A stretch of DNA of 64,000 nucleotides from Devosia sp. A16 (GTDB lineage: Bacteria > Pseudomonadota > Alphaproteobacteria > Rhizobiales > Devosiaceae). Shown piece by piece: positions 1-64,000 of this stretch. The position numbers and the translations under genes are program-made. The DNA lies in NCBI RefSeq assembly GCF_001402915.1, contig NZ_CP012945.1, forward strand, positions 1,713,501-1,777,500, read 5' to 3'. Numbering within the stretch: the first letter of the stretch is position 1; each line of letters opens with the position of its first letter. Below the pieces are notes generated by a model, which ran no database searches, was not told where the DNA came from, and was given only the letters and a program-made list of their open reading frames with translations.

Positions 1-82
1 CGGCATCCACCTCGATGCCGGCGCGCATGAGACGCTCGGCCTGGCGCTGGCGGGGGAGGTAAGGCGGATACTCGAGGTTTAG
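1..82 (+). CDS. SGNH/GDSL-type hydrolase, C-terminal fragment (5' end outside window)
   Basis: Frame 2 is open from the window edge to a TAG at 80-82 and encodes 26 residues beginning GIHLDAGAHETLGLALAGEV. The G-x-H-L-x-x-x-x-H pattern followed by an amphipathic helix is the usual end of SGNH/GDSL esterases, where the catalytic His sits in a D-x-x-H motif. The Asp would lie just before the window. The fragment is too short to assign a substrate. It is followed directly by an inverted repeat. Confidence 0.5.
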   Translation, partial: GIHLDAGAHETLGLALAGEVRRILEV

Positions 83-95
83 CACCGGCCTCTCG

Positions 96-228
96 GTGAT
101 CCTCCCCCGCGGGGCGGGGGAGGGGGACCGCCGAAGGCGGTGGAGGGGGCGGCAAGAGTCACCGGCTTGGACTCCCCCCTCCACCAGCTTCGCTGGTCCC
201 CCTCCCCCGCCACGCGGGGGAGGATCAC
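96..228. repeat. Intergenic inverted-repeat element (C/T-rich arms)
   Basis: The first and last 16 bases are perfect inverted repeats (GTGATCCTCCCCCGCG at 96-111 and its complement at 213-228). Each arm contains a smaller hairpin of the form GGACCGCCGAAGGCGGT or ACCAGCTTCGCTGGT. The element lies between two converging genes, so its transcript could act as a bidirectional terminator. In architecture it resembles the elements at 6614, 15277, 31674, 39193, 53239 and 61288, but its sequence differs. Confidence 0.75.
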
Positions 229-242
229 TGTGAGTCCGGTGG

Positions 243-1370
243 CTACCCAAGGCTCAACGCCTTCACCACCGACTCGTCCACCTCGATCCCAAGCCCTGGA
301 CGCGTCGGCGCATACGCCTGCCCGTCTCGCTGGCGGATCGGTTCGTCGACCAGGTCCGTCTGCACCACCACGGGGATCGGCTTGAACTCGAACAGCCGGG
401 CATTGGGCGAGCAGAGCGACAGATGCAGGCTCGCCGCGCTGAGGATCGCCGTGCTCCAGGCATGAGCGTTGATGGCGATCCCGGCCGCGCCGCAGAGCGC
501 GTCAATCTTGGAGAAGCCGGTCACTCCTTCGGCCCGCGACGGATCGACGCCCAGCACGTCGACCGTGCCGGTCTCGATCAGCCGCTGGTAGCCGGTCACC
601 GTGAACTCACGCTCGCCGGTGCCGATCGGCAGCTCCGGCAGCGCCGCCTTCAGCGCACGGTAGTCGTCGATCCGCGTCGGATAGAATGGCTCCTCGATCC
701 AGCCGATCTCGTACTCGGCCATTCGCCGGGCGGTGGCGATGCCGGTCTCGCGGTCCCATTTCACCCCATTTCCGACATCGACGATGATCTCGAAATCCGG
801 CCTCAGCGCTTCCCGCAACTCGCGCACGAAGGCGACGTCGTTGTCCGGATCCTGCCCGATATCGGAAAGCCCGCGCTTGCCGAAGCCGAGCTTGGCGCCG
901 CGATAGCCTTCCGCCTGGTAGCCGACGATTTCGTCGACGCACAGCGCCCGGGTCGCCTTGTTGACGTGGCTCGAGGAATAGGCCGGCAAACTCTCCCGTA
1001 CCTTGCCGCCCAAGAGCTCGTAGAGCGGTTTGCCCTGGAGCTTGCCTTCGATATCCCACAGCGCCATGTCGAGTGCCGAATAGGCGAAGCACGCAATGCC
1101 ACCCTCGCCATACCACCAGGCGTGCGCCCGCATCTTCTCCCATGCCGTCGTGATGCTGATCTCACCGGCATCCCTGAGGAGCGGTGCGAAGCCCGTATCG
1201 ATCAGCGTCTTGGTTGCCCAGCAGGCCTCTGGCCACATGGCGATGCCCTCGCCCCAGCCGACCACGCCGTCCACGGTCTCGACCCTGACCAGCACCGTCT
1301 GGCGGAGGTTCCCGTGGTCGTTGGTGTCGGCATAGCGGATCACGTAGCTGGTGATCTGGCCCACGTGCAT
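243..1370 (-). CDS. Mandelate racemase/muconate lactonizing enzyme family protein (enolase superfamily)
   Basis: A 375-residue enolase-superfamily enzyme, expected to abstract the proton alpha to a carboxylate (sugar-acid dehydratase, racemase or cycloisomerase). Metal ligands are visible at D198 (IIVDVGNG), E226 (WIEEPF) and E253 (GTGERE). The general-base dyad is D276 and H303 (NAHAWS). K160 lies in GAKLGFGK, where mandelate racemase has K-x-K; here the second Lys position is Gly. ATG 1370 was chosen because GGGAGG precedes it by 7 bases; extending upstream would translate a repeat element. It is transcribed divergently from the FadR-type regulator and probably controlled by it. The substrate is unknown. 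Confidence 0.85.
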   Translation of the reverse strand: MHVGQITSYVIRYADTNDHGNLRQTVLVRVETVDGVVGWGEGIAMWPEACWATKTLIDTGFAPLLRDAGEISITTAWEKMRAHAWWYGEGGIACFAYSALDMALWDIEGKLQGKPLYELLGGKVRESLPAYSSSHVNKATRALCVDEIVGYQAEGYRGAKLGFGKRGLSDIGQDPDNDVAFVRELREALRPDFEIIVDVGNGVKWDRETGIATARRMAEYEIGWIEEPFYPTRIDDYRALKAALPELPIGTGEREFTVTGYQRLIETGTVDVLGVDPSRAEGVTGFSKIDALCGAAGIAINAHAWSTAILSAASLHLSLCSPNARLFEFKPIPVVVQTDLVDEPIRQRDGQAYAPTRPGLGIEVDESVVKALSLG

Positions 1371-1384
1371 GCGGCATCCTCCCT

Positions 1385-1434
1385 GAGCGCTTTCAGGAAA
1401 AGTTGCAGACTTTTCCGGTTCGAAAGCGCGACAA
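1385..1434. repeat. Repeat family A, copy 1 (nested hairpin)
   Basis: An outer stem GCGCTTTC...GAAAGCGC (1387-1394/1422-1429) encloses an inner perfect stem GGAAAAGT-TGCAG-ACTTTTCC (1396-1416), and the unit ends in GACAAA. Near-identical units occur at 3094-3144 and 9333-9376. This copy sits directly 5' of the enolase-superfamily gene. Confidence 0.8.
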
Positions 1435-1509
1435 ATCAAACCTGTGGCCCGTTGCTCGAGCTCGGCATTGTCTGGCGTTGACTAGCACCGGGGGCGCTGC
1501 TAGGTCAAG

Positions 1510-1526
1510 AAGTGGTCAGACCACTT
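1510..1526. promoter_or_regulatory. FadR/GntR-type operator palindrome
   Basis: AAGTGGTC-A-GACCACTT is a perfect 8-bp inverted repeat around one base. It matches the TGGTCxGACCA core typical of FadR-subfamily GntR regulators such as PdhR and LldR. It lies 56 bp before the regulator start at 1582 and 140 bp before the divergent enolase-superfamily gene, so the neighbouring regulator is the likely binder (inference). Confidence 0.7.
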
Positions 1527-1581
1527 GGCCATCTACTACAACACGGCCAAAGATGCCGCGGACGTAAGGGGGAGCGAAACA

Positions 1582-2307
1582 GTGCCGATCAGCGACCTCA
1601 GCGGCGAAGCGCCGTTGCGCCGTTCCGGCCTGACCGAGATGCTGGTGGCGCGCCTGCTCGGCCTCGTCAGCACCGGCAATCTGAGGCCGGGCGACCAGTT
1701 GCCGCCCGAGCGCAAGCTCGCCGAGACCTTCGAGGTCTCGCGTCCGACGCTGCGCGAAGCGCTGCGCGCTCTCGCCGTGCTGGGGGTCATCGAGGTGCGG
1801 CATGGCGGCGGCGTGTTCGTCTCGCAGCTCGAAGCCTCAGACCTCCTCGCGCCGCTGACCTTCTTCCTCACCCTGCGCGCCGCCGAAGTCGAAAAGCTAT
1901 ATGAGGCGCGCCGGCTGATCGAAGGCGAGATCGCCGCTCTTGCGGCCACCCATGGCGAGGCCGCTGGCTTCGACGAACTGGACACACTCATCGCGGCGCA
2001 GGAAGAGGCCAAGCTGGAGCCGGCGCGCTATAGCGATGTCGATACCGCCTTCCATCGCCGGCTGGGCGAGCTTTCCGGCAATGAATTCCTGTCGCGCGCC
2101 GCCCAGAGCCTCAATGTGCTCGGCCAGGAATTCAGAAAGACCGCTTCGGAAACGCCCAACGTCATCTCCACATCGATTGCCGACCATCGCATCATTGTCG
2201 AAGCGATCCGGCGGCGCGATGCTGCCGCGGCACGGCAGGCGATGATCACCCACATGGACCACGTGCTGCAATCCACCGAGGCTGCGATGAAGGCAAAGAA
2301 CGAATGA
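1582..2307 (+). CDS. FadR-family GntR transcriptional regulator
   Basis: A 241-residue GntR regulator. The N-terminal winged helix-turn-helix contains LRPGDQLPPERKLAE and VSRPTLREALRAL. The C-terminal FadR-type ligand-binding domain is all-helical and includes EARRLIEGEIAALAA, D-x-x-FH and a late HRIIVEAIRRRD segment, the usual metal/ligand His pattern. The frame opens earlier with a TTG at 1525, but that codon lies inside the operator palindrome. GTG 1582 has AGGGGGAG 8 bases upstream and is preferred. The gene overlaps the next one by 4 bp and probably autoregulates the operon. Confidence 0.85.
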   Translation: MPISDLSGEAPLRRSGLTEMLVARLLGLVSTGNLRPGDQLPPERKLAETFEVSRPTLREALRALAVLGVIEVRHGGGVFVSQLEASDLLAPLTFFLTLRAAEVEKLYEARRLIEGEIAALAATHGEAAGFDELDTLIAAQEEAKLEPARYSDVDTAFHRRLGELSGNEFLSRAAQSLNVLGQEFRKTASETPNVISTSIADHRIIVEAIRRRDAAAARQAMITHMDHVLQSTEAAMKAKNE

Positions 2308-3086
2308 CCGAAAGACGCTGGGGGCTCGACAAGGTCACCGAGGCCAACATCCTCGCGGGTGGCTTTTCCACTCCGTGGGATGCGCCGTTCATCCCGCCCT
2401 TCCCCTTCACTTTCCGCAATGCCGAAGTGCTGACGGTGTTCTGGCGCACCGACCCCAAGGCGATGCAGTTCCTCGCCCCGCCGCCGGTCGAAGCCACCGG
2501 CGACGTGGTCTGCGTGCACATCTACAAGATGAACGACACCAGTTGGATCGGGCCCTATCACGAAGCCAACGTGATGTTCGGCGCCAAGCTGCCGAACGGC
2601 CGCTCCGGCGCCTATTCGCCTTACCTGTTCCTCGCCTCCGACGGCGGCGTGGCCCATGGCCGCGAGGTGCATGGCCAGCCCAAGAAGCTCGCCAACCCGT
2701 TCCTCGAGTTCCGTGGCGACCTGATGGTCGGCGGCGTCGAGCGCAACGGCATCGACGTCATCACCGTTACCACGCCCTACAAGCAGCAGCCGGTCGATCC
2801 TGCGCTGATGCGGGCGCATTTCGACTACGGCACCAACCTCAATCTGAAGGCGGTCAACCACATCGACGGCACCCCGGCGATCCGCCAGATCACCTCGCGC
2901 AAGCTCACAGACGTCAAGGTACATGAGTGCTGGCGCGGGCCGGCGACGGTGGAGCTCAGGCCCAATGCCCAGGCGCCGGTGTTCCGCCTGCCGGTGGTCG
3001 AGCCGCTCGAGGCCTTCTACTGGCGCGCCGACTTCACCCTCGTCACCGGCGAGATCATCCACGACTATCTGGCCAAGAGCGCATAA
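2304..3086 (+). CDS. Acetoacetate decarboxylase-family protein
   Basis: 260 residues of the acetoacetate decarboxylase (ADC) fold. The GREVHGQPKKLANP segment matches the ADC active site, where the first Lys of the pair (here K127-K128) forms the Schiff base with a beta-keto acid. Family members decarboxylate beta-keto acids or catalyse retro-aldol and dehydration chemistry. The start ATG overlaps the regulator stop (ATGA), so translation is coupled. Neighbours are sugar dehydrogenases and an isomerase rather than acetone-pathway genes, so the true substrate is probably a keto sugar acid or its product (inference). Confidence 0.85.
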   Translation: MTERRWGLDKVTEANILAGGFSTPWDAPFIPPFPFTFRNAEVLTVFWRTDPKAMQFLAPPPVEATGDVVCVHIYKMNDTSWIGPYHEANVMFGAKLPNGRSGAYSPYLFLASDGGVAHGREVHGQPKKLANPFLEFRGDLMVGGVERNGIDVITVTTPYKQQPVDPALMRAHFDYGTNLNLKAVNHIDGTPAIRQITSRKLTDVKVHECWRGPATVELRPNAQAPVFRLPVVEPLEAFYWRADFTLVTGEIIHDYLAKSA

Positions 3087-3093
3087 GCGCCCG

Positions 3094-3144
3094 GAGTGCT
3101 TTCAGGAAAAGTCGCAGACTTTTCCGGTTCGACAGCGCGACAAA
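3094..3144. repeat. Repeat family A, copy 2
   Basis: Same nested hairpin as at 1385-1434, differing at a few positions (GTGCTTTC and GACAGCGC weaken the outer stem, while the inner GGAAAAGT/ACTTTTCC stem is intact). It fills the only sizeable gap inside the 1582-6609 operon, between the decarboxylase-like and dehydrogenase genes. Confidence 0.8.
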
Positions 3145-3168
3145 AGAGATTTTCATCGGGAGGACAGT

Positions 3169-4218
3169 TTGAGCGATAAGGTCAATATCGGCGTCATCGG
3201 CGCCGGCTGGTGGGCGACCCTCAGCCACATCCCCGCTTTGCGCGCCAACCCCAATGTCGAAATCGTCGCGGTGAACCGCCCCGATGCCGAGGGCATGGAG
3301 AAGGTGGTCGCGAGCTTTCCCGGCGTAAGACCCTATTTCGACGCGGCGGACATGCTGGAGAAAGAGACCCTGCACGGCGTGGTCGTCGCCTCGCCGCACA
3401 TTCTCCACGCCGAGCACGGGCAACTGGCGCTGTCGCGCGGCCTGCCGACACTGATCGAAAAGCCGATGGCGACCAGCGCCGCCGATGCCCGCGCCCTCCT
3501 CGCCACCGCCAACGCGAATAACACGCAGATCATCCTCCCCTATGGCTGGAATTTTAGGCCCATCGTCGAGACCGCCCATCAGCTGGTCAAGGACGGCTGG
3601 GTCGGCGAAGTGCGGCACATCGTGGCGCAGATGGCCTCGGCGCTGGCCGATCTGTTCGGGGGCGAGCCGATGGTCGAAACCAAAGACCACCTGTTCCGTC
3701 CACCCGTTTCCACCTGGGCCGATCCCAAGAAATCCGGCGGCTACGGCTGGGGCCAGCTGACCCACGGGCTCGGCGCGCTGTTCCGCATCGTCGATCTCGA
3801 CCCGGCCAAGGTGTTTGCGAGAACCGGCCTCTCCCCCGCAGGCGTCGATTTCTACGACGCCGCCGTGGTCGAGTTCGCCAATGGCGCGACCATGGCGCTG
3901 TCGGGTTCCGCCACGGTGCCCAAGTCGCGCGGCTACCAGATCGATATCCGCATCTTCGGCACCGAGGGGATGATGCTGTTCGACATCGAGCGGGCCCGCG
4001 TCGAAGTGATCCGCCACGACGGCAAAACCCACATCGCCGATCTCGGCCCCGATGCCGGCGCCTACGAGCAGGTGGCGCCGATTACCCTCCTGGTCGATCT
4101 GGCGCGCGGCCGCAACGTGCCGAACCCCGCCGATGGCGTGGTCGGGATGCGCTCGAGTGTGCTGCTCGACGCCATGTACCGCTCGGCGCGATCGGGGCGC
4201 ATGGAGGACGTACTGTGA
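3169..4218 (+). CDS. Gfo/Idh/MocA family oxidoreductase
   Basis: 349 residues. The N-terminal Rossmann domain begins VNIGVIGAGWWA (GxGxxG for NAD(P)), and LIEKPMA carries the family E-K-P motif with K98 as the usual catalytic/nicotinamide Lys. A C-terminal alpha/beta substrate domain follows. Such enzymes oxidise sugar hydroxyls, commonly at C3. The start is TTG 3169, with GGGAGG 5 bases upstream; no ATG or GTG is better placed, and the open frame further upstream runs through repeat A. It overlaps the isomerase gene by 4 bp (GTGA), a frequent partnership in keto-sugar pathways. Confidence 0.85.
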   Translation: MSDKVNIGVIGAGWWATLSHIPALRANPNVEIVAVNRPDAEGMEKVVASFPGVRPYFDAADMLEKETLHGVVVASPHILHAEHGQLALSRGLPTLIEKPMATSAADARALLATANANNTQIILPYGWNFRPIVETAHQLVKDGWVGEVRHIVAQMASALADLFGGEPMVETKDHLFRPPVSTWADPKKSGGYGWGQLTHGLGALFRIVDLDPAKVFARTGLSPAGVDFYDAAVVEFANGATMALSGSATVPKSRGYQIDIRIFGTEGMMLFDIERARVEVIRHDGKTHIADLGPDAGAYEQVAPITLLVDLARGRNVPNPADGVVGMRSSVLLDAMYRSARSGRMEDVL

Positions 4219-5033
4219 AGCTCAGCGTCACCAGCTGGTCCTTCCCCGAACTGACGCTCGACGAAGTCGGCGGCCTCGCCAGGGTGCTCGGCCTCGACGG
4301 ACTGGATGTCGGCTATTTCTACCGCTCCGCTCTCGACCGTGCGCGGTTGCTGGCCACCCCCGAGACCTATGCCGACGAGCTGCGGAGGCGCCTGCCGCTG
4401 CCGGTCGCCAACCTCTACCACCTGTTCGGCAATGGCGTCGCCGACCGCAACCTCGCCGACCCGGACAGCCGCGCTGCCAATACTGCCGACTTCACCGCGG
4501 TGCTGAAATTCTGCGCCGCCATCGGCGCGCCCACCGTGTTCATCCTCCCCGGTGTCATCAACGGTGCCCAGAGCCGTGCCCAGGCGCTCGCTGAAACCGT
4601 CGAGTCGCTGCAGCCGCTGCTCGATCTGGCGGCCGGCACCGGCGTGGCCGTCTGCGTCGAGCCGCATATCCACTCCTATCTCGAAAGCCCCGCCCTCGCC
4701 GCCGAACTCTGCGAGCGCGCACCAGGCGTGAAGCTGGCGCTCGACTACGCGCACTTCGCCGTCGCCGGTTACCGGCAGGACGAAATCGACCCGCTCGCCC
4801 GCTGGGCCGGCCATGTGCACCTGCGGCAAGCTCGCCCCGGCGCCCTGCAAACCAAGCTCGACCAGGGAACGCTCAACTTCCCGGCGCTGTTCGCCACGCT
4901 GCGCGATGCCGGCTACGACGGATGGCTAGCTGCCGAAGTCGTCCACCAGGGCTATTTCGATACGCTGCACGACGACGTGCTGACCGAGACCGTGAAACTG
5001 CGCGACCTGTTCCGCGCCTGGAGTGCCCTGTGA
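4215..5033 (+). CDS. Sugar phosphate isomerase/epimerase-family TIM-barrel protein
   Basis: 272 residues of the xylose-isomerase-like/AP-endonuclease-2 TIM barrel. Metal-binding segments are visible at VCVEPHIHS, LALDYAHFAVAG, GHVHLRQARPG and WLAAEVVHQG, giving the usual Glu-Asp-His-Glu set. The start GTG overlaps the preceding stop, and its own stop overlaps the next GTG. Members isomerise or epimerise sugars or act on 3-keto-sugars. The pairing with a Gfo/Idh/MocA dehydrogenase suggests action on its keto product (inference). Confidence 0.8.
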   Translation: MKLSVTSWSFPELTLDEVGGLARVLGLDGLDVGYFYRSALDRARLLATPETYADELRRRLPLPVANLYHLFGNGVADRNLADPDSRAANTADFTAVLKFCAAIGAPTVFILPGVINGAQSRAQALAETVESLQPLLDLAAGTGVAVCVEPHIHSYLESPALAAELCERAPGVKLALDYAHFAVAGYRQDEIDPLARWAGHVHLRQARPGALQTKLDQGTLNFPALFATLRDAGYDGWLAAEVVHQGYFDTLHDDVLTETVKLRDLFRAWSAL

Positions 5034-5842
5034 GTACTGGAGCCATCATCGTCACCGGCGGAGGCGGCGGCATCGGTCGCGCCATCGCCAAGCGCCTCCA
5101 TGCCGACGGCCACAGAGTGGTGATTGCCGACCGCGACCGAGCGGTAGCCGAAAGCGCCGCAAGCGCCATCGGCTGCGAGTTCGAGCTGATCGACATCGGC
5201 GACGAAGCCTCGGTGGTAGCCGGCGTCAAGGCCGTCGCCGCCCGTCATGGCGGGCTGTTCGGCGTCGTCAACAATGCCGGCATCCACATGCAGGCACTGG
5301 TGGTCGAAACCGCCGTCGAGGACTGGGACCGGATCTTTTCGGTCAACACCCGCGGCACCTTCCTGATGTCGCGCGAGGCGGCGCGGATCATGGCTGCGCA
5401 GCAGAGCGGCCAGATCGTCAACATCATCACCAAGCTCGGCTTCGGCAACCCGTTCTCTTCGGCTTATCTCTCGTCCAAGAACGCCATCTGGGGCCTGACC
5501 CAGTGCCTCGCCATCGAGATGGCCTCGAGCGGCGTGCGGGTCAACGCCATCGCCCCCGGCCATGTCGGCCCCGGCACCGGCATGGAGAAGGCGTTCCGCG
5601 CCAAGGCCGAAAAGCTCGGCAAGAGCTGGGAGGATTTCGAGGCCGACGTGGTCGCCACCATCCCGCTGCACCGCTGGTGCACCCCCGAGGATGTGGCGGG
5701 CGGCGTCAGCTGGCTGATGGGGCCCGACACCAGCTTCGTCACCGGCGAACTGATCAACATCACCGGCGGCTTCCAGGCCTACGCCTCGACGCCCAGTGCG
5801 GACGCCGTCCGCGCCGCAGCAGAACGAGGCCCGACGAAATGA
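5030..5842 (+). CDS. SDR family oxidoreductase (atypical catalytic Ser position)
   Basis: 270-residue short-chain dehydrogenase/reductase. Cofactor motif TGGGGGIG (residues 9-16), NNAG (81-84), N106 in SVNTRG and Y146-x3-K150 (AYLSSK) are present. The usual catalytic Ser, 13 residues before the Tyr, is Ile133, with Thr134 next to it, so Thr may substitute. The C-terminal FVTGELINITGG segment is typical. It starts at GTG 5030, overlapping the previous stop by 4 bp. Probably NAD(P)-dependent oxidation of a sugar or sugar acid in this operon; substrate unknown. Confidence 0.85.
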   Translation: MSTGAIIVTGGGGGIGRAIAKRLHADGHRVVIADRDRAVAESAASAIGCEFELIDIGDEASVVAGVKAVAARHGGLFGVVNNAGIHMQALVVETAVEDWDRIFSVNTRGTFLMSREAARIMAAQQSGQIVNIITKLGFGNPFSSAYLSSKNAIWGLTQCLAIEMASSGVRVNAIAPGHVGPGTGMEKAFRAKAEKLGKSWEDFEADVVATIPLHRWCTPEDVAGGVSWLMGPDTSFVTGELINITGGFQAYASTPSADAVRAAAERGPTK

Positions 5843-6609
5843 ATAAGTCCCTGCAAGGCAAAGTCGCGCTGGTCACCGGCGCACGGGCCGGCCTCGGCGC
5901 CGCCACGGTGCTGGCGCTCGCCGAGCTCGGCGCGACCGTCATCGCTTCGGGCCGGAAAGCCGGCGACTGCACCGAGGTGGTCGCGGCGGTTGTCGCCAAA
6001 GGCGGCAAGGCCAGCGAGCTGGTGCTCGACGTCGGCGACCTCGCCGCCATTCCGGCACGCGCCGCAGCGGCGCTGGCGCTCCATGGTCGCATCGATATCC
6101 TCGTCAACAATGCCGCGACCATCGAGCCGATGGCGAGGCTCGGCGCGCTCGACCCACTGGCTTTCGACCGCTCGCTGACCGTCAATGTCAGCGGTCCCGC
6201 CGCGCTGGTCGCGGCTCTGTGGCCCGCGCTCAAGGGCGGCCGCGTCGTCAACGTGGTGAGCGGCGCCGCCAACCACGCCATGTCAGGCTGGTCGGCCTAT
6301 TGCGCCGGCAAGGCGGCGCTGCTGATGCTGACCCGCTCGATCGAGCTCGAAGGCACCGAGATCGGCCTCCGTGGTTTCGCCTTTGCGCCCGGCCTCGTCG
6401 ACACCGACATGCAGGCGTCTATCCGTGCGGCGAAGATCAACCAGATTTCCGACGTGCCGCGCGAAAACCTGCAGCCGCCGCAGCGCCCGGCCCGGGTCAT
6501 CGCCTGGCTGGCGACTGGAGCCGCCGATGACCTGGCGGGGCAGTATGTCGATATTCGCCAGGAGGGGTTGATGGAGCGGGTGGGGGCCGCATCTTCAGGA
6601 TCGACCTGA
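5839..6609 (+). CDS. SDR family oxidoreductase
   Basis: 256-residue short-chain dehydrogenase. Motifs: TGARAGLG (13-20), NNAA (90-93), N116 in TVNVSG, S141 and Y154-x3-K158 (AYCAGK), i.e. a complete catalytic tetrad. The ATG overlaps the stop of the preceding SDR (ATGA). It is the last gene of the six-gene operon starting at 1582 and is followed by a repeat that can form a hairpin. Two SDRs plus a Gfo/Idh/MocA enzyme imply several oxidation steps. Confidence 0.85.
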   Translation: MNKSLQGKVALVTGARAGLGAATVLALAELGATVIASGRKAGDCTEVVAAVVAKGGKASELVLDVGDLAAIPARAAAALALHGRIDILVNNAATIEPMARLGALDPLAFDRSLTVNVSGPAALVAALWPALKGGRVVNVVSGAANHAMSGWSAYCAGKAALLMLTRSIELEGTEIGLRGFAFAPGLVDTDMQASIRAAKINQISDVPRENLQPPQRPARVIAWLATGAADDLAGQYVDIRQEGLMERVGAASSGST

Positions 6610-6613
6610 ACTT

Positions 6614-6717
6614 CCCCTCACCCCAACCCTCTCCCCAGCGGGGAGAGGGGGCGATGTGGCACTGCCGGTGAAGCCAGCGTCCCCTTTCCCCTCTGGGGTG
6701 AGGGTCAGGGTGAGGGG
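6614..6717. repeat. Repeat family B copy between converging operons
   Basis: CCCCTCACCCCAACCCTCTC at the left is complementary, with small changes, to GGGTGAGGGTCAGGGTGAGGGG at the right. The left arm also has its own CTCCCCAGCGGGGAG hairpin. It lies between the 3' ends of the rightward SDR and leftward permease genes and may serve as a shared terminator. Confidence 0.7.
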
Positions 6718-6749
6718 CAGCACACCTCAGAACATTCGACAGAAACCAA

Positions 6750-7748
6750 TCACTCCCCCGGCTTGGGCGCCAACTCCTCGCTGCTGCGCGCCGCCTCGGC
6801 GATGCGCCGCCGGGCTCGGAACAGCCCCCATTGCTGGTCGACCAGCACGCCGACGAGGATCACCCCGCCCATCACCGCGAAGTTGAGCGAGGAGGGAATA
6901 CCGAGGAGGTTCACGAGGTTCTGCAGCTCCTGCAGGAGGATGGTGCCGAGGATCACCCCGACGATCGAGCCCTCGCCGCCCCGCAGCGAGAAGCCACCCA
7001 GCACCGCCGCTGCGATGGCATAAAGCTCGTAGAAATTGCCCTGCGACGACGGCTGCACCGAGCGGGTGTACATGGCGAAAAAGATCGCCGCCAGCGCCGT
7101 GAGCCCGGCGCAGATCACATAGGCTGAAGTCACCACCACATCAGTCCGGATGCCCGAAAAGCGCGCCGCTTCCTCGTTCTTGCCAATGGCGAACAAGTAG
7201 CGGCCGAACACCGAGCGGTGCAGTGTGAACCAGGCGATCACCGCCACCACCGCCAGCACATAGACCGACACCGGAATACCGCCGATGCGGGCGACGAAGA
7301 AATCGAGTCCCGGATACTCGCTGCCGAACGGGAAGCCGGCGGTGGCGTCGGCGGTGTAGCCCCGCGCCACGCCGCGATAGATCAGGAGCCCGCAAAGCGT
7401 CACCACGAAGGGCTGCATCTTCAGTTTGGTGATCAACAGCCCATGCGCCAATCCCAGCGCCAGCCCCAGCACCATCACGATGGCGAAGGCGATCGGCCAG
7501 GGCACGCCTTTGGCGCCGACCAGGTCGACGAACAGCACGCCGAGCAGTGCGATCATCGAGCCGGCGCTGAGTTCGATACCGCCGGTGATGATGACGAAAC
7601 CCTGTCCGATGGCGAAGAGCCCGAACAATCCGATCAGGTTGGCGGTATTGGCGAGGTTCTGCGGGCCGAGAAAGGCAGGGTTGCGCAGATACACCACGAA
7701 CCCGACGACGACGATGAGGGCCAGGAGGCCCAGGTCCTTCTTGTTCAT
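6750..7748 (-). CDS. Sugar ABC transporter permease (RbsC/XylH type)
   Basis: 332-residue inner-membrane permease with about 8-10 hydrophobic helices. Family landmarks are GGIELSAGS (RbsC has GGIDLSVGS), the TLCGLLIYRGVARG loop and AAAVLGGFSLRGGEGS near the cytoplasmic loop that contacts the ATPase. It begins 10 bp after the ATPase gene stop and is the last gene of the importer operon at 10393-6750. The substrate is probably a monosaccharide and may feed the adjacent 0.2-6.6 kb catabolic genes (inference from proximity). Confidence 0.87.
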   Translation of the reverse strand: MNKKDLGLLALIVVVGFVVYLRNPAFLGPQNLANTANLIGLFGLFAIGQGFVIITGGIELSAGSMIALLGVLFVDLVGAKGVPWPIAFAIVMVLGLALGLAHGLLITKLKMQPFVVTLCGLLIYRGVARGYTADATAGFPFGSEYPGLDFFVARIGGIPVSVYVLAVVAVIAWFTLHRSVFGRYLFAIGKNEEAARFSGIRTDVVVTSAYVICAGLTALAAIFFAMYTRSVQPSSQGNFYELYAIAAAVLGGFSLRGGEGSIVGVILGTILLQELQNLVNLLGIPSSLNFAVMGGVILVGVLVDQQWGLFRARRRIAEAARSSEELAPKPGE

Positions 7749-7758
7749 CCGCTTCCCC

Positions 7759-9300
<1,542 letters not shown>

Positions 9301-9332
9301 TCCACCTCCCCGCGTCCTCCAAGGGAACTCTA

Positions 9333-9376
9333 GAGCGCTTCCTCGAAAAGTTGCAGAGCTTTCCGGGAGCGCAACA
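9333..9376. repeat. Repeat family A, copy 3
   Basis: GAGCGCTTCCTCGAAAAGTT...GAGCTTTCCGGGAGCGCAACA is a diverged copy of the units at 1385 and 3094 and keeps the GCGC outer stem. It sits between the binding-protein and ATPase genes of a leftward operon, next to the strong stem-loop at 9387-9424. Confidence 0.65.
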
Positions 9377-9386
9377 CCCAGCGCGA

Positions 9387-9424
9387 CATGGCGCGGAAGA
9401 CAGCCCCCCGTCTTCCGCGCCATG
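9387..9424 (-). terminator. Strong stem-loop after sugar-binding-protein gene
   Basis: CATGGCGCGGAAGAC (9387-9401) and GTCTTCCGCGCCATG (9410-9424) form a perfect 15-bp stem with an 8-base loop. It begins 10 bp after the binding-protein stop (reading leftward) and lacks a T-run. Partial attenuation or mRNA 3'-end protection is more likely than full termination, as is common after binding-protein genes. Confidence 0.7.
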
Positions 9425-9433
9425 CGCCCGATG

Positions 9434-10393
9434 TCAGCTGCCGCTGATCTTGGCCTTGAGGTCGGCCGAGAAGGCGTCGACATTGTCCTTGTTGATCACT
9501 GCCGTCGGCACGATGATCAACTTGTTTTCAGGAATCCCCGACTTGTCGCCTTCGAGATAGGCGGCCATCAGCTTCATGCCCTGGTAGCCCCATTCGAACG
9601 GCTGCTGCACGATGGTGGCGGCGAACGAGCCTTCCTTCACCGCGCCCAGCGTCACCGGGTCCTCGTCGAACGCCACCACGGTGATGGCTCCGAGCTTGCC
9701 GGCCGCCTGCAGCGCCTCGTAGATCTTGGGCGGGTTGTAGGAATAGAACCCGACCATGCAGTTGATCTCGGGGTTGGCCACCAGCACGTCGTCGACATTG
9801 GTGCGCGCCTTGGTGAAATCCACGTCGTCGCCGCGCACGTCGACCAGCTCGATGCCCTTGCCTTCGATCGCCTGGCGGAAGCCGGCGATACGCTCGACTG
9901 CGTTGTCGGCGCCGAGGAAGCCGACAAAGCCCATGCATTTGCCGGGCTTGCCGGCCAGCGCCTTGACCATTTCCTCGCCCGCCTGCACCCCGGCGGCGGT
10001 GTTCGACGAACCGAGATAGGCCAACCGGTTCGATGCCGGAGCATCGGAGTCGGTGGTGAACAGCGGCACTTGCGCGGCGATACGATTGAAGGCGTCGATC
10101 GAGTTCTTCGGATCGGCCGACGAGATCATGATCGCGTCGGTGCCGGCAGCGACGAGGTCATCCATCAGCGCGTTCTGCAGCGCAGCAGTGCCCTGTGCCG
10201 GGTAGCGGAACTGCAACTCGTAATTGGGCAGTTCGGCCTGTGCCTTCTTCACCCCGGCTTCCGCCAGCTTCCAGAAATCGGAAGAGGCGTTGACGACGAA
10301 GGCGAGCTGCTTTTTCTCCTGAGCGACGGCGCTGCCGACGAGCAGGACCCCGGCGGCGACCGCCACCGCGGCAATACTGACGAGTCTCTTCAT
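9434..10393 (-). CDS. Sugar ABC transporter substrate-binding protein (periplasmic)
   Basis: 319 residues of the ribose/galactose-type periplasmic binding fold. The signal peptide MKRLVSIAAVAVAAGVLLVG ends at an A-V-A cleavage site before QEKK. The mature protein shows the family pattern: LAFVVNASSDFWKLAEAGVK, DAIMISSADP, GEEMVKAL and VVAFDEDP. Two ATGs are adjacent (10396 and 10393); the second is preferred because GGGAGG is better spaced from it. First gene of a binding protein-ATPase-permease operon. Closest in style to xylose/ribose-type binders; ligand unknown. Confidence 0.87.
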   Translation of the reverse strand: MKRLVSIAAVAVAAGVLLVGSAVAQEKKQLAFVVNASSDFWKLAEAGVKKAQAELPNYELQFRYPAQGTAALQNALMDDLVAAGTDAIMISSADPKNSIDAFNRIAAQVPLFTTDSDAPASNRLAYLGSSNTAAGVQAGEEMVKALAGKPGKCMGFVGFLGADNAVERIAGFRQAIEGKGIELVDVRGDDVDFTKARTNVDDVLVANPEINCMVGFYSYNPPKIYEALQAAGKLGAITVVAFDEDPVTLGAVKEGSFAATIVQQPFEWGYQGMKLMAAYLEGDKSGIPENKLIIVPTAVINKDNVDAFSADLKAKISGS

Positions 10394-10526
10394 CATTCCT
10401 CCCTGGCCGCCCTCCGGCGGCGCTGTTGGTTTCGTCCCGCACCTCGTCCGGTCTCTGCCGGAACATCTGCTTCCGTCGAAGCTGAGGTGCGCATCTCCAC
10501 CCGGCACCAAGAGAGAACGGTGCCAT

Positions 10527-10550
10527 CCTGCCGCCGCGTCCGCCGGCAGG
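10527..10550 (-). terminator. Candidate hairpin after permease gene
   Basis: CCTGCCG (10527-10533) pairs with CGGCAGG (10544-10550) across a 10-base loop, 17 bp beyond the stop of the leftward permease. No T-run follows, so a terminator role is tentative. Confidence 0.35.
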
Positions 10551-10566
10551 AATCCCTGTTACGGGG

Positions 10567-11583
10567 TTACTCCCCGATTTCCTTGTTGCGCAGCCGGTCG
10601 AAGGCGACTGCCAGCACGATGAACGCCCCCACGAACGTCCCCTGCCAGAAGGTGCTGATGCCGAGCAGCGTCAGCGAGTTGCGGATGATTTCGATCAGCG
10701 CCGCCCCGACCACCGCCCCGAGCGCCGTACCGCTGCCGCCGGCGAGGTTGGCGCCGCCGATCACCGCCGCCGCGATCACCGTGAGCTCGAGCCCGGTGCC
10801 GAGCCCGGTGGTCACCGAGCCCAGCCAGCCGGTTTCGAGGAACCCGGTGATGCCGGCGCAGAACGCCACGAACATGTAGACCGAGACCTTCACCGCCTTC
10901 ACCGGCACGCCGGTCAGCACCGCGGCCTTCTCGTTGCCACCGATGGCGTAGAGGTGCCGGCCCCAGCGGGTCCAGCGCAGCGCAAAGCCGGTAATCAGCG
11001 CCAGGATCACCATGACGATCAGCGGATTGGGGACCGGCAACCCGCCCACCGTCACCGAGCCGCCGCCGATGGCGAACAGGATCGGCTGATCCGGCCCGAA
11101 CTCGTAGATCAGCGCGTTGTTGCTCATCACCATGCCGATCGAGCGGGCGATCGACATCATGCCCAGGGTGACGACGAAGGCGGGCATGCCGGCGACCGCG
11201 ATCAGCACGCCGTTGATCAGCCCGACCAGCAGCGAGGCGCCGATCGCTGCCGGCAGCGCCAGTGTGATCGGCAGGCCCGCATGCATGATGAGGGTGGTGA
11301 CCATGGCCGCGATCAGCACGGTGGCGCCGACCGACAGGTCGATGCCGCCGGTGATGATCACCGCGGTCATCCCCAGCCCGACAATGCCCACGAAGGCGAA
11401 GTTGCGGGTGACGTTGAACAGGTTCTGCGGCGTCGCGAAGGTCTTGGTCAGCAGCATCATGGCGATGACGGCGAGCACCACCGCGAGCAGGATCCAGAAG
11501 ATCTGCCGGCTGATCAGCCACGGCAGGAAGCCGCGATGCGTCTGCTGGTCGATGGCGTCCTTGAGCGAGGTATCGGTGGTCAT
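10567..11583 (-). CDS. Sugar ABC transporter permease (RbsC/FrcC type)
   Basis: 338-residue permease with multiple membrane helices and family landmarks TGGIDLSVGATVL, VVTLGMMSIARSIG and AAAVIGGANLAGGSGT. The ATG has GAGGAG upstream and begins 12 bp after the ATPase stop, so the two are co-transcribed. The partner ATPase is single-domain, as in the fructose-type FrcABC importers, and the probable binding protein is encoded divergently at 12829-13818. Confidence 0.87.
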   Translation of the reverse strand: MTTDTSLKDAIDQQTHRGFLPWLISRQIFWILLAVVLAVIAMMLLTKTFATPQNLFNVTRNFAFVGIVGLGMTAVIITGGIDLSVGATVLIAAMVTTLIMHAGLPITLALPAAIGASLLVGLINGVLIAVAGMPAFVVTLGMMSIARSIGMVMSNNALIYEFGPDQPILFAIGGGSVTVGGLPVPNPLIVMVILALITGFALRWTRWGRHLYAIGGNEKAAVLTGVPVKAVKVSVYMFVAFCAGITGFLETGWLGSVTTGLGTGLELTVIAAAVIGGANLAGGSGTALGAVVGAALIEIIRNSLTLLGISTFWQGTFVGAFIVLAVAFDRLRNKEIGE

Positions 11584-11595
11584 GTCGGCAACTCC

Positions 11596-12393
<798 letters not shown>

Positions 12394-12828
12394 CGTTGCC
12401 CCTCCCAAGGCTGGAAGGCTCCGCCCTCCGCTAGATGTCGCGGGCAAATCTATGCGGGATGCCGCGCCCAGCGTCAATCGACTTCGAGCATCCGCCCCGA
12501 CCACGCAAAAAACGTCAGCAGGGTTGCTGTTTATCCAGTCTTTCCAACGTCTTTATCCACGTATCTGATAACTTAGTGCGCTTGAATGTGCACGTGCATC
12601 AGCCCGATTGACTATTGTCACGAGCCGTCTCAGTATCCGCCTCAACATGCGAAGCACCGCGGCCAGCAACGGCCGGCAAGAAGGCGCGCGCAAGCATTGA
12701 GGAGCTCACCGAGACGGCAAACGTATCAGCGGGCGGCCAGGGACCACTCGCCGTTGAGGTACGTTAGTCGGGCTCGACCGAGGGCCTGCGCCAAGCAGGT
12801 CGAGACTGAACCCGAGGGAGGAAAGACT
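12394..12828. promoter_or_regulatory. Divergent promoter region between ATPase and binding-protein genes
   Basis: 435 bp without a convincing gene, and the AT-richest part (about 12505-12610) of this neighbourhood. It holds a direct repeat TTTATCCA at 12530-12537 and 12552-12559 (22 bp apart, about two helical turns) and a 10-bp palindrome TGCACGTGCA at 12589-12598. Both are plausible regulator sites, since the region must drive the leftward ATPase-permease pair and the rightward binding protein. No regulator gene is adjacent. Confidence 0.4.
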
Positions 12829-13818
12829 ATGCGTAAGACTACCTTTGTGCTTGCCGGCGCGGCCATTGCCGTTGCGCTCGCAGGCAGCGCTATGGCGCAG
12901 GACAAAAAGATCCTCGCCGTCGTCGTCAAAGGCCTCGACAACCCGTTCTTTACGGTGATGGGCCAGGGCTGCGCCGACTGGAATACCGCGCACCCCGACA
13001 GCGAATATACCTGCCTTTACACCGGCCCGGCACTGAGCTCGGACGAAGCCGGCGAAGTGCAGATTGTGCAGGACCTGATCAGCAAGGGCGTCGCGGGCAT
13101 CGCCATTTCCCCGTCCAATGCCCCGGCCATGGCCAATATGCTGAAGGCCGCGGCGCCGACCATGCCGATCATGACGGTCGATGCCGATCTGTTGCCGGCT
13201 GACAAGGCGCTGCGCAAGACCTATTTCGGCACCAACAACTACGACATGGGTGTCGGCATGGCCAAGGAGCTGATGAAGCTCAAGCCCGGTGGCGGCACCG
13301 TCTGCCTGCAGCTGGGCAACGTCGCGGCAGCCAACATCAACGAGCGCGCCGCCGGTTTCCGCGACACCATTGCCGGGGCCAAGGGCACCGAGCGGCTGAA
13401 CAACTCCAATGGCTGGACCGAAGCCGAAGGCTGCCCGACCTACACCAATGACGATATCCCGACGGCCAACCAGCAGATGGCGGACGTCTTCACCGCGCAG
13501 CCGAACCTCACCGCCTTCGTGCTCGTCGGCGGCTGGGCCCAGTTCGGGCCGCAGGCCTATGCCCAGAACACCGATCAGGTGATGGACAAGCTCAAGAGCG
13601 GCGACCTGGTGATCATCGCCGGCGACACCTTGCCGCCGCAGACCCAGGCCTTCCGCGAGGGGCGCAGCCAGTTCCAGATCGGCCAGCGGCCCTACCAGAT
13701 GGGCAACGAGGCGCCCGATGTGCTGATCAAGCTGATCAATGGCGAGACGGTGCCGGACCCGATGTATACCGGGCTTGACCTGTGCACCAAGGAAGACCCC
13801 GGCGTCTGCGCCAAGTAA
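12829..13818 (+). CDS. Sugar ABC transporter substrate-binding protein (periplasmic)
   Basis: 329 residues with an N-terminal signal peptide (cleavage likely after GSAMA, before QDKK) and the periplasmic sugar-binding fold: VVVKGLDNPFFTVMGQGC, GIAISPSNAP, MTVDADL, GFRDTIAGA and an ADVFTAQPNL segment. Four Cys pairs are possible (TCLYTG, VCLQLG, GCPTYT, LDLCTKEDPGVC), unusual for a sugar binder. ATG 12829 follows GGGAGGAAAGACT. Transcribed divergently from its presumed ATPase and permease. A clear terminator follows. Confidence 0.87.
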   Translation: MRKTTFVLAGAAIAVALAGSAMAQDKKILAVVVKGLDNPFFTVMGQGCADWNTAHPDSEYTCLYTGPALSSDEAGEVQIVQDLISKGVAGIAISPSNAPAMANMLKAAAPTMPIMTVDADLLPADKALRKTYFGTNNYDMGVGMAKELMKLKPGGGTVCLQLGNVAAANINERAAGFRDTIAGAKGTERLNNSNGWTEAEGCPTYTNDDIPTANQQMADVFTAQPNLTAFVLVGGWAQFGPQAYAQNTDQVMDKLKSGDLVIIAGDTLPPQTQAFREGRSQFQIGQRPYQMGNEAPDVLIKLINGETVPDPMYTGLDLCTKEDPGVCAK

Positions 13819-13846
13819 CCGAACCAGAAGTCGGTGGACCAACTGG

Positions 13847-13870
13847 GGCGCGCTGCGGCGCGCCTCTTTT
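13847..13870 (+). terminator. Rho-independent terminator
   Basis: GGCGCGC-TGCG-GCGCGCC (13847-13864) forms a 7-bp GC stem with a 4-base loop followed by TCTTTT, 28 bp after the binding-protein stop. This is the most canonical intrinsic terminator in the window. Confidence 0.85.
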
Positions 13871-13907
13871 CGTTTTCGTGCACGTGAACGCCGATCAAGC
13901 AGTGATC

Positions 13908-14063
13908 GCCTTCTCCCCTTGTGGGAGAAGGTGCCCGAAGGGCGGATGAGGGGTCCGCGTAACGAAGTGTAGCGCGATCCGAGCGAAGCGAGGAGCGACG
14001 GTGTTCGCGGAGAGAACCCCCTCATCCGGCCTTCGGCCACCTTCTCCCACAAGGGGAGAAGGC
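13908..14063. repeat. Repeat family C, copy 1 (about 155-bp inverted repeat)
   Basis: GCCTTCTCCCCTTGTGGGAG at the left end is the inverse of the right end (CTCCCACAAGGGGAGAAGGC). Each arm carries a sub-hairpin (GGTGCCCGAAGGGC or GGCCTTCGGCC), and the centre holds AACGAAGTGTAGCGCGATCC and GAGCGAAGCGAGGAGCGA. A second copy with the same layout lies at 42187-42342. It sits between the converging genes ending at 13818 and 14081. Confidence 0.85.
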
Positions 14064-14080
14064 CAGACTGGGATACCGTG

Positions 14081-15199
14081 CTAGCTGACCCCCAGCGTCG
14101 CCAGCAACTCGCTCGCCGCCGCAGCCCCTGCCCGGTTGGCGCCGATGGTCGAGGCCGACGGGCCGTAGCCGACGAGGTGGATCCGCGGCTCCTTCACCAC
14201 CTGGGTGGCGAGCCGGCCGCCCATCAGGATGCCGCCTGTCTCCTCGCGCAGCAGCAGCGGCGCCAGGTGGTCGAGCGACGAGCGGAACCCGGTACACCAG
14301 AGGATCACGTCGGCGCGCTGCTCGGTGCCATCGTCCCAGCGCACGCCGGTCTCGGTGATTTCCGAGAACATCGGCAGTCGTTTCAGCACCCCACGCGCCG
14401 CCATCGCTTCGATCAGCGGCGAGCGCGGCAGGCCGGTGACGGACACGACCGAATTCGGCGGCAGGCCCTGGCGGACTCGATCCTCCACCAGTTTCACCGC
14501 GGCGCGCCCCGCCTCCTGGTCGAACGGTCCCTCGCGGAACACCGGCGGTCGCCGCGTCACCCAGGTGGTCGTGGTGACCTCGGAAATCTCGTTGAGCAGC
14601 TGGATCGCCGAAATGCCGCCGCCGACGATCACCACATGCTGGCCGGCGAACGCGTCGGCCGTGCGGTAGTCGCGCGTATGCAGCTGCTGCCCCCGGAACC
14701 GTTCGCGGCCCGGATAGTCCGGGATGAACGGCGTCTCCCAGGTGCCGGTGGCATTGATGATGCCACGAGCCGAGAACGTCTCGCGGTCGGTCTCGACCCG
14801 GAAACCCTCGCCGCGCCGGCACACCACCTTCACCTTCACCGGGCGATAGACGTTGAGCCCGAAGCGCTGCTCGTAGGCCGCGAAATAGCGCGGCACGGCG
14901 ACCGCCGCCTCGACCGTCTCGTTGCTGGTGTCCACCGCCTCCGAGAACGCCATCCCCGGCAGGTCATGCACCCGGTTGACGGTACTGAGCGTCAGCGACG
15001 GCCAGCGGAACTGCCAGGCGCCGCCCGCCTCGGGTGACTGGTCGAGCACCACGAAGCCGCGCCCCACCTCGAGCCCGCGCTGCCTGAGGTGATAGGCCGA
15101 CGACAAGCCCGCCTGCCCGGCGCCGATGACGACGATCTCGGTCTTGATCGCCACGCCGGCAGGAGGCGCGCTGGGCGGGGCGAGAGTTTCGGCATCCAT
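14081..15199 (-). CDS. FAD-dependent NAD(P)-binding oxidoreductase (CzcO/FMO-like flavoprotein)
   Basis: 372 residues. The FAD-binding motif is VVIGAGQAGLSSAYHLRQ near the N-terminus, and the second nucleotide-binding motif VVIVGGGISAIQLL lies near the middle. ATGTWETPFIPDYPG is the conserved ATG segment of flavin monooxygenase-like proteins. It is shorter than typical FMOs and fits the CzcO-like putative oxidoreductase group. ATG 15199 avoids an upstream Arg-rich extension, although the SD is weak. It stands alone between two repeat elements; substrate unknown. Confidence 0.75.
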   Translation of the reverse strand: MDAETLAPPSAPPAGVAIKTEIVVIGAGQAGLSSAYHLRQRGLEVGRGFVVLDQSPEAGGAWQFRWPSLTLSTVNRVHDLPGMAFSEAVDTSNETVEAAVAVPRYFAAYEQRFGLNVYRPVKVKVVCRRGEGFRVETDRETFSARGIINATGTWETPFIPDYPGRERFRGQQLHTRDYRTADAFAGQHVVIVGGGISAIQLLNEISEVTTTTWVTRRPPVFREGPFDQEAGRAAVKLVEDRVRQGLPPNSVVSVTGLPRSPLIEAMAARGVLKRLPMFSEITETGVRWDDGTEQRADVILWCTGFRSSLDHLAPLLLREETGGILMGGRLATQVVKEPRIHLVGYGPSASTIGANRAGAAAASELLATLGVS

Positions 15200-15276
15200 C
15201 GGAGAAGGTCCTGTTGTCGCAACACAGGTAGGGCGAGCGCCCCGGTCACGCAACGGCAGTCGCATACGCGATTGGC

Positions 15277-15382
15277 GCCCCTCACCCTAACCCTCTCCCC
15301 AGAGGGGCGAGGGGACGCACTCTTGCGCCAGCGGTGCCACAACGCCCCCTCTCCCCTCTGGGGAGAGGGCGGGCGTGAGGGG
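15277..15382. repeat. Repeat family B copy
   Basis: GCCCCTCACCCTAACCCTCT at the left mirrors GAGAGGGCGGGCGTGAGGGG at the right, and CTCCCCAGAGGGG and CCCCTCTGGGGAG form inner hairpins. Located between divergent genes at 15199 (leftward) and 15499 (rightward), so here it is in a promoter region rather than a terminator position. Confidence 0.75.
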
Positions 15383-15498
15383 AAGCCAAGCACACCGCCG
15401 TTCCAATCCGTCCGACAGACGAAAGCCCCATTGGCAGATCACCCCCCGTGTGTCATGCCCCAGGGTGGCGCGTCCGCGTCATCCCCCTCCGAGCTGCA

Positions 15499-16383
15499 AT
15501 GCGCCCCCTCGACCTCCTGCTCTATGCCGCCGTCTGCCTGATCTGGGCCTTGAACCTGATCGTCAGCCGGGTGCTGTTTTCCGAATTCGGCGTGGCCCCG
15601 ATCTTCTACGCCGCGGCACGCTTCCTGATCGTCGCCGCGATTCTCGCCCCGTTGTTGCGGCCGCTGCCCCGCCCGCTGCTGCCGATCCTCGGCATCGGCT
15701 TTCTCATGGGCGCCTGTCACTTCGGTCTGATGTTTCTCGGCCTGTCGCAGGCGACCTCGTCGAGCGTCTCGATCGTGCTGCAGACCGCGATTCCCATTAC
15801 TGCCCTGCTCTCGGTGCTACTGCTCGGCGAGCGAGTGGGGCTGTCGCGCGGCGCCGGCATCGCTCTGGCGCTCGGCGGGGTGATCCTGGTGATGTGGGAT
15901 GGCGAGGGCGCCAGCGTCAGCCTGGGGCTGCTCTTCGCTTTCGCCTCGGCCATCGCCATCTCCCTGGGCCAGGTACTGCTCAAGCGCTATTGCGCCATAA
16001 AACCGCTGACCATGCAGGCCTGGACCGCCTTCGTGTCGGCCCCGCCCATGCTGGCCTACTCGCTGCTCGCCGAAACCACGCCGGTAACAGCGAGCCTCGG
16101 CGCCGGCTGGCCGTTCCTCGCCGGCCTCGCGTTTTCGGTGCTGGCGGTGACGTTGCTCGCGACCACCATGTACCTCGGTATCCTGCAGCGCTACCCCGCC
16201 TCGATCGTCGCGCCGCTCGGCCTGATGACCCCGCTGATGACCGTGCTGATGGGGATCCTGCTGCTGGGAGAAGGCTTCGACCTGCGCATGGCCGCTGGCG
16301 GCATCATCGCACTGATCGGCCTCGTGCTGGTGTTGCGCCAGCAGGCCCCGCGCGACGCCGAGCAGCCGCGCGAGATGACTTAG
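15499..16383 (+). CDS. DMT/EamA family transporter
   Basis: 294-residue integral membrane protein with about ten helices in two EamA repeats (DLLLYAAVCLIWALNLIVSR at the start; LGLLFAFASAIAISLGQVLL beginning the second half). LLGERVGLSRGAGIALALGG and LLGEGFDLRMAAGGIIALIG are the matched GE-containing loops ending each repeat, typical of drug/metabolite exporters. The ATG is inferred from the first membrane helix; no strong SD is visible. Converges with the isomerase gene at 16421. Substrate unknown. Confidence 0.8.
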   Translation: MRPLDLLLYAAVCLIWALNLIVSRVLFSEFGVAPIFYAAARFLIVAAILAPLLRPLPRPLLPILGIGFLMGACHFGLMFLGLSQATSSSVSIVLQTAIPITALLSVLLLGERVGLSRGAGIALALGGVILVMWDGEGASVSLGLLFAFASAIAISLGQVLLKRYCAIKPLTMQAWTAFVSAPPMLAYSLLAETTPVTASLGAGWPFLAGLAFSVLAVTLLATTMYLGILQRYPASIVAPLGLMTPLMTVLMGILLLGEGFDLRMAAGGIIALIGLVLVLRQQAPRDAEQPREMT

Positions 16384-16420
16384 CGCTCTCTCGAAATCGC
16401 GCGTGGGACTCCGGCCAAAC

Positions 16421-17332
16421 TTACTCCGCCGCGATCGCCTCAGCCTCACTGAGCCCGCTCAGCGCCCTGGCCCGTACCAAACTCTCCGGCTGCTCACGAC
16501 GATAGCGGCGGCCGATTTCCATCATCGCCACGGTGTCGGGCAAAAAGCTCAGCTCGGCGAAAATCTCGTCCCAGGCGATATCCCCCCAGCCGAGCGGCAT
16601 ATGCAGGTCGCCGATCCCCATCGCCGTGTTCTCCTGCGGATGGAACGGCTTGTAGAAGCCCTGCGGACGACCGAAGGAATCGTGCAGATGCAGGTGCCCC
16701 GCGACCGGCGCCATGGCGCGGAGCTCGGCGCGGAAATCGAGGCCCTTGAAGGTGGACTCGATATAGGCGTGGCTGAAGTCGATCAGCGCCACGACGTTGG
16801 GATGGTTCACCGCCCTGACCGTCTCGGCCACTTCGGTCGGGGTCTGGCGGTATTGGCCGGGCTCGGTGGTGAAGATGTTCTCGAGCGCGATGCGCACCCC
16901 ATGCGGGCGGGCGAAATCGGCGAGTTCGGTGAGCGCCTCGCGCTCGAGCACGTCGGCGCCCGCCCAGTCGGCGATCGCCTCGGCGCGCAGGTTCCCGCTG
17001 TGCTGCACCAGGATGCCGGCCCCGATGGAGTTGGAGACTTCCACCAGCGCCTTGGCCGCATCGATCTGATGGCGCTGCGTCACCGGATCCATGAAGTTGG
17101 ACGAGACCAGCCCGTGCACGGTGTAGCGGAAGTCGAACTGCCGGGTCAGCGCCAAGAGCGCCTCATGTCGCGCCTTGATGATGCGACCGCCGGCGATGAG
17201 GTCGAGGCTGGTGATGCCGATTTCCACCGTGTCGACGCCCATTTCGGCGAGCGCCCGCATATCGGCTTCGAGGCTGGCGAACTCGCCGTCGTCCGAGCCG
17301 ACATTGAAGCCGGTGGCAATGATGTTGCTCAT
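16421..17332 (-). CDS. Sugar phosphate isomerase/epimerase-family TIM-barrel protein
   Basis: 303 residues of the xylose-isomerase-like TIM barrel. Metal-binding positions are suggested by VRIALENIFT (Glu), VVALIDFSHAYIES (Asp, His), VAGHLHLHDSFG (His) and TVAMMEIGRRY (Glu). ATG 17332 follows GGAGACC. It is the last gene of the leftward unit that begins with the RpiR regulator at 25680, 26 bp after the ATPase gene, so it probably processes the sugar imported by the Ugp-like system. Confidence 0.8.
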   Translation of the reverse strand: MSNIIATGFNVGSDDGEFASLEADMRALAEMGVDTVEIGITSLDLIAGGRIIKARHEALLALTRQFDFRYTVHGLVSSNFMDPVTQRHQIDAAKALVEVSNSIGAGILVQHSGNLRAEAIADWAGADVLEREALTELADFARPHGVRIALENIFTTEPGQYRQTPTEVAETVRAVNHPNVVALIDFSHAYIESTFKGLDFRAELRAMAPVAGHLHLHDSFGRPQGFYKPFHPQENTAMGIGDLHMPLGWGDIAWDEIFAELSFLPDTVAMMEIGRRYRREQPESLVRARALSGLSEAEAIAAE

Positions 17333-17358
17333 GAAAGGTCTCCGTCGTTCAGGATGGC

Positions 17359-18435
17359 TCAGTGCGAAATCCGCCGCCCGTCCTCGAGCGAGAACAGGTG
17401 CAGGGCGCTGTCGGCGAGGCTGAGATGCACCGGCGTGCCGGATTTGATCTCGGCGGTGTCGGTGTCGAGCGCCACGATGCGGCTGCCATTGGCATCGGCA
17501 TGGATCAGCCGCGAGGCGCCCAGCTCTTCGATGTAGTCGACCACGGCCGGGATCGCGCCCTGAGTGTCCGCGCCGGTGCGACGCACACCCTCCGGGCGCA
17601 CCCCCAGCACCACCTTGCGGCCGGGGACGCGCACGCCGTTGAGCTGGCTGACATTCATCCTGCCGCCGGCGCCATGCACGAAATGGCCCTCGGCGTCGAA
17701 CTCGCCTTCGAACAGGTTCATCGCGGGCGAGCCGATGAAATCGGCGACGAAGCGACTCGCCGGGTTGTTGTAGACCTCGGTGGGCTTGCCGATCTGTTCG
17801 ACCCGGCCGGCATTCATGATGATCAGCTTGTCGGCCAGCGTCATCGCCTCGGTCTGGTCATGCGTGACGAACACCGAGGTGACGCCGAGGTCCCGGTGCA
17901 GCCGGCGCACTTCGGCGCGCATCGCCACGCGCAGCTTGGCGTCGAGATTGGAGAACGGCTCGTCGAACAGGAAGACCTTGGGTTCGCGCACCATGGCGCG
18001 GGCCATGGCGACGCGCTGCCGCTGGCCGCCCGATAGCTCGCCCGGCCGGCGTTCGAGAAACGGTTCGAGCGAGACCGACTGCGCCACCTTCAGCACCCGC
18101 GCGTCGCGCTCGGCCTTGGGGAGCTTGGCGACCTTGAGCGAGTAGCCGATGTTCTGGCGCACCGTCATATGCGGGTAGAGCGCATAGTTCTGGAACACCA
18201 TGGCGCAGCCGCGCTCGCGCGGCTCGAGCTGGTTGACCACTTTGCCGCCGATGGCGATCTCGCCGGCGGAGATCTCTTCGAGCCCGGCGATCATGCGCAG
18301 CAGCGTGGACTTGCCGCAGCCGGAGGGCCCGAGGATGACGACGAACTCGCCCGCTTCGATGGCGACGTCGACGCCGTGGATCACTTCGGTCTTCTGGTAG
18401 ACCTTCTTCACGCCCTTGATGGAAATCTGGGACAT
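17359..18435 (-). CDS. ugpC: ABC transporter ATP-binding protein, UgpC/MalK type
   Basis: 358 residues: ABC domain with Walker [10 protein letters not shown] (about 36-44), signature [15 protein letters not shown], Walker [12 protein letters not shown] and H-loop [13 protein letters not shown]-terminal MOBE/OB domain follows, containing GVRPEGV, as in carbohydrate-uptake CUT1 ATPases. ATG 18435 follows GGAGAG; the frame stays open far upstream, but that stretch overlaps ugpE. The symbol rests on the adjacent UgpB/A/E-like proteins. These ATPases can also serve other CUT1 importers. Confidence 0.85.
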
Positions 18436-18449
18436 CGGGTTCTCTCCGG

Positions 18450-19367
18450 TCACTTGTCGCGGGAAATGAGGCCACGCACGAACCAGCGCTGCATGAAGGC
18501 AACGACGAGCAGTGGCGGAAGCATGATGATGAGCGCGCCGGCCATGGTGACGTTCCAGTCGGGCGTGCCGTTCTGCGCGGGGATCAGGGCCTTCAATTGC
18601 ATCACCACGGTGCCGAAATTGGCGCGATCGGTGGTGATCAGCAGCGGCCACAGATACTGGTTCCAGCTGCCCACGAACATGATGGTGGCGAGCGCCAGCA
18701 TGTTGGTGCGGCTCAAGGGCAGCAGCACATCGAAGAAGAACTCGATCGGGTGCGCCCCATCCATCTTGCTGGCCTCGACCAGCTCGTCCGGGATGGTCAT
18801 GAAGAACTGCCGGTAGAGGAAGGTGCCGGTCGCCGTGGCGACCAGCGGCAGGATCAGGCCGGTATAGGAGTTGAGCAGGTTCCAGTTCAGCGAGATCTGG
18901 ATGCCGCTCGCCGCCTGCACCAGCCAGCTGATCCCCAGCGTATCGAGGATCACCTGGAACGGCAGCAGCGCATTGGCGGCAATGGCGTAGGTGGGCACGA
19001 TCCGCACTTCGAGCGGCAGCATCAGCGTGATGAAGATCAGCCAGAAGCAGATCATCCGGCCGCGGAAGTTGAAGAAGACGATGGCGAAGGCGGAAAGCGA
19101 AGCCAGCGTGATCTTGCCGACGGTGACGCCGACCGCGACGATCAGGCTGTTGAGCAGCTTGGGACCGAGGTCGCCGCGCACCCAGGCGGCCTGGAGGTTC
19201 TCCCACAGGTGCCCGGAGGGCAGCAGGCTGATCGGCACCTGGCTCACTTCCTGCAGCGACTGGCTGCCGGCGACGAAGGTGATCCAGAACGGAATGATGA
19301 CCAGCAAGGCTCCGATGGCCATCGCCACATAGGTGATGAAATCGAAGAACGGCGAGCGTTCGATCAT
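18450..19367 (-). CDS. ugpE: CUT1 ABC transporter permease, UgpE type
   Basis: 305 residues with six predicted helices. The EAA loop reads [20 protein letters not shown], contacting the ATPase, and the C-terminus is [15 protein letters not shown], typical of UgpE/MalG-type subunits. ATG 19367 follows GAGG and begins 8 bp after the ugpA stop. Second permease of the heterodimer. Confidence 0.85.
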
Positions 19368-19375
19368 GGCGTGCC

Positions 19376-20260
19376 TCAGTGATAGTGGACGCGACGTTCG
19401 ACCCATTTGAACTGGATGAACGTGAGGCCGATGACGAGCAGCATCAGGACGATCGACTGGGCGGCGGCGCCCGAATAGTCGAGGCCTTTGAAGCCATCGA
19501 AATAGATCTTGTAGACCATCACCTCGGTCTGCCCGATCGGGCCGCCCTCGGTCATGGTGTCGATCAGCCCGAAGCTGTCGGTGAAGCTCGAGATGATGTT
19601 CATGATGAACAGGAAGAAGGCGGTCGGCGCGATCAGCGGCAGCTGCAGGTCGAGCATGCGGCGGAACGGCCGCGCCCCATCCATGGCGCCCGCCTCCGAG
19701 ATCGAGCGCGGGATCATCTGCAGCGCGGCGAGGAAGAAGATGAAGTTGTAGCCGATGCCGAGCCAGGCATGGCAGATCATCACCATGACCAGCGCCTGGA
19801 TGCCGTTGGTCGACGGGTCCCAGATCCCCGGCCAGATATCGTTGATCGAGCCGACGAGACCGGATTCCGGCGCGAAGATGAAGCGGAACGCCACGCCGGC
19901 GGCGGGCGCCGCGATGGCATAGGGCCAGACGTAGATCGACTGGAAGAGCTTGGTGCCCTTGAGCGAACGGTCGACGAAGGCGGCCAGCGTCAGCGCCACG
20001 CTCATCGAGAGGCCCGTGGTGATCAGCGCATAGATGCCCGAGCGCAGCACCGTGCCCCAGTATTCGCGGTCACGGAAAATGGCGAGGAAGTTGTCGAACC
20101 AGACCCAGCTGTTGCCGCCACCCCAAGGCTGCTCGAGCGTGAACGCCCAGTAGAGGGCCTGCGAGGTCGGCCAGTAGAAAAAGATTGCCACCAGCAGGAG
20201 CTGCGGCGCGATCAGCAGCCACGGCAATACCGGGTTCTTGTAGTAAGCGCGTCGTTCCAT
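19376..20260 (-). CDS. ugpA: CUT1 ABC transporter permease, UgpA type
   Basis: 294 residues with six predicted helices: [20 protein letters not shown] near the start, the EAA-type loop [20 protein letters not shown], and [14 protein letters not shown] at the end, as in UgpA. ATG 20260 is chosen over a GTG at 20287 that overlaps the stem-loop in the ugpB-ugpA gap. Encoded between ugpB and ugpE in the standard ugpBAEC order. Confidence 0.85.
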
Positions 20261-20280
20261 CTCGGTCCGCCCCAAAAGAC

Positions 20281-20313
20281 GTGGCACGGGCGGCTTGGCG
20301 CCGTCCGTGCCAC
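20281..20313 (-). promoter_or_regulatory. Intercistronic stem-loop between ugpB and ugpA
   Basis: GTGGCACGG (20281-20289) pairs with CCGTGCCAC (20305-20313), and pairing extends inward to about 13 of 14 positions. It lies 15 bp after the ugpB stop. Such hairpins after binding-protein genes stabilise the upstream message or attenuate downstream expression, giving excess binding protein (known for similar operons; inferred here). Confidence 0.65.
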
Positions 20314-20328
20314 GATCATCTCGACTGC

Positions 20329-21666
20329 TTAGAGCAGGCTCTTGCCGGCGTAGGTCGCTTCGAAGCGGCGGAGGATTTCGTTGCCCTTGGCGTCGAAATC
20401 GGCCAGTGCCTGCGGCACCGGAACGTTGTTGAACAGCACCGACTGGATGGTCTTGACCATCTCGGCGCGGATCGAGGCATAACCGCCCAGGCGGATGCCG
20501 CGGGTGTTCTCGCCGGCCGGCTTGGTCAGCGATTCAATGGCGAGCTCGCGGCCCTTGTACGGGGCGGCGTCATAGAAGCCCTTGGCCTTCATGGCCTCGA
20601 AGCCCGAGTTGGTCACCGGGATGTAGCCGGTGACGGTCGACCACCACTCGGCCTGCTCGGGCTGGGCGAGGAAGTTGTAGAACGCCGCGGCGCCCTTGTA
20701 TTCTTCAGCCGACTTGCCCTTGAGGGTCCACAGCGACGCACCGCCCACGAAGGAGTTGGTGCGCTCGAAGCCTTCGAGCATCGGCAGCATGGCGACGGTC
20801 CAGTGCACGCCTTCCTTGGCCTGCTTGCCGAAGGTGCCGTGGTCGGCGATCGACGACGAGGTGATCTGGCACTTGCCGTTGACGAAGGCGTCGTTCGCGG
20901 TCTCGCCGGCATCCTTGGACTTATGAACGAAGAGGCCTTCGTCATACATCTTCTTGATCCAGGTCAGCTGATCGACGAACTTGCCTTTCGACACCGCCAT
21001 TTCGGCGTTGAGGCCGCCGAAGCCGTTGCCGAGCGTGGCGATCGGCTGGTTGTGAATGGCCTCGAACTGCTCGAACCACTGCCAGGCGCCCGACGGGTCG
21101 AACGCCACCGGGCAGTCATAGCCGGCGGCCTTCATCTTGCGGGCGACGTCTTCCACCTGGGTCCAGGTGGTCGGGGTGCCGTCGAAGCCCACTTTGGCCA
21201 GCGCGTCGGTGTTGTAATAGATCACCGCGGTCGAGGAGTTGAACGGCATCGACAGCAGCTCGCCCTCCGAGGTGGAGTAGTACGAGGCGATACCGGAGAA
21301 ATAGTTCGACCAGTCGATCTTGTAGCCGTTCTCGTCCATCAGCTGGCGCACCGGCACATAGGCGTCCGACAGCATCAGGTCGAGCGTGCCGGCGTCGAAG
21401 ATCTGCGTGACGGTCGGCTGCTTGTTGGCGCGGAACGCCGCGATCGTGTTCTGCAGGTTGTTGTCGTAATTGTCCTGGCTGACGCAGACGATCTCATAGT
21501 CGCTCTGCGACGCGTTGAAGGTCTTGCACATGTCCTGGATGCGTTCGCTGAGGTCGCCGGACAGGCCGTACCAGAACTCGAACTTGGTTGCCGCGGCGGC
21601 AGGGGAGGCCACGAAGGTCAGGGCAGTCGCGGCAAGCGCCGCGCTGAGCAGCCAGTTGGATTTCAT
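20329..21666 (-). CDS. ugpB: Extracellular solute-binding protein, UgpB type
   Basis: 445 residues. The signal peptide ends near ASPAAA before TKFEFWYGLSG. From memory, the pattern closely follows UgpB of E. coli along its length: FWYGLSGDLSE, NYDNNLQNTIAAFRA, LLSMPFNSSTAVIYYN, FVGGASLWTLKGK, VTGYIPVTNSGFE, RLGGYASIRAEM and NEILRRFE. E. coli UgpB binds glycerol-3-phosphate and its diesters. The catabolic neighbours here (monooxygenase, M20 hydrolase, isomerase) differ from the usual ugpQ, so the ligand may be different. Confidence 0.85.
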   Translation of the reverse strand: MKSNWLLSAALAATALTFVASPAAAATKFEFWYGLSGDLSERIQDMCKTFNASQSDYEIVCVSQDNYDNNLQNTIAAFRANKQPTVTQIFDAGTLDLMLSDAYVPVRQLMDENGYKIDWSNYFSGIASYYSTSEGELLSMPFNSSTAVIYYNTDALAKVGFDGTPTTWTQVEDVARKMKAAGYDCPVAFDPSGAWQWFEQFEAIHNQPIATLGNGFGGLNAEMAVSKGKFVDQLTWIKKMYDEGLFVHKSKDAGETANDAFVNGKCQITSSSIADHGTFGKQAKEGVHWTVAMLPMLEGFERTNSFVGGASLWTLKGKSAEEYKGAAAFYNFLAQPEQAEWWSTVTGYIPVTNSGFEAMKAKGFYDAAPYKGRELAIESLTKPAGENTRGIRLGGYASIRAEMVKTIQSVLFNNVPVPQALADFDAKGNEILRRFEATYAGKSLL

Positions 21667-21816
21667 CTCAAAGGTCTCCGAGGTGAGGAAAAGCCGGTCG
21701 ATTTCTCGAGCGGCGCACTCCTAGTCGGAGACCTTGACGGTTGGATTTCAGGCCGGTGAACGAACCGTGACGCCTCGATGACGGTTGGATGTCATACCTT
21801 GTAAGGCGTTGATCGC

Positions 21817-22920
21817 TCAGGCGGTTCGGATGATCTCGCGATAGATGGCAACCGCCTCGACGATGTCGGCAACTGTGCAAAACTCGTCGATCTTGTGGGC
21901 CATTGCCGGATCGCCCGGGCCACAGATGACCGTGGCCACCCCGCCCAGCGCCGGCGTCAGCACCGAGGCGTCGGTGAAATAGTTGGCGCTCGCGGCTTCC
22001 GCCTCGCGACCGCTGGCCGCGCGATACGCGGCCGCCAGCCGCTGCATCTGCGGCTGCGCCGGGTCCGACCAGACGGCCGGCAGATCGACCAGCGCCTCGA
22101 GTTCGGTCTCGGCACCAAGCGTGAAGCCGACCTGTTCGCGCACCGCAGCATGCGCCAGCCCGGGGATGGTGCGGATATCGATGCTGAACTCGGCCCGATC
22201 CGGCACCGAGTTGATGTTCTGGCCGGCATGGAGAGTGCCGACATTGAGGCTCGGCAGCCCCATCACCGGATGGCGGGCGGTGTTGAACTGGTACTGCTCG
22301 AGCGCCAGCACGCCGCGCGCCGCCTTGTAGAGCGCGTTGTCGCCCAAATGCGGGGTCGACCCATGCGCGGTGACGCCGGAACAACAGGCGCTGAGCCACA
22401 GCGCGCCCTTGTGACCGGCGAGGAACCGATTGGCCGTCGGCTCGCCGACCACCAGCAGCCGGGCTTCGCCGAGGAGCTCGGCTTCGCTCAGCGCCTTCGC
22501 GCCGTGCGAGCCGGTCTCTTCCCCACCGGTGAGCACCAGCGTGACGGCGCCCTGCGCGCCGATCCATTCGGCCTCCGCCACGGCCGCGGCGATCATCGCC
22601 GCGACACCGGCTTTCATGTCGCACGAGCCGCGCCCGTAGAGCCGGCCATCGACGATCTCGCCGCCGAATGGGTCGTGGGTCCAGGGCAAGGTGCCGAGCG
22701 GCACCGTGTCGAGGTGGCCGGTGAACACCTGCGCCGGGCCCGGCTGCCCCAGGCGGGCAACCAGGTTGAAGCGGTTCTCTCCGAACGTGTGGCGGGTCAC
22801 CGTGAAGCCGGCATCGCCGAGCAGCGCGTCCAGGAAATCGGCGCACGCCGCCTCGTCGCCCGGCGGGTTGCGGCTGTCGATGCGGACCAGTTGCTGGGTC
22901 ACGGCGACGGCGTCGATCAT
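21817..22920 (-). CDS. M20 family amidohydrolase/deacetylase (ArgE/DapE/ACY1-like)
   Basis: 367 residues. Metal and catalytic residues of M20 enzymes are present: H69 and D71 (GHLDTVP), D101 (GRGSCDMKAG), catalytic E134 and ligand E135 (GGEETGS), the VVGEPT segment, and the last His in MAHKIDEF near residue 340. The GHKGALWL and VTAHGSTPHLGDNA segments mark the dimerisation domain. It overlaps the upstream monooxygenase stop by 4 bp (ATGA). The family cleaves N-acyl bonds of amino acids or small peptides; arginine-biosynthesis genes are absent nearby, so a catabolic role with the monooxygenase is likely. Confidence 0.82.
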   Translation of the reverse strand: MIDAVAVTQQLVRIDSRNPPGDEAACADFLDALLGDAGFTVTRHTFGENRFNLVARLGQPGPAQVFTGHLDTVPLGTLPWTHDPFGGEIVDGRLYGRGSCDMKAGVAAMIAAAVAEAEWIGAQGAVTLVLTGGEETGSHGAKALSEAELLGEARLLVVGEPTANRFLAGHKGALWLSACCSGVTAHGSTPHLGDNALYKAARGVLALEQYQFNTARHPVMGLPSLNVGTLHAGQNINSVPDRAEFSIDIRTIPGLAHAAVREQVGFTLGAETELEALVDLPAVWSDPAQPQMQRLAAAYRAASGREAEAASANYFTDASVLTPALGGVATVICGPGDPAMAHKIDEFCTVADIVEAVAIYREIIRTA

Positions 22921-24698
22921 GTCAGAGGCGTCCGGTAGACGGGGGTCGAGATCCCCTCCATGCGCGCCTTGATCTGCAACGCCACGAATTTGGAGAAGAA
23001 GCGGCTCAGCGCCAGGTTGCCGCCCTGGAACCACAGGTTGTCCTGCGCCACGGGCTTGTACATGTTGCGCAGCTCGCCGTGCCATGGGCCCGGATCGTTG
23101 CGCGTGCCCGAGCCGAGCCCCCAGCACGTGCCGATCTCGTCCGCCACCTCGCGCGACACGATCTTGGCCACCACCTCATGCATCGAGTGGAAGCCGGTCG
23201 ACTGGATGATGAGGTCGGCGGCGACCTCGCTGCCATCGGCAAAGCGGATACCGGTCGGTGTCAGGGTCTCGATCTCCACCCCGGCCTTGATGCCGATCTC
23301 GCCGTCGATGATCAGCTGCGAAGCGCCGACATCGACGTAGTAGCCCGAGCCGGTGCGATAGGCCTTCATCATCAGGCCGGTCTCGTCCGGGCCGAAATCG
23401 AGCAGGAAGCCGGTGGCCCTGAGCTTGTCGTAGAACGCGGCGTCGCGCGCCCGGATCCTGTCGTAGAGCGCCCGCTGCTTTTGCGGCTGCAACGCGAACG
23501 GCGTCGCCGCCCCCATGAGGTCCGCCGTGTCGACATCGATGCCGGCGGCCACCGCCGTCTCCGAATAGGTATCGAAGGCGAGCTCCATCAGCGTTTCGGA
23601 GCGCACCACGGTGGTGGGCGAGCGCTGCACCATGGTGACCTCGGCGCCGGCTTCCCACAGGTCCACCGAAACGTCGTGCCCGGAGCTCGCGGCGCCGATC
23701 ACCACCGCCCGCTTGCCCTTGTACCTGGCGCCGTCCGAGTACTGGCTGGAGTGGAGGATTTCCCCCTTGAAGCCGGTCGCCCCCGGCAGCGGAATGAATT
23801 TCGGCGGCCCATAGGCGCCGGTGGCGAACACCAGTTGCACCGGCTTCAGCGTCAGCGGCTTGCCGTCGCGCTTGAGCTCGACCGTCCAGCGCTGCTCGGC
23901 CGCGTCGAACCTCGCCGAGAGGCACTCGGTGCCGCCCCAGTAGCTGAGCTCCATCACCTTGACGTACATCTCGAGCCAGTCGCCCATCTTGTCCTTGGGG
24001 GTAAAGACGGGCCAGTGCGCCGGGAACGGCAGATAGGGCAGGTGGTCGTACCAGACCGGATCATGCAAGACGAGCGAGCGATAGCGGTTGCGCCAGGAGT
24101 CGCCTGCCCTGGCGTTCTTCTCGACGATCACCGTCGGCACGCCCAGTTGCTTCAGCCGCGCCCCGAGCATGATGCCGCCCTGCCCTCCGCCGATGACAAG
24201 GCAATAGGGATCGGCACCATTGCCGAACGCGGCTTCCTGACGCGCCCGCGCCTCCGACCAGGTTTCGCGGTTGCGGTCGGCGCCGTGTCGGACGCCCATC
24301 GGGCGGGTAAAGCCGATGGCTTCCTCGTGCCCATCGAGCGATTGCAGCGTGGTGAGGATGGTGCGGCACTTGCCGCCTTCGAGCGTGAAGATGCCCTGCC
24401 CCTGCCCGACCCCGGTCCTGAAGCTGAACCACGCCTCGAGCGGCTGCGCATGCCCGCCGGTGGCGCGGGTGACCTGCCAGGCCGATGGTTGCGTGCCACC
24501 AAGCGTCGCTTCGAGCATCGCCGCGATGGCGGGCTTCCCCTCCATCGTCTTGACGTTCCAGGTGAACGCCACGATGTCGCGCCAGTAGCAATCCTCGGCG
24601 AACAGTTCGAGCGTCGCGGCGATATCGCCTCTGGCGAGCGTCTCGCCCAACATGACGAGCCAGGCCGTCGCCGCTGCCACCGGTGCAGTATCGTGCAT
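22917..24698 (-). CDS. NTF2-like domain fused to flavin monooxygenase
   Basis: 593 residues. Residues 1-140 look like a SnoaL/NTF2-like domain (DIAATLELFAEDCYWRDIVA, GKPAIAAML, YW/AWFSF strands). From about 165 it is a flavin monooxygenase: FAD motif VIGGGQGG (168-175), fingerprint FKGEILHSSQY (310-320, F-x-G-x3-H-x3-Y), NADPH motif VIGAASSGHD (333-342) and late FATGAYG/QSTGFHS segments. ATG 24698 with GAGG 7 bases upstream is preferred over TTG 24701. It inserts oxygen into a small organic substrate or oxidises a heteroatom; which one is unknown. Translationally coupled to the M20 hydrolase. Confidence 0.85.
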   Translation of the reverse strand: MHDTAPVAAATAWLVMLGETLARGDIAATLELFAEDCYWRDIVAFTWNVKTMEGKPAIAAMLEATLGGTQPSAWQVTRATGGHAQPLEAWFSFRTGVGQGQGIFTLEGGKCRTILTTLQSLDGHEEAIGFTRPMGVRHGADRNRETWSEARARQEAAFGNGADPYCLVIGGGQGGIMLGARLKQLGVPTVIVEKNARAGDSWRNRYRSLVLHDPVWYDHLPYLPFPAHWPVFTPKDKMGDWLEMYVKVMELSYWGGTECLSARFDAAEQRWTVELKRDGKPLTLKPVQLVFATGAYGPPKFIPLPGATGFKGEILHSSQYSDGARYKGKRAVVIGAASSGHDVSVDLWEAGAEVTMVQRSPTTVVRSETLMELAFDTYSETAVAAGIDVDTADLMGAATPFALQPQKQRALYDRIRARDAAFYDKLRATGFLLDFGPDETGLMMKAYRTGSGYYVDVGASQLIIDGEIGIKAGVEIETLTPTGIRFADGSEVAADLIIQSTGFHSMHEVVAKIVSREVADEIGTCWGLGSGTRNDPGPWHGELRNMYKPVAQDNLWFQGGNLALSRFFSKFVALQIKARMEGISTPVYRTPLT

Positions 24699-24750
24699 CA
24701 ATAAACCTCAACTATGGGCGACGGGCCCCCCGCCGCAGAAATCCCAAAAC

Positions 24751-25680
24751 TCAGTCGCCCAGCGGCTCCAGCACCCGGCCCTTGCGATGGTTCAGCACGG
24801 TGTACTTGATCCGGCGCAGCGTCTCGCGCGCATTCGGGTCGAGCCTGGCGCCGACCGCGCTCGAAACGAGGTCGATGATGGCGAGGAAAGCGTAGCGCGA
24901 GGCGGTGGGCTTCAGCGGATCGGGAAATTCCGGGATATCGACGGTGAGCGCCACGTCGGCGGTGGCGGCGAGGTCGGTGTCGGGCGCCGTGATGCAGAGC
25001 GCCTTGGCCCGGTAATGCTTGGCCAGTTGCACCGCTTCCACCACTTCGCGGGTGCGGCCGGTGCCCGAGATGGCAATCACCAGGTCGTTCGGCTTCAGCG
25101 TCGAAGCCGTCATCTTCATCACATAAGGGTCGGAATGGGCGCTCACCACCACGCCGTAGCGGAACAGCCGGTTCTGCGTCTCCAGCGCCAGCGAGGTCGA
25201 ACTGCCGCCCAGCCCGAAGACCAGCACCTGGTGGGCGCTCGCCACCAGTTCGGCCGCCGCGACGATATCCCTGGGGTCGATCTGCCGCTCGACCAGGTTG
25301 AGCGCATTGCGCGCCTCGCCGAACACCTCGGTCCATAATGGCGAGGCGTCGGCGCTGACCTCGCCGGCCGGCGGCGCCGGCGCGAGATAGAGCCGCCCCA
25401 CCACCACGCTCTGCGCCAGCTTCAGCTTGAAGTCGCGCACCCCATCGCAGCCGATGGCACGGCAGAAGCGGGTGACCGTCGGCTCGCTCACTTCGGCACG
25501 CCTCGCAATCTCGGCGTTCGAGGCATCGACCGAAAAGGTTACGTCGGCCAGCACCACATCGGCCACCCGCCGCTCGGCCGGTCGCAATTCACCGTAGGAA
25601 TCCTTGATCTGCGACAGGATGTCGGGGATCGGCTTGGCGTAACCTTCGCTGCTCGCCTCGTCGCGCCTGGGCTTGCGCAT
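24751..25680 (-). CDS. RpiR-family transcriptional regulator (HTH + SIS domain)
   Basis: 309 residues: N-terminal RpiR helix-turn-helix (ELRPAERRVADVVL; SNAEIARRAEVSEPTVTRFC, 54-73) and a C-terminal SIS sugar-phosphate-binding domain (HQVLVFGLGGSSTSLALE; NDLVIAISGTGRTREVVEA). ATG 25680 follows GGGAGG with 6-base spacing and is preferred to ATG 25722, which lacks an SD. First gene of the leftward unit and divergent from the importer at 25992; probably senses a sugar or sugar phosphate and controls both. Confidence 0.85.
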   Translation of the reverse strand: MRKPRRDEASSEGYAKPIPDILSQIKDSYGELRPAERRVADVVLADVTFSVDASNAEIARRAEVSEPTVTRFCRAIGCDGVRDFKLKLAQSVVVGRLYLAPAPPAGEVSADASPLWTEVFGEARNALNLVERQIDPRDIVAAAELVASAHQVLVFGLGGSSTSLALETQNRLFRYGVVVSAHSDPYVMKMTASTLKPNDLVIAISGTGRTREVVEAVQLAKHYRAKALCITAPDTDLAATADVALTVDIPEFPDPLKPTASRYAFLAIIDLVSSAVGARLDPNARETLRRIKYTVLNHRKGRVLEPLGD

Positions 25681-25795
25681 GTCCGGCCTCCCGGCTGTTG
25701 GGTCCGACGCGACTTCTATCATTTCTGACCAGCCTGTGCCCTAGCTCTGAGGATGCTTCGTCCGCGGTGCCTCGCCGCCCATCTCATCGGCAGCA

Positions 25796-25810
25796 TGTAG
25801 GAAACTTACA
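25796..25810. promoter_or_regulatory. RpiR-type operator, box 1
   Basis: TGTAGGAAACTTACA has TGTA...TACA ends and fits the HexR/RpiR-like consensus TGTAnTnnnAnTACA in outline. It is 116 bp upstream of the RpiR start and matches box 2 at 12 of 15 positions. Confidence 0.5.
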
Positions 25811-25893
25811 CACGTGGCAAGCGCGAAGATGCCTGAGAAATAAGCATTCTCGTTCCCTGTATGGAACTAGTCTGACAGCCGCTTGACTCGGAA

Positions 25894-25908
25894 AGTAGGA
25901 TAGTTACA
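25894..25908. promoter_or_regulatory. RpiR-type operator, box 2
   Basis: AGTAGGATAGTTACA shares GTAGGAnAnTTACA with box 1 and overlaps a possible -35/-10 spacer for the rightward operon starting at 25992. Confidence 0.5.
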
Positions 25909-25991
25909 GACTGCATCTCGGACGGGGATGAGGGCACTGCAGGGGCGCTCGGAAGCCGTTCCATGTCTGGTACGGGGCAGCGCGAGGGGCG

Positions 25992-26810
25992 ATGACAGCT
26001 CAGGAGTCCAAGCAACCGAAACTCAGGGTGAAGGGGGCCACCAAGGTCTACAACACCCGCTCGGGCGACCTGTTGGCGATCGATCGCTGCTCGCTCGACG
26101 TGATGGATGGCGAGATCGTCTCGATCGTCGGCCCTTCCGGTTGCGGCAAGACCACCTTGCTGTGGTCGATGTCGGGGCTGCATGGTCTCACCTCGGGCGA
26201 GGTGCTGCTCGACGGCAAGCCGGTCACCGGCCCCAATCCTGAAATCGGTATGGTGTTCCAGGAGGCAAACCTGCTGCCTTGGCGCAATCTCGGCGCCAAC
26301 ATCAACTTCCCCTTCGAGATCAAGGGCACCAAACCCGACCGCGTCTGGATCGACGAGCTGTTGAACCGTGTCGGCCTCGAGGGCTTCGGGGGTCGCTTCC
26401 CGCGGGAACTGTCGGGCGGCATGCAGCAGCGCGCCGCCCTGGTCCGCGCCCTCAGCTACAAGCCGTCGGTGCTGCTGATGGACGAGCCGTTCGGCGCGCT
26501 CGATGCCTTCACCCGCGAGGAGATGAACCGGCTGGTCGAGGAAATCTGGCTCGACACCAAAACCACCATCGTCCTCATCACCCACTCGATCGAGGAGGCC
26601 ATCTTCCTGTCGGACCGCGTGGTGGTGATGAGCCCGCGCCCCGGTCGGGTCGCCAATATCCACGAGGTGCCGTTCCCGCGGCCGCGCTCGCTCGAGATCA
26701 TGTCGACCAGGGAGGTGTTCGACCTCACCAACGCCATCAAGGCGGAAATCGTCGGGACGCAGCAGAGCCGTTTCCCGAGCGCGCCGGCCCAGCCGGCCCA
26801 GGTGGCGTAA
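25992..26810 (+). CDS. ABC transporter ATP-binding protein, NitT/TauT (SsuB/TauB) type
   Basis: 272 residues with one ABC domain: Walker A GPSGCGKTT, Q-loop MVFQEANLLPWRNL (the LLPW form is typical of the nitrate/sulfonate/taurine group), signature LSGGMQQRAALVRAL, Walker B VLLMDEPFGALD and H-loop LITHSIEEA. ATG 25992 follows GAGGGG at short spacing. First gene of a rightward operon with permease, binding protein, oxidoreductase and amidohydrolase. Confidence 0.87.
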   Translation: MTAQESKQPKLRVKGATKVYNTRSGDLLAIDRCSLDVMDGEIVSIVGPSGCGKTTLLWSMSGLHGLTSGEVLLDGKPVTGPNPEIGMVFQEANLLPWRNLGANINFPFEIKGTKPDRVWIDELLNRVGLEGFGGRFPRELSGGMQQRAALVRALSYKPSVLLMDEPFGALDAFTREEMNRLVEEIWLDTKTTIVLITHSIEEAIFLSDRVVVMSPRPGRVANIHEVPFPRPRSLEIMSTREVFDLTNAIKAEIVGTQQSRFPSAPAQPAQVA

Positions 26811-26823
26811 GGGAAAGATCGAG

Positions 26824-27669
26824 ATGAGCGAAACCGACGCCATTCCCGAGTTCAAGAAATCCGCCGGCGGCGACAGCGAAGTCGGCCTCACCAACATGTC
26901 CGCCCTTACCTCCGGGCCCGGCATCAAGTCGATAGGCGAGGTGCTGGCGATCGTCCTGGTCGCCGTGGTGATCATCGGCGGCACCGAGCTGCTGCTGAAC
27001 CTGTTCGCCGTGCCGCAATATGTGCTGCCCAAGCCGAGCGAGATCGCCCTGGCGCTCATCACCGAGTTCCCGCTCATCGCGCCGCATCTCGGTCACACGC
27101 TGGTCGAGCTGTTCGCCGGCTTCGGCATCGGCGCGGTGGTGGGCCTGATCCTCGCGGCGGTGATCACCCAGTTCCCGTTCGCCGAAAAGATCATCACGCC
27201 CTACATCCTCCTGCTGGTGACGACGCCGATGCTGGCGCTGGTGCCGCTGCTGATCCTCCGTTTCGGCTTCGGCTACGAGCCGCGCATCATCGCCGTGGCG
27301 CTTGCGGCCGGCCCGATGGTGATGATCAACGCCGCCACCGGCTTCCGCCGGGTCGATCGCGGCAAGATCGCGCTGGCCCGCTCCTATGGCGCCTCGACGC
27401 TGCAGATCTTCTGGAAGGTGCGGGCGCCTATGGCGCTGCCGATGATCTTCGTCGGCCTGATGGTCGGCTCGATCTTCGGGCTCCTGACCGCGGTCGGCGC
27501 CGAGATGGTCGGCGGCGGCTTCGGGCTGGGCAACCGGCTCACCTCCTACTCGTCGATGATCCAGATGCCGCAGTTCTTCGCGGTGGTGCTGATCCTCTCG
27601 ATCCTCGGCATCCTGATCTACGTGCTCTTCTTCCTGCTCGGGAAAAAATACGCCAGCTGGGAGGCCTGA
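26824..27669 (+). CDS. ABC transporter permease, SsuC/TauC type
   Basis: 281 residues with about six membrane helices after a hydrophilic N-terminus of about 35 residues. FAVPQYVLPKPSEIALAL, the EAA-like IALARSYGASTLQIFWKVRAP loop and LLTAVGAEMVGGGFGLGNRL are typical of SsuC/TauC/NrtB permeases. Starts 13 bp after the ATPase stop with GGGAAAG upstream. Confidence 0.87.
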   Translation: MSETDAIPEFKKSAGGDSEVGLTNMSALTSGPGIKSIGEVLAIVLVAVVIIGGTELLLNLFAVPQYVLPKPSEIALALITEFPLIAPHLGHTLVELFAGFGIGAVVGLILAAVITQFPFAEKIITPYILLLVTTPMLALVPLLILRFGFGYEPRIIAVALAAGPMVMINAATGFRRVDRGKIALARSYGASTLQIFWKVRAPMALPMIFVGLMVGSIFGLLTAVGAEMVGGGFGLGNRLTSYSSMIQMPQFFAVVLILSILGILIYVLFFLLGKKYASWEA

Positions 27670-27677
27670 CGAACACC

Positions 27678-27704
27678 CCCGCTGCCGGAGGAAATGGCAG
27701 CGGG
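27678..27704 (+). promoter_or_regulatory. Intercistronic stem-loop between permease and binding-protein genes
   Basis: CCCGCTGCC (27678-27686) and GGCAGCGGG (27696-27704) form a perfect 9-bp GC-rich stem with a 9-base loop, 8 bp after the permease stop. No T-run follows. Followed by a gap of about 155 bp that may hold a second promoter for the binding-protein gene. Confidence 0.6.
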
Positions 27705-27858
27705 AACATGGGGCTGATCGACAGCCCAGCAGCAGATGGGACGATGGGGCCGAGGGAGGCCCGGAACGTCACCATCGAATTGGGAGTGAGGACGGCGCAC
27801 CAAACAGCCGCCCCCTCCAAGGGACTACGGGACGATCCATCAACAGGGGTATGATTGA

Positions 27859-29019
27859 ATGACCAAGTTCTCCTCGGGCGGCATGAGCCGCCGCACTTTC
27901 CTCACGGTTTCCGCTGCCGGCGTGGTGACCGCCTCGGCGCTCGGCGGCATCGGCCGCGCCAGCGCCGCGCCCTATCCGAAATTCACCTGGATCTCGCCGC
28001 GCGGCACGCTCGAAGTGCTCGACGACTATCCGTACTGGATCGGCAAGAAGATGGGCTACTTCGACGGGCTCGAAGTCGCGACCGACATGCAGCCCGGCCC
28101 GTCGGACGGCACCGCCACGGTGAAGTTCGTCGATGTCGGCCAGGCCGATATGGGTTTCCCGTCGCCGGGCGTGTTCTCGTTCGCGCTCGAAAACGGCATG
28201 AAGCTGAAATCGGCCTTCCACATGGGCGCGCTCGATACCTTCAGCCTCGCCTTCCGCAAGGGCACCGGCACCAATGACCTGAAGACGCTCGAAGGCAAGA
28301 CCATCCTCCTCGGATCGGCCGCCTGGCAGTCGATCGTCGATCCGATGCTCGCTGTCCAGGGCGTCGACATCACCAAGGTGAAGTATGTCGAAGCCGGCTG
28401 GCCGACCTGGGGCACTGCACTGGCCGCCGGCCAGGGCGATGCGGCCCTGAGCTGGGAAGGCCTGCGCGCCGAGTGGATCGGCAACGGGCTGGAGTTCGAG
28501 TACTGGCTCGGCGTGCAGAAATCGCCGCTCTTCGCCAACACCTTCGTGGTTCGCGCCGCCGACCTCGACGACCCGGACAAGAAGGCCTTCCTCGACAAGT
28601 ACCTCAAGGGCTGGGCCATGGGTCTCGAGTTCGCCTACCACAACCCGCGCGCCGCGGTTGAGGCGGTGTTCGAGCAGTTCCCCACTCTCGCCTCCAATAT
28701 CGGGCCGGAGCTGGGCACCACCTCGATCCTGCAGCAGATCAACGTGTTCCGCGGCGACATGTCCAAGCGCAAGGGCTGGGGCGACCACGACATGGTCGCC
28801 TGGCAGACCTTCTTCGACAAGATCTATGAGCTCAAGCAGATCACCAAACCGGTGAAGGCCGAGGACGTCTGCACCAACGACTGCATCGCCGCCGCGAACG
28901 ACTTCGACCACGACAAGGTCAAGGCCGACGCCGAGGCCTATGCATTGAGCGATGCGTTCAAGGCGATCGACGTCGAGAACGTCAAGGCGCACCTGTTCGA
29001 CCAGGCCGTGCCGGCCTGA
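27859..29019 (+). CDS. ABC transporter substrate-binding protein with Tat signal (NMT1/THI5/TauA-like)
   Basis: 386 residues. The N-terminus carries a twin-arginine motif SRRTFL (10-15), a hydrophobic stretch and an A-S-A cleavage site near residue 36. The mature part shows the NMT1/TauA-type pattern: YWIGKKMGYFDGLEV, VDVGQADMGFPSPG, KTILLGSAAWQSIVDPML and AALSWEGLRAEW. Tat export suggests folding, possibly with a cofactor, before translocation. The ligand is unknown; the downstream amidohydrolase points to a cyclic amide, imide or related nitrogenous compound (inference). Confidence 0.8.
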   Translation: MTKFSSGGMSRRTFLTVSAAGVVTASALGGIGRASAAPYPKFTWISPRGTLEVLDDYPYWIGKKMGYFDGLEVATDMQPGPSDGTATVKFVDVGQADMGFPSPGVFSFALENGMKLKSAFHMGALDTFSLAFRKGTGTNDLKTLEGKTILLGSAAWQSIVDPMLAVQGVDITKVKYVEAGWPTWGTALAAGQGDAALSWEGLRAEWIGNGLEFEYWLGVQKSPLFANTFVVRAADLDDPDKKAFLDKYLKGWAMGLEFAYHNPRAAVEAVFEQFPTLASNIGPELGTTSILQQINVFRGDMSKRKGWGDHDMVAWQTFFDKIYELKQITKPVKAEDVCTNDCIAAANDFDHDKVKADAEAYALSDAFKAIDVENVKAHLFDQAVPA

Positions 29020-29064
29020 TGATCTGTGGTCGCGGTGGCACATCGCCGCGACCGCCCCATCCTT

Positions 29065-29147
29065 GGTGTCATCCCCGCGCAAGCGGGGATCCATCTCTCC
29101 GCTCGCACGGGGGCGAAATGGGTCTCGGCTTTCGCCGGGATGACACC
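29065..29147. repeat. Repeat family D, copy 1
   Basis: Terminal inverted repeats GGTGTCATCCC (29065-29075) and GGGATGACACC (29137-29147). Inside, CCCCGCGCAAGCGGGG forms a hairpin. The same end sequence appears in the copy at 34098-34176. Located between the binding-protein and oxidoreductase genes of one operon. Confidence 0.8.
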
Positions 29148-29244
29148 GGTGGGTGGGATCAACGGTGGCGAACAACGCCGCCGACACTGCGACTGATTCA
29201 CGGCCGACACGGCTGAACATACATGAGCGGATGGGGAGGGCCGG

Positions 29245-30324
29245 ATGGCCAATACGGTAAAAGTTCTGGTCGTCGGGCTCGGCAATATGGGCGCCTCGCA
29301 TGCGAGCGCCTATCATCGCAACCCGGGCTTCGAGATCGTCGGGCTGATGAGCCGCTCGATCAAATCCAAACCCGTTCCTGAGGAGCTCAAGGGCTATCCG
29401 CTGTTCGAGGACTATGACGAGGCGCTGCGGGTGACCAGGCCCGATGCGGTATCGATCAACTCCTGGCCCAACACTCACGCCGAATACGCCATCAAGGCGA
29501 TCAACGCCGGCGCCCATGTGTTCATGGAAAAGCCGCTCGCCACCAACATCGCCGATGCCGAACAAGTGGTGAAACTGGCCAAGGCCAAGAACCGGAAGCT
29601 GGTGCTCGGCTATATCCTGCGCGTCCACCCCAGCTGGGTGAAATTCACCGAGCTGGCGCAGACGCTGGGGAAGCCCTTGGTGATGCGGCTCAACCTCAAC
29701 CAGCAGTCGGGCGGCCCGACCTATGACTGGCACAAGAACCTGATCGACTCGCTGATCCCGATCGTCGATTGCGGCGTCCATTATGTCGACGTGATGTGCC
29801 AGATGACCAAGGCCAGGCCGGTGCGCGTGCACGGCATCGGCGCCAAGCTCTGGGCGGAAGCCGACAAGCAGAATTATGGTCACCTGCATGTCGAGTTCGA
29901 TGACGGTTCGGTCGGCTGGTACGAAGCCGGCTGGGGCCCGATGATGAGCGAGGTCGCCTATTTCGTGAAGGACGTGGTCGGCCCCAAGGGCGCCGTCTCC
30001 ATCGTCCCCAACCCCAAGGCGCACAAGGAGGGCGTGTCGGACTCCTCCAATATCGATCAGCATACCAAGACCGACGCCATCCAGTACCACCACGCCGAGG
30101 TGCAGCCGGGGGACAAGAGCTTCGCCAAGAAGGACGAGATCTTCGTCATGACGGACGAACCCAACCACCAGGAGCTCTGCGACCGCGAACAGGCGTTCTT
30201 TTTGAAAGCCATCCAGGAAGATCTCGATCTCACCGAGTCGATGGATGCGGCGGTGAACAGCCTTCGCATCGTGCTTGCCGCCGAGCAGTCGATCAACGAG
30301 AAGCGCGTCGTCGAACTGGCCTGA
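29245..30324 (+). CDS. Gfo/Idh/MocA family oxidoreductase
   Basis: 359 residues: Rossmann motif VVGLGNMGASHASAY at the N-terminus, VFMEKPLATN with the E-K-P catalytic motif, VHYVDVMCQM (usual His region in the substrate domain) and a long C-terminal alpha/beta domain. ATG 29245 follows GGGGAGGG at 29232-29239. Lies downstream of the Tat-type binding protein and upstream of the amidohydrolase, so it probably belongs to the catabolic arm of that importer. Confidence 0.85.
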   Translation: MANTVKVLVVGLGNMGASHASAYHRNPGFEIVGLMSRSIKSKPVPEELKGYPLFEDYDEALRVTRPDAVSINSWPNTHAEYAIKAINAGAHVFMEKPLATNIADAEQVVKLAKAKNRKLVLGYILRVHPSWVKFTELAQTLGKPLVMRLNLNQQSGGPTYDWHKNLIDSLIPIVDCGVHYVDVMCQMTKARPVRVHGIGAKLWAEADKQNYGHLHVEFDDGSVGWYEAGWGPMMSEVAYFVKDVVGPKGAVSIVPNPKAHKEGVSDSSNIDQHTKTDAIQYHHAEVQPGDKSFAKKDEIFVMTDEPNHQELCDREQAFFLKAIQEDLDLTESMDAAVNSLRIVLAAEQSINEKRVVELA

Positions 30325-30402
30325 GACCGACCCGATCAGCGGGACGTAACCGGCGGGCGCCTGCCCGCCGCTGTTTCCCCATACCCCAAGCGGAGACCAT
30401 CG

Positions 30403-31614
30403 ATGACTTCACCGGCAGCCGGACAGGGCTTCGATATCGTGCTCAGGGGCGGTCGCGTCCTCGACGAGCGCAACGGCGTCGACGGGGTGCTCGACGTCGC
30501 GATAAAGGCCGGCAGGATTGCCGCGGTCGGCAAGGACCTGCCGACAGCGGGAGCCAGGCTGGAGGATGTCAGCGGCAGCATCGTCGCGCCGGGGCTGATC
30601 GACATCCACACCCATGTCTACCACAAGGCAACTTCGCTCAGCGTCGATCCCGGCTTCATCGCCCGCCGCTCCGCCTGTACCACGCTGGTCGACGCCGGCA
30701 GCGCCGGTGCCGGCAACTACGACGGGTTCCGCGACTATGTGATGATCCACTCGCCCTACCGGATCTTCGCCTTCCTCAACATCTCGTTCCCCGGCATTTT
30801 CGGCTTCGACAAGGGCGTCTCGATCGGCGAAGCGACGCTGCGCTCGATGCTGCCGGTGGATAAGTGCGTCCAGAAGGTCGAGGCCAACCGCGACCGCATC
30901 ATCGGCGTGAAGGTGCGCATCGGGGGCCCGGTGACGGGCGAACTGGGCCTCGGCGCGCTCGAGATGGCGCTCGAAGCCGCCAATGCGCTGAACCTGCCGT
31001 TGATGACCCATATCGGCACCGCGCCGCCGAGCTATGCCGATGTGGTCGATATGCTGCGACCGGGCGACATCCTCACCCATTGCTACCGCCCCGACCCCAA
31101 CTCGGCCATCGGGGCCGACGGCAAGGTCATCGACGCAGTGCTCAAGGCGCGCGAACGCGGCGTGCTGTTCGACATCGCCCACGGCATGGGGGCCTTCGGC
31201 TATGACAGCGCCGAGGCGGCGCTGAAGGATGGCTTCAAGCCCGACGTGATCTCGTCGGACGTCCACGTCATTGCCGTCGAGGGCCCGGGCTACGACCTGC
31301 TGCACACCATGAGCAAGCTGCTGAACTGCGGCCTGTCGCTGCCCGAAGTGATCGGCATGTCGGCCAACCGTCCGGCGCTGGCCATCCAGAAGCCCGAGCT
31401 CGGCCATCTCGGTGTCGGCGCCGTCGCCGACATCACGGTGCTGAAGCAATATGACAGCAATTACGTGTTCGAGGACGTGGTCGGCAAACGCCGCCAGGGG
31501 TCATCGCTATTGCAACCGGTCGCCGTGTATCTGGGCGGGAAGTCGATGGAAGTCAGCCGACGACCGTTCGAGGAGAGTTTCCTCATCGGCGGCCATCATG
31601 GGCATGAGCACTAG
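30403..31614 (+). CDS. Amidohydrolase/deacetylase family metallohydrolase (dihydroorotase-like)
   Basis: 403 residues. The binuclear amidohydrolase site is complete: H69-x-H71 (DIHTHVY), K170 (GVKVRIGG, likely carbamylated bridge), H203 (LMTHIG), H226 (LTHCYRP) and D286 (ISSDVH). A composite N/C-terminal beta-sandwich is indicated by GGRVLDERNGVDGVLDVAI. Members hydrolyse cyclic amides or deacetylate amino compounds. The C-terminus ends in a short His-rich tail (GGHHGHEH). Last gene of the rightward unit from 25992. Confidence 0.83.
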   Translation: MTSPAAGQGFDIVLRGGRVLDERNGVDGVLDVAIKAGRIAAVGKDLPTAGARLEDVSGSIVAPGLIDIHTHVYHKATSLSVDPGFIARRSACTTLVDAGSAGAGNYDGFRDYVMIHSPYRIFAFLNISFPGIFGFDKGVSIGEATLRSMLPVDKCVQKVEANRDRIIGVKVRIGGPVTGELGLGALEMALEAANALNLPLMTHIGTAPPSYADVVDMLRPGDILTHCYRPDPNSAIGADGKVIDAVLKARERGVLFDIAHGMGAFGYDSAEAALKDGFKPDVISSDVHVIAVEGPGYDLLHTMSKLLNCGLSLPEVIGMSANRPALAIQKPELGHLGVGAVADITVLKQYDSNYVFEDVVGKRRQGSSLLQPVAVYLGGKSMEVSRRPFEESFLIGGHHGHEH

Positions 31615-31673
31615 CGGAGTAACGCTCAGTCAGACACGCAGTGGCCTTGTGGCACGGGCGGCTCAAAGTGCGT

Positions 31674-31831
31674 CCCCTCGCCCCTCTGGGGAGAGGGTTA
31701 GGGTGAGGGGCGCCAAGCGCATCGCATGAACAGCATTGCTCCCTCTCCGTGCTGAGGGAAGAAGGGGTTTCTTGGCGCATCGAACGCTTGGCGCCCCTCA
31801 CCCCGGCCCTCTCCCCAGAGGGGCGAGGGGG
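31674..31831. repeat. Repeat family B copy with extended arms
   Basis: GGGTGAGGGGCGCCAAGCG on the left arm is the exact complement of CGCTTGGCGCCCCTCACCC on the right arm. The outermost parts are CCCCTCGCCCCTCTGGGG and its complement. Between the converging amidohydrolase and small-protein genes. Confidence 0.8.
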
Positions 31832-31854
31832 AGATAGGGGCACGGCCAGCGTCG

Positions 31855-32214
31855 TCAGCAAGCAAACACCGTCCCCTCGACCTGCTTCGCCTGGTCTCCA
31901 TCGATCGACCAGCGGACGAACAGCCTGTCGCTGCAAGCGAACAGCTTGGTCCGCTGCCGGCTGGCGGACAGCCTGCTATCGTCCACGGTGAACTTCGCCG
32001 CCTGCAATTGACTCACCAGCGTTGAGACTGGCGTGCCATCGGGGAAAGCAACGCGGACCCGATCATTCCACTCCACCGCCATCTGGTCGGGATCGTTGGG
32101 CAAGCCAGCTACGATGGCGCTTTCACTGGGTGCCATGAGGAACCCAGTGAGCATGCCCAAACCCACCGCCACCACAGGTATCAGGATGCCGTAGCGCCGC
32201 TTTGGGGTCACCAC
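31855..32214 (-). CDS. Small membrane-anchored hypothetical protein
   Basis: 119 residues from GTG 32214 (a second GTG follows at 32211) to TGA at 31855. The N-terminus is KRRYG followed by one hydrophobic helix (ILIPVVAVGLGMLTGFLM), so an inner-membrane anchor with a periplasmic domain is likely. The domain contains CSDRLFVRWSID and ends in Cys. It starts 2 bases after the stop of the oxidoreductase gene, suggesting translational coupling. I do not recognise the family. The frame is also open upstream, but there it overlaps the oxidoreductase. Confidence 0.5.
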   Translation of the reverse strand: MVTPKRRYGILIPVVAVGLGMLTGFLMAPSESAIVAGLPNDPDQMAVEWNDRVRVAFPDGTPVSTLVSQLQAAKFTVDDSRLSASRQRTKLFACSDRLFVRWSIDGDQAKQVEGTVFAC

Positions 32215-32216
32215 AG

Positions 32217-33218
32217 CTACCCGATCCGCGCCACATTCCCCGTCCGCGCCGACTCCTCGGCCGCCAGCGTCGCCTCTAACGCCCCCGCAGCATCTTCCGG
32301 CACGCCGATCGTCGGCGTCGTGCCGCTCAGGGCACAGCCGGCGAAATAGCTGAACTCCTCGCGCAGCGCGCCGCCGCGCACTCCGTCGAACATCGGCCAG
32401 TAGGTGATGTCGGGCGAGTGCAGCTTGTTGGCGTCGACGATGCCGAGCGGCGGGAAGGTGTCCTGCACGTGGATGATGCCCTCGGTGCCGATGATCGACA
32501 TGCGCTCGTCGATGTCGAACGGCGTCTGCGTCGGCATGCACCACACCGTTTCGAGCGTTGCGGTGGCGCCGCCGGCGAAGCGGAACATGGTCTGGCCGAT
32601 ATCGGGATGCTTCAGCCCGCGCACGTCGACCGTCTGCGCATAGGCCGAGACGATCCTGTCGCCGGTCAGCCACAGCATGATGTCGGTGTCGTGGATGGCG
32701 TCGCCGACGATCGGGCCGATCTTGTTGAGAATGGTCGGGGTCCAGGCGGCCGGGATGTTGCGGCGCGACGACAGCGCCACCACCTTGCCGATGCGACCCT
32801 CGGCGATCGCCTGCTTGGCCATGCGATAACGCGGGTTGAAGCGCACGATATGGCCGATGAAGAGGATGCCCCTGGCGCCCTTCGAGGCGGCGATGATCTT
32901 GTTGGCGTCCTCGACCGTCGAAGCGATCGGCTTTTCGAGGAACACGTGCTTGCCGGCCTCGAGCGCGGCGATCGCCGGCTCGGTATGCTGGTCCCACATG
33001 GTGCAGATGGAGACCGCGTCGATCTCCGGATCGGCGAGCATCTCGTGATAGTCGCGATAGAGCTTCTTTACGCCAAACTTGTTGCCCAGTTCCTTGAGCC
33101 GATCCTCGGTGCGGGTGCAGAGCGCCGCCAGTTCCAGGTTGGGCACCCCCACGATGGTTTCGGCGTGAATTTCGCCGAACCAGCCGAGCCCGATAATCCC
33201 GATGCGCAACTTGTCCAA
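32217..33218 (-). CDS. Gfo/Idh/MocA family oxidoreductase
   Basis: 333 residues: LRIGIIGLGWFGEIHAETI (NAD(P)-binding), VFLEKPIAST (E-K-P motif), GDAIHDTDIMLWL (Asp/His of the active site) and a C-terminal GIIHVQDTFPP region. The start is TTG 33218 with GAGGGGG 5 bases upstream; a longer frame to 33317 lacks an SD and overlaps the promoter side of the SDR gap. Follows the SDR at 33257-34036 on the same strand by 38 bp. Confidence 0.83.
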   Translation of the reverse strand: MDKLRIGIIGLGWFGEIHAETIVGVPNLELAALCTRTEDRLKELGNKFGVKKLYRDYHEMLADPEIDAVSICTMWDQHTEPAIAALEAGKHVFLEKPIASTVEDANKIIAASKGARGILFIGHIVRFNPRYRMAKQAIAEGRIGKVVALSSRRNIPAAWTPTILNKIGPIVGDAIHDTDIMLWLTGDRIVSAYAQTVDVRGLKHPDIGQTMFRFAGGATATLETVWCMPTQTPFDIDERMSIIGTEGIIHVQDTFPPLGIVDANKLHSPDITYWPMFDGVRGGALREEFSYFAGCALSGTTPTIGVPEDAAGALEATLAAEESARTGNVARIG

Positions 33219-33256
33219 GACGTCCCCCTCAAGAATGGATTTCAGGCCAATGCCTG

Positions 33257-34036
33257 TCAGAAATCTTCGAGCGTCAGCTCGCGCGCCATCACGATGTTGC
33301 CCGAAGTGAGACCGCAATCGACCGGGATTGCCGCACCGGTGACGGCGCTGGCGGCATCGGAGGCGAGGAAGGCGATCACCCGCGCCACCTCGTAGGGCTC
33401 GACGATGCGGCCGAGCGGATACCAGCGCTCGAGCGTCTTCAACACGTTCGGATCCTTGGCCTTGCGCTCGTCCCAGACCGGAGTGCGCACCGTGCCGGGC
33501 AGGACGATATTGGTGCGGATACCGTAGCGGCCATATTCCTGCGCCAGCGAGCGGGTGAGCGAGATCATCGCCGCCTTGGCCGCGCTGTAGGCGGGGTCAC
33601 CCAAAGCCGAGAGACCGTTGACCGAGCCGACATTGACGATATTGCCCGAGCGGCGCGCCACCATCTGCGGCAGTACCGCATGGGCGCAGGCATAGGCGCC
33701 GCCGACATTGGCCGCCATGTCCTCTTCCCAGCCGGCGGGGTCGGTCTTTTCGAAGGTGGCGTGGCGGGTGATGCCGGCATTGTTGACGAGGATATGCACC
33801 TCGCCGAACCCCTTGAACGCCGCGGCCACCGATGCGGCATCGGCGACGTCGGCCACCGCCGGCTTCACCGTGATGCCGTCCTTGCCGAGCGTCTCGGCCA
33901 GCGCATGCACCCCGTCATGGCGATCGAGCGCCGCTATGGTCGCGCCCTCTTCGCCGAAGAAGCGGCAGAGCCACTGGCCGATCCCGCCCGCTGCCCCGGT
34001 GATGGCGATGGTCTTGCCGGTGAATGCGCCGGTCAT
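33257..34036 (-). CDS. SDR family oxidoreductase
   Basis: 259-residue classical SDR: TGAAGGIG (13-20), NNAG (85-88), N110, S138 and Y150-x3-K154 (AYSAAK), with ASAVTGAAIPVDCGL near the C-terminus. ATG 34036 follows AAGGAGC. Leftward unit with the Gfo/Idh/MocA gene at 32217 and the small membrane protein. Probably oxidises or reduces a sugar or polyol; substrate unknown. Confidence 0.87.
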   Translation of the reverse strand: MTGAFTGKTIAITGAAGGIGQWLCRFFGEEGATIAALDRHDGVHALAETLGKDGITVKPAVADVADAASVAAAFKGFGEVHILVNNAGITRHATFEKTDPAGWEEDMAANVGGAYACAHAVLPQMVARRSGNIVNVGSVNGLSALGDPAYSAAKAAMISLTRSLAQEYGRYGIRTNIVLPGTVRTPVWDERKAKDPNVLKTLERWYPLGRIVEPYEVARVIAFLASDAASAVTGAAIPVDCGLTSGNIVMARELTLEDF

Positions 34037-34097
34037 GTTTGCTCCTTCAGTGCTTCAGAATTCCGCGGCCGGGCACTCACTCACCCATCCCACCGGA

Positions 34098-34176
34098 TGT
34101 CATCCCAGCGAAAGCTGGGACCCAACGCGCCACGGCGCAGGTGGATGGATGGGTCCCAGCTTTCGCTGGGATGACA
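34098..34176. repeat. Repeat family D, copy 2
   Basis: The two 26-bp ends are perfect inverted repeats beginning TGTCATCCCAGCGAAAGCTG (34098-34123 with 34151-34176), and each end itself forms a CCCAGCGAAAGCTGGG hairpin. Related to the unit at 29065-29147. Lies between the VOC and SDR genes on the same strand. Confidence 0.85.
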
Positions 34177-34213
34177 CCGAGTGTGGGGCCCGACCCGGTG
34201 CTCATCGCCACCC

Positions 34214-34561
34214 TCAATTCCCGAACCACCCGTCCTTGAGGTAGCGCATGTATTCGAACACCATGCCGTGCTTCTTGACGAACACCACTTCGAGGAAATC
34301 GCCGACGATGAACGGCGGGATCAGGATCTCGACGCCAGGCGCGGCGAGATGCGGCGCCAGGTCGTCGACGCGATAGGCGACATGCGGATTGTCGCGCACT
34401 TCCGCCGGCACCGTGCTGTCCCGCTCGTAACGCAGGAACTCGATATGCTCGGGGTGCTGGCGCGGGTTGGTAACCCAGATGCGGCTCGCCTCGACCCAGT
34501 CCTCCCTGGGCTGGGGCACCGTCGTGGTGATCCCCACATGGTCGAACTCGAACACCGCCAT
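34214..34561 (-). CDS. VOC-superfamily (glyoxalase-like) protein
   Basis: 115 residues with the vicinal-oxygen-chelate fold: FDHVGITTTVP (H8 as likely metal ligand), NPHVAYRVDDL (H60) and GMVFEYMRYL (E103), i.e. an H-H-E set. Single-domain length suggests a dimer. ATG 34561. Could be an epimerase, lyase or isomerase acting on a keto acid. Upstream member of the leftward VOC-SDR-Gfo/Idh/MocA cluster, separated from the SDR by repeat D. Confidence 0.7.
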   Translation of the reverse strand: MAVFEFDHVGITTTVPQPREDWVEASRIWVTNPRQHPEHIEFLRYERDSTVPAEVRDNPHVAYRVDDLAPHLAAPGVEILIPPFIVGDFLEVVFVKKHGMVFEYMRYLKDGWFGN

Positions 34562-34762
34562 TGCACCGCTCCCCCAAGCGTTCTCTCCGATCCTGAAATC
34601 ATGTTACAGAACTCCTGTCGCCGCAACCGGATTCTGCCCCGCTCGCCGAAAGTCTGAAACCGCACGGTCGTCTGGCTGCCGTCATGAACACAACTACCGG
34701 CCCAAGCCCGTGCCGTACTGTGGAGCAATCGACAGTCGATCTGGTCAGGTTCGCCCCGTTGT

Positions 34763-34777
34763 TGTAATTGAATTTCA
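34763..34777. promoter_or_regulatory. RpiR/HexR-type operator
   Basis: TGTAATTGAATTTCA matches the HexR-like consensus TGTAATTAAATTACA at 13 of 15 positions and is flanked by TTGT...ACAA. It lies 17 bp before the RpiR start at 34795, within an AT-rich patch between divergent genes, so autoregulation and control of the leftward VOC gene are plausible. Confidence 0.55.
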
Positions 34778-34794
34778 CAACTGGAGCGATCGAC

Positions 34795-35739
34795 ATGGCG
34801 AGGCGCGATACCGCACGGACGGCAACCGAAGAGCCCGCCATCGACATTGTCTCGCGCATCCAGCGGGCCGAGCCCGAGCTGTCCCCCGCGGAGCGGCGGG
34901 TGGCGGCGGCAGTGCAGCTCGATTTCGAAGCAGCGACCCGGCTGACCATCGCCGACCTCGCCGCCAGGGCCGGCGTCAGCCAGCCGACGGTCACCCGTTT
35001 CTGCCGCTCGGTCGGCTGTGCCTCGTTCAGCGATTTCAAGATCAGCCTCGCCAGCACCATGACGGTAGCGGCGGTCTATCTGCGCTCCGACCGGGTGTTC
35101 TCCGACGACATCGGCCAGCTCGCCCAATCGGTGATGCTGCGCGCCGCCAACGCGGTGCAGGCCTGCCTCGAGCAGCTCGACACCGCCGCGGTCGGCCGCG
35201 CCATCGACGCCATCGCCGCCGGGCGCCGGCTCGATCTCTACGGCCAGGGCGGCGGTTCGGCCGCGATGGTGGAGGATGCCAAGTTGCGGCTGTTCCGGCT
35301 CGGCATCCCCGTCGCCGCCTATACCGACGGGCACCAGCAGCGCATGTCGGCCTCGACCCTGCAGCCGGACGACGTCGCCTTCGCCATCTCCAACAGCGGG
35401 CAATCCAAACCCGTGGTCGAGGCGATCCAGATCGCCGCCTCGTTCGGCGCCACCACCATCGCGCTGACCCGCCCCGATACGCCGCTGGCCAGGGCCGCCG
35501 GCATCGTCATCCCCATCGTCATTGCCGAAGACGACAACGTCTTGATGCCGACCACCTCGCGCTATGCCCATATGGGGGTGATCGACACCATTGCCACTGG
35601 AGTGGCTCAGCAGCTCGGGGCGCGCGGCCGCGAGGCGTTGCGCCGGGTGCGCTACACCCTTACCGCAATCGGCGTCGCCATCCCGACCCCGTCGACCGAT
35701 CCGACCAAGCTGATGCAGACGCTGAAGCCGCACGAGTAG
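34795..35739 (+). CDS. RpiR-family transcriptional regulator (HTH + SIS domain)
   Basis: 314 residues: helix-turn-helix LSPAERRVAAAV and LTIADLAARAGVSQPTVTRF, then the SIS domain (RLDLYGQGGGSAAMVEDA; DDVAFAISNSGQSKPVVEA). ATG 34795 follows CTGGAGC; an in-frame ATG at 34768 lies inside the operator and is rejected. Divergent from the VOC-SDR-Gfo/Idh/MocA genes, which it probably controls. Its last 25 bases are part of a 47-bp tandem duplication. Confidence 0.85.
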   Translation: MARRDTARTATEEPAIDIVSRIQRAEPELSPAERRVAAAVQLDFEAATRLTIADLAARAGVSQPTVTRFCRSVGCASFSDFKISLASTMTVAAVYLRSDRVFSDDIGQLAQSVMLRAANAVQACLEQLDTAAVGRAIDAIAAGRRLDLYGQGGGSAAMVEDAKLRLFRLGIPVAAYTDGHQQRMSASTLQPDDVAFAISNSGQSKPVVEAIQIAASFGATTIALTRPDTPLARAAGIVIPIVIAEDDNVLMPTTSRYAHMGVIDTIATGVAQQLGARGREALRRVRYTLTAIGVAIPTPSTDPTKLMQTLKPHE

Positions 35740-35808
35740 CGGCTCAGCGGCGTTGCCGCTAGCAGACGCTGAAGCCGCACGAGTAGCGGGCCCACGGCGT
35801 TGCCGCTA
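35715..35808. repeat. 47-bp tandem duplication of the RpiR gene end
   Basis: Copy 1 (35715-35761) and copy 2 (35762-35808) share GCAGACGCTGAAGCCGCACG and the following AGTAGCGG, then differ in a 5-base block (CTCAG versus GCCCA) before identical CGGCGTTGCCGCTA. Copy 1 contains the last codons and stop of the regulator. Copy 2 is entirely intergenic, before the serine dehydratase gene. Confidence 0.95.
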
Positions 35809-35837
35809 TGGTGCGCCCGCACCACATGTGAGGCCTG

Positions 35838-37229
35838 ATGTTCCTCTCGGTTTTCGACGTCTTCAAGATCGGCATCGGGCCGTCGAGTTCGCATACCATG
35901 GGGCCGATGACGGCCGCCAACCGGTTCCTCGACGAACTCCGCACCGGCGATTGGCCACGCCCGCGCCACGCCGTGGTGACGGCGCTGAAGGCGAGCCTGC
36001 ATGGCTCCCTCGCCTTTACCGGCGTCGGCCACGGCACCGGCCGCGCCGTGCTGCTGGGGCTCTCGGGATTTGCCCCCGACACCATCGATCCCGACCGGAT
36101 CGATGCGATCGTCGCCGCCGTCGAAGCCGAGGGCATGGTGCATCCCAAAGGGCACCCGGCCTATCGTTTCCGCCCGGCGCTCGACCTCATCTACGACAAG
36201 AAGGAGCGGCTGCCGGGCCACACCAATGGCCTGCAGTTCTATGCCTATGACGCCGACGGCACGCTGCTGCTGCGCCGTGTCTACTATTCGATCGGCGGCG
36301 GCTTCGTCGTGAGCGAGGCGGAGCTGGCGCGCGGCGAGGTGAGGGCTGACGCGGCCGATGTTCCTTACCCCTTTCGCGACGCTGCTCAGATGTTGGCGAT
36401 GGCTCGCGAATCCGGCCTCTCCATCGCCCAGATGAAGCGCGCCAACGAGGAGGCGCGGATCGGGCGCCGCGCTCTCGAACAGGGGCTCGACCGGCTGTGG
36501 GCGGCGATGGATGGCTGCATCGAGCGCGGCCTCAGGACCGACGGCATCATGCCCGGCGGGCTCAACGTCAGCCGCCGCGCCAAGGCCATCCACCAGCAGT
36601 TGCAGACGGCCTGGCAGCGCAACGAGCTCGGCCCGCTTGCCGGCAATGACTGGCTGAGCGTCTTCGCCATGGCGGTGAACGAGGAAAACGCCGCCGGCAG
36701 CCGCGTGGTGACGGCGCCCACCAATGGCGCCGCCGGCGTCATTCCCGCCGTGCTCAAGTACCACCAGCAGTTCGAGGCAGGCGCCTCGCGCGCCAGCATC
36801 CACGACATGCTGCTGACCGCCGCCGCGATCGGCGGCATCATCAAGCACAATGCCTCGATCTCCGGCGCCGAAGTCGGCTGCCAGGGCGAAGTCGGCTCGG
36901 CCTCGGCCATGGCCGCGGCCTCCCTTTGCGCTGCCCTGGGCGGCACCCCGGCGCAGGTCGAGAACGCTGCTGAAATCGCGCTGGAGCATCACCTGGGGAT
37001 GACCTGCGATCCGGTCGCCGGACTGGTGCAGATCCCTTGCATCGAGCGCAACGCCTTTGGCGCGGTAAAGGCGGTGACCGCCGCCTCGCTGGCGATGAAG
37101 GGCGACGGCACGCACAAGGTATCGCTCGACGTCTGCGTCGAGACCATGCGCCAGACCGGCGCCGACATGAGCGAGCGCTACAAGGAAACCAGCCAGGGCG
37201 GCCTCGCCGTCAACGTCCCGGCCTGCTGA
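35838..37229 (+). CDS. sdaA: L-serine ammonia-lyase (iron-sulfur serine dehydratase)
   Basis: 463 residues, full length for single-chain bacterial SdaA, converting L-serine to pyruvate and ammonia. The N-terminal beta domain starts FLSVFDVFKIGIGPSSSHTMGP (nearly invariant). The alpha domain has the serine-binding TAPTNGAAGVIPAVL segment and three iron-sulfur-cluster Cys in GAEVGCQGEVGSA and GMTCDPVAGLVQIPCIERN. ATG 35838 follows GAGG. It overlaps the next small gene by 1 bp (TGATG). Confidence 0.95.
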   Translation: MFLSVFDVFKIGIGPSSSHTMGPMTAANRFLDELRTGDWPRPRHAVVTALKASLHGSLAFTGVGHGTGRAVLLGLSGFAPDTIDPDRIDAIVAAVEAEGMVHPKGHPAYRFRPALDLIYDKKERLPGHTNGLQFYAYDADGTLLLRRVYYSIGGGFVVSEAELARGEVRADAADVPYPFRDAAQMLAMARESGLSIAQMKRANEEARIGRRALEQGLDRLWAAMDGCIERGLRTDGIMPGGLNVSRRAKAIHQQLQTAWQRNELGPLAGNDWLSVFAMAVNEENAAGSRVVTAPTNGAAGVIPAVLKYHQQFEAGASRASIHDMLLTAAAIGGIIKHNASISGAEVGCQGEVGSASAMAAASLCAALGGTPAQVENAAEIALEHHLGMTCDPVAGLVQIPCIERNAFGAVKAVTAASLAMKGDGTHKVSLDVCVETMRQTGADMSERYKETSQGGLAVNVPAC

Positions 37230-37573
37230 TGCCAAGCGATGCCTACCAGCTGTTCCACGAGGCGATGGCGACGAAAAAGCAGATCGTCTGCACCTATAAC
37301 GGTCTCCGTCGAGAGGTCTGCCCGGTGATCCTCGGACATAGCCGCAACGGTGAGGAGAAGGCGCTGACCTATCAGTTCGGCGGCGACACCAGCAGCGTGC
37401 TGCCGGCAGGTGGCGAGTGGCGCTGCCTCACGCTCAGCAAGGTCGGCGAAATCGAGTTGCGCGATGGCCCATGGCGCACCGGCGGCAGCCATTCGGCCTC
37501 GCAGTCCTGCGTCGATGTGGTCGATTTCGACGTCAATCCCCGGAGCCCCTACTCCCCGAAGCATCGACTTTAG
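37229..37573 (+). CDS. Hypothetical protein coupled to sdaA
   Basis: 114 residues from ATG 37229, which overlaps the sdaA stop by one base. Sequence landmarks: KKQIVCTYNGLRREVCPVIL, EKALTYQFGG, GGEWRCLTLSKVGEIELRDG and SCVDVVDFDVN. The beta-rich layout with an I-x-C-T-Y-N-G opening is reminiscent of WYL-like ligand-binding folds, but I cannot assign it. No signal peptide or membrane helix. Confidence 0.65.
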   Translation: MPSDAYQLFHEAMATKKQIVCTYNGLRREVCPVILGHSRNGEEKALTYQFGGDTSSVLPAGGEWRCLTLSKVGEIELRDGPWRTGGSHSASQSCVDVVDFDVNPRSPYSPKHRL

Positions 37574-37606
37574 GGCATCAATGGCGCCCGAGTTGGAGCC
37601 CGCGCC

Positions 37607-39157
37607 GTGACCGATCGCCCGAACATCCTGCTGATCTGCGCCGACCAGTGGCGCGGCGACTGCATCTCGGCCCTCGGGCACAAGAACGCCAGGACGCCCA
37701 ACCTCGACGCGCTGATGGCCGACGCGGTGACCTTCACCCGGCATTTCGGCCAGTGCACCCCGTGCGGGCCGTCACGCACCAGCCTGCTCACCGGGCAATA
37801 CCTGATGAATCACCGCTCCGGGCGGAACGGCACGCCGCTCGATCGGCGTCACACCAACATCGCACTCGAGGCACGCAAGGCCGGCTACGACCCGGCCCTG
37901 TTCGGCTACACCGACACCACGCCCGATCCGCGTGGACTCCATCCGAACGATCCGGCGCTCACCGCTTATGACGAGGGGGTGATTCCGGGCTTTTCCACCC
38001 CGCTGCACCTGCCGGAAGACATGGACCAGTGGGTGTCTGACCTGATCGCCAAGGGCTACGACCTACCCGGCGGCCGCGCCGATGTGTTTCGCCCGCGCCA
38101 GGGTTTCGATAAGCCCGCGGATCGCGGCTTCCGCTACATTCCAACCGTCTTCACGGCCGAGGAAAGCGAGACGGCCTTCCTCACCGACGAGTTCCTGAAG
38201 TGGCTGCTGGTGCGGCGCGACAAGCCGTGGTTCGCGCATTTCGTGTTCTACCGCCCGCACCCGCCGCTGATCGCGCCCGAGCCCTACAATTGCCTGGTGC
38301 ACCCCGCCGACGTGGAGTTCCCGGTCCGCGCCGCCTCGCCGGCGGTCGAAGGGGAGCAACACCCTTTGCTCGATTACGCCATCGGCACGCTCCGCCAGCC
38401 CAGCACCTATGACGAGCACAATCCTCAGGACCTGGTCGCCGCCGACGAGCTCGAGATCCGCCAGATGCGGGCCACCTATTACGGCCTTATCGCCGAGGTG
38501 GATGCGCAGCTCGGGCGCATCGTCCGACATCTGAAGCACACCGGCCAGTACGACCGCACGCTGATCGTCGTCACCTCCGACCACGGCGAGGTGCTGGGCG
38601 AGCACTATGTCTGGGGCAAGGAAATCTACTTCGACGCGGCCTTCCACCTGCCGCTGGTGATCCGCGACCCGCGGCCCGAGGCTGATGCCGCCCGTGGCCG
38701 ACGCGTCACCGCATTCACCCAGGCGATCGACGTGATGCCCACCGTGCTCGACTGGCTTGGGCTCGATATTCCGCGCAGCTGCGATGGCACGCCGCTGACC
38801 CCGTTCCTGCGCGGCGAGACCCCGCCCGACTGGCGCAACGCCGTATATTTCGAGCACGATTTCCGCGACGTGCGCACCCAGAGGCCGGAAACGGCGCTCG
38901 GCATCAGCTCCGACCAATGCGCCTATGCGGTGATCCGCGACGACAAGTTCAAGTACGTGCATTTCGCCGCCCTGCCGCCGCTGCTGTTCGACATCGCCAA
39001 CGACCCGCACGAACAGGTGAACCTCGCGGAAGACCCGGCCTACACCGAAGTGGCGCTCGACTATGCCCGCAGGATGCTGGACTGGCGGCTGAGTTCGGGC
39101 GAGCGCGAGCTGACGAATATGTCGGTGGGTGCGGGCGGCTTGTTCGTGCGGAAGTAG
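37607..39157 (+). CDS. Sulfatase-family hydrolase (phosphonate monoester hydrolase/phosphodiesterase-like)
   Basis: 516 residues of the alkaline phosphatase superfamily. The N-terminus PNILLICADQWRGD supplies metal Asp D13; C53 in TPCGPSRTSLLTG is the C-x-P-x-R formylglycine motif, so the enzyme needs a maturase. IVVTSDHGEVLGEH gives the second metal pair. The fold and length fit Rhizobium-type phosphonate monoester hydrolases, which cleave phosphate/phosphonate diesters and some sulfates. GTG 37607 follows TTGGAG. No signal peptide, so cytoplasmic. Confidence 0.83.
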   Translation: MTDRPNILLICADQWRGDCISALGHKNARTPNLDALMADAVTFTRHFGQCTPCGPSRTSLLTGQYLMNHRSGRNGTPLDRRHTNIALEARKAGYDPALFGYTDTTPDPRGLHPNDPALTAYDEGVIPGFSTPLHLPEDMDQWVSDLIAKGYDLPGGRADVFRPRQGFDKPADRGFRYIPTVFTAEESETAFLTDEFLKWLLVRRDKPWFAHFVFYRPHPPLIAPEPYNCLVHPADVEFPVRAASPAVEGEQHPLLDYAIGTLRQPSTYDEHNPQDLVAADELEIRQMRATYYGLIAEVDAQLGRIVRHLKHTGQYDRTLIVVTSDHGEVLGEHYVWGKEIYFDAAFHLPLVIRDPRPEADAARGRRVTAFTQAIDVMPTVLDWLGLDIPRSCDGTPLTPFLRGETPPDWRNAVYFEHDFRDVRTQRPETALGISSDQCAYAVIRDDKFKYVHFAALPPLLFDIANDPHEQVNLAEDPAYTEVALDYARRMLDWRLSSGERELTNMSVGAGGLFVRK

Positions 39158-39192
39158 GCAGGCGGACGAGGCCACCCCGATCGCAGCGAGCG

Positions 39193-39308
39193 CCCCCTCT
39201 CCCTTTGGGGGAGAGGGTTGGGGTGAGGGGGCCTTGCGGCGAGCGCCGAGAGTGCAGAAAGGCCCCCTCACCCGGCCCTACGGGCCGACCTCTCCCCCAA
39301 GGGAGAGG
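39193..39308. repeat. Repeat family B copy (CCCTTTGGGGGAG variant)
   Basis: CCCCCTCTCCCTTTGGGGGA at the left mirrors CCTCTCCCCCAAGGGAGAGG at the right, with AAGGCCCCCTCACCC and GGGTGAGGGGGCCTT as an exact inner pair. It separates the converging sulfatase and PLP-enzyme genes and shares its outer arm with the copy at 53239. Confidence 0.8.
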
Positions 39309-39324
39309 TGATCCGAGTTCCGCC

Positions 39325-40449
39325 TCAGGCGGCGCAGCTGCCCGCCGCCATCTCCGCCCCCATCAGCAACTCCGGCGCAAACTCACCCCCGGCGAGGAAC
39401 GCTTCGAGCCGCGCCACCTGCGGTGCCGGATCCAGCCCCTGTGCTGCCAGCCAGGCCGGATTGTAATAGCTCTCCGCGTAGCGCTCACCGCTGTCGCAGA
39501 TCAGCGAGACGATCGAACCGGATCGACCTTGGTCGCGCATCCGGCTCGCCGCCCAGCACACCCCGACGAAGTTGCTGCCCGTGGAGGCGCCGACGCGGCG
39601 GCCGAGCAGCCGCGACAGCGCCTGCATGCCGGCGAGCGACGCCGCATCGGGCACCCGGATCATCTCGTCGATCACCTCGCCGATGAACGAGGCCTCCATG
39701 CGCGGCCGCCCGATCCCTTCGATGCGCGAACCGCGCGGCGCGGTGGCGGTGAGATCGGCGCGGCGCCACCCGTCATAGAAGGCGGAGAACTCGACATCGG
39801 GGACGCACAACTGGGTATCGAGGCAGCGATAACGGATGTAGCGGCCGATAGTAGCCGAGGTACCGCCGGTGCCGGCGCCCATCACGATCCATTCAGGCAC
39901 CGGGTGCCGCTCCTGCTCCATCTGCCGAAAGATCGACTCGGCGATGTTGTTGTTGCCGCGCCAGTCGGTGGCGCGTTCGGCGAAGGTGAACTGGTCGAGA
40001 TAGTAACCGCCGCACCGCGCCGCGAGCTCGGCGGCAGAGGCATAGATGGCGCCGGGCTGGTCGACGAAATGGCAGCGCCCGCCGTGTGCGACGATCGCCT
40101 CGACCTTGCTGGTGCTGGTGGTACGCGGCAGCACGGCGCAAAAATCCAGCCCGAGCAGCCGCGCATAGTAGGCCTCGCTGACCGCGGTCGAACCGGACGA
40201 GGCCTCGACCAGCGTCATGCCTTCCGAGATCCGGCCGCTGCAGATGCCGTAGAGAAACAGCGAGCGCGCCAGCCGGTGCTTCAGGCTGCCCGTCGGATGC
40301 GAGGACTCGTCCTTGAGATAGATGTCGATACCGGTAAACCCGGGCAGCTTCAGCGCGATCAGATGCGTATCCGCCGAGCGTCGCCCCTCGGCCTCGAGCA
40401 GCGCAATGGCCCGGCTGCGCCAGGCTCGGTCCGGTCCACAGTTCGACAT
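39325..40449 (-). CDS. PLP-dependent cysteine synthase-family protein (Cds1-like)
   Basis: 374 residues of fold-type II PLP enzymes. Schiff-base Lys is K57 in [11 protein letters not shown], the substrate loop is [15 protein letters not shown], and the phosphate-binding Gly-rich loop is [13 protein letters not shown]. The [12 protein letters not shown] segment resembles the Cds1-type cysteine desulfhydrase branch rather than CysK. ATG 40449 follows AAGAGG. It may degrade or make cysteine-like amino acids; no sulfur-assimilation genes are adjacent. Confidence 0.8.
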
Positions 40450-40463
40450 GATGGCCTCTTGCT

Positions 40464-40490
40464 ACACATGGCCATAATCATAGCATGTGT
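40464..40490. promoter_or_regulatory. Spaced palindrome upstream of PLP-enzyme gene
   Basis: ACACATG (40464-40470) and CATGTGT (40484-40490) are perfect inverted repeats separated by 13 bases, 14 bp upstream of the leftward start at 40449. Probable regulator half-sites; no regulator gene is adjacent. Confidence 0.4.
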
Positions 40491-40673
40491 TTCCGCAGTT
40501 TTGCAACTTAGCGCGAACTTGTTCTATAGGATGATGATTCGTTAGTACTTTGTACCAAACGACGACCCGGTCCGGCACAACCATGTTCCGTATCGCGAAA
40601 CCGGCGGTGATTGACCCCCACGCACCGGCCTACCAAGGTTGCCGGCAACCCTTTCATCCGGAACGCCATCGCC

Positions 40674-42140
40674 ATGCGCCTGTTCATCGCCACCCTGGGG
40701 ACCGAAACCAACACCTTCGCCTCGTTCCCGACCGGCATCGACGACTTCAAGGAGTGTTTCTGGGCCGATCGCAATGTCGAGACCTTCGCGCCCTCGCCCT
40801 GGTCAGCCCCGCCGCAGATCTGGCGCGAGCGCGGCCTCGAACGCGGTTGGGAGGTGATCCAGAGCCTGTTCGCCTTCGCCAACCCCGCCGGCCCGACCAT
40901 CAAGGCCGATTACGAAGCGATGCGCGACCGCATCCTCGACGATCTTCGCGCCGCCGGCCCGGTGGATGCGGTGCTCTATTACCTGCATGGCGCGATGATC
41001 GCCGATGGCTATGACGACTGCGAAGGCGACCTGGTCAGGCGCACCCGCGAGCTGGTGGGCACGAAAACCCGTATCGGCATCGAACTCGACCTGCACGGCC
41101 ATGTCGACAACACCATCGTCGACAATGCCGACCTGATCGTCATCTACAAGACCTACCCGCATATCGACCACGCCGAACGCGCCGAGGATCTGTTCGCCCT
41201 GATGGAGCGGACGTTGAAGGGCGAGATCGAGCCCAGGATGGCGCTGTTCGACTGCAAGACCATGGGGCTGTTCCCCACTACCATGGACGGCCCGATGATC
41301 GCCTTCACCCAGTCGCTCTACGACGGGGAAGGCAAGGACGGCGTGCTGTCGCTGTCGCTCAACCACGGCTTCCCCTGGGCCGACGTGCCGCTCGCCGGCG
41401 CCAAGATGCTGGCCGTCGCCGACCGCGATCAGGCCATCGCCGACCGGGCCGCGAAACAGTATGGCGAAGCCTTCTACCGCATCCGCGCTCAGGCGACGCT
41501 GCCCTTCACCCCGTTCCGGGAAGCGATCGAGCAGGCGAAACTCAAGGGCGACAAGCCGCTGTTGATCGCCGATACCTCCGACCAGATCGGCAGCGGCGCG
41601 CCGGGCGACACCACCTATGTGCTGAAGGCCTTCATCGACGCCGGCATCCGCAATGCCGTGGTCGCCCCGCTCTGGGACCCCTCGGCGGTGAAGATCTGCT
41701 TCCAGGTCGGCGTCGGCGCCAAACTGAAACTCCGTATCGGCGGCAAGTTCGAGCCGCATTCCGGCCCGCCGCTCGATGCCGAGGCCGAGGTGCTGTTCCT
41801 GAAGCGCAACGCCCACCAGGACCACCTGCCGGGCGAGCGCATCGACATCGGCGACGTCGCGGTGGTGCGGGTGGAAGGCATCGAAGTGCTGCTGACGACG
41901 CTGCGCACCAACCTCTACAGCCTGAGCCTGTTCTCGCTGCACGGCATCAGCTTCGACGACAAGCAGGTCGTCTCGATCAAGAACCTCTACAAGCACAAGG
42001 ATCTGTTCACGACCAACACCCGGGCGCAACTGTTCGTCGCGACGCCTGGGACCAGCAATCCGAACTGGTCCGAGCTGCCGTTCAAGCGCCTGACCCGCCC
42101 GATCTGGCCGCTGGACGCAGATCCGCTCGGGCTGGATTGA
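40674..42140 (+). CDS. M81 family metallopeptidase (MlrC-like)
   Basis: 488 residues. The N-terminus MRLFIATLGTETNTFAS and LYYLHGAMIADGYDDCEGDL are hallmarks of the M81/MlrC family. ELDLHGHVDN (Asp/His) and KTYPHIDHAERAED (His) provide the zinc ligands. The C-terminal MlrC domain includes IADTSDQIGSGAPGDTT. The family includes the linearised-microcystin peptidase MlrC, but most members have unknown natural substrates. The ATG is inferred from homology; the SD is weak. Confidence 0.83.
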   Translation: MRLFIATLGTETNTFASFPTGIDDFKECFWADRNVETFAPSPWSAPPQIWRERGLERGWEVIQSLFAFANPAGPTIKADYEAMRDRILDDLRAAGPVDAVLYYLHGAMIADGYDDCEGDLVRRTRELVGTKTRIGIELDLHGHVDNTIVDNADLIVIYKTYPHIDHAERAEDLFALMERTLKGEIEPRMALFDCKTMGLFPTTMDGPMIAFTQSLYDGEGKDGVLSLSLNHGFPWADVPLAGAKMLAVADRDQAIADRAAKQYGEAFYRIRAQATLPFTPFREAIEQAKLKGDKPLLIADTSDQIGSGAPGDTTYVLKAFIDAGIRNAVVAPLWDPSAVKICFQVGVGAKLKLRIGGKFEPHSGPPLDAEAEVLFLKRNAHQDHLPGERIDIGDVAVVRVEGIEVLLTTLRTNLYSLSLFSLHGISFDDKQVVSIKNLYKHKDLFTTNTRAQLFVATPGTSNPNWSELPFKRLTRPIWPLDADPLGLD

Positions 42141-42186
42141 ACGGCCCCCTGCTCGGTGGCAGTTGTACCGGGAGCATGAGGCTGTG

Positions 42187-42342
42187 GCCTTCTCCCCTTG
42201 TGGGAGAAGGTGGCCGACAGGCCGGATGAGGGGTCGCGAAACGAAGTGTAGCGCGATCCGAGCGTAAGCGAGGAGCGATCCAGTACGCGGGTAGAACCCC
42301 TCATCCGCCCTTCGGGCACCTTCTCCCACAAGGGGAGAAGGC
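42187..42342. repeat. Repeat family C, copy 2
   Basis: Same 156-bp layout as 13908-14063: GCCTTCTCCCCTTGTGGGAG at the left, its complement at the right, and the shared core AACGAAGTGTAGCGCGATCC then GAGCGTAAGCGAGGAGCGA. Lies between the converging M81 and PAP2 genes. Confidence 0.85.
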
Positions 42343-42363
42343 ACTCACACAAGCATTAGCGCG

Positions 42364-43029
42364 CTACGCAGATGCCGCCCGCTCCCGCACAAAATGCGCA
42401 GCCGTCGTACAGAGCAGCGCCCAGGCGCCGCCCAGCGACCAGCCGGCCAGCACGTCGGTGGGATAGTGCACCCCGAGATAGATCCGGCTCACCCCGACCA
42501 GCACGGTAAGCGTGATCGCCACGCCGATATAGAACAGCTTCAGCCGCCGCTCGGGCGAGGATTCCGCCAGCATCGCCCCGATGGCCAAAAACACCACTGC
42601 AGAAATCGTGGCGTGGCCGCTCGGGAAACTCGCGGTGAACACCTCGGCGACTCCGGTGAGTTCCGGGCGCGGCCGGTCGAACAGCATCTTCAGCACCGTG
42701 CTGAGGATGGTGCCGCCCAGCACCGCGAACGCCATGAACCAGCCGGTGCGCTGCTTGCCTGCGAGAAGCAGGTAGGCGAACACCACGATCGTCACGATGC
42801 CTAGCACCGAGAAGCTGCCAAGCCCGGTGATGTCGCGAACCGCTTCGTTGAACCATACTGGTCCGATCGGCTGGGCCGGATTGCCCGGGACGCGCAGCGA
42901 CATCAGCACCGCATTGTCGAAGTCGAGCGTATCGCCATCGGTCACCGCATCGGCAATGAGGCCGAAGCCGCCGAGCAGCGCCGCCGCGGCAAGCGCCCCC
43001 ACATAGACGGAGCGAGGGGTGCTGGGCAT
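42364..43029 (-). CDS. PAP2-superfamily membrane phosphatase
   Basis: 221 residues with about six helices. The three acid-phosphatase motifs are present: K-x6-RP (KMLFDRPRP), PSGH (SFPSGHAT) and SR-x5-H-x3-D (SRIYLGVHYPTD). It dephosphorylates lipid phosphates such as undecaprenyl pyrophosphate or phosphatidate at the membrane. ATG 43029 with GGAGG upstream is preferred to TTG 43047. Confidence 0.87.
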   Translation of the reverse strand: MPSTPRSVYVGALAAAALLGGFGLIADAVTDGDTLDFDNAVLMSLRVPGNPAQPIGPVWFNEAVRDITGLGSFSVLGIVTIVVFAYLLLAGKQRTGWFMAFAVLGGTILSTVLKMLFDRPRPELTGVAEVFTASFPSGHATISAVVFLAIGAMLAESSPERRLKLFYIGVAITLTVLVGVSRIYLGVHYPTDVLAGWSLGGAWALLCTTAAHFVRERAASA

Positions 43030-43143
43030 GTCGGCGATCCTCCGCAAGACTATGGAAATCCTATAGCAAACGGCCCGGTTGCCAATCGAATCCCTATGGG
43101 ACGCGGCAGTAGCATGGGCTTCCCATTTTCGACGAGGCTCGAT

Positions 43144-43281
43144 ATGCCCGCGCTGCCGACCGGCGACAAGCCCCCACTCTCCGCACGCGACCGCGACTGG
43201 CGCAACGGTCTGCTGCTGATCATCGCGATTACCGGCCTGCCGGTGCTTGTGGCGGCGGTGGTCGCCGCGCTGGTGGGGTGA
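43144..43281 (+). CDS. Small membrane peptide, hypothetical
   Basis: 45 residues: a hydrophilic start (PALPTGDKPPLSARDRDWRN) followed by one hydrophobic helix (GLLLIIAITGLPVLVAAVVA) to the end. ATG 43144 has GAGG with 6-base spacing, and the AT-richer sequence upstream could be a promoter. Single-gene unit between PAP2 (divergent) and ptsN (convergent). Not recognised. Confidence 0.45.
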   Translation: MPALPTGDKPPLSARDRDWRNGLLLIIAITGLPVLVAAVVAALVG

Positions 43282-43388
43282 GCGGTCTCTCTGACAGCTG
43301 TGCGGTACTCGAGCGGATCCACTGCAATCACCTCCAGCTCGGTGAGCGTGGAAATGACGTGCCCAAGACCGACGAATCCGCGCGCCCC

Positions 43389-43832
43389 CTACTCCCCCGT
43401 CATCGCCGCATACATCTCGTCGGCCGTCCGCGCCCGCCTGAGCTTGTCCGTCACCCCGGGCGCCCGCAATTGCCGCGATACCACCGACAGGGCCTTCAGA
43501 TGCGAGGCGCGGTCGGCCGGCGACAGCAGCAGGAAGACGAGGTCCACCGGTTGGTCGTCGACCGCGTCGAACTCCACCGGCCTTGACGTGCGGGCCAGCA
43601 GCGCGAACGGGGCGTCGAGCCCGGCGGGAGCGCTGTGCGGGATGGCGATGCCCTGGCCGATGCCGGTCGAGCCGAGCGTCTCGCGGTGGCTGAGCCCGCC
43701 GAACACCACCACCTCGCTCAGCCCGGTGGCCTCGGCGGCGCGGCGCGACAGCAGTTGCAGCAACTGCTGCTTGTTGGAGGCCTCGACGTCGACCAGCACG
43801 TTCCGAGGGCGAAGCAGTTCGGCGATGTTCAT
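43389..43832 (-). CDS. ptsN: PTS IIA-like nitrogen-regulatory protein PtsN
   Basis: 147 residues of the EIIA(Ntr) fold, with phosphorylatable H66 in GIGQGIAIPHS and the FLLLSPADRASHLKALS segment. ATG 43832 lies 9 bp after the kdpE stop, so it is the last gene of the kdp operon. EIIA(Ntr) is known in E. coli to bind KdpD and stimulate its kinase; a dedicated copy here could tune the KdpDE output. A second chromosomal ptsN next to rpoN would be expected outside the window. Confidence 0.85.
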   Translation of the reverse strand: MNIAELLRPRNVLVDVEASNKQQLLQLLSRRAAEATGLSEVVVFGGLSHRETLGSTGIGQGIAIPHSAPAGLDAPFALLARTSRPVEFDAVDDQPVDLVFLLLSPADRASHLKALSVVSRQLRAPGVTDKLRRARTADEMYAAMTGE

Positions 43833-43841
43833 CTGGTCACT

Positions 43842-44564
43842 CTAGTTCTGGCCATTCGGGGTCGGCTCGATCGGATCGGCCTCGGCGAGCCGATAGCCCA
43901 CGCCGGTTTCGGTGGTGATGTAACGCGGCTGGTCGGGCGTCTGTTCGATCTTCTGGCGCAGCTGCCGCACATAGACGCGCAGATACTGCACGTCGGTGGT
44001 GCCGTCCCACACCTGCTCCAGCAGGTAGTGGTGCGTCAGCACCTTGCCGGCGTGCTGCACCAGGAGGCGCAGGATGTCGTACTCCTTGGGCGAGAGCTTT
44101 ACCTCCTTGCCGTCGACCTTGACGATGCGCTTGACCAGGTCGACCGACAGCCCGCCGCTGACGAAGACCGGACGCTCGCCCTGCTGCTGCAGCCGGTGCC
44201 GGAGCGCCACCCGGATGCGGGCGGCCAGCTCGTTCATGCCGAACGGCTTGGTCACATAATCGTCGGCGCCCAGCTCCAGCGCCTTGACGATGCCGGCTTC
44301 GTCGGTGCGGCTCGACAACACCACCACCGGCAGGCCGAGCCCCTCGTCGCGCCAGCGGGCGAGCAGATCGTGGCCAGAGACATCGGGCAGGCCGAGATCG
44401 AGCAGGACCAGATCCGGCCGCTCGGCTTGCAGCGCCTCCAGCGCAGACCTGGCATTGCCGGCCTCGGTGATGGCATAGCCCTGCGCCCCCAGCCCCATGC
44501 GCAGCAGCTTGCGGATCGGCGGCTCGTCGTCGACGACGAGGATTCTGACGTCCGAACCGGTCAT
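43842..44564 (-). CDS. kdpE: Response regulator KdpE
   Basis: 240 residues: receiver domain with DD at 12-13, phosphoacceptor D56 (LVLLDLGLP) and K in YVTKPFGMNEL. OmpR-type winged helix follows, with KLSPKEYDILRLLVQHAGKV and YLRVYVRQLRQKIE. ATG overlaps the kdpD stop by 4 bp. Activates the kdp promoter when phosphorylated by KdpD under low potassium. Confidence 0.93.
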   Translation of the reverse strand: MTGSDVRILVVDDEPPIRKLLRMGLGAQGYAITEAGNARSALEALQAERPDLVLLDLGLPDVSGHDLLARWRDEGLGLPVVVLSSRTDEAGIVKALELGADDYVTKPFGMNELAARIRVALRHRLQQQGERPVFVSGGLSVDLVKRIVKVDGKEVKLSPKEYDILRLLVQHAGKVLTHHYLLEQVWDGTTDVQYLRVYVRQLRQKIEQTPDQPRYITTETGVGYRLAEADPIEPTPNGQN

Positions 44565-47248
44565 TTCAGTTCATCCATGTTCGCTGCCTGTTTCGGGATC
44601 GGCATCCTGATGGTGAAGATGGCGCCGCTGCGGTCCTGCCGGTTCTGCGCGGTGATCGTACCACCCATCGCCTCGACGAAGCCGCGGCAGATCGACAGCC
44701 CCAACCCGGTCCCGGCCCGCACCTGGTCGCCTTTGCGCACTCGATAGAAACTGTCGAACACCCGCTCGAGGTCTTCGGTCGGGATGCCGGGCCCCTCGTC
44801 GATCACCTGCAGCACCACGGACGCGCCGTCGGTCCAGCCCCTGAGGGCGATGGTGGTGCCCTCCGGCGCATATTTCGAGGCATTGTCGACGAGGTTGAAC
44901 AGCACTTGCTCGAACAGCACCGGATCGAGGTTCAGCATCGGCAGGTCGGACGGAATATCCACCGCCACCGTGTGCCCGGCAGTGATCTTGCGGGTGCGCT
45001 GCAGGGCCGTGCCGACAATGTCGCCGACGAAATTCAGCCCGGCATTCGGTGCCATCGCCCCGGATTCGATCCGCGTCATGTCGAGGAGGTTGGCAATGAA
45101 GCGGTTGAGCCGCTCGGATTCGTCCATCACCGTGCCGAGCAGTTCCGTCTCGTCGGACTTCGCGAGCCCTTCGGGCGGGTCGCGCAGCATCTCGGCAGCG
45201 CCGAGGATAGCGGCGAGCGGGGTCTTCAGGTCGTGCGAGATCGAGGTCAGGAGCGCCGAGCGCAGCCGGTCCGCCTCGGCCGCGAGCTTGGCCCGCTCGA
45301 CGTCCTCGACCAGCTGGATGCGCTCGATGGCGACCGCCGCCTGGTCGGTGAGGGCATCGAGCAGCCGCCGCTGCTCGGGGGTGAGCAGCGGCCCCGGCTT
45401 GTCGTTGTCGAGCCCGACCACGCCTACCGGGGTCCGCCCGGTCCTCAGCGGCAGATAGAGGCGCCTGGCCCCCGGCAGCGTGTCGGCGCCACGGCCGGCG
45501 GCCCGGTCGTGCTCCCAGGCCCAGCGCGCGGCCGCGACATCGGCCTCGTCCAGTGTATCCTCCGGCGGATAACCGGCCTTCACCGCGATGCTGCCGTTTT
45601 CGGGCAACAGCAGCACCACCCGCAGCTTCAGCATCGAAGCGATCTGATAGGCGGTGGCCCACAGCACGTCGTCGAGCGTGCCGGTGCCGGCGAGTTTCTT
45701 CGAGAACAGGTAGAGGTCTTCGGTGGTGCGCGCCCGCTGCCGCGCCGCCGCGGCCTGCCGCTGCACCCGCGAGGTGAGGTTCGAGGCGATGAACGCCACG
45801 CCGAGGAAGAACCCGAGCGCGATGACGCTTTCCGGATCGCTGATGTTGAGGGTGTAGAGCGGCTTCAAGAAGAAGAAGTTGAGCGCAAAGGCGCTGAGCA
45901 GCGAGGCGAACAGCGCCGCCCCGAGCCCGAAGCTGAGCGCCGCCGCCAGCACCGCCATCAGGAACACCAGCGCGATATTGGTGACGTCGAGCACCCGGTC
46001 GAGCAGTAGCCCGGCGCCGAGCGCCACAGCGACATAGCCGGTGCTCCACAGGTAGGGAACGAGCTCGAAACGCGGCGGCGCGACATGCGTCAGCCCCGCC
46101 CCGGGCCGCACGCCCTGCTCCGCCGTTCCGGCGATGACATGCACGCTGATATCGCCGGCATGGCGGATCAGCTCGTGCGACACCGAGCCCTGCAGCCACT
46201 CGCGCCATTGCGGTTTCTGCGGCTTGCCTATGACGATGTGGGTGACGTTATTGGCGGCGGCATAGCGGACGATCTCGGTCGCAACATGCTGACCGGGTAG
46301 CACCACCGCCTCGCCGCCCAGCTGCTCGGCGAGGCGCAGGCTTGCGGCCAGCTGGTCCTTGCCGGCATCCGACACGCCCGCCGTGCGCGCCGTCTCGACG
46401 TTGAGCGCCACGAACGGGCCGCGCAAGCGGTCGGCCAGCCGTCGCGCGTAACGTACCAGCGACGGCCCGCGGGCGTGCTCGTCGACGCAGACCAGCACCC
46501 GCTCGCCTGCCGCCCAGGGCCCGGCAATGGCATGGCTCTGCATGTGACTGAGCAACTGCTCGTCGACCCGCTGCGCCGTGCGCCTGAGCGCCAGTTCGCG
46601 CAAAGCCGTCAGGTTGCCCGGCGAAAAGTAGTTCTCGACCGCCCGCCGCGCCGTGGTCGGCACGTACACCTTGCCGTCGTGCAGCCGTTTCAGGAGGTCG
46701 TCGGGCGTGATGTCGATCACCTCGATATCGTCGGCCCGATCGATGATCGAATCCGGCACCGTCTCGCGCACCCTGATCCGGGTGATCTGCGCCACCACGT
46801 CGTTGAGGCTCTCGACATGCTGCACGTTGACGGTGCTGTAAACGTCGATGCCGTGCGACAGCAGTTCCTCGACATCGAGATACCGCTTGGGATGGCGGCT
46901 GCCGGCTGCATTGGTATGGGCCAGCTCATCCACCAGCACCAGCTGCGGCCGCCGCGCCAGGATGGCGTCGAGATCCATCTCCTCGAGCGGGCGCCCCTTG
47001 TAGTCGACCACCACCCGAGGAATCACCTCGAACCCGGAAACCAGCGCCTCGGTCTCCTTGCGGCCATGCGTTTCGACCACGCCGATCACCACGTCGACGC
47101 CTTCGGCGAGCTTGGCTCGCCCCGCCATCAGCATCTCGTAGGTCTTGCCGACCCCGGGCGCCGCGCCGAGAAATATCTTCAGCCGACCGCGGTTTTCGCG
47201 TTCGGCTTCAGCGAGCAGCGCATCGGGAGAAGGTCTGGCATCGTTCAT
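44561..47248 (-). CDS. kdpD: Sensor histidine kinase KdpD
   Basis: 895 residues, full length. The N-terminal KdpD domain has a Walker-A-like GAAPGVGKTYEML (28-40) and DELAHTNAAGSRHPKRY. A USP-like domain lies around 240-370, four membrane helices around 400-500 and a GAF-like region after that. HisKA has the phosphoacceptor His in SISHDLKTPLAAI, and HATPase_c has NLVDNASKYAPEGT and GTGLGLSICRGFVEAMGG. Membrane sensor of potassium limitation and turgor; partner of KdpE. Confidence 0.95.
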   Translation of the reverse strand: MNDARPSPDALLAEAERENRGRLKIFLGAAPGVGKTYEMLMAGRAKLAEGVDVVIGVVETHGRKETEALVSGFEVIPRVVVDYKGRPLEEMDLDAILARRPQLVLVDELAHTNAAGSRHPKRYLDVEELLSHGIDVYSTVNVQHVESLNDVVAQITRIRVRETVPDSIIDRADDIEVIDITPDDLLKRLHDGKVYVPTTARRAVENYFSPGNLTALRELALRRTAQRVDEQLLSHMQSHAIAGPWAAGERVLVCVDEHARGPSLVRYARRLADRLRGPFVALNVETARTAGVSDAGKDQLAASLRLAEQLGGEAVVLPGQHVATEIVRYAAANNVTHIVIGKPQKPQWREWLQGSVSHELIRHAGDISVHVIAGTAEQGVRPGAGLTHVAPPRFELVPYLWSTGYVAVALGAGLLLDRVLDVTNIALVFLMAVLAAALSFGLGAALFASLLSAFALNFFFLKPLYTLNISDPESVIALGFFLGVAFIASNLTSRVQRQAAAARQRARTTEDLYLFSKKLAGTGTLDDVLWATAYQIASMLKLRVVLLLPENGSIAVKAGYPPEDTLDEADVAAARWAWEHDRAAGRGADTLPGARRLYLPLRTGRTPVGVVGLDNDKPGPLLTPEQRRLLDALTDQAAVAIERIQLVEDVERAKLAAEADRLRSALLTSISHDLKTPLAAILGAAEMLRDPPEGLAKSDETELLGTVMDESERLNRFIANLLDMTRIESGAMAPNAGLNFVGDIVGTALQRTRKITAGHTVAVDIPSDLPMLNLDPVLFEQVLFNLVDNASKYAPEGTTIALRGWTDGASVVLQVIDEGPGIPTEDLERVFDSFYRVRKGDQVRAGTGLGLSICRGFVEAMGGTITAQNRQDRSGAIFTIRMPIPKQAANMDELK

Positions 47249-47308
47249 CGACTGGTCCCGCGGGAACGACAGGGCGCGGGATGTGACCCGCGCCCCACCT
47301 ATATCGTG

Positions 47309-47878
47309 TCAGGATGTGCTGGCGCCATCGAGCGCCAGGTTGAGTTTCAGGACGTTCACCACCGGCTCGCCCATGAAGCCGAGCAGCGGCGCCTCGACAT
47401 GTTGGCGCACCAGCTCGGTGACCATCGCTTCATCGAGGCCGCGCGCCTTGGCGACCCGCGGCACCTGAAAATATGCCGCTTCCGGGGTGATGTGCGGGTC
47501 GAGCCCGCTGCCCGAGGTGGTGACCAGGTCCATCGGCACCGGCGCGTTGGGGTTCTCGGCCTTCAACGCCTCGGCTTCGCCCTTGATCCGCTCGATGAGC
47601 GCCGGATTGGTCGGCCCGAGGTTGGAACCCGAGGACGCAGCCGCATTGTAGCCGTCGCCGGCAGCCGACGGGCGGCCATGGAAATAGCGTGGCTCATTGA
47701 ACTGCTGGCCGATCAGTTCCGAGCCGATCACCTGGCCATCCTTTTCGATCAGGCTGCCATGCGCCTGCTTCGGAAACAGCGCCTGCGCCAGCCCGGTCAT
47801 CGCCACCGGATAGAGCAGCCCGGTGATCAGCGTCAGCGCGATGATCATGATCAGTGCGGGTCTCAGTTGCTTCAGCAT
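47309..47878 (-). CDS. kdpC: Potassium-transporting ATPase subunit C (KdpC)
   Basis: 189 residues with one N-terminal helix ([20 protein letters not shown]) and the conserved [29 protein letters not shown] and [14 protein letters not shown] motifs. ATG 47878 is the first Met before the helix; the frame is open upstream through kdpB. It stabilises the KdpFABC complex and assists ATP binding by KdpB. Gap to kdpD is 60 bp. Confidence 0.93.
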
Positions 47879-47889
47879 TTCGAATGTCC

Positions 47890-49935
47890 TTACGCGAGGC
47901 CGACGGCGGTGATCGCCATATCGATGGCCTTGATGCCGATGAACGGCACGAGGATGCCGCCCAGCCCGTAGACGAGGAGGTTGCGGCTCAGCAGGGCTCC
48001 GGCGCCGACCGCCCGGTACTTGACGCCGCGCAGGCTGAGCGGGATCAGCGCCACGATGATCAGCGCGTTGAAGATGATGGCCGAGAGGATGGCGCTTTCC
48101 GGCGTTGCCAGCCCCATGATGTTGAGTGCGCCGAGCTGCGGGTAGAACGCCAGGAACATCGCCGGGATGATGGCGAAATATTTGGCGATGTCGTTGGCGA
48201 TCGAGAACGTCGTCAACGCCCCCCGGGTCATCAGCAACTGCTTGCCGATCTCGACGATCTCGATGAGCTTGGTCGGATCGCTGTCGAGGTCGACCATGTT
48301 GCCGGCTTCGCGCGCCACCACGGTGCCGGTGTTCATGGCGACGCCGACATCGGCCTGCGCCAGCGCCGGCGCGTCGTTGGTGCCGTCGCCGCACATCGCG
48401 ACGAGCTTGCCCTTGGCCTGCTCCTCGCGGATCAGGCTCAGCTTGTTCTCGGGCGTCGCCTGGGCGAGGAAATCGTCGACCCCGGCCTCCGCCGCGATGG
48501 CGGCCGCAGTCATCGGGTTGTCGCCCGTGATCATCACCGTGCGGATCCCCATGCGGCGGAGTTCGGCGAAGCGCTCGCGGATGCCGCCCTTGACGATATC
48601 CTTGAGCTGCACGATGCCGAGCAGCTTGCCGTCTCGCACCACCCCCAGGGGCGTGGCGCCGGATTTGGCGATCTCGTCGGCAATACCGCGAAGCTCGCGC
48701 ACCGTCTCGGACGACGTCGAATGGCCCAGCGTCGCCAGCACCGCATCGACCGCACCCTTGCGGATCGAGGAGCCGTCGACATCGACGCCCGACATCCGGG
48801 TCTGCGCCGTGAACGGCACGAAGCTCGCATTGAGGCCCTGCATGTCGCGGCCGCGAATGCCGTATTTCTCCTTGGCCAGCACCACGATCGAACGCCCTTC
48901 CGGCGTCTCGTCGGCAAGCGAGGCCAGTTGCGCCGCATCGGCAAGCTCGGCCTCCGTGACGCCGGCGACCGGGCGGAACGCCGTCGCCTGCCGGTTGCCC
49001 AGCGTGATCGTGCCGGTCTTGTCGAGCAGCAGCGTATCGACGTCGCCCGCCGCTTCGACCGCCCGGCCCGACATCGCCAGCACGTTGAAGCGCACCAGCC
49101 GGTCCATGCCGGCAATGCCGATGGCCGAGAGCAATGCCCCGATGGTGGTGGGGATCAGGGTCACGAACAGCGCCACCAGGACAACCATCGGCACATTGCC
49201 GCCGGCATAGGCGGCAAAGCCAGGGATGGTGGCCACGGCCAGCACGAAGATCAGCGTCATGCCGGCGAGCAGGATATTGAGCGCGATCTCGTTGGGCGTC
49301 TTCTGCCGCGAAGCGCCCTCGACCAGCGAGATCATGCGGTCGAGAAAGGTCGAGCCGGGCGCGGCGGTGATCCGCACCCGGATCCAGTCGCTCAGCACCT
49401 GGGTGCCGCCGGTGACCGCCGAGCGGTCGCCGCCGGACTCGCGGATGACCGGGGCGGACTCGCCGGTGATCGCCGCTTCGTTGACCGAGGCGACCCCTTC
49501 GATCACCTCGCCGTCCGACGGGATGATCTCGCCGGCTTCCACCACCACGATATCGCCGACCTTGAGGCTGGTGCCGGGCACCATCTCGTAGCTGCTGTTA
49601 TCGGGCGCCATCAGCCTGGCCATGGTCTCGGTGCGCGCCCGCCGCAGCGAGTCCGCCTGCGCCTTGCCGCGTCCCTCGGCCACCGCCTCGGCGAAATTGG
49701 CGAACAGCACGGTGAACCACAGCCACAGGTTCACCTGGAAGGCGAAGCCGAGATTGCCGGTGCCGGTCACCAGGTCCTTGACGAACAGCACCGTGGTGAG
49801 GCTCGAGACCACCGCGACGACGAACATCACCGGGTTACGGATCAGGCTCCTGGGCGAGAGTTTTTTGAACGCCGCGCCGATCGCCGGCACGAGGATGCGA
49901 GTGTCGAACAGGCTCGCCGATTTCAACTGGCTCAT
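47890..49935 (-). CDS. kdpB: Potassium-transporting P-type ATPase subunit B (KdpB)
   Basis: 681 residues, P1A-type ATPase. Phosphorylated D305 lies in [11 protein letters not shown], the actuator motif is TGES (158-161), and [18 protein letters not shown] forms the hinge. Membrane helices flank these. ATG 49935 follows GGAGG. It hydrolyses ATP to drive potassium movement through KdpA. Confidence 0.95.
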
Positions 49936-50008
49936 CAGAGCCTCCAGCAGGTTGGGAGAGGCGCGGCGGGCTCACATGAGCGCCGCGCCTGGTACGTGAG
50001 GGGGCGCA

Positions 50009-51712
50009 TCAGAAGGTCTGTCCCTGGAGCATGGCGAGGTGCTCGACGATCGGCCCGAGCGCCAAAGCCGGGATGAAGGTCAGCCCGCCGACGACGAGGA
50101 TGACGCCGAGCAGCAGCCCGATGAACAGCGCGCCGTGGGTGGGGAGCGTGCCGGCCGAAGCCGGCACGGTTTTCTTCGCGACCAGCGAGCCGGCGAGCGC
50201 CAGCGCCGGGATGATCACCAGGAACCGGCCCATCAGCATGCCGATCCCGAGCGTGATGTTGTACCAGGGCGTGTTGGCCGAGAGGCCGCCGAAGGCCGAA
50301 CCATTGTTCGCCGCCGCCGAGGTATAGGCGTAGAGCACCTCGGAAAAGCCGTGCGGCCCGGGGTTCCAGATCGACGACACGCCGAACGGCAGCACCACGG
50401 TGATGGCGGTGAAGCCGAGCATGGCGAGCGGCAGGCAGAGGACGGCGAGCATCGCCATCTTCACTTCCTTGGCCTCGATCTTCTTGCCCAGGTACTCGGG
50501 GGTGCGGCCGACCATCAGCCCGGCGACGAAGATCGCCATCACGATGAACAGCACGATGCCGTAAAAGCCGGCGCCGACGCCGCCGATGATGATTTCGCCG
50601 AGCATCATGTTGATCAGCGGGATCATGCCGCCCAGCGCCACGAAGCTGTCATGCATGGCGTTGACCGCGCCGCACGAGGCCGCCGTGGTGATCACCGCGA
50701 ACAGCGCGGAGAGCGGCACCCCGAAGCGGACCTCCTTGCCCTCCATATTGCCGCCCTCGATGCCGAGCGCATGCACCAGGGGGTTGCCGGCTGCCTCGGC
50801 CCAGTAACAGACGAGGACGCCCACGAGGAACAGGATGCCCATGGTGATGAAGATCGCCCAGCCCTGCTTTTCGTTGCCGACCATGCGGCCGAACACATTG
50901 GTGAGCGCCGCGCCGATGGCGAAGATCGCCACCATCGAGATGAGGTTGGTGAGCGCCGTCGGGTTCTCGAACGGATGCGCGGCGTTGACGTTGAAGAAGC
51001 CGCCGCCATTGGTGCCCAGGTACTTGATCATCATCTGCGAGGCGACCGGCCCCTGCGCGATGGTCTGCTGCGCGCCTTCCAGCGTCGCGGCAGTGGTGTA
51101 AGCATCGAGGTTCTGCGGCACCCCCTGCCCGACCAGCGCGAGCGTGCCGATGACGCAGATCGGCAGCAGCACGTAGAAAGTCGCGCGGACGATATCGACC
51201 CAGAAATTGCCGAGCGTCGCCATCGACTTGCGCGAGAAGGCGCGGATCACCGCCATGGCGACGGCAATGCCGGTGGCGGCGGAAACGAAGTTCTGCACCG
51301 CGAGGCCGAGCATCTGCGTCAGGTAGCTCATGGTGCTCTCGCCGCCATAGCTCTGCCAGTTGGTGTTGGAGACGAAACTGGCGGCGGTGTTGAAGGCGAT
51401 TTCCGGCCCGACTTCTGGCATGCCGGCCGGGTTCAACGGCAGCACCGCCTGGAACCGCTGCAGCAGATAGAGCACGATGAAGCCCGCAAGGTTGAAGAGC
51501 AACAGCGCCACCGCATAGGTGATCCAGTTCTGTTCCTCGTCCTCACGGGTGCCGGCGGCGCGGTAGAGTCCGCGCTCGATCGGGCGGAGCACCGGTTGCA
51601 GCCAGGTGCTCTCGCCGTTGAAGACGCGCGTCATGTAACCGCCGAGCGGTTTGACGAGCGCAATGATGATCCCGCAGAAGACGAGGATCTGTATCCAGCC
51701 GAGTATGGTCAT
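50009..51712 (-). CDS. kdpA: Potassium-transporting ATPase subunit A (KdpA)
   Basis: 567-residue potassium-binding subunit with about ten helices and four pseudo-repeated selectivity segments, e.g. [31 protein letters not shown] and [15 protein letters not shown] 51712 matches the family start (TILGWIQI), although the SD (GGAAAG) is weak. Placed 22 bp after kdpF. Confidence 0.95.
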
Positions 51713-51734
51713 GGGAGGAGCTTTCCGGTCCCGA

Positions 51735-51824
51735 CTAGAAACGTTCGGGACGCACGAGGGCGAAAACCAGATAGGCGAGGAGGAACAGCGCCACTACGCC
51801 GCCAAGGATGAAATCGAAGAGCAT
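51735..51824 (-). CDS. kdpF: Potassium-transporting ATPase subunit F (KdpF)
   Basis: 29 residues: [20 protein letters not shown] then FALVRPERF. One membrane helix and the terminal Y-L-x-x-A-L-x-x-P-E-x-F pattern are typical of KdpF, which stabilises the KdpABC complex. ATG 51824 follows GAGAGG. It lies between the 26-residue peptide and kdpA. Confidence 0.9.
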
Positions 51825-51835
51825 CGCGGGGCCTC

Positions 51836-51916
51836 TCAGAGCTTTTCGCAGAGCGCGACGTAAGCGAGGGCCAGGGCGAAGAAGAGCGCGGTGATGGCGA
51901 GGACGGCGAAGTCCAT
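51836..51916 (-). CDS. 26-residue membrane peptide at the head of the kdp operon
   Basis: MDFAVLAITALFFALALAYV followed by ALCEKL. One membrane helix with a C-E-x-L end. ATG 51916 follows CAGGAG, and the stop is 11 bp before kdpF. The good ribosome binding site, compact spacing and helix-forming sequence support translation. I believe similar short peptides precede kdpF in other proteobacteria, but cannot verify this. A second accessory subunit is possible. Confidence 0.65.
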   Translation of the reverse strand: MDFAVLAITALFFALALAYVALCEKL

Positions 51917-52035
51917 AGGGAGCTCCTGAAGTGAAGGAACGCCGGCGCCGGAGAACGGCAGCAGGCCGAATGCCGGGTCAGATATGCGTCTGGTCCGCAT
52001 AGGGTTTCGAGAACAGACGGAGGGGAAAGAAATAG

Positions 52036-52052
52036 GAATCCCATAAGGATTC
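52036..52052. promoter_or_regulatory. Candidate operator (KdpE?) upstream of kdp
   Basis: GAATCC-CATAA-GGATTC, perfect arms of 6 bp. Only its position in the AT-richer part of the kdp upstream region suggests a KdpE site; it does not resemble the E. coli TTTATA/TTTACA box. Confidence 0.3.
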
Positions 52053-52076
52053 TGGCGGCACGAGCCGGCGCATCCC

Positions 52077-52178
52077 GACCCCCACCCTTGATCCCTCACC
52101 CTAAACAAGGGGAGGAGACGCTCGCACTAGTGTCGGTGATTGGTCTCCCTCCCGGGGGAGGGGACAGGGGTGGGGGTC
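52077..52178. repeat. Diverged inverted-repeat element (family B-like)
   Basis: GACCCCCACCC (52077-52087) and GGGTGGGGGTC (52168-52178) are perfect 11-bp ends. Inner GGGGAGGAGAC and GTCTCCCTCCC nearly pair. Same overall plan as the other C/T-rich elements but a different sequence. Confidence 0.6.
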
Positions 52179-52312
52179 AGCCCGCACCGGCCATGGTCAT
52201 GTTCCCTTGCCCGGTTCAAACACCCTGCACCGCTCCGCCAATGCTGCAAATCACTTGCCCTCGGCGCCACACTGACCGCAAATGCGGCACTACCATACAA
52301 GGGGGAGAGCAC

Positions 52313-53221
52313 ATGAACGCCATCGACCAGCAGCGATCGACCGAGGCGCCTGACGCCGCCGGCATTTACCGCATCTGGCCCGGCGATGGCCGTGCCCCCG
52401 GTTCCGAGCACTGGCCGCAGCGGGAATCGACCATGCAGATTCCCTGGAGCACCGCGGCTCGGCGGCTGACCCGCAATGTGGTGGTGCCCAGCCTCACCGC
52501 CTTCCTCCCCGAGCCGGGCAAAGCCAACGGCACGGCGATGATCGTCGCCCCTGGAGGCGCCTTCCATTTCCTGATGATCGACCACGAGGGCTACGACATG
52601 GCCCGCTGGCTCGCCGGGCTCGGCATCGCCGCCTTCGTCTTGAAATACCGGCTGGCGCGCACCCCCGACGCCGACGCCGAGTTGCTCGACTTCCGCAACG
52701 ACCTGCAGCGCCGGCTGCACCAGCCCGGCCCGATGGGCGCCGCACCACCATCCAGCCCCGCCATCGCCGAGGCGCGCCTCTGGGGCGAGGAGGACGGACG
52801 GCAGGCGATCCGCTTCGTCCGCCGGCACGCCGCCGACTGGGGGCTCGATCCCAACCGCATCGGCATCGGAGGCTTCTCGGCCGGCGGCGCCGTCACCATG
52901 GGCCCGGTGTTCGAGCACGATGCCGAGACCCGCCCCGATTTCGCCGTCGGCATCTATCCCGCTTATCGCGCCGGCCTGCCGCTGCCCGCCGATGCTCCGC
53001 CCCTGTTCCTCGCCATTTCCGACGACGACAAGTCCGTCGCCCCGCTCTCCGCCGTCCGCCTCTACGAAGCCTGGCACAATGCCGGCGTCCCCTGCGAACT
53101 CCACGTCTTCGGCAACGGCGCCCACGGTTTTGGTTTTGGCAGATCGGGGCTGCTGTCGGACCCCTGGGCCGACATGCTGCAGAGCTGGCTGGGAGTGCGG
53201 GGGTTGTTGCCGAAGCGCTGA
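52313..53221 (+). CDS. Alpha/beta hydrolase (BD-FAE/esterase-like)
   Basis: 302 residues. Catalytic triad S189 (GIGGFSAGG), D238 (ISDDDKSV) and H271 (GNGAHGFGFG); the oxyanion region is IVAPGGAFHFL. No signal peptide, so cytoplasmic. Annotated relatives are acetyl-xylan-esterase-like or carbohydrate deacetylases. ATG 52313 follows GGGGGAG; the frame is open upstream but without an SD. Confidence 0.82.
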   Translation: MNAIDQQRSTEAPDAAGIYRIWPGDGRAPGSEHWPQRESTMQIPWSTAARRLTRNVVVPSLTAFLPEPGKANGTAMIVAPGGAFHFLMIDHEGYDMARWLAGLGIAAFVLKYRLARTPDADAELLDFRNDLQRRLHQPGPMGAAPPSSPAIAEARLWGEEDGRQAIRFVRRHAADWGLDPNRIGIGGFSAGGAVTMGPVFEHDAETRPDFAVGIYPAYRAGLPLPADAPPLFLAISDDDKSVAPLSAVRLYEAWHNAGVPCELHVFGNGAHGFGFGRSGLLSDPWADMLQSWLGVRGLLPKR

Positions 53222-53238
53222 GACCTGCAGTCGGCGCA

Positions 53239-53352
53239 CCTCTCCCTTGGGGGAGAGGTCGGCGCGAAGCGCCGGGTGAGGGGGCCTTCCTCGATATTCG
53301 GTGTTTGCTGCAAGGCCCCCTCACCCTGACCCTCTCCCCCAAGGGAGAGGGG
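53239..53352. repeat. Repeat family B copy (CCCTTGGGGGAG variant)
   Basis: CCTCTCCCTTGGGGGAGAGG at the left is nearly matched by CCCTCTCCCCCAAGGGAGAG at the right, and GGTGAGGGGGCCTT pairs with AAGGCCCCCTCACC. It separates the alpha/beta hydrolase and MFS genes, which run in the same direction. Confidence 0.8.
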
Positions 53353-53453
53353 ACGATGCGGCACCCGCGGTGCCTCCATCAGTAGACAAAGGAACTCCTT
53401 CCCACGCCTCGCATCCCCCCAACTATCGTCCCGCTTGAGCCCGCCCGCTCGAT

Positions 53454-54677
53454 ATGTTCACTGGCGACCCAATGCCCGCCCACGTCATCCACATCCCCTC
53501 GTTCCGCCACTTCCTCTCGTCCCGGGCACTGTCCTCCGTGGCGTTCCAGGGGTCGGCGGTGGCGATCGGCTGGTTGATCTACGACCGCACCCGCAATCCG
53601 TTCGACCTGGGGCTGGTCGGACTGTTCCAGTTCCTGCCCATGCTGGTGCTGACTTTTCTCGCCGGGCATGTCGCCGACCAGTTCGACCGGCGCCAGATCG
53701 GGCTCGTCTGCCAGGTGATCGAGGCGGTCACTATGGGCTTCATCGCGCTGGGCATCTGGCAGGGTTGGCTGCCGACCTGGGGGATCTTCGCCGCGGTGAC
53801 CGTGCTCGGCGCGGCGCAGGCCTTCGAGCGCCCCAGCATGGCGGCGCTGCTGCCGGGGATCGTTCCCACCGCGCAATTGCAGAGCGCTGTCGCCACCTCG
53901 ACCTCAGTGATGCAGACCGCGCTGATCATCGGCCCGGCGCTCGGCGGCATCCTCTATGGCTTGGGCGACGTGGTGCCGTTCCTTGCCTCGGGCCTGTTGT
54001 TCCTCGTCGCCAGCTACAATGTGCTGCGGATCGACAAGCCCGCGACGCTCCCTGCTCGCGCCCCCATGACCTTCGAGTCGGTGTTTGCCGGGGTGGTGTT
54101 CATCAAGAGCAAGCCCGTGATGCTGGGCTCGATCTCGCTTGATCTCTTCGCCGTGCTGCTCGGCGGCGCCACCGCCATGCTGCCGGTCTATGCCCGCGAC
54201 ATCCTCCATGCCGGGCCGTGGGCGCTGGGGTTTCTCCGCATGGCCCCGGCCATCGGCGCCGTGGTGATGTCGCTGCTGCTCGCCCGTTTCCCGCTGCAGC
54301 ACCGCGTCGGCATCAAGATGCTGTGGGCCGTCGCCATATTCGGCACCGCTACCATCGTCTTCGCCTATTCCACCAACATCGTGCTCTCGGTGGTGATGCT
54401 GATCATCCTCGGCGCTTCCGATACGGTGAGCGTCGTCGTGCGCAGCTCGCTGGTGCAACTGCTGACGCCCGACCACATGCGCGGCCGGGTCAATGCCGTG
54501 AACTCGCTGTTCATTGGCACTTCGAACCAGCTCGGCGAGTTCCGCGCCGGGGTGTTTGCCGGCTTCCTGGGACCAGTCGCCGCCGTCGCCTTCGGCGGCA
54601 TCGGCACCCTCGCGGTGGTGCTGTTGTGGTCGCGCCTGTTCCCGGCGCTGCGCAAGGTCGACACGCTCAGCGGCTGA
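53454..54677 (+). CDS. MFS transporter (EntS-like, MFS_3 group)
   Basis: 407 residues with about 12 hydrophobic helices: FRHFLSSRALSSVAFQGSAV at the start, AGHVADQFDRRQIGLVCQVI as the loop 2-3 motif, and the matching VVRSSLVQLLTPDHMRGRVN in the second half. This resembles the EntS-like exporter group. The start is uncertain: ATG 53454 or 53472, neither with a clear SD. Substrate unknown. Confidence 0.8.
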   Translation: MFTGDPMPAHVIHIPSFRHFLSSRALSSVAFQGSAVAIGWLIYDRTRNPFDLGLVGLFQFLPMLVLTFLAGHVADQFDRRQIGLVCQVIEAVTMGFIALGIWQGWLPTWGIFAAVTVLGAAQAFERPSMAALLPGIVPTAQLQSAVATSTSVMQTALIIGPALGGILYGLGDVVPFLASGLLFLVASYNVLRIDKPATLPARAPMTFESVFAGVVFIKSKPVMLGSISLDLFAVLLGGATAMLPVYARDILHAGPWALGFLRMAPAIGAVVMSLLLARFPLQHRVGIKMLWAVAIFGTATIVFAYSTNIVLSVVMLIILGASDTVSVVVRSSLVQLLTPDHMRGRVNAVNSLFIGTSNQLGEFRAGVFAGFLGPVAAVAFGGIGTLAVVLLWSRLFPALRKVDTLSG

Positions 54678-54701
54678 TCGCTGGGACCTGTCGGGGCACG
54701 C

Positions 54702-55499
54702 TCAGGCCGGCCCGGCCGAGGCCGTGAGCTTGGCCTGGATCGTGGTGTCGCGCACATGCTCGAGATGCGCGCGATAGGCGGCCACCGCCGCTGCCGCGTC
54801 GCCGGCAACGATCGCCTCGGCGATGACGACGTGCTGCCTGACGCTGGTGGAGATGACTCCAGGCACTTCGCTGGCGCTGCGCCGCACGTCCAGCCCCATG
54901 TCGTAGAGCACCTGCGCCAGCGAGGCGAGCAGCCCATTGCCTGCCCCCTCGTTGATCGCCTGGTGATACTCGATGTCGAGCAGCCGGAAGGCCACCGGAT
55001 CACGCTCGAATGCCCGCCCGTCGACGGCAAGCTTGTGGATGCGCTGGCGCAGCTCGGGAGCCGCCCGCTCGGCACAGAGCCGCACCAACTCGAGATCGAC
55101 CACCGAACGCGCCTCGAACTGCTCGGAGGTGTCGTATTCGGCCACCGACAGCATGGTGTTGAACGGCGCCACCAGCCGGCTCGGCGACAGATCGGTCACC
55201 GTGTAGCGGCCGCCCTGCCGGCTCACCAGCACGCCCATCAGGGTCAGCGCCTTCAGCGCCTCGCGCAGCGGCGGCCGGCTGATGCCGAACGCGATGGTCA
55301 TCTGCCGCTCGGTCGGCAGGCGATCGCCGGATTTGAGATTGCCCGACTTGATCATCGCCATGATCCGCCCGGCCACCTGTTCGGAGATCGAGCGTCGTTC
55401 GAGCGCGCCGCCGGCGAAGTCGGCAGACGCCTCGGCCCGCGCCGCTTCGAGCTGGTCAGAAACGGACTTCGGCCGGGCTCGTGCGCTGCTTTTGTTCAT
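54702..55499 (-). CDS. FadR-family GntR transcriptional regulator
   Basis: 265 residues: about 35 hydrophilic N-terminal residues, then the winged helix (GDRLPTERQMTIAFGISRPPLREALKAL) and a helical FadR-type domain (FEARSVVDLELVRLCAERAA; DIEYHQAI; RQHVVIAEAIVAGD, the His/Asp metal-ligand pattern). ATG 55499 is chosen since the longer frame to 55616 covers the operator. Divergent from the aldo/keto reductase-importer operon and probably its regulator. Confidence 0.85.
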   Translation of the reverse strand: MNKSSARARPKSVSDQLEAARAEASADFAGGALERRSISEQVAGRIMAMIKSGNLKSGDRLPTERQMTIAFGISRPPLREALKALTLMGVLVSRQGGRYTVTDLSPSRLVAPFNTMLSVAEYDTSEQFEARSVVDLELVRLCAERAAPELRQRIHKLAVDGRAFERDPVAFRLLDIEYHQAINEGAGNGLLASLAQVLYDMGLDVRRSASEVPGVISTSVRQHVVIAEAIVAGDAAAAVAAYRAHLEHVRDTTIQAKLTASAGPA

Positions 55500-55593
55500 C
55501 TCGATCAGCCTAGCTCCTGGGCCGGCCCGTCGAGCCGGCGGTTCGCCATGCCGCCAGAAATGAAGAGCGTCTACAAACTTGTCAAACTGATTT

Positions 55594-55604
55594 TTGTCTG
55601 ACAA
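55594..55604. promoter_or_regulatory. FadR/GntR-type operator
   Basis: TTGTC-T-GACAA is a perfect 5-bp inverted repeat around one base, with the TnGTCnGACnA pattern of FadR-type sites, 54 bp before the reductase start and 95 bp before the regulator. It resembles the 1510-1526 site in spacing (GTC-N-GAC). Confidence 0.6.
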
Positions 55605-55657
55605 CTTTACCTGCAAGAAGTGGCGAAGATCACTTCGCCGCTGGGAGGTCCATTGCC

Positions 55658-56689
55658 GTGAGTGTCGCTGTCTCCACCCGCCGTCGCGTCGGGCGCACCG
55701 AGCTGCAATTGCCGGTATTCGGCTTCGGCGCAGCGCATCTGGGCGAGCTCTACGCCAAGGTCGACGAGGCCGAGGCGCAGGCCACGCTGGCGGCCGCCTG
55801 GGACGCGGGCGTGCGCTTCTACGATACCGCGCCCTGGTACGGCCGCGGCCTCTCCGAGCACCGGCTCGGCGGCTTTCTCAGGACGCGCCCGCGCGACCAG
55901 TTCATTGTCAACACCAAGGTCGGCCGCATCCTGAGGCGGCCCGACGATCCCGTGAACTTCAGCACGGCGCCCTGGGCCGGCGGCCTGCCCTTCGAGGTCG
56001 AGTTCGACTACAGCTACGATGGCGTCATGCGCGCCTATGAGCAGGTGCTGCAGCGGCTGGCGCTCAACACCGTCGACTCGCTGGTGATCCACGACCTCGA
56101 CACCATGTTCCACACCCCCGAGCAGGTCACCGGCTACCTCCGCCAGCTCACCGGCGGCGGGCTGAAGGCGCTTGAGGAGCTCAAGGCCAACGGCGACATC
56201 AAGGCGATCGGCGTCGGCAATAACGTGCCCGGCAACCTCGACGAGATGCTGAGCGCCATCGATGTCGATTTCGCCATTGTCGCCATGCCCTATACCCTGC
56301 TCGACCAGGGGGTGCTGGATACCAGCATGCAACGCTGCCTCGATCGGCAGATCAGCGTCATCATCGGCGCGCCCTTCGCCTCGGGCATCCTGGTGACCGG
56401 CTCGGGCGCCGGCGCCATGTACGCCTACGGCAAGGCCCCGCCCGAAGTGCAGGCCAAGGTCCGCGGCATCGAGGCGGTGTGCAAGGCGCACGGCGTCAGC
56501 ATGCCGGTGGCGGCGTTGCAGTTCCCGCTGGCCCACCCGGCCGTGGTCTCGGTCATCCCCGGGGCGGCCAAGCCGTCCGAGGTGCAGCACAACGTCGCCG
56601 CGCTCGAGGTAGAAATTCCGGCCGCGTTCTGGTCCGACCTCAAGGCTGAGGGCCTCCTCGCGGCCAACGCGCCGGTCCCCGGGAGGTGA
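55658..56689 (+). CDS. Aldo/keto reductase (L-fucose/aldose dehydrogenase-like)
   Basis: 343 residues of the AKR TIM barrel with the catalytic tetrad D56 and Y61 (FYDTAPWYG), K87 (VNTKVG) and His near 143 (LVIHDLD). GVGNNVPG and VIPGAAKPSEVQHN are the cofactor-binding loops. The F-x-Y-D-T-A-P-W-Y-G form is typical of aldose/L-fucose and pyridoxal dehydrogenase-type AKRs. GTG 55658 follows GGGAGG by 10 bases. First gene of the operon with the two-permease sugar importer; probably oxidises the imported sugar. Confidence 0.83.
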   Translation: MSVAVSTRRRVGRTELQLPVFGFGAAHLGELYAKVDEAEAQATLAAAWDAGVRFYDTAPWYGRGLSEHRLGGFLRTRPRDQFIVNTKVGRILRRPDDPVNFSTAPWAGGLPFEVEFDYSYDGVMRAYEQVLQRLALNTVDSLVIHDLDTMFHTPEQVTGYLRQLTGGGLKALEELKANGDIKAIGVGNNVPGNLDEMLSAIDVDFAIVAMPYTLLDQGVLDTSMQRCLDRQISVIIGAPFASGILVTGSGAGAMYAYGKAPPEVQAKVRGIEAVCKAHGVSMPVAALQFPLAHPAVVSVIPGAAKPSEVQHNVAALEVEIPAAFWSDLKAEGLLAANAPVPGR

Positions 56690-56694
56690 GGCAA

Positions 56695-58206
56695 GTGCCC
56701 GGCCCGACCCCGCTGCTCAGTGCCCGTGGCATCGCCAAGAGCTTCGCCTCGGTCGAAGTGCTGCGCGATGTCGATCTCGACCTGCAGCCGGGCGAGATCC
56801 ATGCGCTGCTCGGCGAGAACGGCGCGGGCAAGTCGACCTTCGCCAAGATCCTCGCCGGCGTCCACCGGCCGTCACGCGGCACGCTGGCGCTCAACGGCGA
56901 GCGGGTCGAGGTGACGAGCCCGATCGTGGCGCAGAAACTGGGCATCACCCTGATCCACCAGGAGCCGATCTCTTTCCCCGACCTGTCGGTGGCCGAGAAC
57001 CTGGTGCTCGGGCGCGATGCCGGCGGCGCCCTGAGCCGCGTCCGCTGGGCCGAGATGACCCGCGAAGCGCGCCGGCTGATGGATCTGCTCGGCGTACGCA
57101 TCGACGTCACCCGCCCGATGCGCGGGCTCTCCATCGCCGACCAGCAGATGGTGGAGATCGCGCGCGCTCTCGCCTCCAACAGTCGGCTCATCATCATGGA
57201 CGAGCCGACCGCGCCGCTCACCCCCAGGGAGGTCGAGACGCTGTTCGCGATCGCGCGGCGCCTGCGCGACGAAGGCCGCACCATCGTCTTCATCTCGCAC
57301 CGGCTCGAGGAAGTGCGGGCGCTGTGCGATCGCGTCACCGTATTCCGCGATGGCGCCAAGGTCGCCACCGAGGCGATCGGGGCGCTCACCGATGCCGACA
57401 TCATCCGCCTGATGATCGGCCGCCCGGTGAAGGAATACATGCACAAGCAGAGCGCGCGGATCGGCGAGGTCGCCCTCAAGGTCGACAACCTCACCCTGCC
57501 GGGCGTCTTCACCGCTATCGGCTTCGAGGTCCGCCGCGGCGAGATCGTCGGGCTGGGCGGCCTGGTCGGCGCCGGCCGCACCGATGTGGCGCGCGCCATC
57601 TTCGGCGTCGCCCCCGCCGCCAGCGGCAGCATCGAAGTGGGCGGCAAGCCCGTCGGCATCGCCGATCCATCCGACGCCATCGCCCTCGGCCTCGCCTTCG
57701 TGCCCGAGGACCGCGCCTATGCCGGCATTTTCCGCACCCTGCCGGTCGAACAGAACATCACTGCCGCCGTTCCCGGCCGCATCGCCCCCGGCGGCTTCAT
57801 CCGCCGGACCATCGAGAAGGCGCTTGCCGCCGACGCCATCCGAAAGCTGCGCATCCGGCTGGCCTCGCCGCGCCAGCCGATCGGCGAACTGTCCGGCGGC
57901 AACCAGCAGAAGGCGATCCTCGCCCGCTGGCTGCTGACCGATCCGGGCGTCCTGATCCTCGACGAGCCGACCCGCGGCATCGATATCGGGGTGAAGGCCG
58001 AGTTCTATGAGATGATCGGCGAGCTCGCCGCTCAAGGCCGCGCCATCCTGCTGATCTCGTCCGAACTGCCCGAGCTGCTCGCCCTGTGCGACCGCGTGCT
58101 GGTGATGTCCGAGGGGCGGCTCACTGCCGATATCCCGCGCGCCGAAGCGACGCAAGAGCGCATCATGGAGGCCGCCGTCCCGCAAGCGCGGGGGATCGCC
58201 GCATGA
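56695..58206 (+). CDS. Sugar ABC transporter ATP-binding protein, duplicated (RhaT/LsrA/RbsA type)
   Basis: 503 residues with two ABC domains: Walker A LLGENGAGKST, signature LSIADQQMVEIARAL and Walker B LIIMDEPTAPL; then the degenerate second Walker A LGGLVGAGRTDVA, signature LSGGNQQKAIL and Walker B LILDEPTRGIDIG. GTG 56695 is preferred to GTG 56686 because GGGAGG lies 8 bases before it. Followed by two permeases with overlapping starts. Confidence 0.87.
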   Translation: MPGPTPLLSARGIAKSFASVEVLRDVDLDLQPGEIHALLGENGAGKSTFAKILAGVHRPSRGTLALNGERVEVTSPIVAQKLGITLIHQEPISFPDLSVAENLVLGRDAGGALSRVRWAEMTREARRLMDLLGVRIDVTRPMRGLSIADQQMVEIARALASNSRLIIMDEPTAPLTPREVETLFAIARRLRDEGRTIVFISHRLEEVRALCDRVTVFRDGAKVATEAIGALTDADIIRLMIGRPVKEYMHKQSARIGEVALKVDNLTLPGVFTAIGFEVRRGEIVGLGGLVGAGRTDVARAIFGVAPAASGSIEVGGKPVGIADPSDAIALGLAFVPEDRAYAGIFRTLPVEQNITAAVPGRIAPGGFIRRTIEKALAADAIRKLRIRLASPRQPIGELSGGNQQKAILARWLLTDPGVLILDEPTRGIDIGVKAEFYEMIGELAAQGRAILLISSELPELLALCDRVLVMSEGRLTADIPRAEATQERIMEAAVPQARGIAA

Positions 58207-59186
58207 CGCTGCTTGCCAGCCTGCTGCGCCGGCGGGAAGCCGGCATTGCCGTGATGATCGTGCTGTTCTGCCTCGCCGTCGGCGCCGTCAAACCGCAATT
58301 CCTCAGCCTCGACCAGTTGCGCATCATCCTCTTGCTGACGCCGCTGATCATGATCGCGGCGATGGGGCAGATGATGGTGATCGTCGCCCGCCACGTCGAT
58401 CTGTCGATCGGTTCGACGCTGGGCTTTTCGGCCATGGTGAGCGGCTTGCTCTATCGTTTCGTCGAGGGCGAGCCCTGGTGGGTCGGGGTGCCGCTCTCGG
58501 TCGCCGTCGGCGCCGTGCTCGGACTGGTCAACGGCCTGCTGGTCCAGCTGTTCCGCCTCCCGGCAATCATCGTGACCCTGGGCACGCTCAGCCTCTATCG
58601 CGGCCTGACCTTCATCATCTCCAATGCCAAGCAGATCGACCGGCAGTGGATCCCGAGCGAGCTCAAGGGCCTGTCGCAGACCTCCCCGATCCTCGGCATC
58701 CCGTGGATCATCTTCATCGCCTTCGGCGTGGCGCTGCTGACCCACTATTTCCTCAACCACACCCGCATCGGCCGGCAGGTCTATGCCGTCGGCTCGAACC
58801 CTGTGGCGGCCCCGCTGCGCGGCATCGACGTCACCCAGGTGACGCTGCTGGTCTTCACCATTTCCGGCGCCCTCGCCGGCCTTGCCGGCATTCTCTACGC
58901 CAGCCGCTGGGGTTTCGTGAATCCGTCCAATACCGGTAGCGGCTTCGAGTTCCAGGTGATCGCCGCGGTGGTGATCGGCGGCGTCTCGATCAATGGCGGC
59001 GTCGGCACGGTGCTCGGCACCGTGCTGGGGGTGCTGTTGCTCGGCTGCGTCGCGGCAGCGCTGCCGTTGCTCGGCATTCCGGGCACCTCGCAGGCGGCCA
59101 TCTACGGCGCGGTGATCCTCGTCGCGCTGCTGATCGACCGCACGGTGCGCCGGCAGGGCATCGCCCAGCTCAGGAGGACCGGCTGA
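58203..59186 (+). CDS. Sugar ABC transporter permease 1 (RhaP/LsrC-like)
   Basis: 327 residues with about ten helices. Landmarks VIVARHVDLSIGSTLGFSAM, IVTLGTLSLYRGLTFI and VIGGVSINGGVGTVLGTVLG. The ATG overlaps the ATPase stop (ATGA) and its own TGA overlaps the next ATG. Forms a heterodimer with the next permease, unlike the homodimeric permeases of the two other sugar importers in the window. Confidence 0.87.
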   Translation: MTLLASLLRRREAGIAVMIVLFCLAVGAVKPQFLSLDQLRIILLLTPLIMIAAMGQMMVIVARHVDLSIGSTLGFSAMVSGLLYRFVEGEPWWVGVPLSVAVGAVLGLVNGLLVQLFRLPAIIVTLGTLSLYRGLTFIISNAKQIDRQWIPSELKGLSQTSPILGIPWIIFIAFGVALLTHYFLNHTRIGRQVYAVGSNPVAAPLRGIDVTQVTLLVFTISGALAGLAGILYASRWGFVNPSNTGSGFEFQVIAAVVIGGVSINGGVGTVLGTVLGVLLLGCVAAALPLLGIPGTSQAAIYGAVILVALLIDRTVRRQGIAQLRRTG

Positions 59187-60175
59187 TGAGCTCCGAAACC
59201 GCCGCCGGCGCCCGCGACGCCGCGCCGCCTCGGCCACGCTGGCAGGTGCTGCTGATCCGGCCCGAAAGCATGACCTTCGTGCTGCTGGTGCTCGGCATCT
59301 TTGCCGGCAGCCTGCTCTCCCCGTTCTTCCTCGATATCAGCTACATCCTCAGGAGCTTCACGCTCTACGCCGAGTTCGCCATCGTCGCGCTGGTGCTGAC
59401 CATGGTGATCATCGCCGGCGAGATCGACCTGTCGCCGGCCGCCAACATGGCGCTGGCGGCGTGCCTGTTCGCCTGGGCCCAGGCTTCGGGGGTTCCGATG
59501 CCGCTCGCGATTGGCATCGGCCTCGCCGCCGGCCTGGTGATGGGAGCGATCAACGGCTTCTTCGTCATCGCCCTGCAACTGCCCTCGATCATCGTCACCA
59601 TCGGCACGCTGACGCTCTATCGCGGATTGGCCCAGGTGATCGCCGGCGACAAGTCGATCCGGGTGCCCGAATGGTTCATCGGCATCGACAAGCAGATGGT
59701 CCTCGGCGTGCCGCTGCCGGTGCTGCTGTTCGTGCTGCTCGCCATCGCGCTCGGCATCGTGCTGTCGAGCACGGTGTTCGGCCGGCAGATCTACCAGATC
59801 GGCACCAACGAAGTGGCCGCCCGCCACGCCGGCATCCGTTCCGCCCGCATCAAGCTGTTACTGTTTCTCTTCATCGGCGTGGTCGCCGCCATTGCCGGCA
59901 TGATGACCGCCTCCCGCCTCGGCTCGGTGCGCTACGACCTGGGCCTCGGCGGTGAGCTGCAGATGGTGCTGATGGCGATGCTCGGCGGCACCTACATTTT
60001 CGGCGGCCGCGGCACCATCCTCGGCACCTTCCTCGCCGCCTGGCTGCTGGTGATCGTCTCCACCGGCATGATCGTCGCCAACGTGCTGCCCGCAGTGCAG
60101 CTGGTGGTGCTCGGCGGGCTACTCATCGTCTCGATCGTCGCCACCAACTTCATCTATTCCCGCACCCAGCGGTGA
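59186..60175 (+). CDS. Sugar ABC transporter permease 2 (RhaQ/LsrD-like)
   Basis: 329 residues; about 35 hydrophilic residues precede the first helix. Landmarks VIIAGEIDLSPAANMALAAC, IVTIGTLTLYRGLAQVIAG and AMLGGTYIFGGRGTILGT. TGATG overlap with permease 1, and AGGAGG upstream. Second subunit of the two-permease importer. Confidence 0.87.
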   Translation: MSSETAAGARDAAPPRPRWQVLLIRPESMTFVLLVLGIFAGSLLSPFFLDISYILRSFTLYAEFAIVALVLTMVIIAGEIDLSPAANMALAACLFAWAQASGVPMPLAIGIGLAAGLVMGAINGFFVIALQLPSIIVTIGTLTLYRGLAQVIAGDKSIRVPEWFIGIDKQMVLGVPLPVLLFVLLAIALGIVLSSTVFGRQIYQIGTNEVAARHAGIRSARIKLLLFLFIGVVAAIAGMMTASRLGSVRYDLGLGGELQMVLMAMLGGTYIFGGRGTILGTFLAAWLLVIVSTGMIVANVLPAVQLVVLGGLLIVSIVATNFIYSRTQR

Positions 60176-60222
60176 CGGGCTTATGCCGCCGGATCGAACC
60201 GGCAACCAACAGGAGGAACCAA

Positions 60223-61221
60223 ATGCTCGCCAAATCCATGCTTCTCGGCCTCGCGGCCGGCTTTGCGCTGGTCACCAGCGCCATTGCCGCCGATCCGGTC
60301 AAGATCGTCTATATCGGCAAGAATACCGGCAACCCGTACTTCGACTCGATCACCGGCGGCTTCGAGGATGCCTGCAAGGCGCTGGGCTGCGAGTTCGAGT
60401 TCGTCGCCCCCGCCACCGCCGAAGCCACCTCGCAGATCCCGTTCATCGAGGCGCAGATCCAACGCGGCGTGAACGTCATCGGCATTGCCCCCAACAGCCC
60501 CGATGCGCTGAACCAGGTGCTCGACGACGCGCGCGCCAAGGGCATTCTGGTGCTGACCGTCAATGGCGACCTGGTGGGCAACGAGAGCCATCGCGACGCC
60601 ACCATCCTGCCGGTCGACTTCACCAAGACCGGCCCCAACCAGGTCGAGCTGATGGGCTCGATGATCGACTACAAGGGCGAGATCGCCATCCTCTCGGCCA
60701 CCACCGAGGCTCCCGACCAGAACACCTGGATCGCGGCGATGAACGACACGCTGAAGAACGACGCCAAGTACAAGGACATGAAACTGGTCGCCACCGTCTA
60801 TGGCGACGACCAGCCCGAGAAGTCGACCACCGAGATGGAAGCCCTGCTGTCGAACTACCCCGACCTGGTGGGCGTCATCGCGCCGACCACCGTGGGTGTC
60901 GCGGCTGCCGCCCAGGTCGTCCAGTCGCGCGGCATCGCCGACAAGGTGCACGTGACCGGGCTGGGCCTCCCCAGCGAAATGCGTGACTTCGTCAAGGACG
61001 GCACGGTCAAGGCGTTCCAGCTCTGGTCGCCCTACAACGAAGGCTGGCTCGCCGCCCACTTCGCGCTCGGCGTGCTCGACGGCTCGATCAAGAACGAGGT
61101 CGGCAACACCTTCGAAGTGCCGAACCTCGGCACCATCACCATCAACGACAAGAACGCCATGAACACCCAGGCCGAACTGACGACGTTCGACGCCAGCAAC
61201 ATCGACGACTTCAACTTCTAG
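60223..61221 (+). CDS. Sugar ABC transporter substrate-binding protein (RhaS/LsrB-like)
   Basis: 332 residues with signal peptide (LAAGFALVTSAIAA before DPV) and periplasmic sugar-binding fold: VYIGKNTGNPYFDSITGGFE, PFIEAQIQRGVNVIGIAPNS, ILSATTEAPDQNTW and GVIAPTTVGVAAAAQVV; C-terminal FDASNIDDFNF. The pattern is closest in my memory to rhamnose-binding RhaS and AI-2-binding LsrB proteins. ATG 60223 follows GGAGGAACCAA. Last gene of the operon; the ligand is probably a deoxy- or pentose-like sugar (uncertain). Confidence 0.85.
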   Translation: MLAKSMLLGLAAGFALVTSAIAADPVKIVYIGKNTGNPYFDSITGGFEDACKALGCEFEFVAPATAEATSQIPFIEAQIQRGVNVIGIAPNSPDALNQVLDDARAKGILVLTVNGDLVGNESHRDATILPVDFTKTGPNQVELMGSMIDYKGEIAILSATTEAPDQNTWIAAMNDTLKNDAKYKDMKLVATVYGDDQPEKSTTEMEALLSNYPDLVGVIAPTTVGVAAAAQVVQSRGIADKVHVTGLGLPSEMRDFVKDGTVKAFQLWSPYNEGWLAAHFALGVLDGSIKNEVGNTFEVPNLGTITINDKNAMNTQAELTTFDASNIDDFNF

Positions 61222-61287
61222 AGCGCGTCACGGGTGGGGCTGCATTGCGTCCCCTCTCCGATGTGGCATTGCCCGTGCAAAGTGCGT

Positions 61288-61447
61288 CCCCTCGCCCCTC
61301 TGGGGAGAGGGTCAGGGTGAGGGGCGCCAGGCACACCTGGTGGACGGCATGCAGCCGAGCCGAGGGTCTGGCGCGCTAGGCGCCCCTCACCCCGCGAATG
61401 AGGCCGTCGGCCTCATTCGCCGCCCTCTCCCCAGAGGGGCGAGGGGG
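61288..61447. repeat. Repeat family B copy with inserted hairpin
   Basis: CCCCTCGCCCCTCTGGGGAG at the left and CTCCCCAGAGGGGCGAGGGG at the right are exact inverses, with GGTGAGGGGCGCC paired to GGCGCCCCTCACC inside. The right arm is interrupted by a further perfect hairpin (61394-61420: GCGAATGAGGCC-GTC-GGCCTCATTCGC). It lies between converging genes. Confidence 0.8.
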
Positions 61448-61506
61448 CGGTGTGGCACCGCCCGTTCCGAACCCAAGGGCGCCGGCCACGTGGCCGGCGC
61501 CCTTTC

Positions 61507-63009
61507 TCAATCAAGTTCCCTGATCCGCAGCGCCAGGTACGGCCGGCTCGGCAGTTCCACTCCGAACGCCGCGTCGGCCTTGCCGCCGCGCACTACCTCG
61601 CCATGCCGGGTCGGGTGCGGCACCAGGGCGGGAATGCGCTTCGCCGGCGTCACCGTCATCGCCCAGGTGTCGATCAGATCGACCTGGTAGTTGCCTTCTT
61701 CCCTCGGCAGCCCGGTGGTCCACTGGTTGGGCTGATGCTCGCCGAAATAGATGTAGCTGACCTTGCCGTCGCGAGCCCCGGAAATGCGGCTCCACGGCCA
61801 GGCCGCGTTGTGGCCCATGGGGGTCAGCCCGTGCGTCGCGTCTTCCTCGACGATCTGTCGCAGGAAGCCGATGCGCTTCCACGCCTCGCCATGCAGCTTC
61901 CCGCCCTTGGCCCACCAGATCAGGTCGTCGGGATCGGCATAGGTCTCGCCATGCCCGGCATAGCCGCCGCGCATGACGGTGGTCCAGAAGCGGTGGGTCA
62001 GCTCCTGGGCCGTGATATTGCCCCAGCTCGGCCAGATATTGCCCTCGTATTCCGGCTCGTCGTTGACCACCGGCTTGCCATACTGCTCGCGCCATTCCGG
62101 CGTGCGCTTCACATCCCAGTTCTGGATGCAGACATGGCTGACCCAGGCCTTGCGATGATCGAAATTCATCGACTGGTCGCCATTGTGGATCGACTTCAGG
62201 TGCCCGTACGGGTCGTTCTCTTCGAGGATGTGGAAGTAGCGATCCCACTGCGCCACCGGCTTGGTGTCGAGCAGGAAATCGTACTCGTTGGCGAGCGCCC
62301 ACCAGACGTTGGAGTAGGCGCTGAGCCGGGCCGCGAGATAGGCGACGTAGCGGAAATCCTGTTCCGCCGACATGTTCGAGTAACCCCAGCGGTCATAGGG
62401 GTGGAAGATGATGATATCGGCCTCGATCCCCATGTCGCGGAGTCTGCCGACCTGCTGCTCGAAGTGCTGGAACGCTTTGGGGTTGGGCCGGTCGAAATCG
62501 AGCTTGCCGTCGGCGCTCGCGAGATAGACGTCCTGCAGCGGCTCGTTGGTGTTGAACGGGTAATCCTTCGGGAACACCCCCATGCGGAGCTTGTTGAACT
62601 TCGCCTTCCCGAGCGTTTCGAGCGTCTCCGCCTGCATGGGGAGTGGCTGGTGCGTCCAGGCGTAGCAGGTGGTGCCGAACGGCACATAGGGCGTGCCATC
62701 GGCATGGGCGAAGTGGAACTTGTTTCTGACAGCCACCGGCCCGTGCTGGCCGGGGCGCGCCCCGGTGACGGTGAAGCTGCCGCTCTGGCCGTCTAAATCA
62801 GCGGTCTTCGAACGCGTGCGGAACGTCCACTCGCCTTCATTGTCGGGCATGAAGCGCACGCGGTAGATACCGTCGCCGTCATAGAAGCCGGGCACCCGCA
62901 CCTCGCGCGAATGCTGGGCGAACACGGCGTCGAAGCTCACTTCGAGGAACGGATTGCCATCGGCAGGGCCGGCAAAGCTCACTTCGAAGATGTCGTACTT
63001 GGCGGTCAT
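61507..63009 (-). CDS. Glycoside hydrolase-like protein (DUF5060 + apiosidase-like TIM barrel)
   Basis: 500 residues. Residues 1-85 form a beta-sandwich of DUF5060 type (SREVRVPGFYDGDGIYRVRF, GEWTFRTRS). A TIM barrel of the DUF4038/clan-A type follows, with acid/base candidate E242 after N241 (WWALANEYDF) and nucleophile candidate E318 (VVNDEPEYEGNI). A C-terminal beta domain includes VSYIYFGEHQPNQW. No signal peptide, so it acts on imported oligosaccharides. ATG 63009 starts 10 bp after its paralog's stop. Confidence 0.75.
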   Translation of the reverse strand: MTAKYDIFEVSFAGPADGNPFLEVSFDAVFAQHSREVRVPGFYDGDGIYRVRFMPDNEGEWTFRTRSKTADLDGQSGSFTVTGARPGQHGPVAVRNKFHFAHADGTPYVPFGTTCYAWTHQPLPMQAETLETLGKAKFNKLRMGVFPKDYPFNTNEPLQDVYLASADGKLDFDRPNPKAFQHFEQQVGRLRDMGIEADIIIFHPYDRWGYSNMSAEQDFRYVAYLAARLSAYSNVWWALANEYDFLLDTKPVAQWDRYFHILEENDPYGHLKSIHNGDQSMNFDHRKAWVSHVCIQNWDVKRTPEWREQYGKPVVNDEPEYEGNIWPSWGNITAQELTHRFWTTVMRGGYAGHGETYADPDDLIWWAKGGKLHGEAWKRIGFLRQIVEEDATHGLTPMGHNAAWPWSRISGARDGKVSYIYFGEHQPNQWTTGLPREEGNYQVDLIDTWAMTVTPAKRIPALVPHPTRHGEVVRGGKADAAFGVELPSRPYLALRIRELD

Positions 63010-63018
63010 GGCAGGTCC

Positions 63019-64000
63019 TCAGTCGATGCGCTTGAACAGCAGCGCGAGATAGGGCTTCGGCGCGAAATGCAGCACGTCGCCGCGCTTGACGCTCGGCGCC
63101 AGCAGCGTCTCGGTCATGTTCCAGGTGTCGATCAGCGTGGCGCTGTACTGCTCGTCCGGCGGCACGGCGACCGTCGCTTCGCTCGGCTGGTTCTCGCCCA
63201 TATAGCTCAGGTAATAGCGGTGCGGCTGCCCGGCGGTGGGCCACCAGGCCATCGCCGGAGCCCAGCCCTCTTCACCTGCCGGCGACACGAACAGTTGCTG
63301 CAGCACCACATTGTCGAGCCCGCCCTGCATGGCGATGCGATAGGCGCCGGTGGATTTGATCGGATCGAGCCCGTCCTCGGGCCCCTCCTCCATGATGCGG
63401 CGCAGGAAGGCGATGCGTGCGACGCTCTCGCCGATCAGCTTGCCGCCCTTGGCCCACCAGATGGTCTGGGTGTCGTTGTTGAAGGTCTCGCCATGGGTGA
63501 CGTAGCCGCCATTGACCACCCCATCCCAGAAGCGGCGGACCATCTTCTGGCCCGAGATATTGCCCCAGAGCTCGGCGATCGTCCCCTCGTAGCAGCACTC
63601 GTCGATCGACACGGGCTTCCCATACTTTTCGCGCCACACCGCCGACTGGTTGGCACTCGAGCGCTGGATCGACGCATGGGTGATGCGCGGGTGGTTGTGG
63701 TCGTAGAACTTGAAGCAGTTGTGCACCGATAACAGATGCCCGAACGGGTCGTTGTCGGCGGTGATGTTGATGAAGCGGTCCCAGTCCTGCGGCGTCTTTT
63801 GCGGCATCAGGTCGTATTCGTTCGCCATCGACCACCAGACATTGGGGAAGGCGGCGAGCCGCGCCGTCAGGTAGCGGAGATACCGGTCATCCTCGGCCGG
63901 CGACATGCGTGAAAAGCCCCAACGGTCGTAGGGGTGAAAGATGATCAGGTCGGCTTCGACGCCGATATCGGCCAGCTGATTGATGCGCTGTTCGAGATGC
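63019..64000 (-). CDS. Glycoside hydrolase-like protein, paralog of the preceding gene (5' end outside window)
   Basis: The frame is open from the stop at 63019 to the window edge (327 codons). It aligns without large gaps to residues 187-500 of the neighbouring gene: IIFHPYDRWGFSRMS, WWSMANEYDLM (acid/base Glu), GKPVSIDECCYEGTI (nucleophile Glu) and a C-terminal YYLSYMGENQPSEA. The N-terminal beta-sandwich would lie beyond the window. Tandem paralogs with different sequences suggest two linkages or two steps of one oligosaccharide. Confidence 0.75.
   Translation of the reverse strand, partial: HLEQRINQLADIGVEADLIIFHPYDRWGFSRMSPAEDDRYLRYLTARLAAFPNVWWSMANEYDLMPQKTPQDWDRFINITADNDPFGHLLSVHNCFKFYDHNHPRITHASIQRSSANQSAVWREKYGKPVSIDECCYEGTIAELWGNISGQKMVRRFWDGVVNGGYVTHGETFNNDTQTIWWAKGGKLIGESVARIAFLRRIMEEGPEDGLDPIKSTGAYRIAMQGGLDNVVLQQLFVSPAGEEGWAPAMAWWPTAGQPHRYYLSYMGENQPSEATVAVPPDEQYSATLIDTWNMTETLLAPSVKRGDVLHFAPKPYLALLFKRID

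Follow-up and report, generated by a model that had tools for sequence, protein, structure and literature searches.

Do the sugar-acid enzyme families gathered near the start of this window (a 64,000-nucleotide stretch of the Devosia sp. A16 chromosome) belong to one pathway, and what chemistry would it perform? The cluster genes very probably encode most of one pathway, and the best reading is a known kind of pathway in a new variant.

243–1370, − strand: candidate acid-sugar dehydratase of the enolase superfamily (MR/MLE; here MLE), 375 aa; Pfam MR_MLE_N, MR_MLE_C
1385–1440: first copy of a dispersed palindromic repeat, upstream of the MLE gene; genome match
1513–1523: FadR/GntR-type operator-like site TGGTCAGACCA in the divergent promoter; sole match in the window
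1582–6609, + strand: GntR–ADC–Gfo/Idh–TIM–SDR–SDR run, divergent from the MLE-type gene
1582–2307, + strand: FadR-type GntR regulator; Pfam GntR and FCD
2304–3086, + strand: ADC-superfamily Schiff-base enzyme with a remodelled active site; Pfam PF06314, 181.7 bits
3096–3150: second copy of the palindromic repeat, at the site of the HADH gene in relatives L030 and L032
3169–4218, + strand: Gfo/Idh/MocA oxidoreductase, TTG start; Pfam GFO_IDH_MocA
4215–5033, + strand: xylose-isomerase-like TIM-barrel enzyme (TIM); Pfam AP_endonuc_2
5030–5842, + strand: SDR1; Pfam adh_short
5839–6609, + strand: SDR2; Pfam adh_short

Layout and operator

The families named in the initial annotation were all matched by Pfam (MR_MLE, GntR with FCD, ADC, GFO_IDH_MocA, AP_endonuc_2 and adh_short twice), and the near-complete coupling by 4-bp overlaps that it described holds at four of the five junctions of the + strand run (at 2304, 4215, 5030 and 5839). 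The exception is an 82-bp gap between the ADC stop at 3086 and the Gfo/Idh start at 3169, which contains the second repeat copy. The repeat upstream of the MLE gene has many genome copies (84–96% identity) and folds as a hairpin (−20.6 kcal/mol). Because an extension to TTG 1439 falls within this repeat, ATG 1370 is the more likely MLE start.

The divergent promoter proposed for the MLE gene and the six-gene run does hold an operator-like site, set in a 17-bp palindrome (AAGTGGTCAGACCACTT). TGGTCAGACCA occurs once in the whole window against 0.02 expected from shuffles; the genome (5.03 Mb) has four such sites, and 11 of a reversed control pattern. The nearest other site lies 2.2 kb away, before an upstream importer operon. 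Judged from sequence, two of the four sites would tie the cluster to this L-rhamnose-type operon, whose regulator is 47% identical to that of the cluster with a near-identical SRPxLREALR helix. The upstream operon of the same genome encodes an L-rhamnonate dehydratase (448 bits, cut-off 393) and a 105-aa ORF homologous to the L-rhamnose mutarotase (108.6 bits, cut-off 99.6) found in the Devosia Root413D1 copy of the operon. An L-rhamnose 1-dehydrogenase was not seen in the genome's own upstream operon; one is present in L026.

Conservation of the gene set

With ADC as bait, 80 ADC loci were found, 52 of them with 7-kb flanks; the use of this bait was counted against the reaction scheme given below. 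Among the 52, relatives were present of SDR2 (43), Gfo (43), MLE (42), the 2-hydroxyacid dehydrogenase HADH (42), TIM (40), a mutarotase (36) and the acylpyruvate hydrolase FAH (15); SDR1 has relatives at ≥45% identity in 11 of the 80. Co-occurrence was also evident in 169 genomes of another family that were sampled without the bait (ADC 11, HADH 10, TIM 9), and it was nested: all 10 HADH genomes have ADC, and all nine TIM genomes have both (hypergeometric p 3e-15 to 2e-13). Among 387 genomes of a class-wide sample, four had MLE, three ADC and two HADH; ADC was present in three of the four MLE genomes and in both HADH genomes. Isolates as well as MAGs carry the set, from Devosia, Rhodobacterales, other Hyphomicrobiales and some Betaproteobacteria. 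The genome-neighbourhood comparison suggested at the outset, which would have counted against the cluster had the genes not travelled together, thus found them co-conserved. This strong co-conservation and the single FadR-type site in the divergent promoter confirm that the cluster is more than chance, and the co-conserved genes and common operator support the original claim of one pathway.

A chance neighbourhood of two or more small, unrelated pathways is very improbable. Lineage differences would suit such a view: the few loci with SDR1, an HADH with no orthologue in the window's own genome, and loci such as L098 and L101, which have none of the partner genes at the thresholds used. It was already disfavoured by the joint absence of Gfo, TIM and mutarotase (9 of 52 loci), and both the nested co-occurrence across genomes and the repeated rearrangement of the same genes speak against it.

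These joint losses separate an aldose-level from an acid-level module. L042, L067, L084, L086, L087 and L095 keep ADC, MLE and SDR2 without Gfo, TIM or mutarotase, and five of the six keep HADH; the carriers examined at such loci are of the TRAP type (L084, L042) or MFS type (L086, L095), the best model for the L086 carrier being a metabolite/H+ symporter (393 of 443 bits). All module parts stand in one run on a Chelativorans plasmid. The split into modules has exceptions: of the 52 loci, L030, L032 and L055 lack just the mutarotase, and in L089 and L103 Gfo and ADC persist with MLE, SDR2, HADH and TIM all absent.

HADH lies between ADC and Gfo in L030 (10783–11733) and L032 (10780–11727) and was lost in the window lineage. 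L094 lacks it too; there, ~3.5 kb from ADC and on the opposite strand, is a gene for a GlcD-like oxidase (247 of 568 bits). FAH directly follows HADH in 13 adjacencies, and H83 and E86 are kept in all 24 complete copies; PMC6336799 names His83/Glu86 as the hydrolase residues. That FAH is near only 25 of the 80 ADC loci was counted against the scheme. The window's cluster has no FAH; one elsewhere in the genome (424 bits, cut-off 500) is clustered with an L-fucose-type mutarotase. The module mutarotase is closest to L-rhamnose mutarotases, and the Rhodobacterales binding protein is RhaS-like (274.7 of 342 bits). The wider module is the core plus HADH, mutarotase, a sugar importer and sometimes FAH. 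The initial picture had left out the lost HADH, the mutarotase, FAH and the upstream operon with its common operator.

Active sites

The view that no described pathway combines these families gains from the profile searches: MLE, ADC, Gfo and TIM reach no NCBIfam equivalog cut-off, the models of known dehydratases score MLE at far less than their cut-offs, the subfamily model PRK02265 is the only one that ADC passes, and none of the best 25 NCBIfam models reached its cut-off with SDR2.

In MLE, K160, D198, E226, E253, D276, H303 and E328 are kept in at least 97% of 59 rows (the window and 58 relatives). Recounted on 57 stricter rows, the metal ligands D198 and E253 are present in 57/57 and E226 in 56/57, and the Asp-His dyad D276 and H303 in 57/57. 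At the position of KxK, which we take to be the motif of mandelate racemase, MLE has K160-L-G162, with Gly in all 59 rows; this missing second lysine was counted against the scheme. SDR2 keeps Y154 and K158 in 63/63 relatives. Gfo/Idh keeps P99, W194-G195-Q196 and H199 in 56/56 relatives and K98 in 55/56, and TIM keeps E149, D177 and H180 in 51/51 and H202 and E241 in 50/51.

The AlphaFold model of the ADC-like enzyme (mean pLDDT 85.7, falling to ~61–62 at residues 111–130 and below 50 at 122–124, beside the catalytic lysines) has the ADC fold, with 3bgt as its best PDB match (TM 0.81, E 9.6e-24). We take 3bgt and 3bh2 to be the Chromobacterium and Clostridium acetobutylicum acetoacetate decarboxylases. 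The ADC-like enzyme shares their fold, Lys115, Lys116 and Glu76 (K127, K128 and E87; 80 of 81 rows, the other being the split L073 gene, gapped there). In contrast, Arg29 and Glu61, presumably active-site residues of acetoacetate decarboxylase, are replaced by Ala/Val/Cys/Met/Ile in 81/81 rows (A40 in the window) and by His in 80/81 (H72; Ser in the split L073 row). CaADC, CvADC and two plasmid relatives have both Arg29 and Glu61; a paralog in L086 has Glu61, its segment not spanning Arg29. Two further aligned positions have turned polar (Y113 to Q, M210 to Q), and R38 is newly invariant in the subfamily. Because Arg29 and Glu61 are replaced, native decarboxylation is not assured.

These changes, with the catalytic lysines kept, would also suit a pyruvate-type aldolase (or epimerase/dehydratase) that forms a Schiff base at C2 of a 2-keto-3-deoxy acid and splits it by retro-aldol cleavage into pyruvate and an aldehyde, the SDRs and HADH handling the products. 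The ADC-superfamily branches of MppR, Swit_4259 and the aldolase-dehydratase Sbi00515 resemble the ADC-like enzyme in Schiff-base lysine chemistry; they match its model and have the same fold. Chemistry other than decarboxylation is possible. Two ADC-related proteins are suggested, in PMC7820114, to serve phenol degradation at the cleavage of 4-hydroxy-2-oxopentanoate. The ADC-like sequence, however, is closest to true ADCs (32–34% identity over the structural alignment, against 15–21% to the aldolase families), and gene context differs from that of the three branches. An aldolase would also be redundant, since FAH directly follows HADH in 13 adjacencies, and no aldehyde dehydrogenase was noticed in the loci inspected by eye (gene starts) or in two annotated plasmid loci. 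An aldolase is thus rather unlikely.

A proposed pathway

Overall, the best explanation, tentatively held at somewhat less than even chances, is a variant of non-phosphorylative Route III with an ADC Schiff-base step. Route III, known for L-fucose, L-rhamnose and pentoses, consists of a dehydratase, a 4-dehydrogenase and a FAH-type hydrolase (PMC6336799, PMC11199699). The module resembles it in its enolase-type dehydratase candidate, SDR, FAH (with H83/E86 in relatives), mutarotase, ABC importer and GntR regulator, and clusters of the L-rhamnose type (Devosia) or resembling those for L-fucose (Shinella) lie next to it. Unlike Route III, it almost always includes the ADC-like enzyme and HADH, and it has Gfo/Idh and TIM instead of an SDR and an amidohydrolase lactonase, and an MLE remote from the known dehydratases.

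In the reaction scheme we infer every reaction, substrate and order, and it is possible but doubtful as a whole. At the aldose level, the mutarotase would present the sugar, Gfo/Idh would oxidise C1, and TIM would act next to it in lactone opening or isomerisation. At the acid level, MLE would remove water from C2–C3 to give a 2-keto-3-deoxy acid, SDR2 would oxidise C4, FAH would cleave the resulting 2,4-diketo acid into pyruvate and a small 2-hydroxy acid, and HADH would handle the latter. For neutral sugar acids Route III needs no ADC-like enzyme to be complete, so this enzyme would be an extra Schiff-base step that decarboxylates a beta-keto acid, most likely the diketo acid. Since only an acid with a second carboxylate calls for a decarboxylase, the substrate is most likely a uronate or aldarate. 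A 2-keto-3-deoxy-hexarate, for example, could be oxidised at C4 and lose C6 as CO2, giving 5-hydroxy-2,4-dioxopentanoate and then pyruvate and glycolate; the formation of these two products via 5-hydroxy-2,4-dioxopentanoate is reported in PMC6336799. What the analysis shows directly is the gene content, co-conservation, the two modules, operator sharing and the residue changes. The RhaS-like binding protein and L-rhamnose-type mutarotase weigh against the scheme, since they point to neutral deoxy sugars rather than uronates.

The dehydratase–SDR–Schiff-base logic first proposed for one pathway fits this comparative anatomy. Conceivable, though again doubtful, is an undescribed catabolic route in which an ADC-superfamily enzyme, its pocket rebuilt and more polar, would decarboxylate a non-phosphorylated diketo sugar acid through a Schiff base and without a cofactor. 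Sugars that carry a second carboxylate (uronates, aldarates, branched acids) could then enter Route III, with pyruvate and glycolate as end products.

A branched 3-C-carboxy sugar such as aceric acid would give a chemically closed scheme with native activities of MLE (dehydration to a beta-keto acid), ADC (to 4-hydroxy-2-oxopentanoate), and SDR2 and FAH (to pyruvate and acetate), and the operator common with an L-rhamnose-type operon would suit pectin RG-II. It would leave HADH without a role and the mutarotase not obviously needed, and the wide spread among MAGs and isolates of Rhodobacterales shows no obvious link to plants; we consider it highly improbable.

Relation to the four-carbon acid-sugar pathway

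2-oxo-tetronate isomerase shifts a ketone from C2 to C3. It is the best NCBIfam match of TIM (NF043033), at 37.5 bits far below the cut-off of 325, so TIM does not qualify as an OtnI-type enzyme. An aldonate might be oxidised by Gfo/Idh or HADH to a keto-aldonate, isomerised by TIM and decarboxylated by ADC to a ketose one carbon shorter, all without dehydration. ADC directly follows Gfo in seven adjacencies, and the L103 operon opens with a 3-oxo-tetronate kinase and a 3-oxo-tetronate-4-phosphate decarboxylase (both above cut-off), which handle the same type of beta-keto acid. These otnK and otnC genes adjoin Gfo-ADC-mutarotase there, and count against the Route III variant, which does not predict them. 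Such a route gives no role to MLE, SDR2 and FAH, all conserved with ADC; six loci keep ADC, MLE and SDR2 without Gfo and TIM; and no ketose kinase is among the conserved partner genes (clusters in ≥6 loci). We regard it as improbable. The OtnI/OtnK/OtnC pathway shares with the module the isomerase-fold enzyme and, in that one relative, adjacent otnK/otnC; it differs in that the conserved partners include no kinase or aldolase-type decarboxylase.

The cluster represents a sharply bounded, testable orphan pathway, and the active-site change of its ADC subfamily is diagnostic. Working out the pathway would give the ADC superfamily a further activity and correct the acetoacetate decarboxylase annotations of two plasmid members of the subfamily.

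Downstream importer

The sugar importer placed in the pathway at 6750–10393 does exist (about 6750–10396, convergent with the operon), and its membership is weakly supported at best. It carries no operator copy and is not beside the cluster in Devosia sp. 66-14 (L029), L030 or L032. It does lie beside the cluster in three close Devosia relatives (L026, L028 and, up to the contig limit, L027), and in Devosia sp. 66-14 the next importer comes directly after SDR2.

The cluster and its conservation

The cluster, which belongs to the window at G000:C1:1713501-1777500 in a 5.03 Mb genome (G000) whose nearest named relatives are Devosia, is real and conserved. Its genes are as follows.

Genes of the cluster (window coordinates, strand, identity by Pfam family match)
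243-1370, minus, MLE
from 1582, plus, GntR
2304-3086, plus, ADC
from 3169, plus, Gfo/Idh
from 4215, plus, TIM
from 5030, plus, SDR1
5839-6609, plus, SDR2

The plus-strand run has 4-bp overlaps at four of its five junctions, and the 82-bp gap between ADC and Gfo/Idh is occupied by a palindromic repeat. This hairpin-forming, dispersed element has many copies genome-wide (84–96% identity), and its copies in the window lie at 1385-1440 and 3096-3150. A start of MLE at TTG 1439 was rejected because this position falls inside the repeat.

A scan of the ADC family, using one genome per species, confirmed 93 relatives, of which the best 80 were retained as loci. Genes in these loci were counted by tblastn, the probes being relatives of the genes in the window and of partner genes from Rhodobacterales. 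Partner counts rest on the 52 of 80 loci with at least 7 kb of flank on each side. Among these, GntR was present in 48, SDR2 and Gfo in 43 each, MLE (two branches pooled) and HADH in 42 each, and TIM in 40, followed by the mutarotase (36), a RhaS-like substrate-binding protein (34), FAH (15), L-rhamnonate dehydratase (8) and SDR1 (5).

Since ADC was the bait for the 80 loci, co-occurrence was retested without it. In the family that includes G347, one of the genomes compared, 169 genomes were examined; ADC was found in 11, HADH in 10 and TIM in 9, and the three sets were nested: ADC was present in all 10 HADH genomes, and both ADC and HADH in all 9 TIM genomes (p = 3e-15 to 2e-13). In G535, one of these carriers, TIM lies on a different contig from ADC and HADH. 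A sample of 387 genomes from the class had MLE in 4, ADC in 3 and HADH in 2, with ADC present in 3/4 MLE genomes and 2/2 HADH genomes; in the remaining MLE genome, G483, which has no ADC, the MLE match (43% identity) lies in a different neighborhood. Of 136 genomes in the family to which the window belongs, 14 have ADC, and the distribution of the cluster is therefore patchy. In Devosia aurantiaca (L073, also L022/L025), a frameshift splits the ADC gene, with the other cluster genes still nearby.

The genes that the initial annotation grouped into one sugar-acid pathway are thus present and co-conserved across relatives, and the libraries searched assign them to no pathway. Nor did the matches listed in the CC-licensed PMC literature (titles and abstract openings) include a description of the cluster. 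The type of pathway is a familiar one and the cluster a variant of it, in which the reaction of the ADC-like subfamily is putative.

Layout of the extended module

HADH is a D-2-hydroxyacid dehydrogenase. Among same-strand neighbors less than 250 bp apart, its gene comes immediately after that of ADC in 50 cases and immediately before it in 4. It is missing in the window lineage, where the best own-genome matches are 30–36% identical, and the repeat copy at 3096-3150 sits in its place; in Mesorhizobium (L030) and Devosia geojensis (L032), HADH is still present there, between ADC and Gfo. A Chelativorans plasmid carries a single run, MLE/GntR-ADC-HADH-FAH-Gfo-TIM-SDR-mutarotase.

We read the module as an acid-level core (MLE, SDR2, ADC, HADH and FAH) joined to an aldose-level part (ABC importer, mutarotase, Gfo and TIM). 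Gfo, TIM and the mutarotase are jointly absent from 9 of the 52 flanked loci, six of which (L042, L067, L084, L086, L087 and L095) retain MLE and SDR2, and five of those six also HADH; in the other three (L094, L098 and L101) MLE was likewise undetected at the thresholds used. A TRAP transporter adjoins ADC in L084 and TRAP genes lie nearby in L042, while an MFS carrier is found in L086 and L095; the best model for the L086 carrier, a metabolite/H+ symporter, scores just under its cut-off. The split is imperfect, however: L030, L032 and L055 lack the mutarotase alone, and L089 and L103 have Gfo and ADC without MLE, SDR2, HADH or TIM. ADC adjoins Gfo and the mutarotase in some loci, as a lactonase might, but its retention in acid-level loci leaves this role with a low standing.

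The copy of the cluster on a Shinella plasmid has nearby genes with the annotations altronate dehydratase, L-rhamnose mutarotase, amidohydrolase and ABC importer, which we read as an L-fucose-like pathway. Separately from the window cluster, its own genome encodes a likely L-fucose pathway (L150 6274-10253; G000:C1 about 1389274-1393253), with a galactarate/altronate-type dehydratase, a GntR regulator, a FucU-like mutarotase (121 bits; cut-off 141) and the LRA6-like FAH of this genome. In L103, an operon at 7011-11085 reads otnK-otnC-Gfo-ADC-mutarotase; its 3-oxo-tetronate kinase and decarboxylase both score over their NCBIfam cut-offs.

Active sites and candidate reaction

The ADC alignment comprises 81 rows (the window and 80 loci), numbered from C. 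acetobutylicum ADC. Lys115, Lys116 and Glu76 are kept in 80/81 rows, the exception being the split L073 gene. Arg29 and Glu61 have active-site roles in acetoacetate decarboxylase; here, Arg29 is replaced by Ala, Val, Cys, Met or Ile in all 81 rows and Glu61 by His in 80. Both are intact in two ADCs of solved structure and in plasmid-borne relatives from Mesorhizobium and Burkholderia; a paralog within L086 likewise has Glu61. Pocket geometry was judged by alignment and strand parity. The structure model adopts the ADC fold, and its confidence is low at residues 122–124, beside the catalytic lysines. MLE keeps its metal ligands and Asp-His dyad, and the second Lys of its KxK motif is Gly in 59/59 rows. 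Among 25 matches to FAH in relatives, one ending at a contig end, all 24 complete copies have His83 and Glu86, the residues given for the C-C hydrolase in a passage of PMC6336799.

The non-phosphorylative Route III consists of a dehydratase, a 4-dehydrogenase and an FAH hydrolase, and the passages of PMC6336799 and PMC11199699 that describe it name no ADC. ADC is near-obligate in the present module, which implies a step beyond Route III. In the scheme favored here, SDR2 would oxidize a 2-keto-3-deoxy-aldarate at C4 to a β-keto acid, which the ADC-like enzyme would decarboxylate to 5-hydroxy-2,4-dioxopentanoate. Cleavage would then give pyruvate and glycolate, and glycolate/glyoxylate could be handled by HADH or, in L094, by a GlcD-like oxidase, which scores far under its cut-off. 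Two observations speak against this scheme: the loss of Arg29 and Glu61, as judged from aligned sequences, and the deoxy-sugar character of the mutarotase and binding protein. The ADC-like enzyme might instead act as an aldolase, using the same lysine on a 2-keto-3-deoxy acid; structure matches give precedents within the ADC superfamily, among them the aldolase-dehydratase Sbi00515, as does PMC7820114, and we give this reading about one chance in four. A sequence of oxidation, isomerization and decarboxylation, to which the L103 kinase and decarboxylase genes ahead of Gfo-ADC-mutarotase point, seems improbable, more so than the aldolase. Both a hydroxypyruvate/tartronate-semialdehyde loop and an ascorbate-type 3-keto-gulonate route were set aside, as they leave MLE and FAH unaccounted for.

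Regulation and import

The window has a single occurrence of TGGTCAGACCA, at 1513-1523 in the divergent promoter (0.02 expected). The pattern TGGTCNGACCA has 4 sites genome-wide vs. 11 for a reversed control pattern, so that rarity alone is no argument; the case rests on position, as two of the four sites lie at two promoters 2.2 kb apart. The other site of this pair (L009 14348, in the same genome) lies upstream of the gene for the substrate-binding protein in the adjacent operon, which encodes this protein, an ATPase, a permease, a GntR regulator 47% identical to that of the cluster, a mutarotase, an L-rhamnonate dehydratase (448 bits; cut-off 393), an SDR and a Gfo. The exact pattern occurs somewhere in 18/80 loci. 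A third operator-like site, at G000:C1:3186240-3186250 (L167), lies between genes that by eye resemble a LacI-type regulator and a sugar ABC permease.

Because the predicted operator is shared with the upstream operon, the ABC transporter of that operon would be a better candidate importer than the one at 6750-10396. The upstream transporter also has relatives ahead of Gfo(-TIM)-ADC-mutarotase in L088 and L089. The importer at 6750-10396, the one named in the initial annotation, does adjoin the cluster in L026, in L028 and in L027, where its permease reaches the contig end. It is absent there in L029, L030 and L032, however, and lacks a copy of the operator; it was set aside as the cognate importer. 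A second sugar ABC importer adjoins it at 10567-13818 (permease, ATPase and divergent substrate-binding protein); its place next to the cluster is conserved in L026, L028 and L029.

Between the upstream operon and MLE lies a gene for an SGNH/GDSL hydrolase (L009 14417-15082, ending at window position 82), possibly a deacylase for the sugar; relatives of it are also present in L026, L029, L034 and L089.
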